NCBI GenBank assembly: GCA_036405135.1
Contig: DASWYF010000002.1
Location: 1 to 64,000 of the forward strand
Source: Verrucomicrobiia bacterium
GTDB lineage: Bacteria; Verrucomicrobiota; Verrucomicrobiia; Limisphaerales; JAEYXS01
Length of the DNA: 64,000 bases
Reading direction: 5' to 3'
A program made the position numbers and the translations under genes. Positions 1 to 64,000 of this stretch are shown here, one piece after another. Within the stretch, counting starts at the first letter, position 1, and each line of letters begins with the position of its first letter. The notes under the pieces were generated by a model that was not told the DNA's origin, made no database searches, and was given only the letters and a program-made list of their open reading frames with translations.

Positions 1-107
1 GCGTCTTCAGCGCCACCCGCCGCAAAGCGCGTGGTTACCGCTCCTCCACCTACCTCATCACCATGCTCTACTTCCTCGCAGGCAAACTCCGCCTGCCCCA
101 GCACTGA
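1..107 (+). CDS. Transposase C-terminal end (ISL3-like), cut by window edge
   Basis: The open frame enters at base 3 and ends with TGA at 105-107. Its 34 residues include the stretch RRKARGYRSSTYLITMLYFL followed by AGKL. This resembles the last helix of ISL3-family (IS204/IS1001/IS1165) transposases, where K-x-ARG-[FY]-R is followed by a hydrophobic segment and a G-x-L. The family call rests on this short match from memory. The rest of the gene lies left of the window, so whether the element is intact cannot be judged, and no terminal inverted repeat was recognised downstream. Confidence 0.55.
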   Translation, partial: VFSATRRKARGYRSSTYLITMLYFLAGKLRLPQH

Positions 108-329
108 ACCCATTCCACTGAAAACAGCGAAGAACCGAAAATATTATAGTTCACTCGCTTGTCATATAGGCATTTATGCCCAGTTCGGGGATAGCCAAGA
201 TGGGTGTTTGGGGTGGGTGAAAGTCATTTCGGAGCAGCCAGTTGCCAAAAGGGATCAGGGAGAAATGTTAAATTTCAGGCGTGAACTCTGAGGCGGCCGG
301 GCTTATCCTAGCCCAACTTTATCCCTAAA

Positions 330-1289
330 ATGAAACGATTGGCAGGTATTCTGGGCGGCTTGATGGTAGCTTTCACCATGCAAGCGGATGTCACGATGGA
401 AAAGGTGAATTTCGGCGGGTGGCCGAATTGCATCCGTTTGAGCAACAAGAACATCGAGATGGTGGCTACGACGGATGTGGGGCCGCGTATCCTGCGCCTA
501 GCGGTGCCGGGTGGAGACAATGTCTTCAAGATCTGGCCAGACCAGGCTGGGGCTAAAGGCGGGGACCAATGGCGAATCTATGGAGGTCATCGGTTCTGGC
601 ATGCACCGGAGGATAAGGTGCGTTCTTACCAGCCGGATAATGAACCGGTGGAGGTGTCATGGCAGAACGGAGTGCTCAAGCTGACCCAGAAGCCAGAGCC
701 TAAGACGGGATTGCAGAAGGAGATTGAGATCACGATGCATCCGAGCGAGGCACGGGTGGAGGTGAAGCATCGCTTGAAGAACAATAACTTGTGGGCGGTG
801 GAAGCGGCACCTTGGGCGCTCTCGGTGATGCAAGGTCCAGGAAAAGCGATCATCCCGCAAGAGCCGCCATCGAAGGATCTGTTGCCGGCGCGGCCGATGG
901 CGTTGTGGGGTTACACGGATATGCGTGATCCACGATGGACGTGGGGCTCGAAGTTCATCCAGCTTCAGTGCGATCCAGAGAACAAGAAGGCGCAGAAGAT
1001 CGGCATCCGCAATTCACCGGGTTGGGCGGCATATCAGGCGAAGGATGTGCTGTTCTTCAAACGTCTGCCGTTTGATGCGAATGCGACGTATCCGGATTTC
1101 GGTTGCAATACGGAGTTGTATACGAATGGGGATATGCTGGAGGTGGAGAGTGTGGGGGCATTGACGAAGATGGCTCCAAACGCGGCGGTGGAACATGTGG
1201 AGACGTGGTTCCTGCTGAAGTATCAGGCGGGCAAGGATGAGAATGAGATGGCGGACAAGTTGAATCTATTGGTGAGAGGGTTGAAATAA
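330..1289 (+). CDS. Secreted DUF4380-type protein (mutarotase-like fold)
   Basis: This 319-residue protein starts with a short signal peptide (MKRLAG.., hydrophobic to about residue 18, probable cleavage after MQA). The body has features I associate with DUF4380 proteins: an early ND-type recognition segment with TTDVGPRILRLA, then GGHRFWHAPED, and a late GYTDMRDPRWTWGSKFIQL. DUF4380 proteins are predicted to share the beta-sandwich of aldose mutarotases, but their substrates are unknown. No Shine-Dalgarno sequence is visible. The BNR-type gene begins 9 nt after its stop, so the two are probably co-transcribed. Assignment is by motif recollection only. Confidence 0.7.
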   Translation: MKRLAGILGGLMVAFTMQADVTMEKVNFGGWPNCIRLSNKNIEMVATTDVGPRILRLAVPGGDNVFKIWPDQAGAKGGDQWRIYGGHRFWHAPEDKVRSYQPDNEPVEVSWQNGVLKLTQKPEPKTGLQKEIEITMHPSEARVEVKHRLKNNNLWAVEAAPWALSVMQGPGKAIIPQEPPSKDLLPARPMALWGYTDMRDPRWTWGSKFIQLQCDPENKKAQKIGIRNSPGWAAYQAKDVLFFKRLPFDANATYPDFGCNTELYTNGDMLEVESVGALTKMAPNAAVEHVETWFLLKYQAGKDENEMADKLNLLVRGLK

Positions 1290-1297
1290 TTCAAGGC

Positions 1298-2428
1298 ATG
1301 AACCTGCTGCGGACATCCGCCCTGTGTCTTGCGCTTCTGTTAACAGGAGCTTCTGCTGGGCCGTTGATGGCTGCAGAGACGGTTGCGATCGATCGATTGC
1401 CAAAGGGGTGTGTGCAGCCGCAATCGGTGGTGGATGATGCAGGCACGGTGCATGTGGTTTATCTGAAGGGCGAGGGGCAAGGGCAGGATATCGAATACAT
1501 GTATCGCAAAGCGGGTGAAGCGAAGTTCTCTCCAGCGGTGCAGGTGAACAGCATCGCGGCCAGTGCGGTGGCGACGGGGACGATCCGGGGAGCGCAGGTG
1601 GCGGTGAGCAAGGATGGGACGGTGCATGTGCTGTGGAACGGTACGATGGCATCCGCGCAAGTGCCGGGAGGGGGTTCGCCGCTTTTCTATACGAGGCTGA
1701 GTGCGGGCAAGTTCGAGCAGCAGCGCAATTTGATGACGAAGACGTTCATGCTGGATGGCGGCGGATCGATCGCAGCGGGGCCAGGCGGTGCGGTCTATGT
1801 GGCATGGCATGCCAGCAAATCTTCGCAGCCGGGCAAGGAGACAGATCGTGGTGTCTACTTGGCGACATCCTTGGATAACGGAAAGACGTTTAGTGCGGAA
1901 CGTGAAGTCAATCCGCCGAAGAGCGGGGCGTGTGCGTGTTGTGGATTGCGCATCCAAGTGGATGAAAAGGGTGAGGTGAACCTGCTGTTCCGCGCGGCAT
2001 TTACGGCGTTGGACCGGGATATTCTGTGGTTGCGTTCGGCGGATCAGGGGAAAACCTTTCAAGTGGTGAACCGGGATGCGTGGAAGATCGGCCAATGCCC
2101 GATGAGTTCGGCGTGGTTGCGGGATGGCTGGGCGGCTTGGGAGGCAGACGGGAAGGTGAAGTTCAGCCGGATGGACGGTGGCCTGACTTATTCGCCAGCC
2201 GGGGACGTGAAACGAAAGCACCCGGTGGCGGTCCAATCTAAAGATGGCAAGGCTTTGCTGATCTGGACCGAGGGCACGGGTTGGAAGAAGGGCGGTTCGG
2301 TGGTCTGGCTGGAATTGGGGGCGGATGGGAAGCCGTTGGGACCGGTCCAGAGACGGGATGACCTGCCGGTTTGGGGCTTGGCGACGGCTTGGGCTGGGGC
2401 CAAGGGTGGTTGGGGCATGCTATATTGA
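1298..2428 (+). CDS. Secreted sialidase-like BNR-repeat protein
   Basis: A 376-residue protein with a signal peptide (hydrophobic residues 5-24, probable cleavage near LMAAE). The body has repeated units of the sialidase/BNR beta-propeller type: DDAGTVHVVYL, SKDGTVHVLWNG, GPGGAVYVAWHA, SLDNGKTFS and SADQGKTF. The S-x-D-x-G-x-T-F Asp-box recurs at least twice. A Cys cluster, GACACCG, lies mid-protein. BNR propellers occur in glycosidases and in non-enzymatic binding proteins, and I cannot identify the catalytic Arg triad, so no enzymatic activity is claimed. It follows the DUF4380 gene closely on the same strand. Confidence 0.7.
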   Translation: MNLLRTSALCLALLLTGASAGPLMAAETVAIDRLPKGCVQPQSVVDDAGTVHVVYLKGEGQGQDIEYMYRKAGEAKFSPAVQVNSIAASAVATGTIRGAQVAVSKDGTVHVLWNGTMASAQVPGGGSPLFYTRLSAGKFEQQRNLMTKTFMLDGGGSIAAGPGGAVYVAWHASKSSQPGKETDRGVYLATSLDNGKTFSAEREVNPPKSGACACCGLRIQVDEKGEVNLLFRAAFTALDRDILWLRSADQGKTFQVVNRDAWKIGQCPMSSAWLRDGWAAWEADGKVKFSRMDGGLTYSPAGDVKRKHPVAVQSKDGKALLIWTEGTGWKKGGSVVWLELGADGKPLGPVQRRDDLPVWGLATAWAGAKGGWGMLY

Positions 2429-2482
2429 AGCGACTGGTGACTAAAACCTTGGGCGAAAGTGAGTAATATGCAGAGGCAGGCG

Positions 2483-2511
2483 TTGACAGGGCAAAGGGCT
2501 TCTGATTATTT
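2483..2511 (+). promoter_or_regulatory. Possible sigma-70 promoter for the coiled-coil protein gene
   Basis: A perfect TTGACA (2483-2488) is followed after 17 nt by TTATTT (2506-2511), a weak -10 element. It lies 28 nt before the start codon at 2540. The -35 is strong and the -10 poor, so confidence is modest. Confidence 0.4.
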
Positions 2512-2539
2512 CTACCGCTCGTAATCCGTTACACATCAC

Positions 2540-3304
2540 ATGGCCATTAAAATTTTGTTGATTTTGGCACTGCTCACCGGCGGTGGATCCATTGCTGTCA
2601 GCCACTTCATGGTGAAGCCGCGCATCGAGAAGGCGGAGAAGGAGGCCAAGGACAACAACCAAAAATATATCGCGGAACAAGCCGCGAAGGGACGTGTCCA
2701 AACAGAACTGAACGAGACCAAGCAGGTCTTGGACACCACGAAGTCTGAACTGGAGACGACGAAGACGTCGTTGGCTACCAAGACCACCGAAGCTGAAGCG
2801 GCGAACGCCAAGGTGACCGAGTTGACGGGCACGGTGAACGCCAAGACCAAAGAGATTGCCGATATCAAAGCTGCCAATGCAGAGTTTGTCGCGTTTGGCA
2901 AACCGATGTCTGATATCAAAGCTACGTACGCCAAAGTTCCAGTGCTGACCAAAGAACGCGACGTCTTCACCGCTGAGAACAAAGTTCTCCAAGTGGAAGT
3001 GAACCGGTTGAAGAACAAGATGCGCGAGCTGGATAAAAACTCTCTCATCGCTCCAGCAGTCCGTTTGCCGGCTGGCTTGTCCGGTAAAATTACCTCGGTC
3101 GATCCACGCTACGAGTTCGCGATCATCAATGTGGGTGGCAAGCAGGGGGCCTTGGTGGATGGTGAGATGGTCATCACCCGTGGTGGTGAGATGGTGGGCA
3201 AGGTGCGCATCTCCTCAGTGGAGCCGGACTATTCTGTCGTCAATATCATCCAATCTTGGAAGAAAAAAGATGCAGTTGAAGGCGATACCGTTCTGGTGCA
3301 ATAG
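2540..3304 (+). CDS. Membrane-anchored coiled-coil protein of unknown function
   Basis: A 254-residue protein with an N-terminal hydrophobic segment (residues 3-22, probable signal anchor). A long charged coiled coil rich in K, E, T and A follows at about 28-165, with a tandem pattern around LNETKQVLDTTKSELETTKTS. The C-terminal domain of about 85 residues reads as a small beta-barrel (GKITSVDPRYEFAIINVGGKQGALVDGEMVI, then VGKVRISSVEPDYSVVNII). That C-terminus resembles the beta domain at the end of MreC-like and other periplasmic coiled-coil proteins, but the match is too loose to name it. It is probably periplasmic. A tiny lipoprotein gene follows 18 nt after its stop. Confidence 0.6.
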   Translation: MAIKILLILALLTGGGSIAVSHFMVKPRIEKAEKEAKDNNQKYIAEQAAKGRVQTELNETKQVLDTTKSELETTKTSLATKTTEAEAANAKVTELTGTVNAKTKEIADIKAANAEFVAFGKPMSDIKATYAKVPVLTKERDVFTAENKVLQVEVNRLKNKMRELDKNSLIAPAVRLPAGLSGKITSVDPRYEFAIINVGGKQGALVDGEMVITRGGEMVGKVRISSVEPDYSVVNIIQSWKKKDAVEGDTVLVQ

Positions 3305-3322
3305 TAGATGTCAGTAACGGAT

Positions 3323-3493
3323 ATGAAGAAACTGACTTTGAACAAGATTGTAGCGGGAATGTTGCTGGCCGGAGTCATGATGGTGGCAGCGGGTTGCAAT
3401 ACGCCGGAATCTGATAACCGTTCTGCCCGTCCGTGGAATGCGCCGAAAGGTTGGGAAGGCGGATTGCCTGTAGGGCTGACGGAAGGCCGCTAA
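3323..3493 (+). CDS. Tiny lipoprotein with NRSARPW tail
   Basis: This 56-residue product starts MKKLTLNKIVAGMLLAG and has a lipobox, VAAGC, with Cys near residue 25. The mature part is only about 31 residues and carries DNRSARPWNAPKGWEGGLP. An in-frame ATG at 3308 is possible, but the lysines after the ATG at 3323 make the better signal-peptide n-region. Short lipoproteins with an S-A-R-P-W-N motif recur in verrucomicrobial genomes, and their role is unknown. A strong intrinsic terminator begins 20 nt after the stop. A related but broken copy lies just downstream. Confidence 0.6.
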   Translation: MKKLTLNKIVAGMLLAGVMMVAAGCNTPESDNRSARPWNAPKGWEGGLPVGLTEGR

Positions 3494-3512
3494 ACGGCAG
3501 TAGATTTACATT

Positions 3513-3542
3513 AAAAAAGGCCGGATAAATCCGGCCTTTTTT
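3513..3542 (+). terminator. Intrinsic terminator after the tiny lipoprotein gene
   Basis: AAAAAAGGCCGG (3513-3524) pairs with CCGGCCTTTTTT (3531-3542) around a 6-nt loop that can partly pair as well. The stem is GC-rich and is flanked by an A-run and a T-run, so it could act in both directions. Confidence 0.9.
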
Positions 3543-3574
3543 ATTTCCAGTGAAAAGCAGAAAACGAGGGGGAC

Positions 3575-3762
3575 ATGATGAAATTCATCGAAGCAGTCCA
3601 ATGGATTGTGGCGATTATTTGTCTCGGCAGTGTCATCGGGCGGGCGGGATGCTGACAAAGAAAGCGGACAGCGATCCCAAGAACCGTTCGGCGCAACCTT
3701 GGGGCTCACAGGGCAAATCAGGCACGGCCAGCTTGCCGGGTGGCTTGAACGAGAAACGATAG
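3575..3762 (+). pseudogene. Second tiny lipoprotein gene, broken at the lipobox
   Basis: From the ATG at 3575, preceded by a good GAGGGGG ribosome site, the frame reads MMKFIEAVQWIVAIICLGS, runs to AGC and then meets TGA at 3653-3655. The tail continues in another frame as LTKKADSDPKNRSAQPW and ends LPGGLNEKR at 3762. That tail matches the preceding lipoprotein (NRSARPW.., LPVGLTEGR). A single-base change at the G/C-rich junction around 3640-3653 would restore a roughly 60-residue lipoprotein. The sequence ATGCTGA also allows a restart at 3649. It could be a real frameshift, a sequencing error or a coupled pair. It sits between two terminators. Confidence 0.55.
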
Positions 3763-3770
3763 AAACAAAA

Positions 3771-3801
3771 AAGCTGCCTGAGTGAGGCAGCTTCTTTTTT
3801 T
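3771..3801. terminator. Bidirectional intrinsic terminator between convergent genes
   Basis: AAGCTGCCT (3771-3779) pairs perfectly with AGGCAGCTT (3785-3793) around a 5-nt loop. A T-run follows at 3795-3801 and an A-run precedes, so it can end both the broken lipoprotein transcript and the nuoA transcript arriving from the other side. Confidence 0.9.
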
Positions 3802-3819
3802 GTAATGTGTGATTAAGGC

Positions 3820-4206
3820 TTAGCTCTTCCAGTCGAAAGCGCCTTTCTTCAAGGCGTAGATATAGCCGATGAAGAGGATGCCGAGGAAAGAGATCATAGA
3901 ACCGAAGATGAGGCTCGCGTTCTCCACCAGCATCTGTTTGTAAACCACCGCCCAAGGATAGAGGAACACGACCTCGATATCGAACAGGATGAAGAGCATC
4001 GCCACGAGGTAGAACTTCACGGAGAGCCGGTTGCTGCCTTCACCGATGGGCAACATGCCGCACTCATAGGGGATGTCCTTGGTCGGATTGCGCTTGCCGC
4101 GCACGCCGAAGAAATAGGAGGTGGCGAGCATGCCGACGGCAAAGCCAACGGCGATCAGGCCCAAAATCAAAACCGGGATATACTGCTCTAACTGCGACTG
4201 TTCCAT
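3820..4206 (-). CDS. nuoA: NADH-quinone oxidoreductase subunit A
   Basis: A 128-residue, three-helix inner-membrane subunit of complex I, matching the usual NuoA length. Helix 1 spans about 9-31. The conserved loop reads PTKDIPYECGMLPIGE and ends RLSVKFYLVAMLFILFDIEV, the NuoA signature with the Cys-containing loop and the F-D-x-E-V helix. A third helix lies near the C-terminus. NuoA sits in the membrane arm next to the quinone tunnel. It is last in its transcription direction, followed by a terminator, and no other nuo gene is adjacent. That is unusual, because nuoA normally opens the nuo operon. Confidence 0.95.
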   Translation of the reverse strand: MEQSQLEQYIPVLILGLIAVGFAVGMLATSYFFGVRGKRNPTKDIPYECGMLPIGEGSNRLSVKFYLVAMLFILFDIEVVFLYPWAVVYKQMLVENASLIFGSMISFLGILFIGYIYALKKGAFDWKS

Positions 4207-4259
4207 AAACCGGGCGAAAACGTAGGGGCGGGAAGGGGGATTGGCAAGTGAAACCGTTT

Positions 4260-4958
4260 CTAATTAGAGCGAGGGCTTAAGCGAACGGAATCCGATACGA
4301 TCACTTTTAGGATGCCATCTTTTTGCATCAAAGTGACTGTCAACCGGCGGACCTTTCCTTCCCGCGGCTGATTGCTTTGGCCTGTTACAGGGACCGGTTG
4401 AGGGTCAAGCGCTTGCTCAAAGATGCAATACCCGCTATGGTTATCGACACGGTTAAAGCGGTTTTTCCGGATAGTTAAGTTTTCGCTGAGAGAATCAAAT
4501 TCCACGCCCTCCCACTCGCGAAGATCATATCCCGCCTTGGAAAGAGTTTGTGCTGTGATGGCGATGGCGCTTCTCTCAGACAAATCCATTTGTTCCGGCG
4601 GAACTGGATAACTAAACGTCTGTATTCCGCCAGTTGGCACTTTCGTTACAACAGAAGGCCATGCATCCTCAGCGCGCGTGATGGCGAACGCGAAAAGTAT
4701 GAGGACGACAGTGGGCAATCCAAGCCACAGAAACAAAGCCACGCTATCAGGTGCGGACCGGGTTTTTCTGCGGTTGGCGATCAATCCTGCCGTATCGGGC
4801 AGTTGCAGGTGTATGCGGGCCTGCCGGATTCTGGCTCGTAAACACTGGATGAAATCGCTCTTCGGAGTGACGGGCAATGGCTGAGCTGCCCGAATTTCCC
4901 GGACGCGGGAGAGCACGGATGAATAGGGAGAAACCTCAGGCTGTTCCGGACTCTTCAT
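4260..4958 (-). CDS. Single-pass membrane protein of unknown function
   Basis: A 232-residue protein with a charged cytoplasmic N-terminus of about 75 residues (many Arg), one transmembrane segment (about 76-96, ALFLWLGLPTVVLILFAFAI) and a C-terminal domain of about 130 residues outside the membrane. The layout resembles anti-sigma factors or membrane regulators, but no known domain is recognised and there is no sigma factor next to it. It lies 53 nt upstream of nuoA on the same strand and may be co-transcribed with it. Confidence 0.5.
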   Translation of the reverse strand: MKSPEQPEVSPYSSVLSRVREIRAAQPLPVTPKSDFIQCLRARIRQARIHLQLPDTAGLIANRRKTRSAPDSVALFLWLGLPTVVLILFAFAITRAEDAWPSVVTKVPTGGIQTFSYPVPPEQMDLSERSAIAITAQTLSKAGYDLREWEGVEFDSLSENLTIRKNRFNRVDNHSGYCIFEQALDPQPVPVTGQSNQPREGKVRRLTVTLMQKDGILKVIVSDSVRLSPRSN

Positions 4959-5054
4959 GGCGTGCTTGCAACATTAAGGAACGCCGTTCTTGCCGAAATA
5001 GCAAGCCTCTAAAGCGCCTGGGCAGACGCATCAAAAGAAAAACGGAGGAAGCAT

Positions 5055-5770
5055 CAGCGGCTGGGCTGGCTCGAACATTTGAAGGCAATACCCGGCCCGT
5101 GGGTCGTGGGCCGATGTGACCATGAACTGTTGATCTGCTGGGCATCGGGCTTTGCTGCCTGCTTTTGCGCGGGGAGACCTTCGGAGACATGGCCGGTTTT
5201 GGGCGGCGGATCATCGCCCCGTGTGGTGGTCAACGCGTGGGCGGCGAGCAACGCGCTGGTGTTGGAGCAGGTGGCGGTGCCGGACAAGACCAACAAGATC
5301 ACGTCCTTGCCAGATCTTTTCCGGGCCTTGGAACTGGCCGGATGCATCGTGATGGTGGATGCGGACGCCGAGTACGTGCTGGCGCTCAAAGCGCAACTAG
5401 TTCCAGGGCCATGCGTTACTGGCAGAGCGTGGACATGAATGGTTTGCCAATGGGCGGGGGTGCGGAGTGTGTGGGTGGAGGAAAGTGTGCAGCAGCGGGG
5501 GGCGACCAGCCGCCCGCGAGGGAACGCCGTTACTGCTTGAGCAGCCTGCCGGTGGGAGTCCAACCGTTTGCGCTGGCACTGGAGCGTGGAGTGGATGCTT
5601 GAACGGGCAATGCGGCGAAGACCGCAGCCTCGCCCGCACCGGCCATGCTGGCGAAAACCTCGCCACCTTGCGGCGGCTGGCCTTAAACCTTCTCAAACGC
5701 GGCAACAAAGCAAACCGCTCTAGCCTCTTGCACCTCCTCGCCTTTTGCTGCGTTTGCCTGGATTCATGGG
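5055..5770 (+). pseudogene. Decayed ISAs1-family transposase
   Basis: Pieces of one ISAs1 (H-repeat type) transposase appear in order but in different frames. LEHLKAIPGPWVVGRCDHELL (about 5075-5130) is the N-terminal L-x-x-I-P-D-x-R region. LLGIGLCCLLLRGETFGDMAG (about 5133-5200) is the conserved E-x-F-x-D-M segment. AWAASNALVLEQVAVPDKTN and ALELAGCIVMVDA (about 5230-5365) belong to the catalytic core, and AEYVLALKAQ follows directly, with the intervening stretch deleted. RRYCLSSLPVGVQPFALAL and then LARTGHAGENLATLRRLALN (about 5525-5690) form the C-terminus. Several frameshifts and at least one internal deletion make it non-functional. Terminal inverted repeats were not identified. Confidence 0.8.
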
Positions 5771-5779
5771 AATCAGGCA

Positions 5780-5808
5780 TTGACACTGGTTTTCATGGTC
5801 CCTAATTT
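5780..5808 (+). promoter_or_regulatory. Sigma-70 promoter driving purA
   Basis: TTGACA at 5780-5785, a 17-nt spacer and TAATTT at 5803-5808 make a near-consensus promoter. Transcription would start around 5815, about 70 nt before the purA start codon, so the terminator hairpin at 5830-5860 would lie inside the leader. The promoter lies just beyond the decayed ISAs1 copy and may derive from its end. Confidence 0.6.
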
Positions 5809-5829
5809 CTCTACGTAAATACCGAGCGT

Positions 5830-5860
5830 AGCCCCGCGTTTTACCACGACGGGGCTTTTT
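5830..5860 (+). terminator. Intrinsic terminator inside the purA leader (possible attenuator)
   Basis: AGCCCCG (5830-5836) pairs with CGGGGCT (5850-5856), and the final T begins a run of five to six T. The T-run ends 23 nt before the purA start. A competing 5-bp pairing, CTACG (5811-5815) with CGTAG (5827-5831), overlaps the left arm by two bases. The hairpin is seen directly; its role in regulation is inference. Confidence 0.7.
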
Positions 5861-5883
5861 ACTGTTCAGACTTATAGAGCACT

Positions 5884-7152
5884 ATGGCCAATACTATTCT
5901 CGTGGGCGCCCAGTGGGGCGATGAAGGCAAAGGCAAGATCATCGACGTGTTGACGGAAAATGCGGAAGTGGTGGTCCGCTCCCAAGGCGGCAATAACGCC
6001 GGGCATACCGTTTACATTGGTCCCAAGAAATATGTGCTGCACCTGGTGCCTTCCGGCATCTTGCGTGATAAGAAGAAATGCCTCATCGGCAACGGTGTGG
6101 TGTTGGACCCGATCGGCCTCGTGACGGAACTGGATGGTCTGGACAAGCTGGGCATCAAGGTGAAGGGCAAGCTCTTCATCAGCGAGACGGCGCATGTGGT
6201 GCTGCCGTATCATCGCGAACTCGACGCGCTCCGCGAATCCGGCAAGGGCAAGAAGAAGATCGGCACGACGAAGCGGGGCATCGGCCCGACGTATTGCGAC
6301 AAGGCGGCGCGCACGGGCATCCGCATGCATGAGTTCGTGGACAAGGAACATTTCGCCGCGAAGCTCAAGGAGCGCATCAAGGAGAACAACGAAGTGCTCA
6401 AGGCGCACGGTGTCAAAGCGCTCTCTTACAAGAAGGTGCTGGCGGATTACGAGAAGGCGGCGGATCGTCTGCGGCCTTTCGTGGTGAACACGGTGGTGAT
6501 GCTCCACGAGGAGATCAGCAAGGGCGCGAATGTGTTGTTCGAGGGGGCACAGGGGACGTTCCTGGACATCGATCACGGCACGTATCCGTATGTGACTTCT
6601 TCCAACACGACTTCTGGTGGTGCTTGCACGGGTTCCGGTGTGGGACCGAATCGCATCGATAATGTGGTGGGCGTGTTGAAGGCTTATACGACGCGCGTGG
6701 GCGAAGGCCCGATGCCGACGGAGAACCAGGAGATCAGCGATCTTTTGCATGGCATGGGCCGTGAATTCGGGGCGACGACTGGCCGGGCGCGCCGTTGCGG
6801 ATGGTTCGATGCGGTATTGACGCGTTACGCGACGATCGTGAACGGCATCGATGAACTGGCCGTGACGAACGTGGACGGTCTGGACACGGTAGACGTGATC
6901 AAGGTGTGCATCGCGTATCGCGTGGGCAAGAAGCGCTACGATTACGTGCCAAGCGATGTGGAAACACTCGCAAAGGTGGAACCGGTTTACGCAGAATTCC
7001 CCGGCTGGAAGACCTCCACGGAGAAGGCGAAGACCTGGAAGGATCTGCCGAAGAACGCGCAGAATTACCTGAAGGCCATCGCCGAACTGACGGGTGCGAA
7101 GCTGAAGATCGTGTCCGTGGGACCGGCCCGCGAGCAGACGATGATTCTGTGA
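5884..7152 (+). CDS. purA: Adenylosuccinate synthetase
   Basis: This 422-residue cytoplasmic enzyme joins IMP and aspartate using GTP, the first committed step to AMP. The N-terminal P-loop region reads WGDEGKGK, with catalytic Asp13; NNAGHT gives catalytic His41. GTTKRGIGPTYCDKAARTG and the GAQGTFLDIDHGTYPYVTSS segment are classic, and the C-terminal part carries the TTGRARRCGWFDA IMP/GTP loop. Length is normal for PurA (about 430). There is no strong Shine-Dalgarno sequence. Its leader holds a promoter and an intrinsic terminator. A palindromic repeat element separates it from uppS. Confidence 0.97.
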   Translation: MANTILVGAQWGDEGKGKIIDVLTENAEVVVRSQGGNNAGHTVYIGPKKYVLHLVPSGILRDKKKCLIGNGVVLDPIGLVTELDGLDKLGIKVKGKLFISETAHVVLPYHRELDALRESGKGKKKIGTTKRGIGPTYCDKAARTGIRMHEFVDKEHFAAKLKERIKENNEVLKAHGVKALSYKKVLADYEKAADRLRPFVVNTVVMLHEEISKGANVLFEGAQGTFLDIDHGTYPYVTSSNTTSGGACTGSGVGPNRIDNVVGVLKAYTTRVGEGPMPTENQEISDLLHGMGREFGATTGRARRCGWFDAVLTRYATIVNGIDELAVTNVDGLDTVDVIKVCIAYRVGKKRYDYVPSDVETLAKVEPVYAEFPGWKTSTEKAKTWKDLPKNAQNYLKAIAELTGAKLKIVSVGPAREQTMIL

Positions 7153-7165
7153 GCTGACCTGATCT

Positions 7166-7299
7166 GGTAGGGGCGAGGCTCTGTCGAGCCCTTGCCGATT
7201 GGGAAAACAGTTATCGAACGTCAGGCTCTCCCGAGTTGTCATTACTGGCATTCGGGAGAACTTTAGGTTAGTCAGGGCTCGACGGAGTCTCGCCCTACC
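7166..7299. repeat. Dispersed palindromic element, GGTAGGGCGAGGCT family
   Basis: The left end GGTAGGGGCGAGGCT..GAGCCC (7166-7191) and the right end GGGCTCGACGG..CGCCCTACC (7275-7299) form long imperfect terminal inverted repeats. Smaller hairpins lie within each end. The element fills the purA-uppS gap, starting 13 nt after the purA stop and ending 11 nt before the uppS start. Related ends occur at 42383-42419 and, degenerate, near 36195. Confidence 0.75.
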
Positions 7300-7310
7300 A
7301 TGATTTAGGA

Positions 7311-8048
7311 ATGAGTGCTGCTGCCTTGCAACTGAGCCCAGCCGCGAAAGCGACATTGCCGACGCATGTTGCCATCATCATGGATGGCAACGGGCGCTGG
7401 GCGAAAGAGCGCCATCTGCCACGCGTGGAGGGGCATCGTAATGGTGTCGAATCCGTTCGCGCCGTAGTGCGGGCTTGCGGTGAGGTGGGCGTGAAGTATC
7501 TGACGCTTTACGCCTTCTCCGTTGAGAACTGGAATCGCCCCAAAGACGAGGTGGATACGCTGATGAAGTATCTCGCCCGTTTCTTGAAGAATGAGATTGG
7601 CGAACTGACGCGCAACAATGTGCGGTTGGAAGTCATCGGGCAGATCTATCGCTTGCCGGAGTTTGTCCAAGAGCAGTTGAAGAAAACTCAAGCTGCGCTT
7701 GCGAAGAATAACGGGCTGACGCTTGTGCTCGCGTTAAGCTATGGCGGACGCACGGAGATCGTGGAAGCCACCCGCAGTATCGCGGAGCAGGTGAAGCAAG
7801 GGCACATCGATGTGGAGCAGGTGAACGAACACCTCATCGCTCAGCATCTCTACACGCGCAACTGGCCCGATCCCGATCTGCTTATCCGTACGAGCGGCGA
7901 GATGCGCGTGAGCAACTTCTTGCTGTGGCAGATTTCCTACGCGGAATTTGTGGTGACGAACACGCTGTGGCCTGATTTCCGTAAGGCAGAATTCTTCGAT
8001 GCACTCGAAGAGTATGCGCGCAGACACCGGCGGTTTGGGAAGGTCTAA
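7311..8048 (+). CDS. uppS: Undecaprenyl diphosphate synthase (isoprenyl transferase)
   Basis: A 245-residue cis-prenyltransferase that builds the C55 lipid carrier for peptidoglycan and other envelope glycans from FPP and IPP at the inner membrane. HVAIIMDGNGRWA contains the catalytic Asp25 and the diphosphate-binding loop. YAFSVENWNRP lies in the flexible region, and RTSGEMRVSNFLLWQISYAE is the strongly conserved C-terminal signature with the IPP-binding Arg residues. Length is typical (240-260). An AGGA lies immediately before the ATG, too close for an ideal ribosome site. Converges with def. Confidence 0.96.
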   Translation: MSAAALQLSPAAKATLPTHVAIIMDGNGRWAKERHLPRVEGHRNGVESVRAVVRACGEVGVKYLTLYAFSVENWNRPKDEVDTLMKYLARFLKNEIGELTRNNVRLEVIGQIYRLPEFVQEQLKKTQAALAKNNGLTLVLALSYGGRTEIVEATRSIAEQVKQGHIDVEQVNEHLIAQHLYTRNWPDPDLLIRTSGEMRVSNFLLWQISYAEFVVTNTLWPDFRKAEFFDALEEYARRHRRFGKV

Positions 8049-8079
8049 GAGGGAACAGGGGGCACCCCTCATCCTCATT

Positions 8080-8104
8080 CCTTCTCCCCTCCGAAGGGAG
8101 AAGG
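8080..8104. repeat. Hairpin between convergent uppS and def
   Basis: CCTTCTCCC (8080-8088) pairs with GGGAGAAGG (8096-8104) around a 7-nt loop. It lies between the two stop codons and lacks a T-run, so it may be a 3'-end stabiliser or a small dispersed palindrome and not a standard terminator. Confidence 0.55.
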
Positions 8105-8117
8105 AGGAATAAATCCG

Positions 8118-8684
8118 TTACTTCTTCAGCTTCTTCTTCGTGGCGGCTTGGAGATCGTCGATCTCGGGCTTGAGCTGCTGCTTCACGTTGCGATCCATGC
8201 GGTCGATGAAGAGCACGCCGTTTAAGTGATCGTTCTCATGCTGCACAGCACGGGAGAGCAGGCCGCCGCAACGGAAGGTCTTGGTCTTGCCATCTTCGGT
8301 CATGACCGTCACATCTACGGATTCAGGACGCTCGATGTCCGCGTAGATCTCCGGGAAACTTAGGCAGCCTTCGGGGCCTTTCACGGCCGCGTTCACGGGC
8401 TTGATCTCGGGATTGATGAGGATGAGCGGCATGAAGGCATCCACATCCGCCGGTTTGCCATCAAGTTCCAAAGTGGAAGGACGGTCCTCAACACCACGCA
8501 CATCGATGACGGCGAGTTGCAGCGCTTCACCGATTTGCTGCGCGGCAAGTCCGACGCCATGCGCGTCCTTCATCGTCTCGAGCATGTTGTCGATGAGTTG
8601 CTTGATCTGCGGGGTGATCTTCTCAATCTTCGCGCCTTTTTGGCGGAGGACCGGATGCCCAAATTTTACGATCTCTAAAACCAT
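8118..8684 (-). CDS. def: Peptide deformylase
   Basis: A 188-residue metalloenzyme that removes the formyl group from nascent proteins. Three conserved motifs are all present: GVGLAAQQIG (residues 43-52), EGCLSFP with metal ligand Cys107, and QHENDH with ligands His149 and His153 and catalytic Glu150. The C-terminus is extended by a Lys-rich tail (ATKKKLKK). The next gene upstream on the strand is the PfkB-type kinase, 18 nt away, so these may share a transcript. Confidence 0.97.
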   Translation of the reverse strand: MVLEIVKFGHPVLRQKGAKIEKITPQIKQLIDNMLETMKDAHGVGLAAQQIGEALQLAVIDVRGVEDRPSTLELDGKPADVDAFMPLILINPEIKPVNAAVKGPEGCLSFPEIYADIERPESVDVTVMTEDGKTKTFRCGGLLSRAVQHENDHLNGVLFIDRMDRNVKQQLKPEIDDLQAATKKKLKK

Positions 8685-8702
8685 TGCTTTACTTACGTTT
8701 GT

Positions 8703-9830
8703 TCAAGATGGCCAATTTTCAATCATACCGGCCAAGTCCAACATGCCGGGTGTGGTTGCCGTCTTAACGTAATAACCGCTGGTGGTGACGCCGGTCAATA
8801 CACTTGCTGCGTCATCCAGGCCGAGCAGCTTGCCGAGACAGAAGCCTGCATTGAAGTGATCGCCTGCGCCCGTAGTGATCAGTGCCTTCTTGATCCGCGG
8901 TCCGGACACCATGGAGACGGTGCCTGCGGTGACGGCTAACGCGTAGGTGACCGGATGAATCACGAGTGTTTCGACGCCCACTTTTTCATCGATGCGTTGC
9001 GCGAGAAAGGCGAGTCCTTGTGGCGAACCATCGGGCATGGGTAGACCGAACACTTCACCGACTTCAAGGGCTTCCTTCTCGTTGAGGCCGAGGATGACCT
9101 TGAACTTCGTGTTGAACTGATGAACGAGTTCGAGCGCGTGTAGGAGATCTTCGCGCGTGCGCTTGGCGGGGTCGGCGAGGTCAAAAAACATCCAGCGTCG
9201 CTCACCGCTCACGTGGGGGACAACCTCCGAGAGCATGCTTTCCCAGATGGCGCTCATGTGGGGGAGCATGGTCCAGTTCACGAAGGCGAGAAAGGTGGAT
9301 TGATGGATGAAATTCCTGACATTCTCCGCACCGGCACGGGCATTGAGGTTTTCCCAGTTCACTTCGGCAAGCGGATACATCTTGCCGAGCATCAGCTTGC
9401 CGTCCTCGAACTCCAAAGCGTCCGTGTGACCGGGCTCACCGATGGAAATGACCTTGGCGCGTTGGGCGAATTCGCTGAAAACGGAATGCAGATTCGGATG
9501 GCCCAACGGTCCCACGTAGGTGGTCGTAAGTCCGAAAGAGGCGAGGGCATTCGCCATGATAGGACCGTTGCCGCCGAGCTTGGTGCGACGTGTGACCAGT
9601 TCGATATTCGTGCTGCGACCTGCGGCTTCCGTGATACGCTCGCCCAAGCTCGCGATGGTGGGCATGCGCTGGTAGGTGTTCACGTCCTGCCGCTTGTCCA
9701 CCACATCGATGATTTCATCGACGAAGCCATCGAGACCAACGAAGGCGGTGAGTTGGGGGACACGAGTGGCGGCGGCACGGAGAGCGGTAGCCGCACGAGC
9801 GCGCAATTCCGGTGTGTTTTCAGGTGTCAT
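8703..9830 (-). CDS. PfkB/ribokinase-family carbohydrate kinase
   Basis: A 375-residue sugar or nucleoside kinase. The ATG at 9830 is chosen because AGGA precedes it by a few bases; a TTG nine codons upstream is the alternative. The N-terminal PfkB region has RRTKLGGNGPIMANALASFG (sugar-binding glycines). The C-terminal ATP-site signature is TTGAGDHFNAGFCLG, in which the Asp of GAGD is the catalytic base. The length exceeds that of ribokinase, and substrate cannot be told from sequence. It follows parB by 42 nt on the same strand. Confidence 0.85.
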   Translation of the reverse strand: MTPENTPELRARAATALRAAATRVPQLTAFVGLDGFVDEIIDVVDKRQDVNTYQRMPTIASLGERITEAAGRSTNIELVTRRTKLGGNGPIMANALASFGLTTTYVGPLGHPNLHSVFSEFAQRAKVISIGEPGHTDALEFEDGKLMLGKMYPLAEVNWENLNARAGAENVRNFIHQSTFLAFVNWTMLPHMSAIWESMLSEVVPHVSGERRWMFFDLADPAKRTREDLLHALELVHQFNTKFKVILGLNEKEALEVGEVFGLPMPDGSPQGLAFLAQRIDEKVGVETLVIHPVTYALAVTAGTVSMVSGPRIKKALITTGAGDHFNAGFCLGKLLGLDDAASVLTGVTTSGYYVKTATTPGMLDLAGMIENWPS

Positions 9831-9872
9831 GGTTGGTCCTAGGCAAACGACCACCAATTGGCGACCGTAATG

Positions 9873-10850
9873 TTAGTCCATCGGAATGCCGGCGACCTGC
9901 AGCACACGCTCCAGATCGTCGTCATTGAAAAAGCGAATCTCCACCGAGCCTTTGCCGGCCTTGTATTTCAAGGCCACGCGCGTGCCGAAACGCTCCTGCA
10001 ACTTGCGCTCGAGATCGGCCACGTGGGCATCCTTCGGTGGGGCTTTCTTGGCACTATGCCGCACGCCTTCTGATGCGCTCGACTTGCCTTGCATGGCAGC
10101 GATCATCGTCTCGGTTTCCCGGACACTGAGGCCTTCCTTGATGATGCGTTCCGCGGCGAGCTTCTGTTCGGCTTCGAGAACCAAACCGAGAATGACTTTC
10201 GCGTGGCCCACGGAAATCTGGCCGTGACGCAAGTAAGCTTGAGTCTCGGAGCTGAGGCGCAAGAGACGCAATGCATTTGCCACGGCGGCACGGCTCTTGC
10301 CGACTTTTGTGGAAACTTGTTCCTGTGTGAGACCGAACTGGCCGAGGAGTTGGTTGTAACCCAGCGCTTCTTCGATCGGATTCAGGTTTTCGCGCTGAAG
10401 ATTCTCGATGAGCGCGAGCTCGATCAATTGTTCATCCGTGGCTTCGCGAACGATGACGGGCACTTCGCTCAAGCCAACGACTTGCGCCGCGCGCCAACGA
10501 CGTTCACCGGCGATGAGTTCGAAACCATCTGCTCTCTTGCGGACGAGCAGTGGCTGGACGATGCCTTGTTCCTTGATCGAAGCCGCGAGGTCTTGGATGG
10601 CTTCCGGTGCAAAATCTTTACGTGGCTGAAACGCGCACGGATGCACCTCGCTCAGCGGCACTTTACGGACAACTTCACCCGCCACGACGGGCGCAGGAGC
10701 AGGTGTAGGAGCCGGAGTGGCTACAGGCACTGCAGGTGGCGCAGCAAAAGGGGAAGGGGTTGCTGGAGCAGGAGTGGCAGGAGCGGGTTTCGCCGCACCG
10801 GCACCACCTAACAACGCACCTAAGCCTCGTCCTAATACTGGTTTCACCAT
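9873..10850 (-). CDS. parB: Chromosome-partition protein ParB/Spo0J
   Basis: A 325-residue ParB. It opens with the typical GRGLGALLGG peptide that contacts ParA, followed by a Pro/Ala-rich linker (about 20-58). The CTP-binding ParB/Srx domain (about 60-155) contains the GERRWRAA and ENLQREN motifs. An HTH domain follows (LTQEQVSTKVGKSRAAVANAL, about 170-195), with a C-terminal dimerisation domain. ParB loads at parS and recruits SMC for chromosome segregation. No parA is adjacent on either side: downstream is the PfkB kinase and upstream an acyl-CoA ligase-like gene. No clear parS palindrome was found in the window. Confidence 0.95.
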   Translation of the reverse strand: MVKPVLGRGLGALLGGAGAAKPAPATPAPATPSPFAAPPAVPVATPAPTPAPAPVVAGEVVRKVPLSEVHPCAFQPRKDFAPEAIQDLAASIKEQGIVQPLLVRKRADGFELIAGERRWRAAQVVGLSEVPVIVREATDEQLIELALIENLQRENLNPIEEALGYNQLLGQFGLTQEQVSTKVGKSRAAVANALRLLRLSSETQAYLRHGQISVGHAKVILGLVLEAEQKLAAERIIKEGLSVRETETMIAAMQGKSSASEGVRHSAKKAPPKDAHVADLERKLQERFGTRVALKYKAGKGSVEIRFFNDDDLERVLQVAGIPMD

Positions 10851-10916
10851 GGGATGAGAGTGGGCGACGAGGCGGGGGTTGTCAATTTTTCGGGTGGAGG
10901 AATTATGCCCAGCCTG

Positions 10917-12185
10917 TCACGGCGTTTTCTGCTCCAACCACCGTTTCCGCCACTCCGTGCGGGGCATTTTCCCACGGACATTGGGCGTCAATTCTTCAGT
11001 GAACATCCATTCGCGAGGCAATTGCCACGCAGCCAGCCGGATGAGCAAATGTTGGCGCAACGTCTCCACACTGGCTTCGCCATTCAGGCGCACCATGGCA
11101 ATGATGTTCTCACCACGGGAAACATCTTCACTGGGGACACCGAACACCACGCAGCAGTTCACCGCCGGATGATTTGCCAATGCTTGCTCGATAGCTTCCG
11201 GCGAGATTTTGCGCCCGGCCACATTGATGACATCACTGGCGCGCCCCAAGAGATGTACTTCGCCATTGCGTATCTCCACGAGATCGCTAGTGGCGAAGCG
11301 GCCTTCGCTCAAACGAGCGGATTCTTCCGGGAAATAACCAAGCCCGACCGCCTCTCCACGCACTTCTAGACTTTCGCTGTTCACGGACAACTGGACGTTA
11401 TCCATCGCCGAACCAGCCACAGAGGCATTAATGCGCGGTGTTGAATTGCGATCGTAAGCGATCCCACCGCATTCGCTGGAGCCGTAGAAGTTATGAATCT
11501 TCACGCCATTTTGGGCAAAGACATCCGTTTCCAAGGCGATGGGCAGGGGCGCACCAGCAGAGATGGCTAAGCGCACGTTTGTGGGGATACTGTTCGCCTC
11601 ATGCCATGTGCGCCACAGAGCGGGCACGGCGGCGATGGTCAGATGTTCTGCCTTACGCGCAGCAGCCAAGACCATGGCGGGCAAAGGAGCATCTACAAGG
11701 AGCAGGGGAATACCGTGTAAGAGCAGGGGTAAAATGAGATTCGAGAACCCGTAAGAATGTGCAAGTGAGATGACTCCGAGATTCGGCCACTCGGGTTTCA
11801 ATCCCATCGTAGAGACGATATTCCTCGCATCTGCCGCCAACTGTGCGCCCGTGAACGCAATGAGCCGTGGCTGCCCAGTGCTGCCAGAGGTCAGTTTCAG
11901 GTGCATGCAACTTGCTGGCAGATCGGGAATGGTGGGCGAGGGCTGGGTTTCTTCCAATGGGCAGCAAATCTTTCCATCCCGCCATGCGCGCAAGACATCC
12001 AGAATGAATGTGTGAGCGCGGCCAGAAGGGAAGCACACGGCATCTTGACTGGTGGGAAGCTCCTTAACCGCCGCAGCCAATTCGGTAAAGGTCCATGAGC
12101 GTCCGGACCAAGACTCGCTCAAGGCCAGCTTGTGGGCGTGTGTCTGCGCTACTTCTTGCCACCGTTCATACAGCATTGCGGTCAT
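10917..12185 (-). CDS. AMP-binding acyl-CoA ligase-like enzyme (ANL family)
   Basis: A 422-residue adenylate-forming enzyme. The phosphate-binding loop reads LTSGSTGQPRL, the adenine/acid site FYGSSECGG, the hinge region GRASDVINVAGRKISP, and the C-terminal catalytic lysine lies in RGKMPRTEW. All core motifs are present although the protein is short for the superfamily (500+), because the N-terminal domain is compact, as in MenE-like and phenylacetate-type ligases. The carboxylate substrate cannot be assigned. Only 30 nt separate its start from the divergent lipoprotein gene. Confidence 0.85.
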   Translation of the reverse strand: MTAMLYERWQEVAQTHAHKLALSESWSGRSWTFTELAAAVKELPTSQDAVCFPSGRAHTFILDVLRAWRDGKICCPLEETQPSPTIPDLPASCMHLKLTSGSTGQPRLIAFTGAQLAADARNIVSTMGLKPEWPNLGVISLAHSYGFSNLILPLLLHGIPLLLVDAPLPAMVLAAARKAEHLTIAAVPALWRTWHEANSIPTNVRLAISAGAPLPIALETDVFAQNGVKIHNFYGSSECGGIAYDRNSTPRINASVAGSAMDNVQLSVNSESLEVRGEAVGLGYFPEESARLSEGRFATSDLVEIRNGEVHLLGRASDVINVAGRKISPEAIEQALANHPAVNCCVVFGVPSEDVSRGENIIAMVRLNGEASVETLRQHLLIRLAAWQLPREWMFTEELTPNVRGKMPRTEWRKRWLEQKTP

Positions 12186-12215
12186 GCTGAAGCAGCATTA
12201 CTTTCCACGGCAAGC

Positions 12216-13004
12216 ATGATGTTCAGATTATTGTTCAGTTTGCTGGTAGTGGGATTGCTCTCCGGTTGCGCCAGTCGTCAGCCCGTGGTCCTTAATGGAC
12301 GCAAATTTGATTTTGCCCGCGACACCTTTTCTTATCCGAACGAACTTGTATGGGTCTATTACCGCGATAAGGACTCGGGCGAATTCCTGCACTCGAAGCA
12401 AGACCCGGTGCCGGAATACACGCATCACTGCTTTGTTGTGGCCCGCGCTGCCAAACAATTTTTTGTGCATGCGGAATTCAAGCCGCAGTATTTGAAGGTA
12501 TCGGATGAAGAGTATCGCACGCTGGTCCAGCGCATCCGCAACAGTGATCCACGCAAGGGCCCAGGGCTGGAGCGCGTATTGATTCCCGGCTATGCCGATC
12601 TGAAATCTTTCAGCCGCGATCATGAGGCGATGTTAAAAGCAGAATGCGGTCCTGCCTGGCTTAGCTATACTCAACGTGGTCACTGGCGGATGATCATGCC
12701 GCTCAATGGCTCACAGCGCGAAAAGAACGCGCAGAAGCTCACGGAAAGCGTTCGCATGAATGGCATCGCTGTAGCGCATGTGGTCACATTCCCGAAGTTG
12801 AAGATCAATCATGCGGTGGTGATTTACGATTATGTGAAGACAGCGGAAGGCATGGATTTCACCGCCTACGATTCCAACAATCCGAAAGCTCCTGTGGTGA
12901 TCCGCTACAACTCAACGACCAAGCAGTTTAATTTTCCCGAGACGAATTATTACGAAGGGGGAGAACTGGACGTTTACGAAGTGTTCCACCGTTGGAACTA
13001 CTGA
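12216..13004 (+). CDS. Lipoprotein of unknown function
   Basis: From the ATG at 12216 this gives 262 residues beginning MMFRLLFSLLVVGLLSGC, a clear signal peptide with lipobox LSGC. A longer frame to 12132 is unlikely because the ATG at 12216 gives a textbook lipoprotein leader. The body has no domain I recognise, though the pattern FVVARAAKQFFVHAEF, HVVTFPKLKINHAVVIYDY and ENGMDFTAYDSNNP-like text suggests a papain/NlpC-like or bacterial transglutaminase-like fold (His near residue 190, Asp about 20 residues later). That is only a suggestion. The 3' end overlaps the convergent membrane-protein gene by 7 nt. Confidence 0.6.
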   Translation: MMFRLLFSLLVVGLLSGCASRQPVVLNGRKFDFARDTFSYPNELVWVYYRDKDSGEFLHSKQDPVPEYTHHCFVVARAAKQFFVHAEFKPQYLKVSDEEYRTLVQRIRNSDPRKGPGLERVLIPGYADLKSFSRDHEAMLKAECGPAWLSYTQRGHWRMIMPLNGSQREKNAQKLTESVRMNGIAVAHVVTFPKLKINHAVVIYDYVKTAEGMDFTAYDSNNPKAPVVIRYNSTTKQFNFPETNYYEGGELDVYEVFHRWNY

Positions 13005-13369
13005 GGCGGCTCTTTATCTTTCCGCTGCTTCCGCCATTTGTTGAAGCGCCAAAAGATCACGCCGAAAAAGATGGCACCGCAACCATTCACGCCCGCTGTG
13101 TAACCCAACTTGTAGGTGCGCCCGGTATTGATGGGCGCGTAGATGGTTACATCATGACCGAGTAAAAGATGAGGCATGGCTCCCGGCATCATGGCTCCGT
13201 GCAAAACCCCTTTCAGAAAACCGGCAGGTTTTTCGCTCGTGGCGCTTTCCGAGGATGTATCCAGCACCAGTGTGAACGTTGTTGCCACGATGGCCACGAT
13301 GACCACGCGCTTAACAACGCGCAGCCATAATGGATCGGCGGGTTTCACTGGTTCGGTGTTCGTATTCAA
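12998..13369 (-). CDS. Small two-helix membrane protein of unknown function
   Basis: A 123-residue protein with transmembrane segments at about 20-38 and 88-106 and a basic C-terminus (RFNKWRKQRKDK). The stretch between the helices is rich in Gly, Met and Pro and would lie outside the membrane. No family is recognised. It stands alone between the convergent lipoprotein gene and the upstream start of rsmH transcription. Confidence 0.5.
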   Translation of the reverse strand: MNTNTEPVKPADPLWLRVVKRVVIVAIVATTFTLVLDTSSESATSEKPAGFLKGVLHGAMMPGAMPHLLLGHDVTIYAPINTGRTYKLGYTAGVNGCGAIFFGVIFWRFNKWRKQRKDKEPPQ

Positions 13370-13417
13370 ATGCGTACGGAGGTTGAAGAGAGGATAATCG
13401 CCTCGGCAAGCGCAAAA

Positions 13418-14485
13418 TCAACTGGCACGAACTGCCCAGCGCAGTTTCGCGGACTTTGAGCGCGAGTTTTCATATTGCTCTTCTTTGGATGGGCGCAGCA
13501 CATCTTGAGCGATCTCTGAATACAAACCGCTTAGCAATCCGGCCTCAAACGTCTTCTTCACGCGGCGATCTTCACCCGAATGAAAGGTTAGAATTGCGAC
13601 CCGACCACCCGGATTCAGGCAATTAGGCAAGTTACGAAGCAGTGTATCCAGCGCAGAAAACTCATCATTCACTGCGATTCGCAACGCCTGAAAAGTTCGT
13701 CGGATGCTCAAATCATGTTCGCTTTGGGGAATACGAATCATCGCGGCGCGGATGGCTTTGGCGAGAGACTGAGTCGTAACAAATTTCTTTCCTGCCAAAG
13801 CCTGAGACAGCGTATCTGCGTAAGGCTCATCCGAATTTTCTTCCAAAACCCCTTTTAGCTTCTCCACCGAAATCTTTTCCAGATACGAAGCTGCCGACTG
13901 GCCACGTAATGGATTCATCCGCATATCCAGCGGGCCATCATTTTTCACGGAAAATCCACGCGTAGGGTCATCGAGTTGCATGGAGGAAACGCCCAAGTCG
14001 GCCAGAATGACATCGACGCCCGTGAGGTTTTGTGACGCCAGCACTTGAGGCAAACCAGCATAGTTGCTGCGATGTGCCGTGAACGTTTCTGGCCCAAAGC
14101 CTAAAGCCCTCAAGCGTTCTTCCGTCTTGGGCAACTCAATGGGGTCTGCGTCTAGCCCAAGTAAATGGCCACCAGGTTGGATACGTGCTAATATCTCTCT
14201 TGTATGACCGCCATAGCCAAGCGTGCAATCCACCGCGACGTTTCCCGGCTTTGGCGCGAGCACTTCGAGTATCTCATTCACCATGATGGGGCGGTGCATG
14301 CCTGCCGGAGTTTTGCCCGAAGCCATCACCTTCGCGATGGTCTCGCCATACTTCTCCGGATTGTGCTCCTTATACTTGTCTTCAAACCGACGCGGATTCT
14401 TGCCGGAATAACGCACGCGCCGCTTATGCACTTTCGGCGTCTCATCTGGCGCAGGAGTGGGAGAGGGCGGGGGAACGTCGCTCAC
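13418..14485 (-). CDS. rsmH: 16S rRNA m4C1402 methyltransferase
   Basis: A 355-residue SAM-dependent enzyme that methylates N4 of C1402 in the ribosomal P site. HRPIMVNEILEVLAPKPG and VDCTLGYGGHTREIL form the N-terminal signature and SAM motif I; ILADLGVSSMQLDDPTRGFSV and GPLDMRMNP are diagnostic of MraW/RsmH, as is the late ILTFHSGEDRRVKKTF. The N-terminus is extended by about 55 residues rich in Pro, Lys and Arg compared with E. coli. Usually rsmH opens the dcw cluster; here it follows a MazG-like gene (4-nt overlap), and no ftsL or ftsI lies beside it. Confidence 0.95.
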   Translation of the reverse strand: MSDVPPPSPTPAPDETPKVHKRRVRYSGKNPRRFEDKYKEHNPEKYGETIAKVMASGKTPAGMHRPIMVNEILEVLAPKPGNVAVDCTLGYGGHTREILARIQPGGHLLGLDADPIELPKTEERLRALGFGPETFTAHRSNYAGLPQVLASQNLTGVDVILADLGVSSMQLDDPTRGFSVKNDGPLDMRMNPLRGQSAASYLEKISVEKLKGVLEENSDEPYADTLSQALAGKKFVTTQSLAKAIRAAMIRIPQSEHDLSIRRTFQALRIAVNDEFSALDTLLRNLPNCLNPGGRVAILTFHSGEDRRVKKTFEAGLLSGLYSEIAQDVLRPSKEEQYENSRSKSAKLRWAVRAS

Positions 14486-14832
14486 AGTTCGTTGTATTTC
14501 TTGTTGGAACCGCGCGCTTTCTCCAAAGGATAACGCTGTTCATTGCGGGCGATCTTGGCACGCATTGCTTGGGCGAGATCCACACCAATATCATCGGCCA
14601 TCTCGAAGAGAAGAATGGCGACATCAGCCATCTCCTGGGAAATCTCGTCCTTGCGCTCCACTGCGCGTCGCTCGGATTGCTCGGGAGATTGCCACACGAA
14701 GTGCTGCAGCAATTCACCGGCTTCAGCCGTGATGGCTACCGCCAAATCTTTCGGGGAGTGGAATTGCTTCCAATCGCGTGCATCGCGGAAGGCCCGTATC
14801 TCCGCCGTGATCTCCTGAATGGAATCGGACAT
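14482..14832 (-). CDS. MazG-like nucleotide pyrophosphohydrolase
   Basis: A 116-residue all-alpha NTP pyrophosphatase. FHSPKDLAVAITAEAGELLQHFVW supplies the first acidic motif (E-x-x-E type) and KDEISQEMADVAILLFEMADDIGVDL the second (E-x-x-D), which together bind Mg in the MazG/dCTPase family. Members hydrolyse non-canonical or excess dNTPs. Its stop overlaps the rsmH start as ATGA, so the two are translationally coupled. Confidence 0.85.
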   Translation of the reverse strand: MSDSIQEITAEIRAFRDARDWKQFHSPKDLAVAITAEAGELLQHFVWQSPEQSERRAVERKDEISQEMADVAILLFEMADDIGVDLAQAMRAKIARNEQRYPLEKARGSNKKYNEL

Positions 14833-14885
14833 AACGCCCGCGACTCTGAAGCAAAGTCGTAAACGGAGCGAGCCTCATTTGCGGG

Positions 14886-14976
14886 AATGACCAATGACGA
14901 AATCCGAATGACGAAGGAAGGTGCGCAAAGTGTCATTGAGGCTTGGTCATTAGTTATTCCTTGGTTATTCGTCATT
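14886..14976. repeat. Dispersed repeat, AATGACGAA family, at the tag 3' end
   Basis: The left arm contains AATGACCAATGACGAAATCC (from 14886) followed by GAATGACGAAGG; the right arm, read on the minus strand, contains AATGACGAATAACCAAGG and then AATGACC. The arms form an imperfect inverted repeat. The tag stop codon TGA (14972-14974) is the TGA inside the right-arm AAATGACGAA. Similar AATGACGAA strings are, from memory, common filler in Verrucomicrobiota genomes. Confidence 0.6.
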
Positions 14977-15544
14977 TAAGTTTGGCGCATTCCTTATGTC
15001 TAAAGCACGTCACATGATGATCATTCACCATGCCGGTTGCTTGCATATACGCGTAGCAGATGGTGGAGCCGACGAATTTGAATCCTCGCTTCAGCAAGTC
15101 CTTGCTCATGGCATCGGACTCATTCGTGCGGGCAGGGACACCTGTAGTACTGCTCCAATGATTGACAATCGGTTTGCCGCCCACGAACTGCCAGATGTAT
15201 TTATCGAATGAACAGAACTCCTCCTTTGCCTTGAGATAGGCTTGGGCGTTCTTGATAGCTGCAGCCACTTTCAAGCGATTGCGGACGATGCCCGGATTCC
15301 CTAGCAGCTCGATCACTTTCTTTTCATCATACTTTGCGATCTTCTTGGCATCGAACTGGTCGAATGCCTTCCGGTAATTCTCTCGCTTGTTCAGGATGGT
15401 GATCCAGCTCAGTCCAGCTTGGGCACCTTCCAAGATGAGCATTTCGAGGAGTCGCTGATCGTCATGCAGCGGCACGCCCCATTCAGTGTCATGATAGGCG
15501 AGGTAAAGATCGGTTGTGGGCCATGGGCAGCGTGGCTGATTCAT
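14972..15544 (-). CDS. tag: DNA-3-methyladenine glycosylase I
   Basis: A 190-residue base-excision enzyme that removes 3-methyladenine. The N-terminal zinc/recognition region RCPWPTTDLYLAYHDTEWG has ligands Cys6 and His18. LILEGAQAGLSWITIL holds the active-site Glu and the aromatic pocket. Late FKFVGSTICYAYMQATGMVN precedes HHVTCFRH, which carries the remaining zinc ligands. Length matches E. coli Tag (187). Its stop codon lies within a dispersed repeat. It is transcribed away from the next gene, with a 246-bp AT-rich gap upstream. Confidence 0.95.
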   Translation of the reverse strand: MNQPRCPWPTTDLYLAYHDTEWGVPLHDDQRLLEMLILEGAQAGLSWITILNKRENYRKAFDQFDAKKIAKYDEKKVIELLGNPGIVRNRLKVAAAIKNAQAYLKAKEEFCSFDKYIWQFVGGKPIVNHWSSTTGVPARTNESDAMSKDLLKRGFKFVGSTICYAYMQATGMVNDHHVTCFRHKECAKLK

Positions 15545-15790
15545 AATTAGAGCAAGAATGCCATAACCAGATGACAGCCATATGTCAGTAGCAGATTTTG
15601 GTGAGTTGTACCGATTTTGCCAGCAACCTTTAGGCAGGGTGGTTGAAATTGACCTTAATACATATGGCTATAGAAAATCTGTTAGTTCTTGAAAATGTGC
15701 AATTTGCGCGATTTGAAGGTTTCGAAAATGTAACTAAACAATCATTGATAAGTGCTTCAAAATATGAGAACAAAATAGGGCCGGTCGGCC
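15545..15790. other. AT-rich intergenic region between tag and the next gene
   Basis: Divergent upstream region with no open frame of note. It holds AT-rich tracts and several short near-palindromes such as TGACAGCCATATGTCAGTA, but no convincing promoter pair or structured RNA was identified. Confidence 0.4.
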
Positions 15791-16228
15791 TTGGCTGGCA
15801 TAATCCAAGCTAAACATCAATTTGTCGTGCAATCAGAGACCTTTTTGGAGATTTGGAAGCAGACGCATAAGGAAACTTCCGCCAGTTTCGAGGAAGATGT
15901 CTTTTGGAAGACGCTCTATCCGCATGCCCAATTTTTTGCCCGCATCGTATGGCGAGTGTGGCGGGGATTTTTCAGCAAGGATTTGGAATTCATCCGGCGT
16001 CTGGGAGCTGTGACCTCGGCCCAAGAAGCTCATCTGGAGGTGGACAATGAGCGGTATCAAAGGCCGGAGTATGGTTTGCTGCGTCGCCATTTCAAACTGC
16101 GAGTTTCGGGTAAACGTGCCATTCATCTGGTGAAGCGCGCGATGCGTGAGCGTGAAGCGGCTTTACAGCTTGACGCAAGCGCGACAAATCCCGTCAATTC
16201 GCAGGCATGCTTTCCCAGTGCTTCTTAA
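15791..16228 (+). CDS. Conserved-looking basic protein of unknown function
   Basis: A 145-residue frame that opens just after a stop at 15776. TTG (15791) is the first possible start and GTG at 15827 another; no ATG lies near the beginning, so the start is uncertain. The body is rich in Trp, Arg and Phe (FFARIVWRVWRGFFSKDLEFIRRLG.., then LLRRHFKLRVSGKRAIHLVKR) and looks like a real globular or membrane-associated protein. No domain is recognised. The 3' end overlaps the next gene by 22 nt on the same strand. Confidence 0.5.
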   Translation: MAGIIQAKHQFVVQSETFLEIWKQTHKETSASFEEDVFWKTLYPHAQFFARIVWRVWRGFFSKDLEFIRRLGAVTSAQEAHLEVDNERYQRPEYGLLRRHFKLRVSGKRAIHLVKRAMREREAALQLDASATNPVNSQACFPSAS

Positions 16229-17484
16229 AGTCGGCGACCCTCCTCGTCGCCTTGTCCGGCAGTGTTTTACTTTCCCACGCTGAAGACTGGCCGCAGTGGC
16301 GCGGCCCTCAGGCCAATGGCTATCTTCCGGCCAAGAATTGGGCTCCTGAAAAACTTCCCGCCACACCCAAGACTTTGTGGAAAGCGGCGTTGGGCGATGG
16401 CGTGGGTTCTCCGGTAGTTGCTGATGGCCGTGTCTTCATCCTCGAGCAACCGGGCGACATGGAAGTCCTGCGGGCCTTCGATGCTGCTACCGGCAAAGAC
16501 CTGTGGAAGCATGACGTGGACAAGGCTTATTCCGATACTCAAGGCAAAGGCTCACGTAGCACACCCAGTGTTTCCGGCAAGCGCATCTATGTGACGTCCT
16601 GCCGTGGAGAGTTCAAATGTCTCGACGTGGAGACGGGCAAACTTCTTTGGCGAAAGAACTTCGTCACAGACTACGGCGCTCTGTTCTACGGCGAGACTAA
16701 AGACCTGCTCGCCAATGGCGCGAGCCGTCATGGAAATAACGGTTCTCCCATTCTTTTGGGCAATAACATCATCATCCAAGCGGGAGGAACGAACGGAGCG
16801 AGTGTCGTTTCGTTGACACAGAAGGATGGCAAGGAGAACTGGCGGTCGCAGAATGATCAGGCGGGTTATGCCGGTGCTTTGGTCACCAAAATCGCAGGAG
16901 TAAATCATGCCATCTTTTTCACGGCACATGGTGTCATCGGTCTGAATCCAGACAATGGCAAGCTGCTCTGGCGTTTTCCGATCGATACGAAGTTCGCCCG
17001 TCACGTCACTGCGCCGATCGTGGTGGATGACATCGTGATGGTCTCCTCTCACATGCATGGTGTGTATGGCATCCGCATCGGCAAAGAGGGCAAGGGCTTG
17101 AAAGCGGAACAGGCCTGGCTGAACAAGAATGCGGCCATCAATTTCGCGTGCCCGGTAGTAGTGGGTGAACACATCTATGGTGTCGGGCCCACGAAGAATA
17201 TCATCTGCGTGAACGCTAAAACCGGCGAGATTGCCTGGTCTAAGGATGGACTGATCAACAGCGCAGCGGGCAAGGCTTATGCAGGCATGATCGTGGCGGG
17301 TAAGAATATCATCATGCTTACGGATACGGGCGCGTTGATCCAATTCATCGCCGATCCCAAAGAGTATCGCGAGATTTCCCGCACTCAGGTGTGCGGCGTG
17401 AACTGGACCAATCCCGCGATGGCGGATGGTGTCGTTTACGTGCGCGACAACAAGTTCATCAGCGCCATCTCATTGAAGGAATAG
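16207..17484 (+). CDS. Secreted PQQ-like beta-propeller protein
   Basis: A 425-residue protein with a signal peptide (hydrophobic 8-22, cleavage near SHAED) followed at once by WPQWRGPQANG, the start motif of the verrucomicrobial/planctomycete PQQ-propeller family. At least five blades contain the A-x-D-x-x-T-G-K-x-L-W repeat, for example AFDAATGKDLWKH, CLDVETGKLLWRKN, GLNPDNGKLLWRF and CVNAKTGEIAW. These proteins are periplasmic or extracytoplasmic; most lack bound PQQ and their substrates are unknown. The dehydratase gene starts 6 nt after its stop, which suggests one operon. Confidence 0.85.
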   Translation: MLSQCFLKSATLLVALSGSVLLSHAEDWPQWRGPQANGYLPAKNWAPEKLPATPKTLWKAALGDGVGSPVVADGRVFILEQPGDMEVLRAFDAATGKDLWKHDVDKAYSDTQGKGSRSTPSVSGKRIYVTSCRGEFKCLDVETGKLLWRKNFVTDYGALFYGETKDLLANGASRHGNNGSPILLGNNIIIQAGGTNGASVVSLTQKDGKENWRSQNDQAGYAGALVTKIAGVNHAIFFTAHGVIGLNPDNGKLLWRFPIDTKFARHVTAPIVVDDIVMVSSHMHGVYGIRIGKEGKGLKAEQAWLNKNAAINFACPVVVGEHIYGVGPTKNIICVNAKTGEIAWSKDGLINSAAGKAYAGMIVAGKNIIMLTDTGALIQFIADPKEYREISRTQVCGVNWTNPAMADGVVYVRDNKFISAISLKE

Positions 17485-17490
17485 CCGCGC

Positions 17491-18444
17491 GTGGACCTGC
17501 CCACTATCGCGGATGTTCAAGCCGCGGCGGAGCGCATCCGTCCTTGGCTGCGTCACACGCCAGTTCTGACATCTTCATCGCTTGATGCGATGACGGGTTC
17601 ATCCTTATTCTTCAAATGCGAGAATCTGCAAAAGGCTGGGGCTTTCAAAGCTCGTGGAGCGACTAACGCGATCTTTCAACTCATCGATGAGCAGGCGGCC
17701 AAAGGTGTCGCGACGCATTCATCCGGCAATCACGGAGCCGCCCTCGCGATGGCTGCGTCTTGGCGCAAGATTCCAGCGTATGTGGTGATGCCAGAGAATT
17801 CTTCCGCTGTGAAGATCCGTGCCGTGGAAGGTTACGGCGGGAAGGTCATTTTCTGTGCGCCCAATCTGTCGGCTCGGGAAGAGACAGTGGCCCGCGTGTT
17901 GAAGGAGACTGGAGCGGTTTATATTCCGCCTTTTGATCATCCGCACATCGTGGCTGGGCAGGGAACGGCTGCACTGGAATTGCTGGAGCAGGCGAAGAAT
18001 TTGGACGTCGTGCTGGCTCCTGTCGGTGGTGGTGGATTGTTAAGCGGCACCGCTCTTGCCGTGAAGTCATTGCAACCCAAGATCGAAGTGTGGGGCGCAG
18101 AGCCTGCAAACTCGAATGACGCGTTTCTCTCGTTTCAATCCGGTCGCATCGTATCAGTGCAGCAGGCACAAACGATCGCCGATGGATTGCGCACGTCGCT
18201 CGGCGAAATCCCGTTCGCGCTGATATGTCATCACGTTTCCAAGGTTCTGACCGTGAGTGAAGAAGGGATTGTTACGGCGATGCGCTTGATGTGGGAGCGA
18301 ATGAAGGTCGTGGTAGAGCCTTCAGGAGCAGTGCCGCTGGCGGTGGTGCTGGCGCATCCGGAAGAGTTTAAGGGCAAGCGCGTGGGTGTGATCGTTTCGG
18401 GAGGGAATGTGGACTTGGACAAGCTGCCTTGGGTGAAGCAGTGA
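17491..18444 (+). CDS. PLP-dependent threonine/serine dehydratase or serine racemase
   Basis: A 317-residue fold-type II PLP enzyme with a GTG start. Lys53 in KAGAFKARGA is the expected Schiff-base lysine, SSGNHGAALA binds the cofactor phosphate/substrate, and APVGGGGLLSG is the tetraglycine phosphate loop. There is no C-terminal regulatory ACT domain, so it is of the catabolic dehydratase/serine racemase class and not the biosynthetic IlvA class. Which of the two activities it has cannot be told by eye. A short GGAGCG-family palindrome separates it from the convergent nitrilase-type gene. Confidence 0.88.
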   Translation: MDLPTIADVQAAAERIRPWLRHTPVLTSSSLDAMTGSSLFFKCENLQKAGAFKARGATNAIFQLIDEQAAKGVATHSSGNHGAALAMAASWRKIPAYVVMPENSSAVKIRAVEGYGGKVIFCAPNLSAREETVARVLKETGAVYIPPFDHPHIVAGQGTAALELLEQAKNLDVVLAPVGGGGLLSGTALAVKSLQPKIEVWGAEPANSNDAFLSFQSGRIVSVQQAQTIADGLRTSLGEIPFALICHHVSKVLTVSEEGIVTAMRLMWERMKVVVEPSGAVPLAVVLAHPEEFKGKRVGVIVSGGNVDLDKLPWVKQ

Positions 18445-18462
18445 TTCTAAGCTATGAGAATT

Positions 18463-18487
18463 AAGCCGAGCTGGAGCTAGGCGCTCC
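18463..18487. repeat. Short GGAGCG-family palindrome at a stop codon
   Basis: GGAGC (18473-18477) and GCTCC (18483-18487) form a hairpin. Read on the minus strand, the nitrilase stop TAG is followed by a single T and then GGAGCGCC, the same junction seen at other elements of this family. Only one end of the family is present here. Confidence 0.5.
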
Positions 18488-18488
18488 A

Positions 18489-19256
18489 CTACTTCCAGTG
18501 TCGATCGCGTAGGGGAGGGAAGTCGCGTCGCCAGTTTTGCACGAGGTCCAGATCAATCTCAGTCGTCACCACACGTTCTTCGCCGCCGGCATCGGAGATA
18601 ATGATGCCGTGCGGGTCAACTACGAGGCTGCGACCGGAGTAGAAGAAATTCGGATCGGTGCCGCAACGGTTCACGCCTACGACATACGCGAGATTTTCAA
18701 TGGCGCGCGCCTGCAAGAGCGTGGTCCAGTGGCGATCACGCTTCACCGGCCAGTTCGCGATGACCACGAAGAGGTTCACGCCTTTATCCAAGGCACTTCG
18801 GAAGATCTCTGGGAAACGCAGGTCGTAGCACACGAAGGGTGCGACGGTGAATCCGTTCAACTCAAACGTCACAATCTCCGTGCCGGGTTGATGGACATCC
18901 AATTCACCGCCCATGCTGAAGGGGTGAATCTTGCGATAGCGGGCGACGAGTTTGCCATCCGTCCCGAACGTCACCGACTCATTGCATCCCTTCTGTGGAT
19001 TAATGCGTGAGACGATACCTGCCGTGATGGTGCATTTCGTCTCCTGCGCGAGCTGAGAGAGGAAGGCTTCATCCTCCCGTTCACCGCTTTGAGCTGTGAC
19101 GGGAAGGTTGCAGCTAAAGCCGGTGGAGAACGTTTCCGGCAGGACGATGAGCGAACCAGCGACTGGCTGGGCATCCAAGACCAGCTTGCGAGCGCGCTCG
19201 TAGGTGGCTGGCTTATTTTCCCAGACCGTGTTGAGTTGGACGGAGTAAACCTTCAT
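18489..19256 (-). CDS. Nitrilase-superfamily amidase (omega-amidase type)
   Basis: A 255-residue carbon-nitrogen hydrolase with the full catalytic triad: Glu41 in VLPETFSTGF, Lys109 in RYRKIHPFS and Cys143 in FVCYDLRFPE. The size and the sequence around the cysteine match the YafV/Nit2 group, which hydrolyses alpha-keto acid amides in metabolite repair. It starts only 8 nt after the ThuA gene's stop on the same strand, so they may be co-transcribed. Confidence 0.9.
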   Translation of the reverse strand: MKVYSVQLNTVWENKPATYERARKLVLDAQPVAGSLIVLPETFSTGFSCNLPVTAQSGEREDEAFLSQLAQETKCTITAGIVSRINPQKGCNESVTFGTDGKLVARYRKIHPFSMGGELDVHQPGTEIVTFELNGFTVAPFVCYDLRFPEIFRSALDKGVNLFVVIANWPVKRDRHWTTLLQARAIENLAYVVGVNRCGTDPNFFYSGRSLVVDPHGIIISDAGGEERVVTTEIDLDLVQNWRRDFPPLRDRHWK

Positions 19257-19263
19257 CGGCCAC

Positions 19264-20292
19264 TCACTTCTTCAGCTCGTAGTCAGAAGGCTTGGTGCCT
19301 TTCTTGCCGCCTTTGAAGCCATACATGGTGGGCTTGAACTCGCTTACGTAAGTCACATCGGCCTTGGCAGGAATCTGTTTCTCCATACCGAGAGACCAGA
19401 AAACACCGTTCACAAGCAGGCGTCGCAGGCCTTCGTTTTGCAGATCGGTCGCAGCACCCATGGTGGTGGTGAGAATCTTGTTCGTCTTGCCTGCTTCGTT
19501 CTTGTATTCGCGCGTCCAGACAACCGGCTGCAGCGGATTGTTCTTTTCAAATTTATCCGTGGGCTTCTGTTTGCCTTCCACGGGAGCATCGGTCGGATTC
19601 ATGCCTGCGAGCACCTGGCCAAGGACGAGAACTTTGGCGTCTTCCGGCGGGGTGGCGGTGTAAACATCCGAATCACCGAAGATGTCGGCCACACCTTTCA
19701 AGATGGGGTGGTCCTTGGCAGAGTCTACGATGATGCCGCGGGTGGCTTCCTTCTTATGTGCGCCATGGTGGGCGACCCAAGTTTCACCGAGCACTTGCTT
19801 GCCGAAGCCGCCTTTCCAGGTGGAATTGTTCCAGCCGTAGTGCTTGTAGATGCTGGTGCTGTCCTTGCCGTAATTGAAGGCATGAGTGCTCGTGCGGAGG
19901 GCGATGATCGGTTTGCCGCTCAGGTAGTAATCGACGAAATACTTCATCTTATCATCCGGCAATTCGCGGAAACGAAAGAGCATCACGACGAGATCGGCGC
20001 TCTTCAGGTTTTCCATGCCTGGGACATTTTTCTGGGCATCGGGATCAATGTCACCGGCCGCATTAAGCGAAAACAGCACCGTGCATTTAAAGCCATGATG
20101 CACAGAGAGAATCTGCGCGAGCATGGGCAGACCTTCCTCCGAGCGGTATTCCTCATCGCCGGAAAGGAAAACGATGTGCTTGCCCTTGCCGGGGCCTTTG
20201 CCGCCTTCGTAAGTGACCCATTCAGCGGCATTAGCGGCAGTGACGGCCATGCCCATGACAAGGGCCAGCCAAAGATTGCGGAGGCATTTCAT
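19264..20292 (-). CDS. Secreted ThuA-domain protein (trehalose-utilization type)
   Basis: A 342-residue product from the ATG at 20292, which gives a clean signal peptide (MKCLRNLWLALVMGM.., cleavage near ANA). The ThuA fold, a class I glutamine-amidotransferase-like domain, follows: GKHIVFLSGDEEYRSEEGLPML at about 37-60, DLVVMLFRFRELP, then KPIIALRTSTHAFNYG and a late GAATDLQNEGLRRLLVNGVFW. ThuA proteins are common in Planctomycetes and Verrucomicrobia beside oxidoreductases and sugar enzymes. Their reaction is still poorly defined. Confidence 0.85.
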   Translation of the reverse strand: MKCLRNLWLALVMGMAVTAANAAEWVTYEGGKGPGKGKHIVFLSGDEEYRSEEGLPMLAQILSVHHGFKCTVLFSLNAAGDIDPDAQKNVPGMENLKSADLVVMLFRFRELPDDKMKYFVDYYLSGKPIIALRTSTHAFNYGKDSTSIYKHYGWNNSTWKGGFGKQVLGETWVAHHGAHKKEATRGIIVDSAKDHPILKGVADIFGDSDVYTATPPEDAKVLVLGQVLAGMNPTDAPVEGKQKPTDKFEKNNPLQPVVWTREYKNEAGKTNKILTTTMGAATDLQNEGLRRLLVNGVFWSLGMEKQIPAKADVTYVSEFKPTMYGFKGGKKGTKPSDYELKK

Positions 20293-20414
20293 AGTGATTC
20301 GGGGCTTTCGTGTGCCCAGATGATTAAACCTTTGGACTGCGGTAGACAATAGAAGATTCATTTTTGCGGCGGCTTTGGCTTGAGTGAAGGCGGTGAATAT
20401 TCTAGGGATGAAGC

Positions 20415-21110
20415 ATGCTGTTCGCTCAACGTGCCACTGAACCCGAGAAGTTCGATCTTCCCGGGCGCACGTTGGACGTCGTACGTGAAGGCTATGAACA
20501 GCTTGCACGCGTGAACCGTCTCTTTCGTTTTGCTGAGCCTTTCCAGCGTCTTATCCCCGCTACAGTAGATGAAGAGAATTGCCGCAATCTTAGCGTACTA
20601 GATTTAGGAGCCGGGGATTGCTCACTAGGTGACACCTTGGAAGCGTGGGCCAAAACGAAGGATTGGCAATGGGATGTGACCCATCTGGAGCTTAGCCCGC
20701 TGGCGCTTAGTCTCAGCGAAAGCCCTCGACGGGTCGTGGGTTCCGCCTTGGCGCTGCCTTTCAAGGATAACAGTTTCGATGTCGTGATCGCGGCACAGAT
20801 GACGCATCACCTCGATGTGCCGCAGGGAGTCGTGGATCATTTCCGGGAGGCGTATCGGGTCGCACGGAAGATGGTGGTGATCTATGACCTGCATCGCACG
20901 GTGCCGATGTATCTGCTGGTGTGGGGCACGTTGATCTGCCTTCGTGCGCCAAAGGATTTTCGTGATGACGGATTACTCTCCGTGAAGAAGGGGTGGCGTC
21001 CGCCAGAATGGCTGGAGATGGCCAAGCAAGCGGGTATCAATGAAGCGAGTGTGCGCGTGGACCGAGTCGCGCGAGTGGTCCTACAAGCGGTCAAGCCTGC
21101 GACGGCTTGA
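20415..21110 (+). CDS. Class I SAM-dependent methyltransferase
   Basis: A 231-residue methyltransferase. The SAM motif I is VLDLGAGDCSLGDTL, an acidic partner at LELSPLALS follows, and the DVVIAAQMTHHLDVP segment is the motif II/III region of methyltransferase type 11 enzymes. A hydrophobic patch near YLLVWGTLICLRAP suggests membrane contact. In layout it resembles methyltransferases that modify lipids or quinones, but the substrate is unknown. The last 20 nt overlap the convergent glycosyltransferase gene. Confidence 0.85.
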   Translation: MLFAQRATEPEKFDLPGRTLDVVREGYEQLARVNRLFRFAEPFQRLIPATVDEENCRNLSVLDLGAGDCSLGDTLEAWAKTKDWQWDVTHLELSPLALSLSESPRRVVGSALALPFKDNSFDVVIAAQMTHHLDVPQGVVDHFREAYRVARKMVVIYDLHRTVPMYLLVWGTLICLRAPKDFRDDGLLSVKKGWRPPEWLEMAKQAGINEASVRVDRVARVVLQAVKPATA

Positions 21111-21816
21111 GCGCATCGGCGTCAGCCGCTAGAGGAGCGGAGGTGGCGCGTTTCATTGCGAAGAGCCAGCGATACCAGCGCAAGCTGTCCCGGATCGGAT
21201 GAATCTTGCTCTGCTCATCCTTGTAAATCGTGGCGATGGGCACGAAGTCAATGCGGCGTTGGACCAAGGCCATCTGCGCGAGCATTTCTGATTCGATCTC
21301 GAAGCCGGTGGTGTTCAGGTCTACGCCTTTCAGGGCATCCAGACGGATGAGGCGGAAGCCGCATTGGGTATCGGGAAAGGACTGATCCACCAAGGTGGAG
21401 ATGCAATAGCTCAGGTAGCGATTCGTCCAGCGGCGGATGAATGGCATGTTTTCACACTGATCCATGCGATTGCCGATGACGAGGTCCACAGGGGATGATT
21501 CCGCACGGGCGAAGAAACTGGGGATATCTTCCGGGCTATGCTGGCCATCACCATCCATGACCAAGGTCCAAGCGTAACCTTGACGACGAACGTGTTCCAA
21601 TGCCTGACGCACGGCGGTGCCTTTGCCTTGATTGACCGAGGAGGAGAGGACTTGGGCACCATGACGACCAGCGGCGAGGGCAGTGCCATCCGTGGAGCCG
21701 TCATCTACGATCAGGATATTTGGGAGAAACCGGCGCAGCTTGGGCAGTAATGCGTTCAGGCCGTGCTCCTCATTGAAGCACGGTATGATGACGATGCATT
21801 GTTGCGCCCAGTTCAT
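21091..21816 (-). CDS. Family 2 glycosyltransferase (dolichol-phosphate-mannose-synthase type)
   Basis: A 241-residue GT2 enzyme with no membrane helices. IVIIPCFNEE opens the nucleotide-sugar domain, ILIVDDGSTDGT gives the first Asp pair, VMDGDGQHSPEDI holds the metal-binding D-x-D and H, and the late DTQCGFRLIRL is typical of the DPM1/polyprenyl-phosphate glycosyltransferase group. It probably transfers a sugar to a lipid phosphate at the inner membrane. The 3' end overlaps the methyltransferase gene on the other strand. Confidence 0.88.
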   Translation of the reverse strand: MNWAQQCIVIIPCFNEEHGLNALLPKLRRFLPNILIVDDGSTDGTALAAGRHGAQVLSSSVNQGKGTAVRQALEHVRRQGYAWTLVMDGDGQHSPEDIPSFFARAESSPVDLVIGNRMDQCENMPFIRRWTNRYLSYCISTLVDQSFPDTQCGFRLIRLDALKGVDLNTTGFEIESEMLAQMALVQRRIDFVPIATIYKDEQSKIHPIRDSLRWYRWLFAMKRATSAPLAADADALKPSQA

Positions 21817-21965
21817 GTGGCCCGAAGGCTATCGTAGTGCAGGACGCATGAACAAGCAAAGGATAGCGGGGAGAGGAATATCCACTATTCGGAGCAGGGC
21901 CGAATGGATGTTCGATGAAATTAAACCTTTGCCGCTGGCATAGTTATGGCTTAATTGGGAAGCAG

Positions 21966-22976
21966 ATGGATTCATTATTCCTACCAACAGCCGGGATGTT
22001 GACCGCTCGCGGAGCCGAGCAGGAACAGTGGATGAAACGGGCCACGGAGGCGCGTGATGAACGGTTTGGTCGTCGAGCCTTTGTCCGCGCGGTAGTGGAG
22101 GTTTCCAATTTCTGCCGGGAGAACTGCGAGTATTGCGGCATGCGTCGCGATAACAAATCGCTGCATCGTTTTCGCGGCCAAGCAGAGCAATTGGCGGAGA
22201 TGGTGATCGAGCATCGTCCTCCCAGTGTCACTGATCTGAACATCCAGACGGGTGAAGATCCGGTTGCTGTGCGGGAAGTCGTTTTGCCGTTACTCAAGAT
22301 TCTTCAACGGGAGACGAATCTTGGTTTGAGCGTGTGCTTGGGGACGCTGAATCAGGAGCTTTACACCGCCTTGCAGGATGCGGGAGCGAGCATCTACATC
22401 ATCAAGTTCGAGATTGCAAATCGCACGAATTACGCGCTGCGTCATGCACCTGGCACGTTTGATGAACGCATAGAGAACATCCGCCATTTGGCGGAACGCG
22501 GCTGGAACGTGAGTTCGGGGTTTATTTCCGGTCTGCCCGGGCAAAATATCGATGATGTGTTGGAGAATTTGGCCCTAGCGACGTCACTTCCCTTGGCCGG
22601 TTGCAGCGTCAGCCCGTTCATTCCAGGTGAATCTACTCCGTTGGCTAAAGAGACGACGGCAGATGTGGAACTGGTCCTGAACAGCATGGCCGCGATGCGC
22701 TTGATGCGTCCAGATTGGGTTATCCCTGTGGTTAGCGCGATGAATTTGGCAGACCCGGTGGAGGGGTATCGCCGCGGCTGGCGGACGGGAGCGAATCTCG
22801 CTACGATCAATATGACGCCGAGCGAAGTGCGCCAGGACTACGTGCTCTACAAGCGCGACCGTTTCATCATGACGGAAGGGCGCATCTTGAAAGCGTTGGA
22901 GCAGGAGAATCTGCAGCCTTCGGAGACTGGTTTGGCGGAGCATTATCGCCAGCAACGGCAATTAGCAACGGCTTAA
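21966..22976 (+). CDS. Radical SAM enzyme of the HydE/PylB/biotin-synthase group
   Basis: From the ATG at 21966, with a GGGAAG ribosome site, the product has 336 residues. Cys50, Cys54 and Cys57 in NFCRENCEYCGMRR form the C-x3-C-x2-C cluster site. TDLNIQTGEDP and FISGLPGQ are characteristic of the HydE/biotin-synthase branch. HydE matures [FeFe]-hydrogenase and PylB makes pyrrolysine, yet neither system is visible in this window. The frame extends to 21915, but the shorter start is better placed. The enzyme faces the halogenase-like gene, with a palindromic element bridging the two stops. Confidence 0.8.
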   Translation: MDSLFLPTAGMLTARGAEQEQWMKRATEARDERFGRRAFVRAVVEVSNFCRENCEYCGMRRDNKSLHRFRGQAEQLAEMVIEHRPPSVTDLNIQTGEDPVAVREVVLPLLKILQRETNLGLSVCLGTLNQELYTALQDAGASIYIIKFEIANRTNYALRHAPGTFDERIENIRHLAERGWNVSSGFISGLPGQNIDDVLENLALATSLPLAGCSVSPFIPGESTPLAKETTADVELVLNSMAAMRLMRPDWVIPVVSAMNLADPVEGYRRGWRTGANLATINMTPSEVRQDYVLYKRDRFIMTEGRILKALEQENLQPSETGLAEHYRQQRQLATA

Positions 22977-22978
22977 GC

Positions 22979-23135
22979 GGAGCGTGGCCGTCCTCGGCCA
23001 CAGCAAGGTGAAATGCTACTGGTGATTCCCGAAAAAGTTAGGGATAATAGAAAAGAATTCTGTTCGGGTGTTTCCAATAAGACGTAAGCCAACTGTGCTT
23101 ATGGCCATTGCTGTGCCCGAGGACGGGCACGCTCC
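22979..23135. repeat. GGAGCG-family palindromic element bridging two stop codons
   Basis: The left end GGAGCGTGGCCGTCCTCGGC then CACAGCAAGG (from 22979) and the right end TTGCTGTGCCCGAGGACGGG then CACGCTCC (to 23135) are imperfect terminal inverted repeats, each with its own inner hairpin. The element starts 2 nt after the TAA of the radical SAM gene. Its last base is the first base of the CTA that encodes the TAG stop of the convergent gene. Confidence 0.8.
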
Positions 23136-24733
23136 TACAGCACCGTCGTTTGAGCAACGACTTCTTTCGGAGTTGAAGCGGGCGTAACTTCGGTCTTCTC
23201 CTTCATCTGACCATCCGACTTTGGTTTGGCGAACCACGTGCGCCAGCCTTCAGTGATCTCCAGCCAGCCCCAATAGAGCGCGGCTTTCACGATGAACTTC
23301 AGCGTGCCGAGTTCAAATGTGTAGCCAGGGAACATGTAACGACGGCTATCATTCATCTGACCAGCCACACCGCGTTCAAACCGTGACTGCGCCATGGCGG
23401 CGAAGCGGCGGTTGTACGTCCGCATGAAATGATAAAACGGCGTGGAGGGCGGTGTGGAATAGTAGGGCTCCAGCAAAGCGATATCTCCGCGCCTGAACGG
23501 CTGGGAGGCAACGCCGTGATAGTAAAGACCGAGATCGAGCAAGAAGGCGGTGCGCATCAGATCGAACTCGCCCATGTAATGATACTTGTCGCGATAGATC
23601 GCATCGAACCAGCGATGGTAGCTGCGGTTGAAATCCTTGTTCATCCGCTCGACCATTGGCGTAACGGCTTCGCCCATGTTCGCTTTTAACACCATGTTCG
23701 TTGCGGCGGAAACGCTGAAGGAAAGCCAGTCGAGGCCAGGGCTGTAAAAAGGATCAAGGAAACCCGCGGCATCACTGACGAGCGCAAAACCATCGCCTGC
23801 GAACGTGGTGCTGTAGTAAGCGAGATTACGGCGCGTGTGGATGTCTCCTTCCGTCGGTTCGGCATCGCGCATCAATTCCGCAGCAACCGGATGCTCCATC
23901 AAAAACTTCTTCAAGCGTTCATGGGGGCGACCGCCTTCGGGAATCTCTAACGTGCGTTGATCGAACACGGCACCGATGCTGACATCGCCGCCCTTCAGCG
24001 GAATCCACCACGCCCACCAACCACGGCCCATCAGGTGATTCGTGGCCGCACCACGTTGACCATGGCAGCTCATGGACCATTTCGGGAAACGGCGGCGCAG
24101 TTCCACGCTTTCCCAATCCTTAACATTCGTCCAGCGGGACCAGATGGTGGCTGTGGGATGTGCTTCATTGCGCCGCCACCAGCCTTCCTGACGGGCGAGG
24201 AAAGCGGCGACACCGGAGGCGTCAATGACCCAGCGGGCGGAGAAAGTCTTTTGGACACCATCCACCTTGGCGATGACCTGTTGCTGGCCACCAGCTTTCA
24301 GTTTGATCTCATGCACCGTGGCGGGACGGATCAGTTCCGCACCGGCAGCGACAGCGCGATTGAGGACTTCCTGATCGAGGGTCGCGCGGTCCACCAAATA
24401 GGCCGGGACGCGAGACCAATACTTACCACCGATCTCGGCGCAGTCCGCGATGGTCTTGGTCTTTTCGTTCGCGAACCAGAAACGCAACCCGTGTTTGCAC
24501 AGGTGCGATTCATTCAGATACTTCGTGAGGCCAAGAACCTTCGTGAGGAAGTAAGTGCTGATCTCAATGGTCGCTTCACCCACACGACGTTGCAATTCCT
24601 CGCGACGGTCCAGTACCAGCACGCGAAGTTTGGGATTCTCCTGCTTAAGAATGAAGGCGGAAGCAGCGCCGGCAAGGGCGCCACCAACGACGATCACATC
24701 GTATTCCTGAGCGGCAGGAGAGGGTGTGTTCAC
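23135..24733 (-). CDS. FAD-dependent oxidoreductase with flavin-halogenase signature
   Basis: A 532-residue flavoprotein with a GTG start. The FAD motif reads VIVVGGALAGAASA (residues 13-26), RVGEATIE gives the G-E-x-T motif, and GWWAWWIPL contains W-x-W-x-I-P at 240-245, the hallmark of flavin-dependent halogenases. GFALVSDAAGFLDPFYSPG is the second flavin site. Lys80 in LCKHGLRFWF aligns by eye with the catalytic lysine region of halogenases, which is inference. The W-x-W-x-I-P motif also occurs in relatives that do not halogenate. The small secreted-protein gene ends 6 nt upstream, so both are probably in one operon. Confidence 0.75.
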   Translation of the reverse strand: MNTPSPAAQEYDVIVVGGALAGAASAFILKQENPKLRVLVLDRREELQRRVGEATIEISTYFLTKVLGLTKYLNESHLCKHGLRFWFANEKTKTIADCAEIGGKYWSRVPAYLVDRATLDQEVLNRAVAAGAELIRPATVHEIKLKAGGQQQVIAKVDGVQKTFSARWVIDASGVAAFLARQEGWWRRNEAHPTATIWSRWTNVKDWESVELRRRFPKWSMSCHGQRGAATNHLMGRGWWAWWIPLKGGDVSIGAVFDQRTLEIPEGGRPHERLKKFLMEHPVAAELMRDAEPTEGDIHTRRNLAYYSTTFAGDGFALVSDAAGFLDPFYSPGLDWLSFSVSAATNMVLKANMGEAVTPMVERMNKDFNRSYHRWFDAIYRDKYHYMGEFDLMRTAFLLDLGLYYHGVASQPFRRGDIALLEPYYSTPPSTPFYHFMRTYNRRFAAMAQSRFERGVAGQMNDSRRYMFPGYTFELGTLKFIVKAALYWGWLEITEGWRTWFAKPKSDGQMKEKTEVTPASTPKEVVAQTTVL

Positions 24734-24739
24734 GGGAAA

Positions 24740-25330
24740 TTAATCGACGCGTTTCGGGGTGATGTCAATTTTGCTGACCTTGCCATTTTCGCAATCCAGC
24801 CAGATTTCACCGACTTTGACGTCTTTGCTGCTCTTGAGCTTGGCGGCCCAGAGGGAGATTTTCCAGACGGGCTCACCGATGGCGCCGCGTTCCAGCTTCA
24901 TTTCAGAAGCAGTGATCTTCAGGTTTTCCAAGATCGGTTCCTTGAGGGCGACCTTCAAAGCCTTGTCGGAATCCGTCTTGAGCTTCTTTTCGTCGAGGAT
25001 GTTGTTCTTGTCTGAAATGGGTTCCAGCAGACGCATGGGGCGTTTCACATCCATCATCTTGCCCGCGCCGAACTTCACTTCCACCGTCTTCATAGTGGCG
25101 GTCTCATCGCGATAGACCACATACCAGACATTGGGCGTGGTGCTGCCTACGGACTTGTCCGAACGGATCTGGACGACCTTGTCCTTGGCTTGTTCACCGA
25201 CATATTTATTGCCGTCTTTGGCCAGATCAAAGGCCGTCTTGTCATCGGCAGTGGCAGTGAAAGTATTTCCAAGTAGAAAGGTGGTCGCCAAAGCAACCCC
25301 GAAGGAGCGGAACAGAGCGGTCATACGCAT
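24740..25330 (-). CDS. Secreted protein of unknown function
   Basis: A 196-residue protein with a signal peptide (hydrophobic 9-22, cleavage near ATADD). The mature part is rich in Lys and Asp with no recognisable domain. The pattern NVWYVVYRDET, TVEVKFGAGKM, ISLWAAKLKSSKDVKVGEIWLDCENGKV suggests a small beta domain in two similar halves, perhaps PepSY-like. Six nucleotides separate its stop from the halogenase-like gene, so the two are probably co-expressed. Confidence 0.55.
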   Translation of the reverse strand: MRMTALFRSFGVALATTFLLGNTFTATADDKTAFDLAKDGNKYVGEQAKDKVVQIRSDKSVGSTTPNVWYVVYRDETATMKTVEVKFGAGKMMDVKRPMRLLEPISDKNNILDEKKLKTDSDKALKVALKEPILENLKITASEMKLERGAIGEPVWKISLWAAKLKSSKDVKVGEIWLDCENGKVSKIDITPKRVD

Positions 25331-25394
25331 GGGACGAAACTAGCGTGACTTGTGGGCACTAACAACCTTGAAAAACGGCCAGAGGCGAATGGGC

Positions 25395-25742
25395 CTACAT
25401 GTAGGTTTGCAGCTTTGGCCAGAGCAAAAACTTCACGGCCCAGACAATAACACCGACGAGGATGGCGATGACGATCCATTTGATGACGGTGAGGGCGGGA
25501 TTCGTGGTGGCTGGAGGGGTAGAGGTTGTTTCTGTCTCTTCTTCACCGCTTGAAATTGTACCTGGGTAACCAGCCTTCTTCTCCGCCTGCATGATCTGCT
25601 CTACACGCCACTGGATGTAGGTGGCCTTGGTCTTGTTCTCGTCTCCTTGGCAACGCGCCAATGCCTTGGTCCAAAGACCGTCATTGATGCGGCCTTCACG
25701 CAATTCATCGGCTACGGCTTGATAATATTTCTCGTCGTCCAT
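25395..25742 (-). CDS. Small tail-anchored membrane protein
   Basis: From the ATG at 25742 the product has 115 residues and begins MDDEKYYQAVADELREGRINDG. The N-terminal 50 residues are helical and acidic (LWTKALARCQGDENKTKATYIQWRVEQIM). A Thr/Ser/Pro linker follows, then one transmembrane segment at about 87-107 and a short tail. The opening resembles the GYF_2 or zinc-ribbon plus helical-repeat domains of other bacterial tail-anchored proteins, but no named family is certain. An upstream frame to 25790 exists and is less likely. Confidence 0.5.
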   Translation of the reverse strand: MDDEKYYQAVADELREGRINDGLWTKALARCQGDENKTKATYIQWRVEQIMQAEKKAGYPGTISSGEEETETTSTPPATTNPALTVIKWIVIAILVGVIVWAVKFLLWPKLQTYM

Positions 25743-25805
25743 GGAGTGATGGCTCCTGCTATACGTGACCAGATGGAGACTGAAAAGCAATTTGGCGTGT
25801 GATGG

Positions 25806-28184
25806 CTAACGGGTGCTAGCAGTAGCGGGCGCTTTCTTGTGCCTCACCTTGAGCATCACGGGGAAAGAAGTTTGCAGACCTTGGCTGCCTGCCGTGGCAC
25901 GAGCGGACTTCACGACGACTTGGCATAAACGGTCCATTTCGGGCACCCATTTGAAAGCCATGAGGAAAATCTCGCGTTCATCTTCACCTGCGCGGATCTG
26001 TACGCCATTCAAACCGACGTTATCCACGATGACGCCGTGCGGGAGATTGTCCATATCGAGGTTGATGAGGTTGGTCTCGCCATTGCGCACCACCTTGATC
26101 ATGGCTCCGATGGTTTCGCCCGGGTGAATGACGATCTCAGGAATCACCTGAGAGCCGATGGTTGCAGTAGTCGTGTTAGTGGCGATGAAGTTGATCAAAA
26201 ATTTAGGAGCCACATCCAATTTTAATGTGCCCAAGCTGTTTGCCTCATGGGTCACGGACTGGCCATTGATCTGAGCGGTGGCGACGGCTTTTGCCTTGGT
26301 AGCATCGGCCATGGCAGGGGCCTTGGCATCTGGGAGCGCGAAAAGAAGGCCTTCAGCGGAGAAGTGTCCGGCTTGCACGACAATGGGGGATGAGGAGTAA
26401 AATCCTTCAGGCAAATCTTTGATATCCACACGCACTTCGCCTTCGAAACCATCCAAGCGATCGACCTCGACGGTGATCGCACGACCGTTACCCGGAGGCA
26501 CGGATGGATTCACTCCTTTTACTTGCACGCGATAATCAGGCTGGGCAGGGCGCACGGTGAGGCGATAATTGTTCAAATCACCATTCTGCCCGCGGCTATC
26601 AGTCACACGCACGAGGTAGGTGCCGGTTTTCGGAGCCTTGAACATCAAGCGCGAATCCGTGCCCATATCGCGCATGCTGTCATCGTCGTTCTCGTAATAA
26701 AGAGTGAACGCAGGCAAGCCGTTGGGCACGAGCTTGGTGCCGGGAGGATGCGGTTCCACGATATAGAAAGGTTCATAGAGAGCGTGGGATGCGCCGGTGG
26801 TATCGAAGTAATTCACACGCTTGTCATTGCGGAAATACATGTGAAAACCGGAATCGGGTCCGAACGGCCAGCGATACAATTTCACTACTTCGCCCGCCAT
26901 GTAGAGATACTGGTTCAGCTCCATCTCCTCCCAGAACTCTGTGCGAATCTCCACAGCGGTAGGATCAACGGTGCGCACGGACTTGTTCCACGAATCGCGC
27001 GTGGCTTGCAGGAGGACACGCTCGACTTTCTTTCCGTCTGCATGCAGCACTTCGATCTTTGTATCGGCAAGTGAACCACGTTGCGCGGCCATAGTTTCAA
27101 TCATCAGTGTCTCGCCTGCTTTCGCATCGAAACGATACAAGTCTGCATCTGCTCCAGTCGCAGTCTTCAAAAGTCGGCCGCTGGTGATGGAAGGAATGCT
27201 GACCGATTGCGATTCACCTGGAGAATTGTTCGGTTCGCGTTCCAATTGAGTCGGCCATTCTTCGGCCAGCACTTTCAATGGAATGCGGCTGCGGAAATCA
27301 TCGGGCAGGGGAATGGCCGTCTCACCCTTGGCTTTCGTCTCGATCTGCACGCTCGATTGGGAACTGATGTTGGCACCTTGAATTTCTATGCGGGTGCTTT
27401 CGCCGAGTCGCACAGTGTTGGGATAAAGTGAGGTGACAAAAGGCAGTTCACCAATGGACAGCCGATAAAATTGGTCTTTCGTGGCGGCTAACGTGGAATC
27501 AGATACGACGATGCGATATGTGCCACTTTGCTTGAAGGTGTGGATCAGGAACGCATCCTCACCCGTCATCAGCGGTTGTGCAGAAGCGATTGCAGCACCT
27601 TGCGCATCCATGAGTCGCATACTGGGATTGGGCATGCCGGAGGCGACTGCCTTTGCGCTTAGTTCAAATACCATCTGCTGCCCTGCGCGAGCGTTGAACT
27701 CATATGTGTCTGTGTCACCCAGCGGCGCCAGTTCTCCCCAAACGCCGGTGGGCAATTGGGCAAGCTGGGTGATTGTGTTCGTCGTTTCACTCGTTTGCGG
27801 CAGCACATCCACGTAGAGCTTGATGCGTGCGCTTTCGCCTTGGGCATTAAGGGCCGACACTTCGACCGGACCACGCGATGTTTTCTCCGGTACGAAGATA
27901 TTCGCCCATGCTGCAGTTGCTGTGGCTTTCGGTTCGGAGAGCAGAGTCGCTTGAATTCCAAGCGTGTGCGCTTTGATTTCAGTCAGTGCACTCAAGTCTT
28001 TCCCCATCAATCTTACCTGATTCGTCATCCCACGCTGCAACCCACGCACCGCTGCTTTTTCCAAAGTCGGCTTCGGAGGCGGAGGCGTCATCTTCTTTTG
28101 CGCTTCAGCAGCGGGTTGGGCCACGCCGTTCATGGCGCAAGCAAACGCCAGACAAACAACTGTGATGAGGCGAAATGATTTCAT
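25806..28184 (-). CDS. Large secreted protein with PPC domains
   Basis: A 792-residue secreted protein. After a signal peptide (to about residue 22) comes an IPT-like region (RGMTNQVRLMGKDLSALTEI). The first PPC (bacterial pre-peptidase C-terminal) domain covers about 135-240 (GDTDTYEFNARAGQQMVFEL, then GTYRIVVSDS), and a second begins near 340 (DADLYRFDAKAGETLMIE). A third beta region carries KTGTYLVRVTDSRGQNGDLNNY. It overlaps the upstream cytochrome-WD40 gene by 4 nt (ATGA). Pairs of this kind are common in Planctomycetes and Verrucomicrobia; their target is unknown. Confidence 0.75.
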   Translation of the reverse strand: MKSFRLITVVCLAFACAMNGVAQPAAEAQKKMTPPPPKPTLEKAAVRGLQRGMTNQVRLMGKDLSALTEIKAHTLGIQATLLSEPKATATAAWANIFVPEKTSRGPVEVSALNAQGESARIKLYVDVLPQTSETTNTITQLAQLPTGVWGELAPLGDTDTYEFNARAGQQMVFELSAKAVASGMPNPSMRLMDAQGAAIASAQPLMTGEDAFLIHTFKQSGTYRIVVSDSTLAATKDQFYRLSIGELPFVTSLYPNTVRLGESTRIEIQGANISSQSSVQIETKAKGETAIPLPDDFRSRIPLKVLAEEWPTQLEREPNNSPGESQSVSIPSITSGRLLKTATGADADLYRFDAKAGETLMIETMAAQRGSLADTKIEVLHADGKKVERVLLQATRDSWNKSVRTVDPTAVEIRTEFWEEMELNQYLYMAGEVVKLYRWPFGPDSGFHMYFRNDKRVNYFDTTGASHALYEPFYIVEPHPPGTKLVPNGLPAFTLYYENDDDSMRDMGTDSRLMFKAPKTGTYLVRVTDSRGQNGDLNNYRLTVRPAQPDYRVQVKGVNPSVPPGNGRAITVEVDRLDGFEGEVRVDIKDLPEGFYSSSPIVVQAGHFSAEGLLFALPDAKAPAMADATKAKAVATAQINGQSVTHEANSLGTLKLDVAPKFLINFIATNTTTATIGSQVIPEIVIHPGETIGAMIKVVRNGETNLINLDMDNLPHGVIVDNVGLNGVQIRAGEDEREIFLMAFKWVPEMDRLCQVVVKSARATAGSQGLQTSFPVMLKVRHKKAPATASTR

Positions 28185-29545
28185 GGAGTTGTTTGGGTAA
28201 GCCGCGATGCAGGAGCAGAAGTCTCACCAGAAACTGTCGGGTAAAGTCCCAACGTTCCATCCAATCTGCCTACGACAATCTGCTGTCCTTGCTTCGCGAA
28301 AGTGATGCCCGGAGCCCAGTCCGTTTGTTTCTCTAACACACGCACTTCGCGCATCGGTCGGAAATCCCAGAGCTTCACCGTGCGATCTTCGGCGGTGGAG
28401 ACGAGCCATTTGCCATCGGGCGAGAAGGCGAGATTTAGAATCGCACCTTCATGACCAAACTTCGAGTAGAGCAGGGGATTGGTCGTCTCCGTGGCCTTTT
28501 CGCTGACTTCCCACACGCGGATGCGATTATCCACGCCCGCCGCCGCTAGCCTTTTTCCATCGGGACTGAACGCCACGCTGTAAATCTCCTTCAGCGACTG
28601 ACTCAGCGTATCACGTCGTTCACCACTTGCTACGTCCCATAGCTTTGCCGTCCGATCTGCACTGACGCTGGCGAGGATTTTTCCATCGCTTCGGAAATCA
28701 AGATCATACACGCAACCATTGTGGCCTTTGAGCGTGCGAACGGGTTTCCCTTCTTTCACATCCCACAGGATGATTTGCTGATCGTAGCCGCCACTCGCGA
28801 GCAAGTTGCCATCCGGTGAAACCGCTACCGCGTAAAGCGCATCGAGATGTCCTTCGAACACTTTCACGAACTTACCTGTGGCCACATCCCAATGCCGAAC
28901 TTCACCAAACAAACCCGTTTGTCCTGCCGCCGCGAAGAGATGTTTGCCATCTCGAGAGAAAGCCACGGCATTTACCGCACCTACATGACCTTCCAATTTA
29001 AATTTCGGTGAAGTCATGCCCGGTACAAACAACTCTACCTCTCCATATCGCGCCACGGCGATCAACCCCGCCGCCTCCGACCAGGCCACCGATTTGATCG
29101 CACGCCTTGGCTCCTTCTTCGGCGCGATGCTCGGCACCTTCAATTCCTTCCGCGAGGCCATCGCTTGTGCGGGCGGCTTGGCTCCCGCATCGATCCATTC
29201 GCGGATGAGTGCGATCTCTTTGGTTGGTAGATGATCGCGTTTGCCGGGCGGCATGAACTGATTCTTTCCTTTGCGACCAGAATTTCCTTCGAGGAATTTC
29301 ACGAGCAAGCTGTCGCTCGCTTTGCCCGGGATCACCACTACGCCCTCTTTGCCACCCTTCAACACTGTCTCATGAGTTTCCATCACGAAACCGCCTTCAG
29401 GATCTTGCGCTGCGTGACATTCCACGCATTGCTTCTGGAAAATCTCGTGAATGACTGCGTAATCCGGTGCTGCGAAGGCACTGATGGCCGTGGTGAAAAC
29501 CACCGTCATCAGCAGACACAGGACACGATTGGACCAAGACTTCAT
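28181..29545 (-). CDS. Planctomycete-type cytochrome c fused to WD40 repeats
   Basis: A 454-residue secreted protein. The signal peptide ends near residue 25. The cytochrome domain has heme motif CVECH (40-44) and a later MPPGKR that could supply the distal Met. LIREWIDAGAKPP closes the domain near 120. From about 140 to the end, at least six WD40 blades follow, with repeated A-F-S-x-D-G-K and L-W-D motifs (VAFSRDGKHLFAAAG, VAVSPDGNLLASGG, LAFSPDGKWLVSTA). It is translationally coupled to the downstream PPC protein. Probably periplasmic; the electron partner is unknown. Confidence 0.85.
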   Translation of the reverse strand: MKSWSNRVLCLLMTVVFTTAISAFAAPDYAVIHEIFQKQCVECHAAQDPEGGFVMETHETVLKGGKEGVVVIPGKASDSLLVKFLEGNSGRKGKNQFMPPGKRDHLPTKEIALIREWIDAGAKPPAQAMASRKELKVPSIAPKKEPRRAIKSVAWSEAAGLIAVARYGEVELFVPGMTSPKFKLEGHVGAVNAVAFSRDGKHLFAAAGQTGLFGEVRHWDVATGKFVKVFEGHLDALYAVAVSPDGNLLASGGYDQQIILWDVKEGKPVRTLKGHNGCVYDLDFRSDGKILASVSADRTAKLWDVASGERRDTLSQSLKEIYSVAFSPDGKRLAAAGVDNRIRVWEVSEKATETTNPLLYSKFGHEGAILNLAFSPDGKWLVSTAEDRTVKLWDFRPMREVRVLEKQTDWAPGITFAKQGQQIVVGRLDGTLGLYPTVSGETSAPASRLTQTTP

Positions 29546-29636
29546 GCGATGATTTCAGCGTGCCGTTCACGCTGCTCATCGGCAATAGAGAATCATGCGA
29601 AGGCAGATGTAATTTTCTCTCCCGCCTTATGCTTGC

Positions 29637-30377
29637 TCAATCCATATCCAGCGGCACATCCGTCTCAAACATGAACGTATGGATGTAGATAAGTTGCTCG
29701 GCCTTCGTATTGTTCTCGAAAGGGATCACGCGATTCTTGCCCGCGTCGTACGAGTAAGCCCTGTATTTCCGTTCAATGAGCATCTCATGCACATCGAAGA
29801 TCGTAGGCAGAAGATTCGGCACCACGATGATCGGCTGATACTTCTGGATAGTAGCCGTCATGCCTTCGAACACCTCACGCTCGAAGTGATCAGGAGCCAC
29901 GCTGATGATGTCTGCTGCGAGCTTAAAGTGGTCGAACACCCGCGTCTCCACCACCACTTCGTCCAGTTCCTTCTTCTGATTCAGCAAGCCCGGTCTGCCT
30001 GCTGGTTTGGCTTCCGCATTTTTATAAGCATGAAACGTCTCTTCATCCGTCGTCGCCGCCTTAACCACCCGCGTGCCGCCCACTTTCGGGACGAACACCG
30101 TCTCGATGCTCTGGCTCTTGCTCAGCTTCACCATGTGATACTCGAAGCCTTTTCCCGCCAGCCAGTTCTGCGCCTTGATCTGTTTTTCCTCGAAAGGATT
30201 CTGTTCGAATAGCGCGATGCGGAACGTGCGGTTATACACGCGGAAACCTTTGAGCGGCTTCGCCTCATTGAACCCGATCGCCACGAACAATCCGTTCGTG
30301 AAATGCAAGTTCGTGAAGAACTTGTAGATCGTCTCGTGCGGTTTGCTGCCGAGCAGGTTGAGATATTGTGATAACAT
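29637..30377 (-). CDS. Degenerate FkbM-like methyltransferase-fold protein
   Basis: A 246-residue protein, starting at the ATG at 30377 just 1 nt after the upstream stop. The region GLFVAIGFNEAKP, IALFEQNPFEEK and the C-terminal stretch DHFEREVFEGMTATIQKYQP, IIVVPN follow the order of FkbM-family methyltransferases (motif I, F-E-P-N-P, D-V-E-G-x-E-x-x-V-L-x-G). The motif I glycines and the D-V-E-G acid are altered, so SAM binding is doubtful. A partner of the two genes before it, or a non-catalytic relative, seems more likely than an ordinary methyltransferase. The similarity is by eye. Confidence 0.45.
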   Translation of the reverse strand: MLSQYLNLLGSKPHETIYKFFTNLHFTNGLFVAIGFNEAKPLKGFRVYNRTFRIALFEQNPFEEKQIKAQNWLAGKGFEYHMVKLSKSQSIETVFVPKVGGTRVVKAATTDEETFHAYKNAEAKPAGRPGLLNQKKELDEVVVETRVFDHFKLAADIISVAPDHFEREVFEGMTATIQKYQPIIVVPNLLPTIFDVHEMLIERKYRAYSYDAGKNRVIPFENNTKAEQLIYIHTFMFETDVPLDMD

Positions 30378-30378
30378 G

Positions 30379-30912
30379 TCAGTACTTGTGTCGGCCGAAT
30401 TCACTGCCGCGGATGCCGTATTCTTCCCGCAAAGCGGTGAGTGTCAGTTCGTAGGCTTCGCGTTTTTTCTTATGCTTGTTATCCGTCAGGAAGAGCACCT
30501 TGTGATGCGTTTCATTCCAGCGCTCCAGATATTGGCTCAAAGTCGCTTGCGCCCTCTGGATGCTCTTGAATTTTGTCTGGCGAATTTTGTCCTGACTGAT
30601 TAATCCGCGTACAGTCTGCGTCTCGTAGTAGACTACCACCGGATTCCCCTGATAGACCGGGGCGAGGTAATCCACCATGCGATGACTCATCGCATCGAGC
30701 GCCACTGCGAGCGCTGTTTTGTTCGCTACTGTCAACACCGTCCGCTCCTCGCCTTTGTTATACTTTTGGTAAACTTCCTCGCTTACGCGGTAAGCCGCGA
30801 TCTCTTCCGGTGTGAACACCTCGTGGATCGCTTCCGGCTTGTCGCTGAGCAGGCTGTTTGTCAGTAATTTCTGACGCTTGTTGATCCGCATCCTGTCCAG
30901 GAAACCGGTCAT
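30379..30912 (-). CDS. Unknown protein, middle gene of a three-gene operon
   Basis: A 177-residue, soluble, highly charged protein with an excellent ribosome site (GGAGGT, 7 nt before ATG). The start overlaps the response-regulator stop as ATGA. It has helical stretches (EVFTPEEIAAYRVSEEVYQKY; FKSIQRAQATLSQYLERW) and a beta segment (LAPVYQGNPVVVYYETQTV). No domain or catalytic motif is recognised. Its tight placement between a receiver domain and an FkbM-like protein suggests the three act together. Confidence 0.6.
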   Translation of the reverse strand: MTGFLDRMRINKRQKLLTNSLLSDKPEAIHEVFTPEEIAAYRVSEEVYQKYNKGEERTVLTVANKTALAVALDAMSHRMVDYLAPVYQGNPVVVYYETQTVRGLISQDKIRQTKFKSIQRAQATLSQYLERWNETHHKVLFLTDNKHKKKREAYELTLTALREEYGIRGSEFGRHKY

Positions 30913-31265
30913 TTGGCACCTCCGCTTGCGATCTTCGCCAGCAGTTTTTCCATCGGTTGCGCCTTGGAGAAATGCCCGTCGGCATGGTGCTTTGCCTTGC
31001 TCTTCAACTCAGGCTCATCCATCCCGGTCAGCAGATAGATCTTTGCTTTCGGTTGCAGCTCGCGGATGGGATCCACCAGTGCGCGACCGTCTTCTTTTTC
31101 GAGGGCCACATCCAGTGTCACCACATCGAAGGTTTTCTTTTTCGCGAGTTTGAGCGCCGTCTTGCCGTCCGTGGCTTCCGTCACATCATAGCCTTCCATC
31201 CGGAGAACTTCCCCGAGCATCTCCCGCAGCAAGTCATCATCATCGACGATGAGGATTGTTTTCAT
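30909..31265 (-). CDS. Single-domain response regulator (receiver only)
   Basis: A 118-residue CheY-like receiver. Start at 31265 is supported by AAGGA just upstream; a GTG four codons earlier is possible. Acidic pocket Asp8-Asp9 (ILIVDDDD), phospho-acceptor Asp52 (VVTLDVALEKEDG), Thr in YLLTGMD and the Lys near FSKAQPMEKL complete the active site. There is no output domain and no histidine kinase next to it. It opens a tight operon with an unknown gene and an FkbM-like gene. Confidence 0.9.
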   Translation of the reverse strand: MKTILIVDDDDLLREMLGEVLRMEGYDVTEATDGKTALKLAKKKTFDVVTLDVALEKEDGRALVDPIRELQPKAKIYLLTGMDEPELKSKAKHHADGHFSKAQPMEKLLAKIASGGAK

Positions 31266-31420
31266 ATCCTTATTCACAACTGGTTTCAGGCAGACGCAAG
31301 ACCCGTGCCAAAAGGCTCAGGCCGGTGCGGCCAACCATAAATTGTCCGGCCGCAAGCATGTCCGCTCTATGCGTCAACAGTATGACGCAGGAATGACATT
31401 TCTGCTACCTTCTTCTATCG

Positions 31421-32371
31421 TCAATACTGGGCAAACCTGAAGCTATTCACCTGTGGCTCACCCTTCAACCAACCCAGCTTCAGGAGAAACTTGTCTGTTT
31501 CGGTGAGGGTTTGCTTGAAGTGGTCCTGCTTCGTGCGACCGAAATTGAAGAACCCGTGGGGCTGTCCTTCATAACCCTTCAGTTCGCATTCGTTTCCTTC
31601 TTTCTTCATAGCCTTTGTGAACGCCTCCGCCGTGGAGTAGGGGACCGTAGTATCCGCCTGGCCATGGAAGATGATCGTGGGTGGCGCACCTTTTTTCACG
31701 TGATGCAGCGGCGAAAGCTCCTTGGGTTCCGTGCCCATGCGTTCCTTCAAACTTTCCATCCGTTCTCCTGGCAATGGTTCACCACCTTCAAACGGTGAAA
31801 GCACCAGAGCGGGATTGAAAAGCACCAGCGCGTCCGGCACCGAGGATACCTTCGTGTCTTTGTCTTCAAAGCCCTTTACCACAGCGGTGCAAGCGGCGAT
31901 GTGTCCTCCCGCTGAACCGCCGCCTGCGGCGATTCGTTTGGGATCAATGCCCATCTGCTTTGCGTTTTCCCGCACCCATCGCACGGCATCCTTGGCATCA
32001 ATCACGCAATCTTTGGCTTTCACATCAAAGCGGCTGGATACGCGGTAATCCGCAGTGATGGCAACCATGCCGCGAGAGGCGAGGTAACGGCACTGCTGCT
32101 CGAACTGCTTCGGAGAGCCGTTCCGCCATCCGCCGCCGAAGAAGAGCACGATAGCCGGCCGCTTGTCGCCCGGCTTATAGTCGGGCGGATTGAAGACATA
32201 GAGATTCAACTTTGTTCCGCCCACTGTCTTGTAAGCATTGATCACAGCACCCTCGGGTTTGAAGGGTGGTTCCGCCTGTTTTTTCTTTTCCTGCGCTGAG
32301 GCCGAAGAAATCATAAGAGCTGCTATCAGGAGAAGTGAAAGAAAAGAAGTGACGGTTTTCATGGCTTTCAT
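31421..32371 (-). CDS. Secreted alpha/beta hydrolase (BD-FAE/esterase type)
   Basis: A 316-residue protein with a signal peptide (cleavage near ASA-QEKK). The oxyanion-hole region is AIVLFFGGGWRNGSP, the nucleophile elbow GGGSAGGHIA, and a late HGQADTTVPYSTAEAF gives the acid. His comes in GYEGQPHGFFNFG. This is the feruloyl/acetyl-xylan-esterase-like group often found in polysaccharide degraders; the substrate is not predictable. The start could be ATG 32371 or 32362. Confidence 0.82.
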   Translation of the reverse strand: MKAMKTVTSFLSLLLIAALMISSASAQEKKKQAEPPFKPEGAVINAYKTVGGTKLNLYVFNPPDYKPGDKRPAIVLFFGGGWRNGSPKQFEQQCRYLASRGMVAITADYRVSSRFDVKAKDCVIDAKDAVRWVRENAKQMGIDPKRIAAGGGSAGGHIAACTAVVKGFEDKDTKVSSVPDALVLFNPALVLSPFEGGEPLPGERMESLKERMGTEPKELSPLHHVKKGAPPTIIFHGQADTTVPYSTAEAFTKAMKKEGNECELKGYEGQPHGFFNFGRTKQDHFKQTLTETDKFLLKLGWLKGEPQVNSFRFAQY

Positions 32372-32568
32372 GCTTATAGCATCAGACGCCGGTCAACGCC
32401 ACAGGATACATCGTCAACTATCGCAGAAGGTCGCACCTGAGGGAGAGGGATGGCCGCAAAAAGAAAACAGGGGAATATCGAACAGCGAGAGGAGGGAGTT
32501 GAAGCGTCAAGCCGCCTCGGGCGGAAGACATACCATGCCGCAGCACTCCAAAGACTTAGAGACAGGCG

Positions 32569-35500
32569 TTATTCCGACTGTTGTTTCAGGCGGAAGAACT
32601 GGCTGGTGGAGGTGTCGGTCGGGATGGAGATGTAGCTGGTCGTGTTCGTTACTGGTGTCCATGGGCCATTGGGTGAGGGGCTGGATTCCAGGGTGAAATC
32701 GGAAAGGTATGGGGACCAGTTCAGGAGCAGACTGCCGCCCTCAGATTTGACAGACAGCGGTGGCCCCAAAGGAGCCGTGATGCCATAGAATCCGCCCGAG
32801 CCGATATCCTGAGTAAAACGGGAATGACCCATTTGCAAGGTGGTGACAGGATCGGAGGTCCAGCCCAAGACGCCGGTGAACAGCAGTCGTCCTTTTGGGT
32901 CCAGAGTGAGACTGGCGATCACGTTAAGCCCATCTGCGGCGGGTCTCCACGCGTCCAGATAATCCCCATCTTTTGAAAAACGGACCAGCAACGATTCCAA
33001 ATGAGATGACGAGACGTCATTCAGCGGAAAAGTCTGTCCGCCGAGAGTGAGAATTCCTTCCGTTCCCAAGCCCAATATCATGTTTCCAGCAGCATCCAGT
33101 GTGACGGCGTGGGCTATTTCCAGCTTTCCCGGGCTGTCGATCAGGCGGTGCCAGGCCAGTGTGCCATCATTGTTCCACCGGATCACAACGATGCCGCCGC
33201 GATCTGCTTCGAGGGGGGGAAGGTCTGGCAGGGTGGTTTGCCCGGTGATGCTTTGAATCCAGACGACACCATGGACATCACAATCCATGGGAGTGATCAA
33301 ATGGAAGAAATGTTCAGGCAATACTTTGCACCAGCGCATCTGGCCGGAAGAATTGAAATGAGCGAGGAAGAGCGGTTTGTTCACTGCGGGCGGGACCGTA
33401 GTGCCGTCAGCGGCAATGAGTGAGTGAGAGTCTGAGCGGCGGCCGGAGATGAAGATGCTGTCATCCGGAGCCAAACGCAGGTTTTCGACACCGAGCCACA
33501 CCAGATTGGCGGAGGGACTGAGCAGTTTCTGGTGGCTCATAAGCTCGCCGGCGATCGAGAATTTGAGCAGATAGATGCCGCCACCGGTGATGGTGGAAGA
33601 ATTGATCGTAAAGTTCATTTCGCTGGAAGCCAGGACGCAGAGCTGGCCTTGCGAATTGACAGCGATGTCCGAGAAATGCACGGCTCCTCCGGTGGTGACG
33701 TGTTCCCACAGTTTGTTGCCGTTCTGATCGTAGCTCGCGATCCAGCCTTTGGTTGTGCTGGCAATACCATCGACGACGAAGCAAGTGCCAGCATCCGTGA
33801 TGACAGCTTTAGGGTTGTTTCCAGTGGAGGGAGTTCCGGCCATGAAGAAACGAGACGGGCTGTCTCCGATCTGGAGCAGACAGAAGGTCATGTTGGTTTC
33901 GCCATGAAGGTAGTATTCAGGCCCTCTAAATATAGGGGTGTAGGACAAACCCGCGACAACGTGATTTTTCCCGTTGGGAGAGAATCGTCCATCGATGCGA
34001 TAGAGCAGTTCTGTATTGATATGATCGGCAGTTCCGATGTCTGACAGCCGTGAAGGTGGCGTGAGGGTGAATCTGAACGGACCGGCAGAAATAGAACCAA
34101 ACTGGTTGCTGGCGATGAGGGTATAAGAGCTTAAATCTGCGGAACTGACATTGGTAAGTATGAGTGAGCTAAAGGAGGAGTTGGTAAGGGGCTCATCATC
34201 CTTGAACCAGTAAAATATCGTGTCTGCAGCGCCGTTCACGACTGGATTCAGATGCAGTGTGGAGCCGGTGGCGACGACCTGATTGGTCAGCGAACGAGCG
34301 TGAAATTCCGGAGCTGATGTCTGCAGAGAAGAGGCGAGGCTGGTGAAGGTGCTGTCAGATGTGGCAAAATCGGGATTAGTGAACAGGTAGCTTTTGCCTG
34401 TGGCGGTGATGTCCAAAGTTGCACAGCGGCCGGCGGAGGCGGTGCGGATCCAAAGCGGCGTTCCCACCGGACTCAATTTCAGCAGCATGGTCGGATAAAG
34501 TGTCAGATACTTTAGGTTTTGCTGGATGAGCTGGCCCGCCAAGACGCTTTGGTAATGGGTTGACATGGCGGTGTAGATATTCCCAGCCGCGTCGGCACGC
34601 AGATCTGTGGTTGAGAAGATGAAGTGGCCGGGATTGAAGTCCGTCTGCCAGAGTCGCGCGGTCAGATCTGAGGAAACGCAGGCGATGGTGATGCTGGAGT
34701 CGGTGTTGAACAATGGAGTTGCCAGGGGAAAGGAAATGTTTGCGCCAACATTCAATGTGCCTGCCCCGATGATTTGTAAAACAAGATCACCGGAAGTATT
34801 GCGCAGCAGGCCGGCTATCCCAGCGGAGATGTCGCTTTTGACATGGGTGGCGGATTGAACTGCACCGGAAGAGGCCAGGCGTACCAGAAGACTATGGGAG
34901 CGCATGCCATCGATGTCGTAGGTGGTGCTGTTAAAGGTGCCATCATCCATCCAGTTCACATAGCCGAGCAGGTCGCCTGCGGGTGTCTTTTGGAGAGAGC
35001 CAAGGAATGTGTAGTAAGGACTGCGGAATTGATGGTGCCAGACGAACTGGCCGGTATTTCCAATCTTCAACCAGAGGACATCCTGACCGGGGGAAGAGCT
35101 GATGAGTTCCGTCTCTTCGATTTTGAGCTTGCCGCGAAATTCCAGGCCGACGAGATACCCGTCGTCTTCTGGCAGGAAAAGAGTTTTCAGACTATCGAAC
35201 GGATGATCGGGGGTGAATTCCAGACGGCCTAAGCGGGAGAGCCGTTCCAACGTGCCGTCAGGTTTCAAAACGAGGGTGTAGAGGACAGCGGCATCAGTTT
35301 CCGCCGGGATGGTGGTACCCAGCAGGGTGACAGATTCAAATGCGTAATTGCTAAGGCAGATGTTGCCGTTGTCATCGGTGGACAATTTTGGCAGGGCATC
35401 CCCAACCATGCGCTGCAGCCAGAGCAGCTCACCTGCGGGCGTGTTCACGGCGATAAAAGTGCCACTGACAGGATGATGGCCGCTCACATGCGCGGAGCCG

Positions 35501-35712
35501 AACAAGGGCTCTGTTCCTTTATATTTGCCCGCGATGGCGATGTTTCCATCTGGCAAAATCTTGCAGTCAGTCAGGAGGGTGTTTTCGTTGGTGGAGATGG
35601 TGTGCTGCCAGCGAAGGTTGGGCGGAGTTTCCAAGGCGTGGCTGGTAATGGTGTAAAACGCCACAATGACGACTATGAGCAGCCAAAGCGATGATTTGAG
35701 ATAACGCCTCAT
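32569..35712 (-). CDS. Large secreted beta-propeller protein with Ig-like domain
   Basis: From the ATG at 35712 the product is 1047 residues; this start gives a signal peptide (MRRYLKSSLWLLIVVIVAFY..), whereas the frame open to 36075 has no plausible leader. Two long SBBP-like propeller halves (GNIAIAGKYKG, GNICLSNYAFES, GDLLGYVNW; later GTCFVVDGIAST, GRLLFTGVLGW) flank an Ig-like domain near 520-605 (HLNPVVNGAADTIFYWFKDD, SSADLSSYTLIASNQFGSIS). The C-terminus ends in LLLNWSPYLSDFTLESSP.. FFRLKQQ, a tail shared by many verrucomicrobial secreted proteins. Function unknown, probably surface or extracellular. Confidence 0.7.
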   Translation of the reverse strand: MRRYLKSSLWLLIVVIVAFYTITSHALETPPNLRWQHTISTNENTLLTDCKILPDGNIAIAGKYKGTEPLFGSAHVSGHHPVSGTFIAVNTPAGELLWLQRMVGDALPKLSTDDNGNICLSNYAFESVTLLGTTIPAETDAAVLYTLVLKPDGTLERLSRLGRLEFTPDHPFDSLKTLFLPEDDGYLVGLEFRGKLKIEETELISSSPGQDVLWLKIGNTGQFVWHHQFRSPYYTFLGSLQKTPAGDLLGYVNWMDDGTFNSTTYDIDGMRSHSLLVRLASSGAVQSATHVKSDISAGIAGLLRNTSGDLVLQIIGAGTLNVGANISFPLATPLFNTDSSITIACVSSDLTARLWQTDFNPGHFIFSTTDLRADAAGNIYTAMSTHYQSVLAGQLIQQNLKYLTLYPTMLLKLSPVGTPLWIRTASAGRCATLDITATGKSYLFTNPDFATSDSTFTSLASSLQTSAPEFHARSLTNQVVATGSTLHLNPVVNGAADTIFYWFKDDEPLTNSSFSSLILTNVSSADLSSYTLIASNQFGSISAGPFRFTLTPPSRLSDIGTADHINTELLYRIDGRFSPNGKNHVVAGLSYTPIFRGPEYYLHGETNMTFCLLQIGDSPSRFFMAGTPSTGNNPKAVITDAGTCFVVDGIASTTKGWIASYDQNGNKLWEHVTTGGAVHFSDIAVNSQGQLCVLASSEMNFTINSSTITGGGIYLLKFSIAGELMSHQKLLSPSANLVWLGVENLRLAPDDSIFISGRRSDSHSLIAADGTTVPPAVNKPLFLAHFNSSGQMRWCKVLPEHFFHLITPMDCDVHGVVWIQSITGQTTLPDLPPLEADRGGIVVIRWNNDGTLAWHRLIDSPGKLEIAHAVTLDAAGNMILGLGTEGILTLGGQTFPLNDVSSSHLESLLVRFSKDGDYLDAWRPAADGLNVIASLTLDPKGRLLFTGVLGWTSDPVTTLQMGHSRFTQDIGSGGFYGITAPLGPPLSVKSEGGSLLLNWSPYLSDFTLESSPSPNGPWTPVTNTTSYISIPTDTSTSQFFRLKQQSE

Positions 35713-36436
35713 GTCATGATACAACTGAGTGACCAGCTCGGTGACAGACGCCTGATTGGCCTCCAACACTGATTGGGAGAATTGAACTAGTTTTAAATGG
35801 GGGAAAGCAAATAGAAATACCAGCGGTAAAGGGGGTAAAAGCGAGTTACCTACGGTTGGTTCTATGGATGTGGTTGTAGGATAAGTGATTTGATCGATAT
35901 TGTAAATTTTAGCAAGATTGACGGTTTTCCTGTCTGGATTTGGTATTGTTTGCAGTGCTGACAACTCGCTGTCGGTAAAGGAAGAACATAGGTGTTTTAT
36001 TCTCAGTTTAAAGTTTTGAATTGAGGGCTGGAAACCGAAATTCCTGCTGGGTGATTCAATGGAATCGTTTGGCATCCTTATGGAACCAATAACAGAGGTG
36101 CGAGGTCAGAAGGGAAGGTGTTTTTAAACTTTGGAGTCTCTGCACATAGCGCGATTCAAGAAATACTGTGGCTGATTGGTGCGAGGATTTTTTGGGGTAG
36201 GGCGAGGCTTTGGCGAAGGAGCAAGTTCCAATGACCGTCAGTGACTGAGCTGTAACGAAGCCCTGACCCAAAAAGACCGCTCGATCCGTTCCTCAGACAA
36301 TCGGCTACAGCATTTCTTGAATCGCTCTAAATTCGGTAGCGTAGATGCGAGGAAAGGGCAGGGCTCGTCGGGAGGCCTGCCAATCAGGGGCACTTGCGCA
36401 ACCGCACCTCGTGCACTAGTGTCGCGAAAATTGGCC
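35713..36436. other. Long intergenic region upstream of divergent genes
   Basis: About 720 bp between two divergently transcribed genes, with below-average GC in its first half. I see no gene. A degenerate GGTAGGGCGAGGCT end lies at about 36195-36212 and a diverged partner (GGCAGGGCTCGTCGGGAGGC) near 36357-36381, so an old copy of the element next to purA may sit here. No convincing promoter pair or structured RNA was recognised. Confidence 0.45.
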
Positions 36437-37021
36437 ATGGCTGATACAACTCAGAAACCTTTCGGACCGACTGGCGATGCTTCACGGCATCGCACACTCG
36501 AAGATTTGGAAACCGGCCTGCTGGCCCTTCCCGTTGCACCGAAAGAAAGCGGACGAGTCACCTTCCTCATGCGCCGCGACGCCGACAAAACGCGGGTGAT
36601 TCTGGAGCGTACCATTCTCTCCCCCGAAGAAGGCCTGCCCGATGATAATTGGGGCCGCAATCCCGATCGCCTGCCCGATGCCCAACTGGCCGTGATGCGC
36701 CACGACGTCGCGGAACTCATCGCCAACGGCCAATCGCTCACCCTCTTCGGCGACAGCCTGTTCGTGGACCTGGATATCACAGCGGAGAATTTGCCCACCG
36801 GCACCCGCATCCGCGTAGGCAAAGCGCTCATCGAAGTCACGCCCATGCCACATGACGGCTGCGCCAAGTTCAACGCCCGCTTCGGCAATGGCGCGCTGAA
36901 ATTCGTGGCGGCCAAGGCAACGCGCAATCAGAACCGGCGTGGGATTTATTGGCGAGTGGTGGAAGCGGGAGAAGTAGCAGTCAACTCCACGATACATGTG
37001 ATTCGTCCTACGCAGACGTAA
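36437..37021 (+). CDS. MOSC-domain-like protein
   Basis: From the ATG at 36437 the product has 194 residues (an upstream frame reaches 36317 through repeat-like sequence). The late motif PMPHDGCAKFNARFGNGALKF fits the MOSC pattern (C-x-K-F-x-x-R-F-G), the sulfur-carrier Cys region of molybdenum-cofactor sulfurase C-terminal domains. RPTQT closes the protein. MOSC proteins are predicted to handle sulfur or molybdenum cofactor. Its stop codon abuts that of the convergent DUF1963 gene. Confidence 0.65.
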   Translation: MADTTQKPFGPTGDASRHRTLEDLETGLLALPVAPKESGRVTFLMRRDADKTRVILERTILSPEEGLPDDNWGRNPDRLPDAQLAVMRHDVAELIANGQSLTLFGDSLFVDLDITAENLPTGTRIRVGKALIEVTPMPHDGCAKFNARFGNGALKFVAAKATRNQNRRGIYWRVVEAGEVAVNSTIHVIRPTQT

Positions 37022-37825
37022 TTATCCACATTGCCAGAAGAAAAGCCCTTCGGGCACTCCGTCCGTCATTTTCAGAAAAACATAACCGATACCGCCATCA
37101 CCGAAATTTGGGCCCTGAGCCCAATGAGTTCTTCCTTCAAAGTGTTTTTCATCTTCATGAACCGGGCTGGCCGGCTTATCAGTTACCCCAAATACAGAAC
37201 CGAAAACTTTCCAGCCGATCCCTTTAGTGGTGGCAGTTTGAGATTTAGCAGGCGGTTGATAGAAACTATACGTGCTATCCAATTGCCCAACGAACCGCCA
37301 CGGAGCTCTAGGACCTTCATCCGGACTCTGTATCCATGATGGAACACCACCCAATCGTGCTCCAGTAGTGCACTTGCCAACAACTTCCTCTGGAAGTTTA
37401 AGATAAGTTTTATCCTCAAAGAAATGACCGGCTAAATTTGGATCTATGTCATCCTCTTTCTCAATCCATCTTGCGACTCGTACTTCCAGCATCGGTTCAA
37501 AACTGTCAGGAGGAAGTGGAGTAACAGATTGCAGAAGTTCTTCAGGCTCTAATACGAAACAGGCATTCGCACCGGAAATAGCACTCCAAGTTTCACAAGC
37601 ACCGGGATCATGATCGCATTGAAAAACAAATAGAACTCTACCTGCCCGACCTAAATCCAAACGCAGCGGATGATGCTCGAACTGCGCGAGCAAGGATTGC
37701 GGTTTCCCACAATCCTTGCATAAAGGCCATTTTGCCGCAGGCAATCCCCACGGCACACCGCCGAGTTTTTCACTCTGGCGAGATTCTTCGTCGGCCAGTC
37801 TGATGTCCGGGACGAAGTAGCGCAT
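37022..37825 (-). CDS. DUF1963 (YwqG-like) protein
   Basis: A 267-residue soluble protein. KLGGVPWGLP, WPLCKDCGKPQSLLAQF, LGGVPSWIQSPDEGP, FVGQLDS and the C-terminal FGDGGIGYVFLK match the recurring GG-x-P-x-W, L-x-F-x-x-Q and D-x-G-x-x-Y pattern of DUF1963/YwqG proteins, with a C-x2-C that could bind metal. The function of the family is unknown; many members lie near toxin or immunity loci, but none is seen here. The upstream Gfo/Idh/MocA gene ends 5 nt before its start, so they are probably in one operon. Confidence 0.75.
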   Translation of the reverse strand: MRYFVPDIRLADEESRQSEKLGGVPWGLPAAKWPLCKDCGKPQSLLAQFEHHPLRLDLGRAGRVLFVFQCDHDPGACETWSAISGANACFVLEPEELLQSVTPLPPDSFEPMLEVRVARWIEKEDDIDPNLAGHFFEDKTYLKLPEEVVGKCTTGARLGGVPSWIQSPDEGPRAPWRFVGQLDSTYSFYQPPAKSQTATTKGIGWKVFGSVFGVTDKPASPVHEDEKHFEGRTHWAQGPNFGDGGIGYVFLKMTDGVPEGLFFWQCG

Positions 37826-37830
37826 GGAAT

Positions 37831-38991
37831 CTATCTCCTGAACGACTGCGAGAAATCCTCGTTCACCACTTCCACGACTTTCTTCTCGAACTTCGAGTTC
37901 GCGATCAGTTCATTCAGCTTCGCTTCATACGCTGCGCTGTCCATCGGCAGTTCCACCGTCTGGCCGATGAGCGAGGAGTAGAGCATCACGTTCGCGAGCT
38001 CGATTGAGCCGAGGCCCTCTTCACCCGCGCAGTTCAGCGGCGTGCCATCGAGGATGGCCTCCACAAAATTCGTCATGAGCGCGGCATGCGGCACATCCGC
38101 GTTACCGAACGGGATCGACACATTCCACACATCAGGCTTCGCGAAACCGATCTTCGACGTCTTGTTCCATTCGTCAGCCGGAACTTCGTTGCGCGTGAAG
38201 GTCAGCTTACCATCCTCCAGGACGAGACGGCCTTTCGTGCCGGCGATCTCGAAACGATTCGTGCCCGGCAATTCACCCGTGGAACTGACGAACACGCCCG
38301 TCGCTTTGTTCGGCCATTCCAAGAACACCGTCACGTTGTCCTCCACCTCGATATTGTGGAAACGACCGAGCTGGCAGAAGCCGCGCACGCTCTTCGGTGC
38401 ACCGAGCAACCAGTAAAGCGTATCGAGCTGGTGCAGGCATTGATTGATCAAGACACCCCCACCCTCACCCTTCCACGTCGCGCGCCAACCGCCGCTGGAG
38501 TAGTAGGCATCACTGCGGAACCAGTCCGTGATGATCCAGTTCACGCGGATGATCGTGCCCATCTCGCCATCTTGGATCATCTTGCGGATCTTCGCGTAAC
38601 GCGGCTCCGCGCGCATCTGGAACATCGCGGCGAACTTCACTTTCGGATTCGCCTTCGCCGTCGCGATGAGCCGTTCCGCATCCGCCTTATGCGCCGAGAT
38701 CGGTTTCTCCACCATCACATGCACGCCTGCGTTGATGGCTGAGATGCCGAGCGTCGTGTGCTGGTAATGCGGCGTGGCGATGAGCACCGCGTCTACCTTG
38801 CCGGACTTGATGAGCGCTTCGCCGTCACCGAAGATCTCCACGCCCTTCGCCTTGTAGGCATCGAGTTTTCCGGGCGAGGTGCTGCACACGGCGGTAAGTT
38901 CCGCCCGCTTCACTTTGCCCGCCAGCAAGTAGTCTGCGTGATACTTGCCCATGTTTCCCATGCCGATGATGCCGACGCGAACTTTGCTCAT
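37831..38991 (-). CDS. Gfo/Idh/MocA-family oxidoreductase
   Basis: A 386-residue NAD(P)-dependent dehydrogenase from the ATG at 38991. The Rossmann motif GIIGMGNMGKYHADYL opens the protein, the E-K-P-x-x motif reads VMVEKPISAHK (about 95), and the substrate-binding C-terminal domain contains GGVLINQCLHQLDTLYWLLG with the conserved His near residue 180. The family acts on sugars and inositols, and the substrate here is unclear. An upstream open frame to 39072 lacks a good start. Confidence 0.88.
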   Translation of the reverse strand: MSKVRVGIIGMGNMGKYHADYLLAGKVKRAELTAVCSTSPGKLDAYKAKGVEIFGDGEALIKSGKVDAVLIATPHYQHTTLGISAINAGVHVMVEKPISAHKADAERLIATAKANPKVKFAAMFQMRAEPRYAKIRKMIQDGEMGTIIRVNWIITDWFRSDAYYSSGGWRATWKGEGGGVLINQCLHQLDTLYWLLGAPKSVRGFCQLGRFHNIEVEDNVTVFLEWPNKATGVFVSSTGELPGTNRFEIAGTKGRLVLEDGKLTFTRNEVPADEWNKTSKIGFAKPDVWNVSIPFGNADVPHAALMTNFVEAILDGTPLNCAGEEGLGSIELANVMLYSSLIGQTVELPMDSAAYEAKLNELIANSKFEKKVVEVVNEDFSQSFRR

Positions 38992-39125
38992 GATCGTAAA
39001 AATCGAATGCTTCAGTTGAGCCGCCAGTATCGCTTCCCGGGAAAAAGCGGGGCAAGCGGATTCTTTTGCCAATCGACCTCATTCCACTGCTTTTCAATCT
39101 CTTAAATCCATGCCACCATGAACCC

Positions 39126-39767
39126 ATGTCGCACCCTCCGTCAGCAGCTATGACCGTGTTTCAAGCCACGTGGCGCTTCACCATCACCAGCCTGGTGGTT
39201 TTCGGTTTGTGGGCTTTGGGCGGAAGTTGGTTTTATAAAAACCTCGGTGAAGGAGGTTTTTACCTCGTTTGCGCCATCGTCTTCATCGGGCTTTCCGGCT
39301 TGCTGCTTCATGGTTTGGTTGCACATCGCATCACGTTGGCGAAGTTTTACAGCGCCTTCACTCTCGCTTTCATGACCTACTCCATTCTCTGGTCTGCCGC
39401 GTGGTTTATCTTGCGTGGCAAAACCGGTGAATGGGTTGGTTCCATCATCGGCCCTGCTGCACTCGCCGCTTTGCTTTTGCGCCAAACGAACACTCATCCC
39501 GCCAGCATTCTTCTTCTCTTCGGTGTGATCGTGCTTCACTCCCTCGGTTACTTCGCCGGTGATAGCTTGTATCATTGGGTCAAGAGTCCTTCAGGAATTG
39601 AAACACTTTCTTCCCTTTCCAAAACCGACCGCTTCAAACTCGGCGCAATGCTCTGGGGTTTCGCTTACGGTCTCGGCCTCGGCAGTGCCTTAGGTTTGAT
39701 CCTCCACCAGATCGCCACGCAACCTCCGCGCGAGAAACTCCCTCCCGCCAGCCCTTTAACCACTTGA
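39126..39767 (+). CDS. Integral membrane protein of unknown function
   Basis: About 213 residues from the ATG at 39126, with another ATG at 39150. Five to six hydrophobic segments are evident (ITSLVVFGLWALGGSWF, FYLVCAIVFIGLSGLLLHG, FTLAFMTYSILWSAAWFIL, SIIGPAALAALLL, ILLLFGVIVLHSLGYFAGDS, LGLGSALGLILH). The loop LHGLVAHRITLAKFY resembles that of some YrhK-like or DUF-type small transporters, without a firm match. The amidohydrolase starts 3 nt after its stop, so they are likely in one operon. Confidence 0.6.
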   Translation: MSHPPSAAMTVFQATWRFTITSLVVFGLWALGGSWFYKNLGEGGFYLVCAIVFIGLSGLLLHGLVAHRITLAKFYSAFTLAFMTYSILWSAAWFILRGKTGEWVGSIIGPAALAALLLRQTNTHPASILLLFGVIVLHSLGYFAGDSLYHWVKSPSGIETLSSLSKTDRFKLGAMLWGFAYGLGLGSALGLILHQIATQPPREKLPPASPLTT

Positions 39768-39770
39768 GCC

Positions 39771-41486
39771 ATGGCCCGTTTACTCATCCTCGCCACACTT
39801 CTGTTGCACCTAAGCGCCTTCGCCCAGAGCAACGTTCCCGACATCATCTTCTACGGCGGCAAGGTCGTGACCGTCGATGCGAAGTTCACCGTCACCGAAG
39901 CCCTCGCCATCAAGCAGGGCAAGATCCTCGCCGTGGGTGATAACGACGACGTCCTCCCGCTCGGCAAGCCCGGCACCAAGCTCATCGATCTCCACGGCAA
40001 GATGCTCCTGCCCGGCCTCATCGATTCCCACGTGCATCCCGCCGCCGCGATGACCGAGTTCGATCACCTCATCCCGGACATGGAGACCATTCAGGACGTG
40101 CTCGATTACTTCGCTGCTCGCGCGAAGATCGTTCCCGCAGGCGAATGGCTCGAACTCCAACAAGTCTTCATCACGCGCCTGCAAGAGCAGCGTTATCCCA
40201 CTCGTGAGGAACTCGACCGCGTCGCACCGAAACATCCCATCTACTTCCGCACCGGTCCCGATGCCATGCTCAACACCCTCGCACTCAAGCTCAGCGGCAT
40301 CGATCGCGATTTCACCGTGAAGGACGGAGGCCCCGGTTACCTTGAAAAGGATGCTCAAGGCGAACCCACTGGACTCCTGCGCGGCATCACGCGTTATGCG
40401 AAGGTAAAGTCCTCCGGCAAATCGCCTACCGAGGCCGACACCTATTCGCGCACCCGCGAACTCTTTCGCGGCTACAACGAAATCGGCATCACCGCCGTGG
40501 GCGATCGCGGCGCGAACCAAGCCTCCCTCGATCGTTACCAACAGATGCGTGATCAGGGCGATCTCTCCGTGCGACTCGCCCTCTCGCACACGTTCCCCAC
40601 CATCGGTTCCATGGAGAAGATTCTCGCAGCCATCGACCAGATCGGCATGCATCCCTTGCGGAAAGACGATCCGTGGGTTCACCTCATCGGCACGAAGATT
40701 TGGCTCGATGGCGGCATGCTCACCGGCAGCGCCTACATGCTCCAGCCTTGGGGCAAGAGCGAGATGTATGGCATCACCGATGCCGCATATAAAGGCGTGC
40801 TCAACGTCCCCCGCGATCAACTCCTGAAGATGGTCCAGCGCGCCGCGCAACACGGCCTGCAATTCACCGCTCACTCCGTCGGCGATGGCGCTGTCGAGAC
40901 CCTCATGAGCGTTTACGAAGAGGTGAACAAAGAGAAAACGATCAAAGACCTCCGCCTCTGCGTCACCCACTCGAACTTCATGACCCACGACGCCATCGCG
41001 AAAGCCGCCCAGCTCGGCGTCGTCGTGGATATCCAGCCCGCCTGGCTTTACCTCGATACCCGCACCCTCGTGAAACAATTCGGCTACGATCGCCTCCGCT
41101 ATTTCCAACCCCTCAGCAGCCTCTTCGCTGCGGGCGTCATCGCGGGTGGCGGCTCCGATCACATGCAAAAGATCGGCTCCCTGCGCTCCATCAATCCCTA
41201 CAATCCCTTCCTCGGTATGTGGACCACCATCACCCGTTCAGCCAAGTGGTATGACGGCCAGCTCCACCCCGAAGAAGCTTTGACCCGCGAGCAAGCCATC
41301 CAATTCTACACCCGCAACAACGCCCACCTCCTCTTCTGGGAAGACGAGATCGGCTCCCTCGAACCCGGCAAACGCGCCGACTTCATCGTAGTCGACCGCG
41401 ACCTCCTCACGTGCCCCATCAACGACCTGAAAGACACTCAAGTCTTGCAAACGTGGGTCGAAGGCAAGCAAGTATATAAGAAGTAA
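39771..41486 (+). CDS. Secreted amidohydrolase, YtcJ-like
   Basis: A 571-residue metal-dependent hydrolase with a signal peptide (cleavage near AFAQS). GKMLLPGLIDSHVHP holds the first metal ligands (H-x-H), HGLQFTAHSVGDGA the later His, and GVIAGGGSDHMQK the late Asp ligand; GSLEPGKRADFIVVDRD closes the small beta domain, as in YtcJ-type enzymes. The length matches the 540-600 residues usual for the family. The substrate is unknown; relatives hydrolyse amides and hydantoin-like rings. Codon use is distinctly C-rich compared with the neighbouring genes. Confidence 0.85.
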   Translation: MARLLILATLLLHLSAFAQSNVPDIIFYGGKVVTVDAKFTVTEALAIKQGKILAVGDNDDVLPLGKPGTKLIDLHGKMLLPGLIDSHVHPAAAMTEFDHLIPDMETIQDVLDYFAARAKIVPAGEWLELQQVFITRLQEQRYPTREELDRVAPKHPIYFRTGPDAMLNTLALKLSGIDRDFTVKDGGPGYLEKDAQGEPTGLLRGITRYAKVKSSGKSPTEADTYSRTRELFRGYNEIGITAVGDRGANQASLDRYQQMRDQGDLSVRLALSHTFPTIGSMEKILAAIDQIGMHPLRKDDPWVHLIGTKIWLDGGMLTGSAYMLQPWGKSEMYGITDAAYKGVLNVPRDQLLKMVQRAAQHGLQFTAHSVGDGAVETLMSVYEEVNKEKTIKDLRLCVTHSNFMTHDAIAKAAQLGVVVDIQPAWLYLDTRTLVKQFGYDRLRYFQPLSSLFAAGVIAGGGSDHMQKIGSLRSINPYNPFLGMWTTITRSAKWYDGQLHPEEALTREQAIQFYTRNNAHLLFWEDEIGSLEPGKRADFIVVDRDLLTCPINDLKDTQVLQTWVEGKQVYKK

Positions 41487-41518
41487 CCGGTTCAAAGGCC
41501 GACACAAGGAACACGCAC

Positions 41519-42247
41519 ATGCCCACACCACCGCCACTTCCGCCCTCACCACAACCGCCGCCGTTATCCGTAAAAACACCTTCGTCCAAGAGCAAATGGG
41601 TGAAGATCCAGATCGCGTTCTTCACCATCGCCTTTCTCTTCGCCGCCTTCATCGGCTATCGCGCAGTGCAGTTCAGAGCTTATATGCAAAATAATTCGCT
41701 GGCCAAAGACCCCGGGGCCGAAGCGATCTCTGAGGCCGCCAAACTAATCATGAGCTCCCGACAAGGCATCGCCCACGGCAACACACCGGAAGCCAAGTCT
41801 CTCGCCGAAGAACTCTCGCAAATGATGAAACAAGCCCGGCAAGAAGTCTTCACCGGCGGCAACCCTGATTCCATCGATATGAAGCTGCTGACCAAAGGCG
41901 AGTTCATCGTCTTCTGCCAGCTGAACCAGGATTCTTGCATCTTCCTCATCCACGTGCCGGAGATGAAACGCTATGAGACAGAAGCCAGAAAAGAACTCGT
42001 CAATATCGCCTACGTCTCGGCTGCCAGCATCATGGATAAAGCAGGCAAGCGGGACGTACGGAAACTCGGCGTCGCCACCCGTGGCAGCATTTTGTTCGAT
42101 AGCGCCATTTTAGGTGACTATGAACACAAAAGCGGCAACCCCTTCAAAGGCATGAACAAAGTGGCGGAAGTCGGGGTGATGATACCCAGCTTCAACCCCT
42201 ATTTTGCACCAACCACCAATCAACCTGCGAAACTGTCGCCACCTTGA
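41519..42247 (+). CDS. Single-pass membrane protein with Pro-rich N-terminus
   Basis: A 242-residue protein. A Pro-rich cytoplasmic tail of about 20 residues (PTPPPLPPSPQPPPL) precedes one transmembrane segment (about 33-50, IQIAFFTIAFLFAAFIGYRA). The remaining 190 residues lie outside, without a recognised domain but with a helical region (AEELSQMMKQARQEV) and a beta region (GEFIVFCQLNQDSCIFLIHV). The gene starts 32 nt after the amidohydrolase stop on the same strand. Confidence 0.55.
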   Translation: MPTPPPLPPSPQPPPLSVKTPSSKSKWVKIQIAFFTIAFLFAAFIGYRAVQFRAYMQNNSLAKDPGAEAISEAAKLIMSSRQGIAHGNTPEAKSLAEELSQMMKQARQEVFTGGNPDSIDMKLLTKGEFIVFCQLNQDSCIFLIHVPEMKRYETEARKELVNIAYVSAASIMDKAGKRDVRKLGVATRGSILFDSAILGDYEHKSGNPFKGMNKVAEVGVMIPSFNPYFAPTTNQPAKLSPP

Positions 42248-42382
42248 TAAAGTCCTATTTTAGAGACCTATCAATCCCATTACCCCTCTCTGAACATTCA
42301 AAAGTTGAGCATTGGAAGTTTACCCCGCTTTGAGGTTCCCCCGAAGTAGTGGACAGAGGGGGGCAAGTGATAGGAGAAAGAG

Positions 42383-42419
42383 TAGGGCAAGATGAGCACG
42401 CTCACAGCCTCGCCCTACC
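42383..42419. repeat. Hairpin of the GGTAGGGCGAGGCT family supplying a stop codon
   Basis: On the minus strand GTAGGGC pairs with GCCCTAC and an inner TGAGC pairs with GCTCA, giving a two-level hairpin. The SGNH hydrolase stop TAG (42415-42417) is the TAG inside this GGTAGGGCGAGGCT string, so the element itself ends the gene. Confidence 0.7.
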
Positions 42420-43284
42420 GTGGCTTTAGGTTCTCTTCAATCACCTTCGCCACCTGTTTGCCTAGCGCCTCGTAACCTTTGGCGTTGAAATGCACGTCAT
42501 TCGGATTCTGCAATGTAGGGAGCTGGGGCGTGATGAACGTGAACAGGTCATCTATTACCATGCCGTGCTTCTTCGCCAGCTTGGCTGCGATCTCATTCCG
42601 TTCCACGATGGATGCAGCGGTTTGTTTTTTGGCGGCATCATCCGGGATGGGTGTGGAACTGGCCCAGACGAGTTTGGCTCCGGTTTTCGCCAAACGTGTG
42701 ATGATTTCCTCTAAACGCTTTTCATAATCCGCCAATGGCGTGGCACGATCATGGATGCCGAAGTTGAAGTGGATGACATCCCATTTGCCGTTGCCTAGCC
42801 ACACATCGAGCTTCTTCAAGCCGTTGGCGGTGGGGCCGCAATTCTCCGGGGCACGATGCACGTTAGCCTTGCCGATCAACGCCGCACGCGTGGCCATGGT
42901 ATAGCCGCGTGAAACGGAATCACCGATCAAGAGTACGCGTGGCAACTTGGGATCATCCTTCACGTAATCCCATGCATTCGCGATGCCGTTTACCTTTTCC
43001 TTTTGGTGAATGGGGAAATAGAACGAGCCGAGATTTTGCTGTAAGACGGTTTCCCACGCCTGATGTTCAGGCGGCAAAGTGGCTTTCCACTTCTGGTAAG
43101 TTTCATTCAAGGCCTTGTCTGCCGCCGCTTTTTTGGCAGCGGCTTCAGCGGCGTTGGTGGGCTCGGCGGATTTGGTGGCATCGGCGGCGGAAAGACTGAA
43201 GCTGGTGATAAAGCACGCAGTAGCTACAGCGACCAGAGTGCAGGGCTTACGGAGCGCGACTCTCCGAGTCGCAGCAAGGTCCAT
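42415..43284 (-). CDS. Secreted SGNH/GDSL hydrolase
   Basis: A 289-residue secreted esterase-fold protein. Catalytic Ser is in LIGDSVSRGY, the block containing Asn in HFNFGIHD, and the Asp-His pair in DVHFN, all in SGNH order. The ATG at 43284 gives MDLAATRRVALRKPC followed by a hydrophobic core; ATG 43305 is an alternative. The first dozen codons lie inside a palindromic element that also follows the upstream gene, and the stop codon lies inside another repeat. The substrate is unknown; in this phylum such enzymes often act on polysaccharide esters. Confidence 0.8.
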   Translation of the reverse strand: MDLAATRRVALRKPCTLVAVATACFITSFSLSAADATKSAEPTNAAEAAAKKAAADKALNETYQKWKATLPPEHQAWETVLQQNLGSFYFPIHQKEKVNGIANAWDYVKDDPKLPRVLLIGDSVSRGYTMATRAALIGKANVHRAPENCGPTANGLKKLDVWLGNGKWDVIHFNFGIHDRATPLADYEKRLEEIITRLAKTGAKLVWASSTPIPDDAAKKQTAASIVERNEIAAKLAKKHGMVIDDLFTFITPQLPTLQNPNDVHFNAKGYEALGKQVAKVIEENLKPR

Positions 43285-43359
43285 AATTTCGAGCGCGTTG
43301 AGCATGTCTAAAACCTTTTTGGTTTGCGGTAGTTGCTGCGGCTCGGAGAGCCGCGCTCC
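43251..43359. repeat. GGAGCG-family element inside a signal-peptide coding region
   Basis: GGAGCGCGACTCTCCGAGTC then GCAGCAAGG (from 43251) and TTGCTGCGGCTCGGAGAGCC then GCGCTCC (to 43359) are terminal inverted repeats with inner hairpins. The right end lies 2 nt from the TAA of the aldo/keto reductase; the left end encodes the first residues of the SGNH hydrolase. CTTAC flanks both ends and could be a target duplication. Confidence 0.75.
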
Positions 43360-43361
43360 AC

Positions 43362-44285
43362 TTACGGCAATCGCTCACCTCGTGCAGCTTCCAGCAAGGT
43401 ATACCACTGTTCCCGAGTGAGATTTACGTTCAGGCACTCTGCCGCACTGCGGATGTGCGCTGGATTCGGTGAGCCCACGATCGGTACAATCTTGCTTGGA
43501 TGCTTGAGTAGCCAAGCGAGTGCCACCGTGGAGCGCGTGCTGCCGAGTTCCTTCGCCAGCTTGTCGAGAGCGGCGGTGACGCGGGCTGGATCATACTTCA
43601 TCTGGCCGGGCAGCAGGCTGCTCGCGCCGTTACCCAGCAAGCCGCCGCCGAGCGGGCTCCACGCCATCGGCGTCATGCGACGCTCGAGGCATTGATCCAG
43701 CGTGCCATCCGTGAATCTTTCGATCTGCATGAGGCTGATCTCCACCTGATTGCTCAGGATGGGGAAGGGCAGGGCCGCTTGCAGCATGGAGACTTGTGGG
43801 GGGCTGAAATTGCTCACACCGAATTCACGCACCTTGCCGCTTTGGCGCAACTTGCTGAACGCATGGGCGACTTCAAACGGATCGCAGAGCCAATCCGGGC
43901 GATGCAATTGATAGAGATCAATCGTCTCGACGCCGAGGCGTTGCAACGAGGCATCGCAGCAGTTCAGGATGTAATCCTTGCTGAAATCATAACGCACCGG
44001 ATGGCCCAGCTTTTCATCGGGTTTACGGATGCCGCATTTCGTGGCAATGATCAAACGTTCGCGCAAGCCTTTCACCTCTTTCAACACACGACTGAAGGCG
44101 ATCTCCGAATGTCCGTCGCAATAGATGTCCGCATGGTCGAAGAAGGTGTAACCGGTATCGACGGCGGCCAAGACAGCCTCGCGAGCGGCGGCGTAATCTT
44201 TCTCGCCGTTCTCGGCGATGCGCCAGCAACCATAAGAAAGGCGGGTGACGCGGATGGAACTGGAACCCAGAAGAATGCTTTGCAT
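43362..44285 (-). CDS. Aldo/keto reductase
   Basis: A 307-residue NADPH-dependent reductase of the (beta/alpha)8 AKR fold. The catalytic tetrad is present: Asp in TFFDHADIY, Tyr in the same motif, Lys in LIIATKCGIR and His in DLYQLHRPDW. The nucleotide phosphate site is near KIVPIVGSPN. It looks like the YdhF/AKR11-12 group. Its start is 57 nt from the divergent thioredoxin-like gene. The substrate cannot be assigned. Confidence 0.9.
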   Translation of the reverse strand: MQSILLGSSSIRVTRLSYGCWRIAENGEKDYAAAREAVLAAVDTGYTFFDHADIYCDGHSEIAFSRVLKEVKGLRERLIIATKCGIRKPDEKLGHPVRYDFSKDYILNCCDASLQRLGVETIDLYQLHRPDWLCDPFEVAHAFSKLRQSGKVREFGVSNFSPPQVSMLQAALPFPILSNQVEISLMQIERFTDGTLDQCLERRMTPMAWSPLGGGLLGNGASSLLPGQMKYDPARVTAALDKLAKELGSTRSTVALAWLLKHPSKIVPIVGSPNPAHIRSAAECLNVNLTREQWYTLLEAARGERLP

Positions 44286-44342
44286 ACGTTGAATGATGTG
44301 CGTAGTTAAGCTGTCTGAAGTAAAACAGCAAAGTGAAAAGCG

Positions 44343-44828
44343 ATGACCTTGGAACAGGCAAAAGATAATGGCGGGAAGAGACGGATGCAGGAATTGGCGC
44401 CTTACTTTGCCGTGGTAGTGCTGGGATTGCTGTTGGGTAGCGTGTTCCTGAATATTTTCAAAGGAGACACCAAGAAAGCTGGCGTGACTTGGGAGGTTTA
44501 TTCCGAAACAGCTTTGAAAGTAGCGCTGGCGCAGAAAAAGACGGTGATGATCTATTTCTCAGCGGACTGGTGCGGGCCCTGCCATAAGTTGCGCCGGGAA
44601 ACGTTCACCGATCTCGATGTGCAGGCCGAAGCGCAGCGGTTCGTCCGTTTCAATGTGGATCTCACCAGTCCTGAAGGGGAGATGGCGAAGGTCGGGCAGA
44701 AATATGCCGTGATGGCTTTGCCGACGGTGATGTTCATGGATGGAAATGGAGAGGAACGCACACGGGTCCGGCTGGTGGGTTTTGAGGAGGCGGCACGTTT
44801 TCGCCAACGGATGCAGGCGGTGAAGTGA
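44343..44828 (+). CDS. Membrane-anchored thioredoxin-like protein
   Basis: A 161-residue protein with an N-terminal transmembrane anchor (about 20-39) and a periplasm-facing thioredoxin domain. WCGPCHKLRRETF holds the redox pair Cys77 and Cys80, and cis-Pro is in VMALPTVMFMDGNG. The sequence resembles the DsbD C-terminal domain/TlpA-like group that keeps periplasmic cysteines reduced. The next gene, lnt, starts about 50 nt downstream on the same strand. Confidence 0.88.
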   Translation: MTLEQAKDNGGKRRMQELAPYFAVVVLGLLLGSVFLNIFKGDTKKAGVTWEVYSETALKVALAQKKTVMIYFSADWCGPCHKLRRETFTDLDVQAEAQRFVRFNVDLTSPEGEMAKVGQKYAVMALPTVMFMDGNGEERTRVRLVGFEEAARFRQRMQAVK

Positions 44829-44880
44829 ACCCTTCCACTTGTGTTTTCGCAAATGTGCGGCAAGCTGCCGCGCGTTGTTC

Positions 44881-46497
44881 ATGTCCAAACTCAAAGCGAT
44901 ATTCTGCGCGCGCAGCACGTTGGCCCTGCTGGTGGGTGTGTTGCTGTCGCTGGCGTTTCCGAAAGCGCATCTTGCCGTGTGCGCGTGGATCGCACCTTCA
45001 TTGGCGCTTTGGGTGGCATCTGGTGGGGAGACGGGGAAGAAGAGGTTTCTCTACGGCTGGCTCTTCGGTCTGGGTTTCAATCTCACTTCACTTTACTGGC
45101 TGTGGTTCATCCCGGTTAAGTTTTTTCCCATACTGGGCTGGCTTGCGTTATCTGCGTGGCAAGCTTTGTATTACGGGTTTTGGGTCTGGCTTTGTTTGCG
45201 TCTGGCTCCATCAGATTTGTTTAAGAGGGATTCGTCAGGGGTGAAGGATGAATCAGCATGGTCGCAGCGCGTGATATGGTCGTTAGGTTGCGCTGCCATT
45301 TGGGCAGGACTGGAGATGTGCATGGCGCGCATATTGACGGGCTTCCCATGGTTGACACTGGGTGTTTCCCAATACCGGTTCACTCCCTTGATCCAGATCG
45401 CATCATGGACAGGGGTGTATGGTGTGTCATTCATGGTCATCTGGTTTTCAGCATCGCTGGTTAATGCCATGTATATTATCCGCCAGCGGCAGATCGCTTT
45501 ATGGGCTTGGCTGAAGGAAGTCTTTTTGCCATTGGGCACGGTGATGGTTTTGAGCGGCTTGGGTTTGATGGAGATGATGGTCGTCGATGCGTCGCAACGG
45601 GAGGTCCGCTTTGCACTGATCCAGCCGAGCATCCCGCAAACGGTGAAATGGGATGCCGAGGCCAACAAACAGGCTTTCAGCAAAGTGTGGAAACTTACAG
45701 AGCTCGCCCTGGAGGTGAAACCGGACGTGATTCTTTGGCCGGAAGCCGCCACGCCGGGATTGCTGCGTTATGATGAGAAACTTCTCCGGGATGTGACCCG
45801 GTTGGCTTGGAAGCATCAGGTCTGGTTGATCGTGGGTGCGGACGATGCCGAGGCCAACACAGCCACTGAAGATCCCAATGACGGGATTTACTACAACAGC
45901 AGTTTCCTGATCTCTCCAAAGGGGGAGTTGGCAAGCAAGCATGACAAGCAAAAGCTCGTGGTGTTCGGGGAATACGTGCCGTTCTCCGATTCATTACCGT
46001 TCTTAAAATGGTTTACTCCGATCGAAGGGGGGTTCACACCCGGCAAAGACCAGACTCCGTTCTCTCTGGATGGGCTCGGTGTGCGCTCTTCCATCTTGAT
46101 CTGTTTTGAAGACATCTTTCCGCATTTTGTACGGCAAGGGGTGAAGGAAGATGTGAATCTGCTTATTAACCTGACGAACAACGGCTGGTTCGGGGAAAGC
46201 GCAGCCCAATGGCAGCATGCGGCCAATGCGGCTTTTCGGGCGGTGGAGAACCGTCGTCCGCTTGTGCGCTGTACTAATAATGGACTGACCTGCTGGGTGG
46301 ACGCCTGGGGGCGGATGACGGTCTCTTCGTTCGGAGAGAAAGACGTTTATCGGGAAGGATTTGATGTGGTGACTGTACCCATCAGGCAATTCCCGGTCAC
46401 GTTCTATACGCGCTACGGTGATGTGTTCGGCTGGAGTTGCGTAGTTGTATTTTTCGGACTGGTCATTTTCGGCTGGCGTAAGCGGAATAATTCTTGA
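44881..46497 (+). CDS. lnt: Apolipoprotein N-acyltransferase
   Basis: A 538-residue inner-membrane enzyme that adds the third acyl chain to lipoproteins. About seven N-terminal membrane helices (44881 onward) precede a nitrilase-like domain with the catalytic triad: Glu in LWPEAATPG, Lys in KQKLVVFGEYVPF and Cys in ILICFEDIFP. The ATG at 44881 is preferred over a start at 44839, whose peptide lacks a reason to be there. A last helix at the C-terminus (VVVFFGLVIFGW) is typical. Fits the many predicted lipoproteins in this window. Confidence 0.95.
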   Translation: MSKLKAIFCARSTLALLVGVLLSLAFPKAHLAVCAWIAPSLALWVASGGETGKKRFLYGWLFGLGFNLTSLYWLWFIPVKFFPILGWLALSAWQALYYGFWVWLCLRLAPSDLFKRDSSGVKDESAWSQRVIWSLGCAAIWAGLEMCMARILTGFPWLTLGVSQYRFTPLIQIASWTGVYGVSFMVIWFSASLVNAMYIIRQRQIALWAWLKEVFLPLGTVMVLSGLGLMEMMVVDASQREVRFALIQPSIPQTVKWDAEANKQAFSKVWKLTELALEVKPDVILWPEAATPGLLRYDEKLLRDVTRLAWKHQVWLIVGADDAEANTATEDPNDGIYYNSSFLISPKGELASKHDKQKLVVFGEYVPFSDSLPFLKWFTPIEGGFTPGKDQTPFSLDGLGVRSSILICFEDIFPHFVRQGVKEDVNLLINLTNNGWFGESAAQWQHAANAAFRAVENRRPLVRCTNNGLTCWVDAWGRMTVSSFGEKDVYREGFDVVTVPIRQFPVTFYTRYGDVFGWSCVVVFFGLVIFGWRKRNNS

Positions 46498-46558
46498 AAC
46501 CAAACCTCCGACCTATAGCGTTTGATGCCCAGATAGCTTAAATCATTTATTATTGATC

Positions 46559-47098
46559 ATGAAATCGCTTAAAACACTCGCAATCGTCGCGGCACTCAGT
46601 CTCATCCCGGCCTCCATGGCCATGGCCGAGACCAAGGTCAAACTCACCAATGTCCACCTCTGCTGCGGCAGTTGTGTGAAGGGCATTGAATCCTCTGTCA
46701 GCAAGGTGGAAGGTGCCACCGTGGTTGCCAGCCAGGATGACGGCACGGTGACCGTCACGGCCAAGGACGACGATACGGCCAAGAAGGCTGTGAACGCTGT
46801 GGGCAAGGCGGGTTACTACGGCAAGTCTGACCATGCCAAGATCAAGATCAACAACGACAAGATCGACGACACCAAGGTGGCTTCCTTGAAGATCACCGGC
46901 CTGCATCTCTGCTGCGGCAAATGCGTGAAAGCTTTTGATGCGGCTGTGAAGAAAGTGGACGGCGTGACTGAGCACAATGCCGAGAACAAGGGCAAGGAAG
47001 CTACCATCAAAGGCAACTTCAGCCCGAAGGCGCTGATCGCTTCCCTGAACGAAGCGGGCCTGAACGCCAAGCTGGAGAAGGATAAGGAAAAGAAGTAA
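46559..47098 (+). CDS. Secreted protein with two heavy-metal-like CCGxC domains
   Basis: A 179-residue secreted protein (signal peptide to MAMAE). Two similar domains follow, each of about 70 residues: VKLTNVHLCCGSCVKGIESSV and LKITGLHLCCGKCVKAFDAAV. The CCGxC pair replaces the usual C-x2-C of heavy-metal-associated (HMA) domains but keeps the ferredoxin-like alternation and the spacing. MerP-like or copper chaperones are the nearest relatives; metal binding is inference. The C-terminus is Lys-rich. Followed by a perfect 13-bp terminator. Confidence 0.75.
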   Translation: MKSLKTLAIVAALSLIPASMAMAETKVKLTNVHLCCGSCVKGIESSVSKVEGATVVASQDDGTVTVTAKDDDTAKKAVNAVGKAGYYGKSDHAKIKINNDKIDDTKVASLKITGLHLCCGKCVKAFDAAVKKVDGVTEHNAENKGKEATIKGNFSPKALIASLNEAGLNAKLEKDKEKK

Positions 47099-47121
47099 CC
47101 GGCTCTTAAATCATCTTACGA

Positions 47122-47150
47122 AAAACCCGGACAGTCACTGTCCGGGTTTT
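47122..47150 (+). terminator. Intrinsic terminator after the CCGxC protein gene
   Basis: AAAACCCGGACAG (47122-47134) pairs perfectly with CTGTCCGGGTTTT (47138-47150) around a 3-nt loop. A-run and T-run flank it, so it could act in both directions. Confidence 0.9.
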
Positions 47151-47164
47151 CTCTTCCCGGAATA

Positions 47165-47192
47165 AAAAAGGCGGCCCGCAGGCCGCCTTTTT
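47165..47192. terminator. Bidirectional intrinsic terminator before the NHL gene
   Basis: AAAAAGGCGGCC (47165-47176) pairs with GGCCGCCTTTTT (47181-47192) around loop CGCA, leaving 20 nt before the convergent NHL-protein stop. Confidence 0.9.
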
Positions 47193-47212
47193 GCATTAGA
47201 GAGATCGAATGA

Positions 47213-48292
47213 TTACTTGGCCGCGGTGCTGGTCGTTTGCGGAGCCTTGAGCAGCTTGGTCACGCGACCGGTTTTGTTCCAGTCCTGCACATAGAGATTG
47301 CCAGCGGCATCATAGGTGAGTCCGTGTGGCGCGGTGAAGACGCCGGGCACCCAGAGGTTCGGAGCCACGTCGAATTTCGCCCACAGCGTGCGATCGGGAT
47401 TGTCGCCCAAGTGCGCGGCGATCTGGTTGTTCTTATCGAGAATGGTCACGCGGCCTTCGAGTTCTGCGATGGCCACATTGCCGTTGTGGATGGACACAGC
47501 GCAGGGGCGGCGGAGGTTCGTTGCGAGCGTGGCGACGAAATTGCCTTCGAGATCGTAATGTTGCAGGCGGCGATTCTCGCGATCACAGACAAGCAAGAGC
47601 GGTTTGCCCGAGCGCGTATCCATCGCGATGCCGTGGCACACGGCGAATTTCCCGTCGTCCTTGCCGCGACCGCCGAAGGTCTTCACGTAAGCGCCCTTGG
47701 CATCATACTTGTGGATGAAGGAGAGACCGTAACCATCCGCCACGAAGATATCGCCATTCGGCGCGACAGCCACGCTGGTGGGCTTGTAGCCTTTGCCTTC
47801 GGGATACACGTTCGCTTCTTTAGGATAGGGCAGGGAAAGGACGATCTCGCCATCCAGCGTGAACTTCACGGCGCGAGCCTTGGCCACTTGGCCGCCGTAA
47901 ATGAATTCCTTGCCGTTCTCCTCGCGGATGACCATGCCATGCACACCAGAAAGTTCCGGGGCCATCGTGCGGGCGAGTTTGCCGTCAGCGGAGAAGACGT
48001 AGAAACCGTTTGTGGAATCCGTGCTCACATAGACCAGCCCTTGCTTGTCCACGATGGCGCTGCCGTGCGTGGGGCCGAGCTGCAACTTGGTGGGGATCTG
48101 CGCCCAGTTCGGCACCGTCTGATACGTGTTCACGCCGGAACCCGTGGTGATGACGGTGTTCCACTTGGTGTCATCGAATGGCGGCGGCGTATTCGTTTCC
48201 GAATGCGCCGAGGCGTTGATCGCCGTGAGCAACATAGTCGCGGCCAACAACGTCAATTTCTTCCAGTTCAAAGCAAAACAATACGTCTTCAT
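47213..48292 (-). CDS. Secreted NHL-repeat propeller protein
   Basis: A 359-residue secreted protein (ATG 48292; a second ATG two codons upstream is possible) with a signal peptide to about residue 30. Six NHL-type blades repeat the pattern G-x-I-x-V-A-D: QGLVYVSTDSTNGFYVF, GDIFVADGYGLSFIHKYD, KPLLLVCDRENRRLQHYD, GNVAIAELEGRVTILD, GNLYVQDWNKTGRVTKL. The closest relatives include peptidylglycine-lyase-like propellers and many unknown exported proteins. No enzymatic residue is evident. Confidence 0.8.
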   Translation of the reverse strand: MKTYCFALNWKKLTLLAATMLLTAINASAHSETNTPPPFDDTKWNTVITTGSGVNTYQTVPNWAQIPTKLQLGPTHGSAIVDKQGLVYVSTDSTNGFYVFSADGKLARTMAPELSGVHGMVIREENGKEFIYGGQVAKARAVKFTLDGEIVLSLPYPKEANVYPEGKGYKPTSVAVAPNGDIFVADGYGLSFIHKYDAKGAYVKTFGGRGKDDGKFAVCHGIAMDTRSGKPLLLVCDRENRRLQHYDLEGNFVATLATNLRRPCAVSIHNGNVAIAELEGRVTILDKNNQIAAHLGDNPDRTLWAKFDVAPNLWVPGVFTAPHGLTYDAAGNLYVQDWNKTGRVTKLLKAPQTTSTAAK

Positions 48293-48410
48293 GTCCAAAT
48301 CAAAAAGGGGGAGTGACCACTTAAAGGTTGCCTCAGGCTCGTGGTCTAAGCCGGCACAACGGGCGGAGAATTAAGCGAAAATCGGACGCAGGAGCAAGCC
48401 GCAAGGCGTT

Positions 48411-48875
48411 TTACAGAGGATTCTGTCCCATTTTGACCAGTTGCGCGTTCAATAGCTCGCGCCAAGCATCTTCCGGCTCCCAGATACGACGGAGATCACG
48501 CTCGGCATCAGCACGGGATGCGCTATTAGTACGCAGGCGATGCAGGAAAACGAAAGCAGAGACGCGCATATTTGCAGCGCAATGCACCCAAACCTTTTGT
48601 CCTGCACTGGCAGAGAGAAGTCGTGTGAAACGTTCGAAGTCTGCCGCCGGAGGGTTCTCGAAATTCACAGGTATGTGGATATAAGTCATGCCTGCACGGG
48701 TGACCAGTTCGCCTTCGTTGGGCAAAGCATTGTCAGATGTCGGTAAAGCGAGATTAATGACGACCTCGAAGCCAGCTTGGGCGATATCCGCGAACTGTTC
48801 CGGACGCGGCATGCCGCTGGTGGAGAGGTTTTCATCCACACAGAAGTAGGCCTTGATGCTTTCGATCCCCGACAT
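48411..48875 (-). CDS. Protein tyrosine phosphatase-like protein with C-x4-R loop
   Basis: A 154-residue single-domain protein. FENPPAADFERFTRLLSASAGQKVWVHCAANMRVSAFVFLHRL contains the P-loop-like HC-AANM-R, one residue shorter than the standard HC-x5-R of tyrosine phosphatases. Otherwise the order of a DSP fold is kept: an early acid region (NLALPTSDNALPNE) then the loop and a helix. A small known family with HC-x2-N-x-R-x-S-F exists to my recollection, of uncertain activity. It is divergent from recQ, 99 nt away. Confidence 0.65.
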   Translation of the reverse strand: MSGIESIKAYFCVDENLSTSGMPRPEQFADIAQAGFEVVINLALPTSDNALPNEGELVTRAGMTYIHIPVNFENPPAADFERFTRLLSASAGQKVWVHCAANMRVSAFVFLHRLRTNSASRADAERDLRRIWEPEDAWRELLNAQLVKMGQNPL

Positions 48876-48974
48876 GTGGTTTATTTAACACTTTCACAGC
48901 CTAAGGACAATCACTGTCAAAATTCCCTTGGTTTCAAAGTTGTCTTTCATCCGTGGCGTTCGTAATTTGCGCGC

Positions 48975-51161
48975 GTGTCTGAGCAGGAGTTGCTTTCCCT
49001 ATTAAAGCAGTACTTCGGTTACACCGCCTTTCGTCCGCAGCAAGCGGGGATCATCCGTGATTCGTTGGCGGGTCGCGATGTATTTGCCCTGCTGCCGACA
49101 GGTGGTGGCAAGTCACTCTGCTACCAGTTACCTGCACTAGCGCGCAATGGCCTCACCGTTGTCATCTCGCCGCTCATCGCCTTGATGAAAGATCAGGTGG
49201 ATGCGCTGACCACGGCAGGTGTCCCGGCCACGTTCCTGAATTCTTCCATCACCAATGCCGAAGGTGGCGCACGTTTGCGCAAGTTGAACGATGGTGATTA
49301 CAAGCTCCTGTATGTCGCGCCGGAACGTCTGATGCTGCCCGGCTTCATCGATTCACTGAAGCGTTGGAAGACGGCTCTGGTGGCGGTGGATGAGGCGCAT
49401 TGCATCAGTGAATGGGGACATGATTTTCGTCCTGAGTATCGTCAGCTCGCGACTTTGCGTAGTCGCTTGCCCGATGTGCCGATGATGGCGCTCACAGCTA
49501 CGGCCACGGATCGGGTGCGGTCAGACATCGTCAATCAGTTGCACCTGCGCGATCCGGCGGTGTATGTCGCGAGTTTCAATCGACCGAACCTGAATTACCG
49601 CATCGTGCCGAAGTCGAAAGCGTATGCGCAGTTGCTGGAGTTCCTGCGAGCGCGGAAGGATGAGAGCGGTATTGTGTATTGCCAGGCACGCGCGACGACG
49701 GAGAAGCTGGCCGCACAATTACGTTTTGATGGCATCCCGGCGGCGCACTATCACGGGCAGATGGAGGCGGAGGAGCGGGCGAAGAATCAGGAGAAGTTTT
49801 TGCGTGATGAGGTGCGGGTGATTTGCGCGACCATCGCCTTCGGCATGGGCATCAACAAACCGAACGTGCGCTTCGTGGTGCATCACGATCTGCCGAAGAA
49901 CATCGAGAGTTATTACCAGGAGACGGGCCGTGCGGGGCGCGATGGGTTGCCCTCGGATTGTCTGCTGCTTTTCAGCGTGGGCGATGAGATGAAGCAAAAG
50001 AAATTCATCTCTGAGAAACCAAGTGAAGAAGAGCAGCGGGTCGCACTGGAACAACTCGCTCTGATGACCCATTACGCGGAAAGCAGCGAGTGTCGGCGTG
50101 TAGTCTTGTTGCGTTATTTTAGCGAGAAATTCACGGAAGAAAATTGTGGTGCTTGCGATAACTGCCTGGCACCGCGTGAAAAATTCGATGGCACGGTGGC
50201 AGCGCAGAAGTTCATGTCGTGCGTGTTTCGCATGAAACAGAAAAGCGGCATCACCTTTGGGTTGAATCAGGTGGTGGAAGTGTTGACCGGGGCGGAGACA
50301 GAGAATGTGCGGCGGTGGGGGCATGATACATTATCCACGTATGGCATCGGGAAAGAGCATAGCCGAACAGATTGGCAGGGCATCGGCCGCGAATTGATGC
50401 GGATGGGCTTAGTGCGGCAGTTGACGGGGCAATTCATGACTTTGGATCTTGCGGCAGAAGGTGTGATGGCGCTCAAAGAGCGCAAAGCCATCACACTCAC
50501 GCGACAGATGGAAGCGCCGGTGGTGAAGAAGGTGAAGCCTGGCCAGATCCAGTGCGATGAAGGCTTGTTCGATGTGTTGCGCGATCTGCGTCGCAAGTTG
50601 GCCGAGGAACGGGGTGTGCCGAGTTACATCATCTTCGGCGATACGTCGTTGCGTGAGATGGCGCGAAGCTATCCGGTGAGCAGCGATGAGTTTGCCAATA
50701 TCTCCGGCGTAGGTGCGAAGAAGTTGGCGGAGTTCTGCGAGGTGTTCTGCGAGGCTATCCGTAATCACCTGAAGAATAATCCCCGCCAGATGTTTGCCGG
50801 TGGGAATACGGGACAACTTATCCGCAAGATGCAGCGGGATTTGAATCCGGAAACGTTGGGTGATTCGCACTTTGTTTCGCTAAAGATGTTTCGCGGAGGT
50901 CGCACCTTGGAAGAGATCGCCCGGGAGCGGAAAATCGCCGTGGGCACCGTGGCGACGCATCTGGCGAAGGCGATTGAATTGGGTGAGCCGGTGGATATTG
51001 AGAAGCTGGTGCCGAAGAAGAAGCATGCGGCTATTTTGCAGGCGTTTGATCAGTGCGGCTTGGAATCGCTCGGGCCGGTGAAGGATAAATTGGGTGAGGG
51101 ATATGATTATCCCGAGCTGCACATCATGCGGGCAGCGGCGCGGAGCGGGCAGGTGAGTTAG
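48975..51161 (+). CDS. recQ: ATP-dependent DNA helicase RecQ
   Basis: A 728-residue superfamily 2 helicase with a GTG start. Walker A TGGGKS (42-47), motif II DEAHCISEWGHDFRPEY, helicase C with TIAFGMGINKPNVRFVVH and ETGRAGRDG, and a zinc-binding RQC region (CRRVVLLRYFSEKF, then CGACDNC) are in order. HRDC follows (about 515-600). A C-terminal 100-residue extension has the helix-turn-helix-like KIAVGTVATHLAKAIELG, as in Bacillus-type RecQ. It unwinds structured DNA during recombination and fork repair. Directly downstream lies the seven-hairpin block. Confidence 0.95.
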   Translation: MSEQELLSLLKQYFGYTAFRPQQAGIIRDSLAGRDVFALLPTGGGKSLCYQLPALARNGLTVVISPLIALMKDQVDALTTAGVPATFLNSSITNAEGGARLRKLNDGDYKLLYVAPERLMLPGFIDSLKRWKTALVAVDEAHCISEWGHDFRPEYRQLATLRSRLPDVPMMALTATATDRVRSDIVNQLHLRDPAVYVASFNRPNLNYRIVPKSKAYAQLLEFLRARKDESGIVYCQARATTEKLAAQLRFDGIPAAHYHGQMEAEERAKNQEKFLRDEVRVICATIAFGMGINKPNVRFVVHHDLPKNIESYYQETGRAGRDGLPSDCLLLFSVGDEMKQKKFISEKPSEEEQRVALEQLALMTHYAESSECRRVVLLRYFSEKFTEENCGACDNCLAPREKFDGTVAAQKFMSCVFRMKQKSGITFGLNQVVEVLTGAETENVRRWGHDTLSTYGIGKEHSRTDWQGIGRELMRMGLVRQLTGQFMTLDLAAEGVMALKERKAITLTRQMEAPVVKKVKPGQIQCDEGLFDVLRDLRRKLAEERGVPSYIIFGDTSLREMARSYPVSSDEFANISGVGAKKLAEFCEVFCEAIRNHLKNNPRQMFAGGNTGQLIRKMQRDLNPETLGDSHFVSLKMFRGGRTLEEIARERKIAVGTVATHLAKAIELGEPVDIEKLVPKKKHAAILQAFDQCGLESLGPVKDKLGEGYDYPELHIMRAAARSGQVS

Positions 51162-51198
51162 ATTTGTCGTTAATCTAGCCGATAGGGCAAAGCAGTTT

Positions 51199-51432
51199 GC
51201 TCGCGTTAGCGAGCGTGAGATTCATAGGCACGGGTGTTAACCCGTGCTGGAGGTCAAAAAGAAATAGCGTCACGTAGTGACGCAAGATTTCCCAGAGCGG
51301 TAATGAAGTTCTTTCGTCGCTATGCGACGATGGGTTTCAGAGGGCTATACAGCGGCTTGAAAGCCGCTGCTATGAATCTTTTGTGCCTAATGGCACAGCT
51401 ACCGAAATAGCATGCGCCGACTAATGTCGGCG
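51199..51432. repeat. Cluster of seven different perfect hairpins
   Basis: Seven perfect inverted repeats with 6-8 bp stems and 3-4 nt loops lie one after another: 51199-51214, 51228-51247, 51267-51283, 51314-51330, 51350-51369, 51382-51397 and 51415-51432. The stems differ (GCTCGC, GCACGGGT, GCGTCAC, TCGTCGC, CAGCGGCT, TGTGCC, CGCCGAC). Loops are GTTA twice, GTA, TAT, TGAA and TAAT twice. It lies between the convergent recQ and zinc-module genes. Confidence 0.85.
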
Positions 51433-51449
51433 GCTACAGAATAAGGAGT

Positions 51450-52385
51450 TTACCGTCCCCAACCAGACCTAGCTTTGCGGGCCTTCTCATCACTGCGGCG
51501 TTTGGTGTTCTGGCAGAGGCGGCATCTAGGCTCGAAATAGGTGTGGCCGGATTTCAGTTCCGAGCTGCGCCAGAATTCTTTGGTGAGCGGCCAGTCTTTC
51601 CAGCACGCGATGCAGCGTTTCTCTTTGGGCGGATGCTTTAAGGCGCGCACGTCCTCCGCGCGTTCATTTAAGGTGCGGGCCAAGCGTTCCGTGCGGGGAT
51701 GTGCGCGGTCACCGCTATCTTCATGATGGCGATTGGCGGCGGCGCAGAGACGGCAGGTATAGAGATAGTAGACCTTGCTGGAGCCGTTGTGTTGCGTGGC
51801 GGCGAAAAACTCCGGCGTCAGCGGCCACGTTTCTTTGCATTGTTCACAGCAGCGTTTGGCGTGCTTGGGGGATTCGCGGAGCAATTGCACCTTATGCGCT
51901 TTCAGTTCCTGCTCATGTTCCTTGGCTTTTTCCTTGGCCCAGGCGGAGACGCGTTTGGAAACTTCGGCACGATACTCAGGATTGTGAAAGCGGGAGAGGG
52001 GATGGGCGGCAGTCGCGGCCCAAGAGCGTTGGATGCCCAACTGTTTTAAGGTGCGACGCACCCAAGAAATGGTGACGCCGAACTTTTCAGCGACGACTTG
52101 CACCGGCACATCGGCACCATTGCGACGAAGGTATTCCGTGGCCTGACGGCGGGATTCCAGTGGTACGGAAGCGCCGCGTTGATGGGCTTTCCGTGCACGT
52201 TCGGAGTTTTCCGGGCTCGCGAGATGCATGCGGCGGATCTGTTGGGCGATGGCATCGACGGAGCGGACGCCATGGCCATTCGCCGAGAAGCAGCCGAGGC
52301 GATGAATCGACAGCGGACCGTGACCCGCTTTGACGAGGTCAGCGAGTTTTTCTTTGTCTTCAGAGGTCCAATTTACGCCAGGCAT
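51450..52385 (-). CDS. HTH protein with two duplicated zinc-ribbon-like modules
   Basis: A 311-residue protein. The N-terminus resembles a Myb/SANT helix set (WTSEDKEKLADLVKAGHG, SVDAIAQQIRRMHLA). A HTH follows at about 95-130 (VQVVAEKFGVTISWVRRTLKQLG). The C-terminal half holds two copies of a module: CCEQCKETWPLTPEFF.. TCRLC and CIACWKDWPLTKEFW.. RCRLC, each C-x2-C, WPLT-x-EF, C-x2-C. A DNA-binding role is likely. The family is not recognised. The start ATG is at 52385. Confidence 0.65.
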   Translation of the reverse strand: MPGVNWTSEDKEKLADLVKAGHGPLSIHRLGCFSANGHGVRSVDAIAQQIRRMHLASPENSERARKAHQRGASVPLESRRQATEYLRRNGADVPVQVVAEKFGVTISWVRRTLKQLGIQRSWAATAAHPLSRFHNPEYRAEVSKRVSAWAKEKAKEHEQELKAHKVQLLRESPKHAKRCCEQCKETWPLTPEFFAATQHNGSSKVYYLYTCRLCAAANRHHEDSGDRAHPRTERLARTLNERAEDVRALKHPPKEKRCIACWKDWPLTKEFWRSSELKSGHTYFEPRCRLCQNTKRRSDEKARKARSGWGR

Positions 52386-52559
52386 GGGTACGACAAAAAT
52401 ATAACACGGTTAATTCACGGGCGCAGACGCTTGTGCCTGCACATATATTCAAATTTGTTTCCGAACTTTTACGAATCAGTCTGACCTTGCTCCCGACAGG
52501 GCAAAAACCTGTCGGCCGAGATTTGATTTCAACCAGACTACCGCAAATCATCGCGATAG

Positions 52560-52588
52560 TTGAAATACTTCTTAGCTAACTCTATGAT
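52560..52588 (+). promoter_or_regulatory. Sigma-70 promoter at oxyR, implying a leaderless mRNA
   Basis: TTGAAA (52560-52565), a 17-nt spacer and TATGAT (52583-52588) match the sigma-70 consensus well. The -10 ends 11 nt before the oxyR ATG, which places the first transcribed base at or very near the start codon. An inverted ATAGTT..AACTCTAT straddles the spacer and could be an operator. Confidence 0.6.
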
Positions 52589-52599
52589 AGGTTCAGACT

Positions 52600-53487
52600 A
52601 TGGAACTGCATCAGCTCAGATATGTGGTGGCGGTGGCTAAGACGGGAAACTTCTCGCGCGCGGCGGAGCGTTGCCATGTGGCGCAACCTTCGTTGAGCCA
52701 GCAGATACAGAAGCTGGAGGATGAATTGGGACAGCGCCTGTTCAATCGTTTGAAGCGCGGGGTGAAACTGACGGAAGCGGGAGAGAGTTTCTTGCCGCGG
52801 GCTTTGCGGATATTGGAGGAAGTGGAGGCGGCGCGGCGTGAAGCGGAGGATACGCAGGCGCTGGTGCGCGGCACGGTGACGGTGGGGGCATTGCCGACGA
52901 TTGCGCCGTATCTGCTGCCAGGTGTTATAGCTCAGTTCTCGAGAAAATACCCGGGCATCGAGGTGGTAGTGCAGGAGGATACGACGGCGCGTTTGCTGAA
53001 AATGACGACAGCATTTGAGGTGGACCTGGCCATCATGAGCCTGCCGATTGAAGAGAATGGCATTGAGGTGGAGAAATTATTTTCTGAGGAATTGCTGTTG
53101 GCCGTGCCGGTGAATCATGGGTTGGCGAAAAAGAAATCGGTGAAGGTGACGGATCTGGAGGATGAGCGGTTCATCTTGATGAAAGAGGGGCATTGCCTCG
53201 GCGATCAAGTGCTGGGCTTTTGCAATCGCCGAAACTTTCAACCGAACGTGAGTTGCCGCAGCGCGCAGATGGAGACGGTGCAGGCATTGGTGGCGACGGG
53301 GCTGGGTGTTTCGCTCGTGCCGCAGATGGCGTTGGAATCCGGGCCGAGCAATCGTCCGGTGTATCGTTCACTAGATGGCACGAAACCAGAGCGGGCGATC
53401 GTGGTGATTTGGCCGAAGAAACGGACGATGGGGCGGGCGGCGAAGGAGTTTTTGTCGTGTTTGCGGGAGGATTGCGGGTGTAAGTGA
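52600..53487 (+). CDS. oxyR: LysR-type peroxide sensor OxyR
   Basis: A 295-residue LysR regulator. The N-terminal HTH is canonical (ELHQLRYVVAVAKTGNFSRAAERCHVAQPSLSQQI). In the C-terminal domain, GHCLGDQVLGFC places cysteines at 199 and 208, the very numbers of the redox pair of E. coli OxyR, so hydrogen-peroxide sensing by disulfide formation is well supported. The ATG is fixed by the HTH. It turns on catalase/peroxidase genes elsewhere; none of those is next to it. A palindromic element begins 1 nt after its stop codon. Confidence 0.9.
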   Translation: MELHQLRYVVAVAKTGNFSRAAERCHVAQPSLSQQIQKLEDELGQRLFNRLKRGVKLTEAGESFLPRALRILEEVEAARREAEDTQALVRGTVTVGALPTIAPYLLPGVIAQFSRKYPGIEVVVQEDTTARLLKMTTAFEVDLAIMSLPIEENGIEVEKLFSEELLLAVPVNHGLAKKKSVKVTDLEDERFILMKEGHCLGDQVLGFCNRRNFQPNVSCRSAQMETVQALVATGLGVSLVPQMALESGPSNRPVYRSLDGTKPERAIVVIWPKKRTMGRAAKEFLSCLREDCGCK

Positions 53488-53488
53488 T

Positions 53489-53626
53489 GGAGCGCGGCTT
53501 TTAAGCCGCCTAAATATTCGCAAATCAAGCAGTGAAAAGAATGGCTGAACCGTTCTTTGTCAGTGCAAATGCTTTTTCGTCCTGGTTTTGCTTATGGGAG
53601 TTGAAGCGGCTTAAAAGCCGCGCTCC
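53489..53626. repeat. GGAGCG-family element with exact 21-bp terminal inverted repeats
   Basis: The left end GGAGCGCGGCTTTTAAGCCG plus C (53489-53509) is the exact reverse complement of the right end (53606-53626). Each end folds on itself through GCGGCTT/AAGCCGC. It begins 1 nt after the oxyR stop TGA and runs to 55 nt before the ECF sigma gene. The perfect ends suggest recent origin. Confidence 0.85.
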
Positions 53627-53680
53627 TTTTGCATCAGGCGTTCGTGTAATGATTTGCTGGCTCATGCGTCTGCATTGGGA

Positions 53681-54223
53681 ATGAAGAGAATGAAACCGCT
53701 CGAAGAACAGTTGCTGGCGCAGTTGGAAATGTTCACGGCGTTTGCCCGGAAGCGGGTGAATGATCCGGAACTGGCGGCGGATGTGGTGCAGGAGAGTTTG
53801 TTGAAAGCGGTGAAGTCGGCAGAGCAGTTGCGGGAGGATGAGAATGTCACGGCGTGGTTTTATCGGATCCTGCGACGGACTATCATTGATCTGTATCGGC
53901 GGAAGGCGGCGAATAAGCGGGCGATGGAGTCGTTTGAGGCGGAGATGAAGTCGCCGCCAGATAAGGAAGAGGAGCGGACAGCGTGTGCTTGTGTGGCAGT
54001 GTTAGTGCCGACGCTGAAGCCGGAGTATGGCGAACTGGTGCGGCGGCTGGATTTGGAGGGAGAAACCCCAGAAATCGTGGCCAAAGCGCTGGGGGTGACA
54101 CCAAATAATCTACGGGTGCGACATCATCGCGCCCGACAACAACTCAAGGAGAAGGTGGAAGCAGTGTGCCAAATGTGTGCAACGCATGGGTGTTTGGATT
54201 GCACATGTGGACAGGAAAGGTGA
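53681..54223 (+). CDS. ECF sigma-70-family factor with Cys-rich tail
   Basis: A 180-residue ECF factor; ATGs at 53681 and 53690 are both possible and a longer frame to 53654 is less likely. Region 2 (DPELAADVVQESLLKAVKSAEQL, FYRILRRTIIDLYRR) and region 4 (LEGETPEIVAKALGVTPNNLRVRHHRARQQL) are clear. After region 4 the tail CQMCATHGCLDCTC holds five cysteines and a His, likely binding metal, a feature of a minority of ECF groups. No anti-sigma factor gene is adjacent, so control may be through that tail. Confidence 0.85.
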   Translation: MKRMKPLEEQLLAQLEMFTAFARKRVNDPELAADVVQESLLKAVKSAEQLREDENVTAWFYRILRRTIIDLYRRKAANKRAMESFEAEMKSPPDKEEERTACACVAVLVPTLKPEYGELVRRLDLEGETPEIVAKALGVTPNNLRVRHHRARQQLKEKVEAVCQMCATHGCLDCTCGQER

Positions 54224-54340
54224 ATTCGTGCCTCTTGGCGCTGCAAAAGAATGGCGGGAATTCCTTCGTGCATTCGCCTAACCATTGGATATCTCTGAAT
54301 ATCCAAATCCATTAGAGTATTTTTAAAAACGCCCAAAAGC

Positions 54341-54373
54341 ACAAAAACCGGGCGATGTTTCCATCACCCGGTT
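54341..54373 (-). terminator. Intrinsic terminator of nrdJ
   Basis: On the minus strand AACCGGG pairs with CCCGGTT and GATG with CATC across a single mismatch, loop of 4 nt. A T-rich tract (TTTTTGTGCTTTT) follows. It begins 27 nt after the nrdJ stop codon. Confidence 0.8.
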
Positions 54374-54399
54374 CATGCACCCTTTTCAGGAGGTTCCTC

Positions 54400-57300
54400 T
54401 TACGAGCAACCTAAACTTTCGCCGCAGTTGATGCACTTGAAGCAGGCACCATTGCGCACTGCGAGGTGACCGCAGCTCGGGCAGGTGGGCGCGTCCTTCA
54501 TCATGTGCGAGACGGTCTCGCTCAGGGACACGAACACTTTAGCACCTTTGCTGGTCGTGATGGAGGCGTCCACGGTCACCGTGTCGTCCTCAGCCAGCGG
54601 CAGGTCAGCCACGGGCCTGTTCACTTTTTTTTTGAGTTCCTGGATCAGGTCTGGCATCGGCAACTCAGCTTGCTTCGGGTTCACCGCTTCGCGGTAACCC
54701 GGGATGAATTGCAGTGCCATCCAGCGGAACACGTAGTCGATGATGGAGGACGTGCTGCGGATTTCCGGATTCTTGGTGAAGCCAGACGGTTCAAAGCGTT
54801 GATGGCTGAATTTCTTCACGAGCGCTTCCAACGGCACGCCGTATTGGAGTGACATGCTGGTGAGCGTGGCGACAGCGTCCATAAGGCCACCGATGGTCGA
54901 ACCTTCCTTCGCCATGGTGATGAAGAGTTCGCCCGGGCGACCGTCATCGAACAGACCGACGGTGAGGTAACCTTCGTGACCGGCGATGTCGAACTTGTGG
55001 TTCATGGCCATGCGCGTTTCCGGCAGGCGACGGCGCAGCGGTTGATTCGAGGCGCGGCGCAAATCGGCCAGCAGACCTTCGAGTTCCTTGATGCGCGTTT
55101 CGAGAATGCCCACTTGCTCGCTCGCCGCAGTGGCGGCTTCTGTCGTGGCAGCACCTTCGCTGGTCTTCTTGGTGTTCAGCGGCTGGGAGCGCTTTGAACC
55201 ATCGCGATAGATGGCCACGCACTTGAGGCCCATCTTCCACGCTTGCACGTAGGCATCGCGGATATCGGCGACCGTCGCTTCTTGCGGCAGGTTCACCGTC
55301 TTGGAGATGGCGCCGGAGATGAACGGCTGGGCGGCACCCATCATCTTGAGATGCGCCATGTAGCCGATGCTGCGTTTGCCACGATAAGCCTTGAACGCGC
55401 AATCGAACACTTCGAGATGTTCCGGCTTCAAACCGCTCGGAATGGTCTGGCCGTTTTCCTGAACGTCTTCGATGGTATCGAATTTGTCCACGTGAGCGAC
55501 GATGCCTTCGATGGCCTTGTCATCGTAGCCCAAGCGCTTGAGCGCTTGAGTGACGGTGCGGTTCACGATCTTGAGCATGCCGCCACCGGCGAGAAGCTTG
55601 TACTTCACCAACGCGATGTCAGGTTCGACGCCGGTGGTATCGCAATCCATCAAGAACGCGATTGTGCCAGTCGGAGCGAGCACGGTGACTTGGGCGTTGC
55701 GATAGCCATTGGCTTTGCCGAGGTCGTAAGCCTGAGTCCACGTGCGGCGGGCTTCATCCTTCAGATAAGCGAAGTCTTTGCTCGCTTGGATGCCTTCCAC
55801 TGCATCGCGATGTTGCTTGATGACGCCGAGCATGGATTCGACGTTATCCTTGGCGACCGTCTTGGCCACGCCCGAGCAACGGGCATCGCGGTAGCCTTTG
55901 AAGGCACCCTTGGCACCAGAGATATTCGCGGATTGCTCATATGCCTGACCGGTCATGATGGCGGTGATGGCACCGGCAAGTGCGCGGCCTTCATCGGAAT
56001 CATAAGCGAGGCCGTAGCTCATCACGAGCGAGCCGAGGTTTGCGTAACCGAGACCCAACGTGCGGAAGATATGGGAGTTCTCAGCGATGTCCTTCGTAGG
56101 ATAGCTCGCGTTATCCACTAAGATTTCTTGAGCTGTGATGTAGATTCGGACAGCGGCCTTGAAGCGCGTCACATCGAATGTGCCGTCTTCGCGCTTGAAC
56201 TTCATGAGGTTCAGCGAGGCGAGATTGCACGCCGTGTTATTCAGGAACACGTACTCAGAGCAGGGATTCGTAGAATGGATCGGCTCCGTGCCTTTGCACG
56301 TGTGCCACTTCTGGATGGCACCGTCGTATTGCAGGCCGGGATCGCCGCAGATATGCGTGCCTTCCGCGATCTTATTCAGGAGCGTGGAGGCATCCTTCTT
56401 CTGGAGCGGCTTGCCGGTGACCGTCTTGGTGTGCCATTCCTTGCCGTCCTGCGCGGCTTGCATGAATTCGTCAGACACGCGCACGGAAAGGTTCTCGTTC
56501 TGATACATGACGGAGCCGTAGGCATCGCCATTGTAGGAACCATCGTAACCTTGCTCGATGAGCGCCCAAGCCTTCTTCTCTTCCTTCTGCTTGGCGTCGA
56601 TGAATTCTTCGATGTCACCGTGCCAATCGCGCAAGGTGTTCATCTTCGCAGCACGACGGGTCTTGCCACCGGACTTCACGACGTTCGCCACCTGGTCATA
56701 AACTTTCAGGAAGGACATCGGACCGCTCGGGCGACCGCCACCGCTCAGCTTTTCTTTGCTGGAACGGATCGGGGAGAGATCGGAGCCGGTGCCGGAACCA
56801 TACTTGAAGAGCATGGCCTCGGCATACGCGAGGTGCATGATGCTCTCCATGTTGTCCTCGACGGACTGGATGAAGCACGCGCTGCCTTGCGGATATTCAT
56901 ACTGCGTGGCGGCACGTTCGGCTTCGCCCTTGGCATGATTATAGAACCAATTGCCACGCGCAGAGTTCTTGCCGATGCCGTATTCGTGATACAAGCCGAC
57001 ATTGAACCAGACAGGGGAGTTGAAAGCGCCGTATTGGTTGATGCCCAGCCAAGCGAGTTCCTGATAGAAGAGTTCGCCGTCAGCCTTGGTGAAATAGCCG
57101 TCCTTGATGCCCCAATCCGCGATCGTGCGCGCCACACGATGGATGAGCTGCCGAACGGAGGTCTCGCGCTCAGGCGTGTTCATCTCGCCGTAGAAATACT
57201 TCGAGACGACGACCTTCGTGGCGAGCTGGGACCAAGACTTGGGAACTTCGACGTTCTCCTGCTTGAAGATCACCTTGCCGCTATCGTCCGTGATCTCAGC

Positions 57301-57498
57301 CGTGCGCTTGTCCCATTCGATCTGGTCGAAAGGATGCACACCCGGGGCACTGAAGACGCGGTCCACCGCCAAAGTCCGGTTTTTCTTAGCCGGTTTCTTA
57401 GGGGATGGCTTGGCCGAGCGAGAGGCGGTCACACGGGGGTTACGCTGCCGGCTTTTGGCCGGAGACGACGACACAACTCCTTCACGGGCGTCTATCAT
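54400..57498 (-). CDS. nrdJ: Vitamin B12-dependent (class II) ribonucleotide reductase
   Basis: A 1032-residue class II reductase that makes dNTPs using adenosylcobalamin. N-terminal Lys/Arg-rich tail (to about 45), then the R1-like fold: GSACFIQSVEDNM, FKYGSGTGSDLSPIRSSKE and the catalytic NPCSEYVFLNNTACNLASLNL with the thiyl cysteine. A helical linker (ILETRIKELEGLLADLR) precedes the TSCPD-like module, and the C-terminus has a zinc ribbon (CPSCG, CFKCINCGESLG). No intein or intron is seen. Regulatory sequence upstream includes a pair of DnaA boxes. No cobalamin riboswitch was recognised. Confidence 0.95.
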   Translation of the reverse strand: MIDAREGVVSSSPAKSRQRNPRVTASRSAKPSPKKPAKKNRTLAVDRVFSAPGVHPFDQIEWDKRTAEITDDSGKVIFKQENVEVPKSWSQLATKVVVSKYFYGEMNTPERETSVRQLIHRVARTIADWGIKDGYFTKADGELFYQELAWLGINQYGAFNSPVWFNVGLYHEYGIGKNSARGNWFYNHAKGEAERAATQYEYPQGSACFIQSVEDNMESIMHLAYAEAMLFKYGSGTGSDLSPIRSSKEKLSGGGRPSGPMSFLKVYDQVANVVKSGGKTRRAAKMNTLRDWHGDIEEFIDAKQKEEKKAWALIEQGYDGSYNGDAYGSVMYQNENLSVRVSDEFMQAAQDGKEWHTKTVTGKPLQKKDASTLLNKIAEGTHICGDPGLQYDGAIQKWHTCKGTEPIHSTNPCSEYVFLNNTACNLASLNLMKFKREDGTFDVTRFKAAVRIYITAQEILVDNASYPTKDIAENSHIFRTLGLGYANLGSLVMSYGLAYDSDEGRALAGAITAIMTGQAYEQSANISGAKGAFKGYRDARCSGVAKTVAKDNVESMLGVIKQHRDAVEGIQASKDFAYLKDEARRTWTQAYDLGKANGYRNAQVTVLAPTGTIAFLMDCDTTGVEPDIALVKYKLLAGGGMLKIVNRTVTQALKRLGYDDKAIEGIVAHVDKFDTIEDVQENGQTIPSGLKPEHLEVFDCAFKAYRGKRSIGYMAHLKMMGAAQPFISGAISKTVNLPQEATVADIRDAYVQAWKMGLKCVAIYRDGSKRSQPLNTKKTSEGAATTEAATAASEQVGILETRIKELEGLLADLRRASNQPLRRRLPETRMAMNHKFDIAGHEGYLTVGLFDDGRPGELFITMAKEGSTIGGLMDAVATLTSMSLQYGVPLEALVKKFSHQRFEPSGFTKNPEIRSTSSIIDYVFRWMALQFIPGYREAVNPKQAELPMPDLIQELKKKVNRPVADLPLAEDDTVTVDASITTSKGAKVFVSLSETVSHMMKDAPTCPSCGHLAVRNGACFKCINCGESLGCS

Positions 57499-57935
57499 GG
57501 GTAAACCTTTCAGGGCTAAATTTGTTAATGCTGATTAGGGCGCTTAAAAAGCAACAAATTCACTACTTTTCAGGGCTGCCTAACCGGTTGATCCGATTGG
57601 GTAACCCCTTTTAGTAGGGGAACAAAAAGCAACCTAACACAACCTGTAGTATGGTAAAGAGAATTTTCACAAAATTTGCTAAATTAGTTATTAGCTTCGT
57701 TTACTCTTTGTAAGTGGTTGAAAACAGGTGGCTTTTCGAGGGTTATTCACGGCTGTGGATAAGTGATTGGGGATAGCTTTTAAAACAATGGTACCCGGGG
57801 TGCTAGAGGCTTATCTGGGAGCGACATTTCACTGTAGATTGTGTCTTGGTGAGTGTCTTTGGTTGGCAAAATCCGAGTTTTTTTTGGTGATTGCCGCTTG
57901 CGCCGTGGGCTGAGGTTCCACAAGTTGAAGCAACA
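57499..57935. other. Divergent regulatory region between nrdJ and the next gene
   Basis: About 440 bp of AT-rich sequence with no gene. It holds the DnaA box pair, two direct copies of TTTCAGGGCT (57508-57517 and 57568-57577, exactly 60 nt apart, the first overlapping the nrdJ ribosome site) and an inverted AATTTGTT/AACAAATT pair in the nrdJ leader. No clear NrdR box or B12 riboswitch is present. Confidence 0.5.
57743..57762. promoter_or_regulatory. Palindromic pair of DnaA boxes upstream of nrdJ
   Basis: TTATTCACG (57743-57751; one change from the DnaA box TTATTCACA) and TGTGGATAA (57754-57762; perfect reverse TTATCCACA) face each other 2 nt apart in an AT-rich region 245 nt upstream of nrdJ. 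Confidence 0.55.
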
Positions 57936-58544
57936 ATGGCTGAAATCAACGAATCCCCGATGGACCGTCTCTGGCGCGAATACGAGGGATATTTTTTGAA
58001 TCTGGATGACCTAACGCTTGGCCGCTGGCTGGCGCAGACGTTTGGGCAGTTGGAAGGGCGCGTGTGGCGCATGTCGCATCCACTGGTGGGTTCACTGCGA
58101 CTGGCGTGTCAGGCAGGGCAGGACCGTTCCATCTGGCACAAACGGCTGGTGACAATTCCTCGTGCGTGGACCACAGCATCCTGCTGCGGTGCACCGTTTC
58201 TGCCGATGCTCACACGTGATGTGCTGGAGACGGGTTTGATCTGTCACTCGTGCGGTGAGCCTTCGGTGCCGTTCGAAGATATTCCTGCGGAGTTGCAGAA
58301 GACGGTGAAAGAATGGGCAGACAAATATGGCCCGATACACGCCGTGGCGCATTGGGATGATCGCCAGCGCAAGGCGGTGCCGAACTACGATCAAACGTTT
58401 GAATCGTCAGCGAAGGATGTGGAGAAATTGATGGTCATCGCTGCGAAGAATCTGCTGCCACCGTTTCTGGATCACTATCCGGCGGTAGTGTGGGAAGATC
58501 AGGATGAGTGCCTGGAGGTAAGACCGGACGACATCCGGTTGTGA
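57936..58544 (+). CDS. Unknown protein with CC..CxxC motif
   Basis: A 202-residue soluble protein from the ATG at 57936, as judged by the MAEINESPMDRLWREYEGYF start. A C-C (ASCCGAPFLP) and a C-H-S-C (ICHSCGEPS) pair about 30 residues apart probably bind zinc. Helical regions flank it. No family is recognised. It begins the + strand side of the divergent nrdJ region and is followed, 12 nt after its stop, by an AsmA-like gene. Confidence 0.6.
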   Translation: MAEINESPMDRLWREYEGYFLNLDDLTLGRWLAQTFGQLEGRVWRMSHPLVGSLRLACQAGQDRSIWHKRLVTIPRAWTTASCCGAPFLPMLTRDVLETGLICHSCGEPSVPFEDIPAELQKTVKEWADKYGPIHAVAHWDDRQRKAVPNYDQTFESSAKDVEKLMVIAAKNLLPPFLDHYPAVVWEDQDECLEVRPDDIRL

Positions 58545-58556
58545 AGTGAGAAAGCA

Positions 58557-59282
58557 ATGACGCGTATCCTGAAATTCATCGGCAAATGGGCGCTGCGTGC
58601 GTTCATCGTGCTGGTGATTCTCGTGATCGCGCTGATTCTGTTAAAGGACCGGATTTTTCAAGCGGTGGTCCAAAGCCGGTTGGAGAAACAGACGGGTTTG
58701 AAAGTGGAATTGAAGAGCGCGGAATTCAATCTGCGAACAGGGATGATGCGGTTTGAAGGATTGAAGATTTTCAATCCCACTGAGTATGGAGATTCTTCTT
58801 TCATCCATTTTGATGACTTGCGAGTGGAAGCGGACCGGGTGGAGTTGAAGCAACGGAAACTGCATTTCCGTTTACTGCATATCAACATGTCGGAACTGAC
58901 CATTGTGGAAGACAAACAGGGGAAGCTGAATTTGCAGGCGATCAAGGAGCAGTTGGACAAGAAAAAGAAAGAGTCCAAGAAGCCGGGCAAGCCAGGTGAT
59001 GATGGCGACGACGATGTTTCGGCAATGGAATTTGGAGGAATCGACACATTGCATCTGACTTTGGGCAAGGTGAAGAAAATCAGCCTGAACTATCCGGATA
59101 AACCGGTGGATACTGATTTGGGTGTGAAAGATGTAGTGATCAAGGATGTCCGCACGCAGGAAGATTTTCAGAATAAGGTGCTGCCGGTGTTACTGCGCGG
59201 AGGTGTGGCAGTGATCTATCAGATCTGGATGGATTCGAAATATCGGCAAAGCAATCCGGCACTGGTGCCGGCGACGCCTTAA
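58557..59282 (+). CDS. Short AsmA-like inner-membrane protein
   Basis: A 241-residue protein with an N-terminal anchor (about 10-30, ALRAFIVLVILVIALILL). The following stretch FQAVVQSRLEKQTGLKVELKSAEFNLRTGMMRFEGLKIFNP is the N-terminal AsmA pattern (L-x-x-x-T-G-x-x-V-x-x-x-x-x-x-x-x, G-x-L-x-x-x-N-P). A Lys-rich linker lies near 145-155 and the rest has the beta pattern of AsmA. AsmA proteins shape outer-membrane lipid traffic. This one is much shorter than the family (600+). Confidence 0.65.
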   Translation: MTRILKFIGKWALRAFIVLVILVIALILLKDRIFQAVVQSRLEKQTGLKVELKSAEFNLRTGMMRFEGLKIFNPTEYGDSSFIHFDDLRVEADRVELKQRKLHFRLLHINMSELTIVEDKQGKLNLQAIKEQLDKKKKESKKPGKPGDDGDDDVSAMEFGGIDTLHLTLGKVKKISLNYPDKPVDTDLGVKDVVIKDVRTQEDFQNKVLPVLLRGGVAVIYQIWMDSKYRQSNPALVPATP

Positions 59283-59286
59283 AGAT

Positions 59287-59664
59287 TTACTTCTTCAACT
59301 GCAGCAGTTTCACCGTGCCAACGAGCAGAGCGATGAGAACTATCGCAGCCATGTTTTCACCGGCCTTGGGAGAGAAGATGAGGATGAAACCTTGATTCTT
59401 CACCAAAGCGGCGAAGCTGGAGACGCAAAAGGGCATGAGGAACAACCGGAAAACTTGCCAACGATCCAATTCCACTTTCTGTTTTCCTGAAGCGGTGGTG
59501 CTGATGTAGAGCGCGGCTCCGATGATTCCGCTCAGGCCAAGTGACGTAAGCCAGATGCTGGGGCGGCCATCGAAATAGCGGATGAGCACCATCAGATACC
59601 AAATGAAATAGCACCAGAGGATGAGCCGTCCGGTATTCAGTTGGCGAAGGTAGGTGAGTAACAT
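59287..59664 (-). CDS. Four-helix membrane protein of unknown function
   Basis: The ATG at 59664, 1 nt after the nadB stop, gives 125 residues with four hydrophobic segments (LILWCYFIWYLMVLIRYF, SIWLTSLGLSGIIGAALYIS, VFRLFLMPFCVSSFAALV, MAAIVLIALLVGTVKLLQL). A longer frame exists only by reading through nadB. It is last in a four-gene cluster (panD, lpxD, nadB, this gene). No family is recognised. Confidence 0.6.
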   Translation of the reverse strand: MLLTYLRQLNTGRLILWCYFIWYLMVLIRYFDGRPSIWLTSLGLSGIIGAALYISTTASGKQKVELDRWQVFRLFLMPFCVSSFAALVKNQGFILIFSPKAGENMAAIVLIALLVGTVKLLQLKK

Positions 59665-59665
59665 A

Positions 59666-61264
59666 CTACGACTCACGGCGGACGACTGTGTCCTTCTGCG
59701 CCCAAGCAGGATCAGCGTTCGGATAGTCCAGCGTATAATGCAGGCCACGGCTTTCAGGGCGTTGCAAGGCACAGCGCACGATGAGATCGGCCACGGTGGC
59801 GATGTTGCGTAGCTCAAGCAAATCGCTCGTCACCACATAGTCCCAATAATACTCACGGATTTCTTCGAGGATGTTCGTGATGCGTTTCTGGGCGCGTTCG
59901 AGACGCTTGGTTGTGCGGACGATGCCGACGTAGTCCCACATCAGTCGGCGGATCTCTTCCCAGTTGTGACTGACCACGACGAGTTCATCCGGATCTTGCG
60001 CGTTACCACGGCGCCATTCGGGAATGTTCAGATTGATCGTAGGTTCGGGATGCTTCAGCAGATGTTCCGCAGCACGATGAGCGCAGACGAGGCCTTCGAG
60101 CAGTGAATTGCTCGCGAGACGATTCGCGCCGTGCAGGCCGGTGCAGGCGACTTCACCTACGGCATAGAGCCCCGCGATGTCGGTGTGGCCATCGAGATCA
60201 GTCATCACGCCGCCACATTGATAATGAGCAGCGGGGACAACGGGAATCGGCTCTTTCGTGATGTCGATGCCGTAGCGCAGGCAATTTTCGTAGATGGTCG
60301 GAAAGTGATCGATGATGAAGCGGGCGGGCTTGTGTGTGATGTCGAGCAGCACGTAGTCCGAACCGGTGCGCTTCATCTCGTTGTCGATGGCGCGCGCGAC
60401 GATGTCGCGAGGAGCGAGCGATTTGCGCGGATCATACTTGTGCATGAACTCCTCGCCATCCATGCGACGCAGCACACCGCCTTCACCACGCACAGCTTCT
60501 GTGATGAGGAAGGATTTCGCTTTCGGATGATACAGGCAGGTGGGGTGAAACTGGACGAACTCCATGTTCGCCACGCTGGCACCAGCGCGATAAGCCATGG
60601 CGACACCATCACCAGTCGCGATGTCGGGATTGGTCGTGTAGAGATAGACTTTGCCGCAACCGCCCGTAGCGAGGAGAACGACAGGTGCGATGAAGGTTTC
60701 TACTGCACCCTCTGGAGTAAGGACATAAACACCGACGCAACGGTTCTGGCCTTCATAACCCAACTTGTTCGTGGTGATGAGATCGATGGCGAAATGGTTT
60801 TCGAGAACTGTGATGTTCGGTTGCGCGGCGACGGCAGCAAGCAGGGCACGTTCGATCTCGCGACCCGTGGCGTCTTTTGCGTGCAGGACTCGGCGCTTGG
60901 AGTGGCCGCCTTCCTTGGTCAGGTCCAGTTCACGTTCACCACGGCTGAAGGGGATTTCGCGTTCAGAAAATTTGGTGCCGAGGGCGATGAGTTCATGGAT
61001 GCGAGCGGGGCCTTCTTCCACGATGGTGCGAACGGCGGCTTCTTTGCACAGACCCGCACCGGCATCGAGTGTGTCTGCTACGTGCATCTCCACGGAATCT
61101 TCCTTGGAGGTGACGGCAGCGATGCCGCCTTGGGCCCAGTTGGTATTGGAGTCCGCGCGGTTCTTCTTCGTGATGATGGCCACGCGCCCGTGCGGAGCGA
61201 CGTTGAGCGCAAAGGTGAGTCCCGCAATGCCGCTGCCGAGCACCAGATAGTCAAATTGTCTCAT
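59666..61264 (-). CDS. nadB: L-aspartate oxidase
   Basis: A 532-residue FAD enzyme that oxidises aspartate to iminoaspartate, first step of NAD synthesis. The N-terminal dinucleotide fold reads [55 protein letters not shown] and [19 protein letters not shown] are diagnostic of the succinate dehydrogenase/NadB family. Length matches E. coli NadB (540). Upstream lpxD ends 84 nt away. Other NAD genes (nadA, nadC) are not in this window. Confidence 0.96.
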
Positions 61265-61348
61265 CCGATAGAGGATGTTTAGCGGAATGAAAGACCTACG
61301 GCAAATCCGGAAATGGCACTGCCAGCCGAAGCGAACGAAAGAAAATCG

Positions 61349-62368
61349 CTATTCCTTCGCGCCGAGCTGTTTTTCTAGCTCCTTCACGCGGCGGATCAGT
61401 TCAGGCAATTGCTGTAAGGCGAGCATCTGGCGCTTGGCCTGCTTGTCTGGTTGAGCAGGGCTGCCCATCCATTTTTCACCGGCGGGGATGTCATGCATCA
61501 CGCCGGATTGCGCCACGATGGTGACGCGGTCGCCGATCTTCAAATGGCCAGCGAGGCCGACTTGACCTGCGACGGTCACGTAGTTGCCGAGCTTGTTGCT
61601 ACCGGCGATACCCGTCTGCGAGATGATGATGCAGTGCTCGCCGATGACGACGTTGTGGCCGATCTGCACGAGGTTATCGATCTTCGTGCCTTTACCGATG
61701 ACCGTGGGCGCAAGCGCGCCGCGATCAATGGTCACATTCGCGCCGAGCTCCACATCATCACCGAGGATGACGATGCCGACTTGCGGCACCTTGCGATGCT
61801 GGCCTTGATCGAAGACGTAACCGAAACCATCCGAGCCAACTACGGTGCCAGCGTGGATACGAACGCGGGCACCGATTTGGCAACCTTGGTAAACGGTGAC
61901 GTTCGGGAAGATGCGGACATCGGCACCCAGCGTGACGTTTTCACCGATGGACACGAGGCGTTCCAAGACGCAACCAGCGCCGATTTTCGCACCAGCGCCG
62001 ACGAAAGAATTGGGGCCGACGAAAGCGCTGGGATCAACTGAAGCTGTAGAATCTACGACAGCAGTAGGGTGAATGCCTGGAGCGAAACTCGGTTCTGGGA
62101 AAAAGAGCGGGAGGACGCGGGCGAAGGCCACGCGAGCATTCGCGACTTTAATCAGCGTTTTCTTATCTGATTTGAAATCATCGCCGGAAACCAAGATCGC
62201 AGAGGCTGCGCTTTGTTCCGCAGCGGTGAAGTACTCTTGGGTTTCGGCAAAGGTAAGATCACCTGCTTTCGCGGAGTTCGCAGGAGCGAAGCCGGAGAGG
62301 GGCATGGAGCTGTCGCCGATGACCAGTCCTTGTAGTTTTTCAGCGAGTTCAGCGGCGGTAAATGGCAT
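61349..62368 (-). CDS. lpxD: UDP-3-O-acylglucosamine N-acyltransferase
   Basis: A 339-residue trimeric left-handed beta-helix enzyme of lipid A synthesis. From the ATG at 62368 the N-terminal uridine domain ([14 protein letters not shown]) leads into many hexapeptide repeats ([23 protein letters not shown], and [22 protein letters not shown] with catalytic His). A C-terminal helix ([19 protein letters not shown]) is usual. A GTG start at 62401 would overlap panD and is less likely. This points to lipopolysaccharide with lipid A in the organism. Confidence 0.94.
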
Positions 62369-62384
62369 AGGGAGAGTTGGGCGG

Positions 62385-62747
62385 TTAAATACCGCGCTCA
62401 CTCAGGATCTTGTTGGCTTCACCCAGCACGATGATCTTTGGCGTCCAGCCCTTGGCTTCGCTGGCATCCACCACGGCATAGCTCATGATGGTGAGGCGGT
62501 CGCCGACTTTGCCCAAGTGCGCTACGCCACCATTCAAGATGATGGCCGCAGAGCCGCGCTGGCCAGGGATGGCGTAGGTCTCGAATCGGTTGCCATTCGC
62601 CATGTTGCCGCACAGGATGCGTTCATAGGGAAGGATGCCTGATTTCTCCATCAGGTCCTCAGCAATCGTCAGGCTGCCCTCGTAATTGACGTTGGCACCC
62701 GTGACTTCCGCCCGGTGTATCTTCGATTTTAGCAGGTGAATCTGCAT
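62385..62747 (-). CDS. panD: Aspartate 1-decarboxylase
   Basis: A 120-residue pyruvoyl enzyme that makes beta-alanine for pantothenate. From the ATG at 62747, residues 24-25 are Gly-Ser in YEGSLTI, the self-cleavage site that forms the pyruvoyl group on Ser25. [20 protein letters not shown] is the standard N-terminus, and [12 protein letters not shown] continues the family pattern. Its partner lpxD follows on the same strand 16 nt downstream. Divergent from the Gfo/Idh/MocA gene. Confidence 0.96.
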
Positions 62748-62853
62748 ACAACTCTCAAGTCGTCCGTTGACTTGAAAAACGCGCGTCACTATAAAGGCCG
62801 CCATCTCGTATTCAACAACGGACTGAAACCATTTTATATCATCACTTTACACC

Positions 62854-64000
62854 ATGAGCAGAAAAATTCGATACGGTATGGTGGGCGGCGGGCGGGGAGC
62901 CTTCATCGGCGCGGTGCATCGCATCGCGGCGAATATCGATGGGCAGATCGAGCTGGTTTGCGGCGCATTCTCCTCTGACCCAGAGCGTTCCAAGGCGAGC
63001 GGAGCGGATCTTTTCCTCCCGGCGAACCGCTGCTACGGCACGTTTGAAGAGATGATCAAGGCTGAGGCCAAGCTGCCGGAAGGCGAGCGGATGGACTTCG
63101 TTTCCATCGTCACGCCGAACCATATGCATTTCCCTCCGGCGAAGATGGCGCTGGAGAATGGCTTCCATGTATTGAGCGATAAACCGGCTACGCTGAACCT
63201 CGCTGAAGCGAAGAAGCTGGGTGAGATCGTGAAGAGGTCCGGTCAGCTCTACGGCCTGACGCATAACTACACGGGCTATCCGATGGTGAAGGAAGCCAAG
63301 GCGATGATCGCTGCGGGCAAGCTCGGCAAGATTCGCAAGGTGGTGGTGGAGTATCCGCAAGGCTGGTTGGCCACGCGCATCGAGGCGAGCGGCCAGAAGC
63401 AAGCGGCCTGGCGCACGGACCCGAAGCGCTCGGGCGCGGCAGGTTGCATCGGCGACATCGGCACGCATGCGGAGAACTTGGCGGAATACATCACGGGTTT
63501 GGAGATCGAAGAACTTGCTGCCGACATCACGGCTTTCGTGAAAGGTCGTGCATTGGATGATGACGGCAACGTATTGCTGCGTTTCAAAGGCGGCGCGAAG
63601 GGTGTGCTGCACAGCTCCCAAATCTCGGTGGGTGAAGAGAACAATCTGAACATCCGCGTGTATGGTGAACTCGGTGGCATCGAATGGCACCAGAAGGAAC
63701 CGAACACGTTGCTCGTGAAGTGGCTGAACGACCCGATGCAGGTGTATCGCGCCAGCATGGGTTACCTGAGTGATTCCGCGAAAGCGGCTGGTCGCACGCC
63801 TCCGGCGCATCCGGAAGGTTATCTGGAAGCCTTCGCGAACATTTACAAGAACTTCGCGAATCACATCCGCGCGGTGCAATCCGGCACGAAGCTGGCGAAG
63901 GACGCGGTGGCTTTGGATTACCCGAAAATCAGCGATGGTATCCGCGGCATGGCGTTCATCGAGGCCGTGGTGAAGTCCTCGAAGGGCAATGCCAAGTGGA
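62854..64000 (+). CDS. Gfo/Idh/MocA-family oxidoreductase (3' end outside window)
   Basis: 382 codons are visible, starting at the ATG at 62854, and the frame is still open at the window edge. The Rossmann motif reads GMVGGGRGAFIGAVH, the E-K-P region is replaced by VLSDKPATLNL (Asp for the usual Glu), and GAAGCIGDIGTHAENLAEYI holds the conserved His of the C-terminal domain. It is longer at the C-terminus than the first such enzyme in this window and probably belongs to a different subgroup of sugar dehydrogenases. Confidence 0.87.
   Translation, partial: MSRKIRYGMVGGGRGAFIGAVHRIAANIDGQIELVCGAFSSDPERSKASGADLFLPANRCYGTFEEMIKAEAKLPEGERMDFVSIVTPNHMHFPPAKMALENGFHVLSDKPATLNLAEAKKLGEIVKRSGQLYGLTHNYTGYPMVKEAKAMIAAGKLGKIRKVVVEYPQGWLATRIEASGQKQAAWRTDPKRSGAAGCIGDIGTHAENLAEYITGLEIEELAADITAFVKGRALDDDGNVLLRFKGGAKGVLHSSQISVGEENNLNIRVYGELGGIEWHQKEPNTLLVKWLNDPMQVYRASMGYLSDSAKAAGRTPPAHPEGYLEAFANIYKNFANHIRAVQSGTKLAKDAVALDYPKISDGIRGMAFIEAVVKSSKGNAKW

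Follow-up and report, generated by a model that had tools for sequence, protein, structure and literature searches.

A repeat pair at a reductase–hydrolase junction

The window analysed here, the whole stretch of 64,000 nucleotides, comprises positions 1–64000 of contig C2 in a genome of 5.8 Mb and 52 contigs (G000). On its minus strand an aldo/keto reductase gene lies upstream of a gene for an SGNH/GDSL hydrolase (Table 1), and their junction is occupied by two inverted arms of 27 nt each (43251–43277 and 43333–43359), 93% complementary and spaced 55 nt apart. The first-pass annotation had placed a repeat at 43251–43359, and this repeat is real: a 25-nt consensus, allowed up to 3 mismatches, finds two matches in the window and none in 100 shuffles, and the repeat belongs to a genome-wide family with 72 matches to a 22-nt pattern (again at up to 3 mismatches), against 0 for the reversed pattern. 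The arms represent two head-outward REP-like units. The head of the right unit falls 2 nt past the reductase stop codon, and the left unit, read on the minus strand, becomes codons 8–18 of the SGNH gene; the reading from ATG 43284 is M-D-L-A-A-T-R-R-V-A-L-R, just as had been claimed.

Table 1. Coordinates of genes, repeat units and associated motifs around the junction (window positions)
Feature	Position	Strand	Basis
SGNH/GDSL hydrolase gene (296 codons and a stop)	42415–43305	−	Open frame; Lipase_GDSL_2 PF13472, 42.9 bits
CTTAC left of the pair	43246–43250	+	Within SGNH codons 19–20 on the minus strand; direct reading
Left REP-like unit	43251–43286	+	GGAG head, 7-bp hairpin 43256–43272, tail AGCAAGGTCCATAA; family pattern plus tail
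Repeat-encoded residues MDLAATRRVAL, codons 8–18	43252–43284	−	Translation and codon positions
Spacer (probable native leader plus codons 1–7, MLNALEI, with ATG at 43305–43303)	43287–43332	−	Alignment to G002 leader
AAAAAGG, Shine-Dalgarno-like, inside the spacer	43314–43320		Direct reading
Right REP-like unit	43333–43359	−	0 mismatches to family pattern
CTTAC right of the pair	43361–43365	+	Includes reductase TAA stop codon; direct reading
Aldo/keto reductase gene, upstream of SGNH	43362–44285	−	PF00248, 204.5 bits

The open frame of the hydrolase begins earlier than had been noted, at ATG 43305 between the two units, and reads MLNALEI-MDLAATRRVALR.... Codons 1–80 offer as possible in-frame starts ATG 43305 (codon 1), ATG 43284 (codon 8), CTG 43236 (codon 24) and two TTG codons (66 and 77), along with the rare ATT and ATC; between codon 8 and codon 66 there is no ATG, GTG or TTG. 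ATG 43284 is itself part of the repeat tail and, on direct reading, has no Shine-Dalgarno-like site upstream. A start codon provided by the element, as had been proposed, is not supported: ATG 43305 lies in the spacer, 26 nt past the GCAGCAAC tail of the first unit (25 nt in the genus-mate G002), has AAAAAGG 8 nt on its 5' side and is collinear with the start in G002. These features lend modest support to a main start that is probably ATG 43305 and not repeat DNA. The accompanying proposal, that the repeat forms the head of a signal peptide, survives in part: codons 8–18 are repeat DNA lying between the start and the hydrophobic core, and the main start codon probably falls outside it.

Over 243 codons downstream of the putative signal peptide, comparison with G002 gives dN 0.07, dS 1.33 and a dN/dS of ~0.05, values indicating that this part of the gene is under purifying selection, and the enzyme is probably exported. 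The presumed native n-region, MLNALE, contains no lysine or arginine and has a net charge of −1 when codons 8–23 are left out; with these codons the charge is +2, compared with +1 in G002 and +2 in G001, the second genus-mate. The charge figures fit, and do not prove, a repeat that may now supply the charge of the signal peptide.

A family of REP-like units and its possible mobility

Eighty-eight units, defined as lying within 4 mismatches of four references, were collected from the 193 kb of G000 around the matches, and a more general family pattern gave 73 matches in G000, 4 in G001 and 10 in G002 (control matches 1, 1 and 0). In a unit, the GGAG head and a single following base lead into a 7-bp stem closed by a 3-nt loop; AGCAAC comes next, and then a tail of looser sequence. 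Stem variants covary (GGCTC/GAGCC, GACTC/GAGTC, GGGTC/GACCC and others). Five measures were used to test this structure. The stem is paired in 92% of cells (32 distinct variants), against 23–37% for slid partners. The covariation score of 0.334 exceeds the shuffled mean of 0.134, with 0/500 shuffles as high, although among these 32 variants related rows can exceed shuffles; double-changed cells number 32 against 12.9 in shuffles (0/500 as high). Two measures were unexceptional against shuffles, namely the number of stem pairs showing a double change (3 against 2.4; 225/500) and further stem pair types (7 against 5.6; 43/500).

Most units (81 of 88, by our own hexamer gene caller) are intergenic, though coding calls cover 90% of the window. 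They occur singly as well as in pairs, and the 23 head-outward pairs among them are 102–158 bp long. Eight of these form a short class of 102–110 bp that includes the 109-bp window pair, and in seven of the eight, the window pair among them, the two arms have differing stems. An ATG at the same outward-strand offset as 43284 is present in 15/88 units, the frame reading A-A-T-R-R-V-A-L or variants, and a stop interrupts that frame in 9/88. By inspection, most of the outward open frames from other units seem to be fortuitous, extending the frame 5' of what is likely the native start.

Several attributes of REPs are evident in this family: a short, many-copy and mostly intergenic hairpin, compensatory stem changes, and inverted, head-outward pairs. 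As in REP/REPIN systems with their RAYT (TnpA-REP), a short hairpin stands behind a conserved tetranucleotide, head-outward pairs occur in mostly intergenic positions, and the genome contains a RAYT gene between inverted hairpins. The conserved block of the present family begins with GGAG (GTGG arises in 15/88 units through a preceding GT) and not with the canonical foot tetranucleotide GTAG or GT[AG]G; we thus call the unit REP-like and do not file it as a REP. Published heads are GTAG, GT[AG]G or variants close to these (PMC3733652, PMC2817692), and the degenerate heads given in the first of these papers are GYAG, GYRG, GTRG, GTMG and GTGG, a set that does not include GGAG. The window unit resembles REPs of the type GTAG-GAGCG..., minus GTA, that are tabulated in the second (PMC2817692).

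G000 has eight Y1_Tnp matches. The gene at C20:86076 is a REP-associated tyrosine transposase (RAYT; NCBIfam NF047646, 94.5 bits against a cut-off of 80), and of the eight it alone lies between two inverted GGAG-headed hairpins; these differ from the window family in stem and tail, and no other copies of them were found in 277 loci. A further Y1 gene, at C6:7488–7832 (L124), is an IS200-type transposase by score, with inverted GTAG-headed hairpins (GTAGnCGTGGACGAAGTCCACG) on both sides that recur in the 277 loci only at L145 and L210, in the same contig stretch. Because neither flanking hairpin pair has the stem of the window family, mobility of the units in trans through a RAYT is something that we infer. 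Of 58 genomes searched, 50 had a Y1 match, and 30 loci were kept from many more matches listed. No GGAGCG hairpin was present within 500–600 bp on each side at any of 37 Y1 loci (8 own, 29 from relatives), and a RAYT flanked by exactly the window family was not found at these loci among the matches listed. The sole family unit less than 1.5 kb from a Y1 gene of this genome (L124) is one inside a decarboxylase gene. Two Y1 genes of relatives (L248 in G010 and L254 in G042) are flanked by inverted GTAGCCGTGGG... hairpins of ordinary REP style.

Origin of the long hydrolase N-terminus

The order reductase–SGNH is common to all three genomes examined of the genus (G000, G001 and G002); a reductase match was seen at only five of 85 loci, some of them short, and all five come from these three genomes. 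At the G001 junction there is no repeat, and 13 nt separate the reductase stop codon from MTNSRKYSIVLAGLMLVVGLSPVHGAD. At the G002 junction, a single unit from a different stem subfamily (GGGACTGTGTCCC) comes directly after the reductase stop and is followed by MFQQLKLTIAAASLCFITSINVFAAD. The N-terminus in G000, MLNALEI-MDLAATRRVALRKPCT-LVAVATACFITSFSLSAAD, is longer than in either genus-mate. The cysteine that opens CFITS falls at codon 31 in G000 and at codon 15 in G002, a difference of 16 codons, by which the putative signal-peptide n-region would be longer than in G002; 36 nt of this is recognizable unit and ~12 nt is unexplained by it. Comparison of orthologues, one of the checks suggested for the earlier claim, supports the part that concerns codons 8–18: their residues are absent from G001 and G002, and 41 N-termini examined among 80 homologous loci lack them too. 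These 80 loci were drawn from at least 575 matches, and 75 of them have at least 200 nt upstream; within this set G002 alone has a family unit close to the start of the gene, and the unit lies upstream of that start. Neither genus-mate provides an exact empty site: G001 is without the element, but its leader differs, and in G002 a different unit occupies this place.

In two species, then, this junction is occupied by units whose stems belong to different subfamilies (window 43333–43359; L010, G002:C98). The site may be a hot spot that was hit independently, or one unit may have been replaced by another where it stood.

We favour, at a probability of roughly 0.6, the explanation that the second of the two head-outward units was inserted singly and in frame into the n-region of the SGNH signal peptide. 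The first unit occupies the usual place of a REP, directly 3' of the reductase stop codon, and the second would have entered after about codon 7. Translation would begin at ATG 43305 and continue through the repeat, and the two arginines of the repeat, together with the adjacent arginine and lysine, would provide the positive charge of the signal peptide. We prefer insertion of a single unit beside a native start because of the likeness of the spacer to the G002 leader and the outcome of spacer comparisons over 44 pairings. The local alignment score of spacer and G002 leader, 34, was reached by 3/2000 shuffles and 1/5000 genomic windows, and the end-free global score by 7/2000 shuffles and 1/5000 genomic windows. 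With the repeat tails trimmed, 14/3000 genomic windows reached the score, the best alignment lay outside the collinear register, and the spacer of the pair at C22:43409 equalled the G002 leader at the trimmed score of 24; a heptapeptide comparison gave 26/1927. Once the tails are trimmed, the apparent kinship of spacer and leader is modest.

Insertion of the whole 109-bp head-outward pair as one mobile unit that replaced the old start would mean that the element contributed the leader, the n-region and the two in-frame ATGs, as the first-pass annotation proposed. Its length within the short class, the unlike stems usual there and the position of both starts inside the outer ends of the pair are consistent with this, and in two of the 44 oriented comparisons with spacers of other pairs the score exceeded 200/200 shuffles each. 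However, a shared mobile spacer did not emerge among the pairs, as the best match over all 44 comparisons was reached by 78/400 genomic windows. The resemblance of the spacer to the G002 leader, the unit that G002 already carries at the right-hand position and the lack of a target duplication across pairs also argue against transfer of the pair as a whole, which we regard as doubtful.

Rather improbable is a repeat that stays untranslated, with translation starting at CTG 43236, which would read LVAVATACFITS, or at a later codon, and with the arms acting on expression as a 5' hairpin of the mRNA. CTG is a rare start codon. Starting there would leave no charged n-region, the next ATG, GTG or TTG is codon 66, past the signal peptide, and the Shine-Dalgarno-like site belongs to ATG 43305. 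As RNA, the two arms can form a long stem of −60.5 kcal/mol (z −5.0, 0/200 shuffles as low) with the start in its loop, and an effect of this modelled stem on expression, in addition to a coding role, is possible. Non-coding 5' REPs have been inferred in other bacteria by a survey, which cautions that translation may start downstream of many REPs located at the 5' end of an open frame, so that these may be non-coding (PMC3733652, section 15).

An extension of the in-frame insertion would make the repeat unit a portable head for export signals, which here rescued or rerouted SGNH export, perhaps from Sec to Tat; we consider this a long shot. A relaxed form of the Tat motif is RRx[FGAVML][LITMVF], usually with F. 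The stretch TRRVALRK is twin-arginine-like and fits this pattern, but without the usual F, and the signals of G001 and G002 look Sec-like by eye. TatC was found in all three genomes, and a stretch with the pattern near the start occurs at L080 alone among the 80 homologous loci (of at least 575).

The inverted repeats, with CTTAC nearby on either side, might suggest a classical MITE moved by a DDE transposase with a 5-bp target duplication, yet five matching flank bases occur in this pair alone of 23, the other 22 having 0–3, and units also occur singly, each with its own covarying hairpin, which makes this explanation barely credible. CTTAC had been described as flanking both ends of the element; the left copy does abut it, but the right copy is one base off (A at 43360). 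Re-paired flanks equal the flank match of the 23 pairs in 23% of shuffles, and the CTTAC flanks are probably chance.

Units within genes and their possible significance

Units fall inside called genes in 7 of 88 cases, distributed over five genes including SGNH. A gene for a PLP-dependent decarboxylase (C6:9061; L210, C6:8078–9403) contains a 69-nt in-frame insert, SRELLRLGESRS, that holds a unit and is absent from five aligned relatives (G002, G005, G014, G017 and G019; row L216, from G008, was left out because its frame was without the requested motif). The match in G002 has one TAG inside the aligned stretch. From this alignment, the decarboxylase insert appears to be a cleaner in-frame precedent in the same genome than the SGNH case. 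The IS200-type gene at C6:7488, with its GTAG hairpins, adjoins the decarboxylase gene. An ApbE gene (C22:43381–43547; L203, L234) has three units at its 5' end; two of them, head-outward and of the GGAGCGCCGG subfamily, enclose a signal-like stretch, and the third, of GGGACTGTGTCCC type, lies upstream. In CopA, a copper-type P-ATPase (C26:10181, L006), a unit is in frame in G000, in a loop; as a clean insertion this case was set aside, the stretch being 219 nt in G000, 219 nt in G002 and 213 nt in G001. The unit at C19:63719 is separated by 9 nt from the 3' end of its called gene.

Intragenic REPs have been described, with the GTAG ones most numerous in Opitutus terrae, as have head-outward dimers (PMC3733652). 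The intragenic REPs of Opitutus terrae and other bacteria share with the present units their position inside protein genes, in one case in a verrucomicrobial genome, and include N-terminal cases (PMC3733652). In contrast to those, comparison with relatives argues here that the N-terminal unit may be translated, in the n-region of a signal peptide, and the text of that survey does not contain 'export', 'twin-arginine' or 'signal peptide'. Rickettsia palindromic elements, of ~150 bp and in ten families, have nearly half of their copies in open frames (PMC10969869). Set side by side with the window unit by description, they are likewise palindromic repeats in frame in unrelated genes, whereas only 7 of the 88 units of the window family lie in called genes. 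The open-access literature yielded, under the terms used, no case of repeats in signal peptides or start regions. Repeats inside genes are already known, and the coding of an export-tag head appears to be a use worth testing.

REPs are usually treated as non-coding. If a unit is indeed translated as part of an export signal at this locus, the case, set against genus-mates that lack the unit, would provide a concrete means of testing whether the destination of a protein can be altered by small mobile hairpins. The internal insertion in the decarboxylase gene offers a second test in the same genome, and the ApbE signal between two units may be considered likewise.

Follow-up and report, generated by a model that had tools for sequence, protein, structure and literature searches.

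The window analysed here, a stretch of 64,000 nucleotides from a Verrucomicrobiia bacterium, carries a recQ gene on the forward strand (48975-51161; NCBIfam recQ, 749.8 bits) and, convergent with it on the right, a reverse-strand open reading frame of 311 amino acids (51450-52385) that matches nothing in Pfam or NCBIfam and keeps its place beside recQ in the congener G001. A first-pass annotation had described seven different perfect hairpins in 234 bp between these convergent genes, and both the setting and the hairpins hold: when all seven stems in 51199-51432 are read, every coordinate and every pairing is borne out. Its further description, stems of 6-8 bp with short loops, suits six of them; the fifth has a 9-bp stem and a 2-nt loop.

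By RNA folding the region is far more stable than shuffled sequence on both strands (z = -8.8 on the forward strand and -8.2 on the reverse). Under a uniform rule (stem of at least 6 bp with at least 4 G/C, loop of 2-4 nt) it holds seven hairpins, the next densest place elsewhere in the 64 kb window holding two, and each of 10,000 simulated 234-nt Markov-1 sequences gave between zero and three. The probability of a chance cluster of palindromes, which the annotation had already doubted, is therefore practically nil, refuted by these counts and by the many copies of the arms in the genome.

Architecture of the six-hairpin unit

The first six hairpins, H1 to H6, form a single unit (51199-51398) of two inverted arms with three hairpins each. 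The arm design is H1 (6 bp), the foot AGATTCNTAG, H2 (9 bp), a spacer, H3 (7 bp) and AAGA, and the copies in the genome show the full unit to be an arm, a variable centre and then an arm in reverse. The left arm (51199-51287, forward strand) runs H1, a linker ending in AGATTCATAG, H2, spacer, H3 and AAGA, an order that is fixed in 83 arms, and it matches our R1 arm model over 51198-51287 with 78.3 bits. On the forward strand, H1 (GCTCGC-gtta-GCGAGC, 51199-51214), the counterpart of which in G001 reads CCTCGC..GCGAGG, is separated by the conserved foot AGATTCATAG (51218-51227; consensus AGATTC.TAG in most of the 83 arms) from H2 (GCACGGGT-gtta-ACCCGTGC, 51228-51247). There follow a spacer (51248-51266), of which the length (mostly 17-20 nt) is kept and the sequence is not, H3 (GCGTCAC-gta-GTGACGC, 51267-51283), which on the reverse strand is followed by the terminator-like TATTTCTTTT, and the conserved foot AAGA (51284-51287), with G at 95% and A at 98% at its positions 3 and 4.

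The right arm (51310-51398, reverse strand) is the genome's best R1 match, at 95.2 bits, and is inverted, reading H6, foot, H5, spacer, H4 and AAGA. In forward-strand coordinates it comprises H4 (TCGTCGC-tat-GCGACGA, 51314-51330), H5 (CAGCGGCTT-ga-AAGCCGCTG, 51350-51369), which in G001 is CGGCGGCTT..AAGCCGCCG, a compensated change, the foot CTATGAATCTTT (51370-51381), which mirrors the left foot, and H6 (TGTGCC-taat-GGCACA, 51382-51397). Across arms the loops and feet are conserved while the stems vary. The canonical REP foot GT[AG]G is absent from H1-H6, which have a consensus ending in CNTAG at H2 and AAGA at H1 and H3; some relatives within the order have the arm design with a GGTAG foot at H2.

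H7 lies on the reverse strand (GTAGC CGCCGAC-atta-GTCGGCG, 51415-51437; hairpin proper 51415-51432, with a 7-bp stem read as CGCCGAC with loop taat on the forward strand). We rejected it as a part of the unit because it belongs to another family, with copies dispersed elsewhere in the genome, and because it is absent from G001, where the same six hairpins follow recQ. With its GTAG foot, short stem and dispersed extragenic copies, H7 is an independent REP beside the unit. It shares the foot, a short perfect stem, a 4-nt loop and dispersal with the GTAG-tagged REPs (PMC3733652) and is unlike them in that at none of the eight Y1 loci found does it flank a cognate transposase gene. The annotation's row of seven is thus one unit of six and a seventh hairpin of a different repeat family, and its suggestion of small palindromes inserted into one another, right in spirit for H7, does not suit H1-H6, with their fixed order in dozens of copies.

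Dispersed copies and a transposase-bearing element

Searching the window's own genome (G000) with the region, as the annotation had proposed, returned many partial and several full-length relatives in which the hairpin order is kept. The three-hairpin arm model finds about 57 arms in this genome and 29 in one and 6 in the other of two congeners, G001 and G002 being the congeners compared here; of 37 further genomes of the order that were searched, 7 give matches, all of them weak. One copy (locus L044, 2226-2906) consists of an arm, a Y1 (HUH) transposase gene and an inverted arm, with three hairpins on each side and stems that are identical at the two ends. The stems at the two ends of short copies are usually unlike, perhaps owing to the instability of a long perfect inverted repeat; identical end stems occur in 1 of 69 comparisons, against about 10 expected from shuffled pairs, a count on which we do not lean because the copies share ancestry.

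The L044 protein, of 150 amino acids, is a distant relative of the solved IS200/IS605 transposases. It passes the models NF033573 (IS200/IS605; 80.3 bits, cut-off 55) and PF01797 (97.8 bits, cut-off 23) and fails the REP-transposase model NF047646 (26.4 bits, cut-off 80); in place of the Y---NP motif of the REPtron or TnpA_REP enzymes (class 2) it reads YIHGQ. TnpA_Y1 subclass 1.2 is defined by DH[IV]H, WQ and Y---Q--HH (PMC6006769), and the motifs DHVH, WQ and YIHGQREHH, the last of these being the Y---Q--HH signature, place the protein in that subclass, by motif and not by tree. The subclass is described as generally lacking terminal hairpins (PMC6006769); here three flank each side of the gene. 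Paired hairpin arms, with stem sequences that differ from gene to gene, also enclose other Y1 genes of the genome, and Y---Q--HH is found in the five of these whose motif was read, as well as in relatives from other phyla. An Acidobacteria relative has three hairpins on either side. A related transposase gene is present in 37 of 58 sampled genomes of the order, in a few divergent copies each, and several of the relatives inspected there, though not all, have clear hairpin arms. The G001 copy of the transposase, 79% identical, also lies between arms, at another place; the transposase search was run without G002, so no enzyme is known for the arms of that genome.

In view of the L044 copy, in which a Y1 gene stands between two sets of three hairpins, we read the short copies as MITE-like derivatives: 51199-51398 is, very probably, a non-autonomous copy of an element that carries an IS200-like Y1 gene between inverted three-hairpin arms. 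Its ends are shared with the autonomous copy at L044, and its family has both occupied and empty sites, two G000 insertions being absent from G002. The observed basis of this reading is the arms, their multiplicity, the gene-enclosing copy, the empty sites, the covariation and the sharing between species; the short copies are linked to the L044 transposase solely by their shared ends, and their usually unlike end stems tell against the reading. Transposition, mobilisation in trans and any host role of the element are what we infer from sequence; neither a transposition event nor an excised circle nor an exact junction was among the observations.

As a mechanism, the arms may fold while the DNA is single-stranded, probably in the course of replication, and the transposase would recognise the loops (GTTA- or GTA-like), the feet (AGATTCNTAG and AAGA) and the hairpin geometry. 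Stems would then need only to pair, and so could drift by paired changes; the enzyme would cut and join near the feet and may in this way have spread the short form. Work on the TnpA_REP enzymes of group 3 found the loop positions to be critical, swapped stems to be tolerated for the most part and mismatches to do harm (PMC8266576), and conserved loops and feet with variable, paired stems may, by analogy, be the pattern that such reading leaves.

Several further arrangements and repeats were seen around copies. At L056 (1400-1840; contig C47 of G000, about 73800-74240) the H2 of a copy is interrupted by an unrelated insert of ~190 bp with inverted ends (agagcgtttttag...), an arrangement of nested mobile elements, and a similar end sequence lies beside a copy in L071. 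Three separate single arms in one orientation lie within 1.4 kb at L063 (1070-1158, 1358-1445 and 2338-2423), two of the three with the stem GCATGGGTT, and at L187 (1104-1868; G021, C140) four or more three-hairpin arms, ~200 bp apart, form an array beside a related transposase gene. Another dispersed repeat, with GTAGGGCTGGCTGTCC (L043, 2150-2370 and 2990-3090), has many copies in G001 and G002 and is not clearly linked to the Y1 loci, and a third, around TTCCAATGCCC/ATTGGA (L046, 11130-11240; L006, 2007-2056), has many copies in the congeners and also adjoins the Y1 gene in L006. The repeats near copies (L043 at 2167 and 3026, L046 at 11130) were rejected as products of the same transposase, as they do not match its ends; one of the L043 and L046 repeats resembles sequence beside another Y1 gene, that of L006.

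Covariation, conservation and genomic position

Across 83 arms from the three genomes, 97.6% of stem cells are paired and in 348 cells both sides have changed, giving a covariation score of 0.495 against 0.139 when shuffled and 0.02-0.08 when slid. This alignment was fitted to structure; 37 arms aligned by MAFFT with no reference to structure score 0.449. The stem covariation that the annotation proposed to look for across relatives is therefore present, and the lack of other copies and of covariation in relatives, which it had named as telling against its reading, is not what was found. Its suggestion of compensatory change under RNA-structure selection divides accordingly: the compensation is real, and the RNA part is not indicated. 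Read over both strands, the mispaired cells of the 83 arms comprise 21 G-T, 20 A-C and 23 others; with G-T and A-C equally rare, selection specific to RNA leaves no sign here. The arms come from both strands, so more weight falls on the strand-resolved count, which in tandem gene contexts stands at 7 G-U to 5 A-C for the transcribed strand; it has 12 cases only and, small as it is, offers no hint of selection on RNA.

The copies are also placed unevenly with respect to genes. By simple open reading frame calling, gaps between convergent genes are enriched among those with copies (18/38 against 35/144 gaps, p = 0.009) and gaps between divergent genes are depleted (2/38 against 39/144, p = 0.004). 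Such a position at gene 3' ends, together with strong folding on both strands and stem covariation, would suit a structured RNA or a 3'-UTR RNA element kept by selection on RNA pairing. We consider this improbable, given the balance of G-U and A-C mispairs (few as the strand-resolved cases are), the dispersal of copies at unrelated genes, the empty sites and the transposase-bearing copy, and given that an Rfam search of the region gave no family match at E <= 1. A single-stranded DNA substrate fits the data better than RNA selection.

About seven G000 sites have, by flanking similarity, a counterpart in G001 or G002; in the L042/L164 and L055/L156 comparisons the flank match is weaker and starts some hundreds of bases off. 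Of the 264 stem pairs in 12 arm pairs at these shared sites, 250 have not changed, 4 are compensated and 10 are changed on one side. The stem bases differ by about 3.4%, an underestimate because the comparison is biased to copies still recognised by the arm model and misses those too decayed for it. The spacers are scrambled, about 60% identical after alignment, and 117 of 240 recQ fourfold sites (49%) have changed. These figures bear on the view that mutation bias alone keeps the pairing, template switching in the palindrome copying one arm onto the other. The excess of 348 paired changes over about 64 half-changed cells across all copies is what such a process would give; nevertheless it has little chance of being right, since the stem bases themselves are conserved at shared sites (~3% of them altered, as against 49% of fourfold sites), the loops and feet are conserved too, and half-changed pairs exceed compensated ones there (10 against 4).

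At this distance between congeners one would not expect hairpins to persist if they were neutral. The low stem divergence beside near-saturated fourfold sites and scrambled spacers points to an old recQ copy, the hairpins of which are held by selection in place, and this in turn suggests a secondary role, for example as a boundary or as a weak terminator acting in both directions at the 3' ends of genes. It is possible, on the weaker side of even, that the once-mobile elements have become, for the host, two-way terminators of transcription or blocks at mRNA 3' ends and that their hairpins are conserved in place for this reason; such a role would be an addition to the MITE-like origin and not its opposite. 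The conservation of stems at shared sites, the convergent enrichment with divergent depletion, and a mild bias in the spacer, which is T-richer after H2 and A-richer before H3 than its own shuffles by 6-7 sd, all favour it. Against it, terminator-like T tails follow only 15 of 83 H2 and 13 of 83 H3 hairpins, a minority, on account of which we rejected a canonical terminator, and promoter damage would also produce the divergent depletion.

Relation to known mobile hairpins

The MITE-like unit resembles the REP, BIME and REPIN systems with their TnpA_REP (RAYT) enzymes (PMC2817692, PMC3116915, PMC3733652) in its dispersed extragenic hairpins, their inverted pairing and a related Y1 transposase that has these hairpins on its flanks; in REPIN hairpins, too, compensatory changes have been noted (PMC3116915). 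It differs in having three hairpins per arm, in its feet ([AT]TAG and AAGA, against GT[AG]G) and in a transposase that is not of the Y---NP class. With TnpA_Y1 subclass 1.2, reported mainly in Cyanobacteria and Bacteroidetes (PMC6006769), the IS200/IS605-type protein shares its short length, DHVH, WQ and Y---Q--HH, and a low and divergent copy number, whereas here the gene has arms of three hairpins and a short form that is dispersed. Class 3, known from Acidobacteria and Planctomycetes (PMC6006769), is similar in the atypical structures that flank the gene and in its dispersed copies; its Y----Q motif and CnGA foot were not found here.

We propose, tentatively and as something that may well prove wrong, that subclass 1.2 as a whole, although described as generally hairpin-free, reads a three-hairpin arm by loop, foot and geometry and not by stem sequence, and that the short elements have been adopted by the host as selected structural marks of 3' ends. 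The subclass 1.2 Y1 proteins, described without a hairpin substrate, thereby gain a concrete candidate DNA substrate. Furthermore, stems that exchange freely while loops and feet stay constant represent a natural mutagenesis set for the recognition of single-stranded hairpins by HUH enzymes, and the shared sites permit the takeover of bacterial mobile hairpins by their hosts to be tested.
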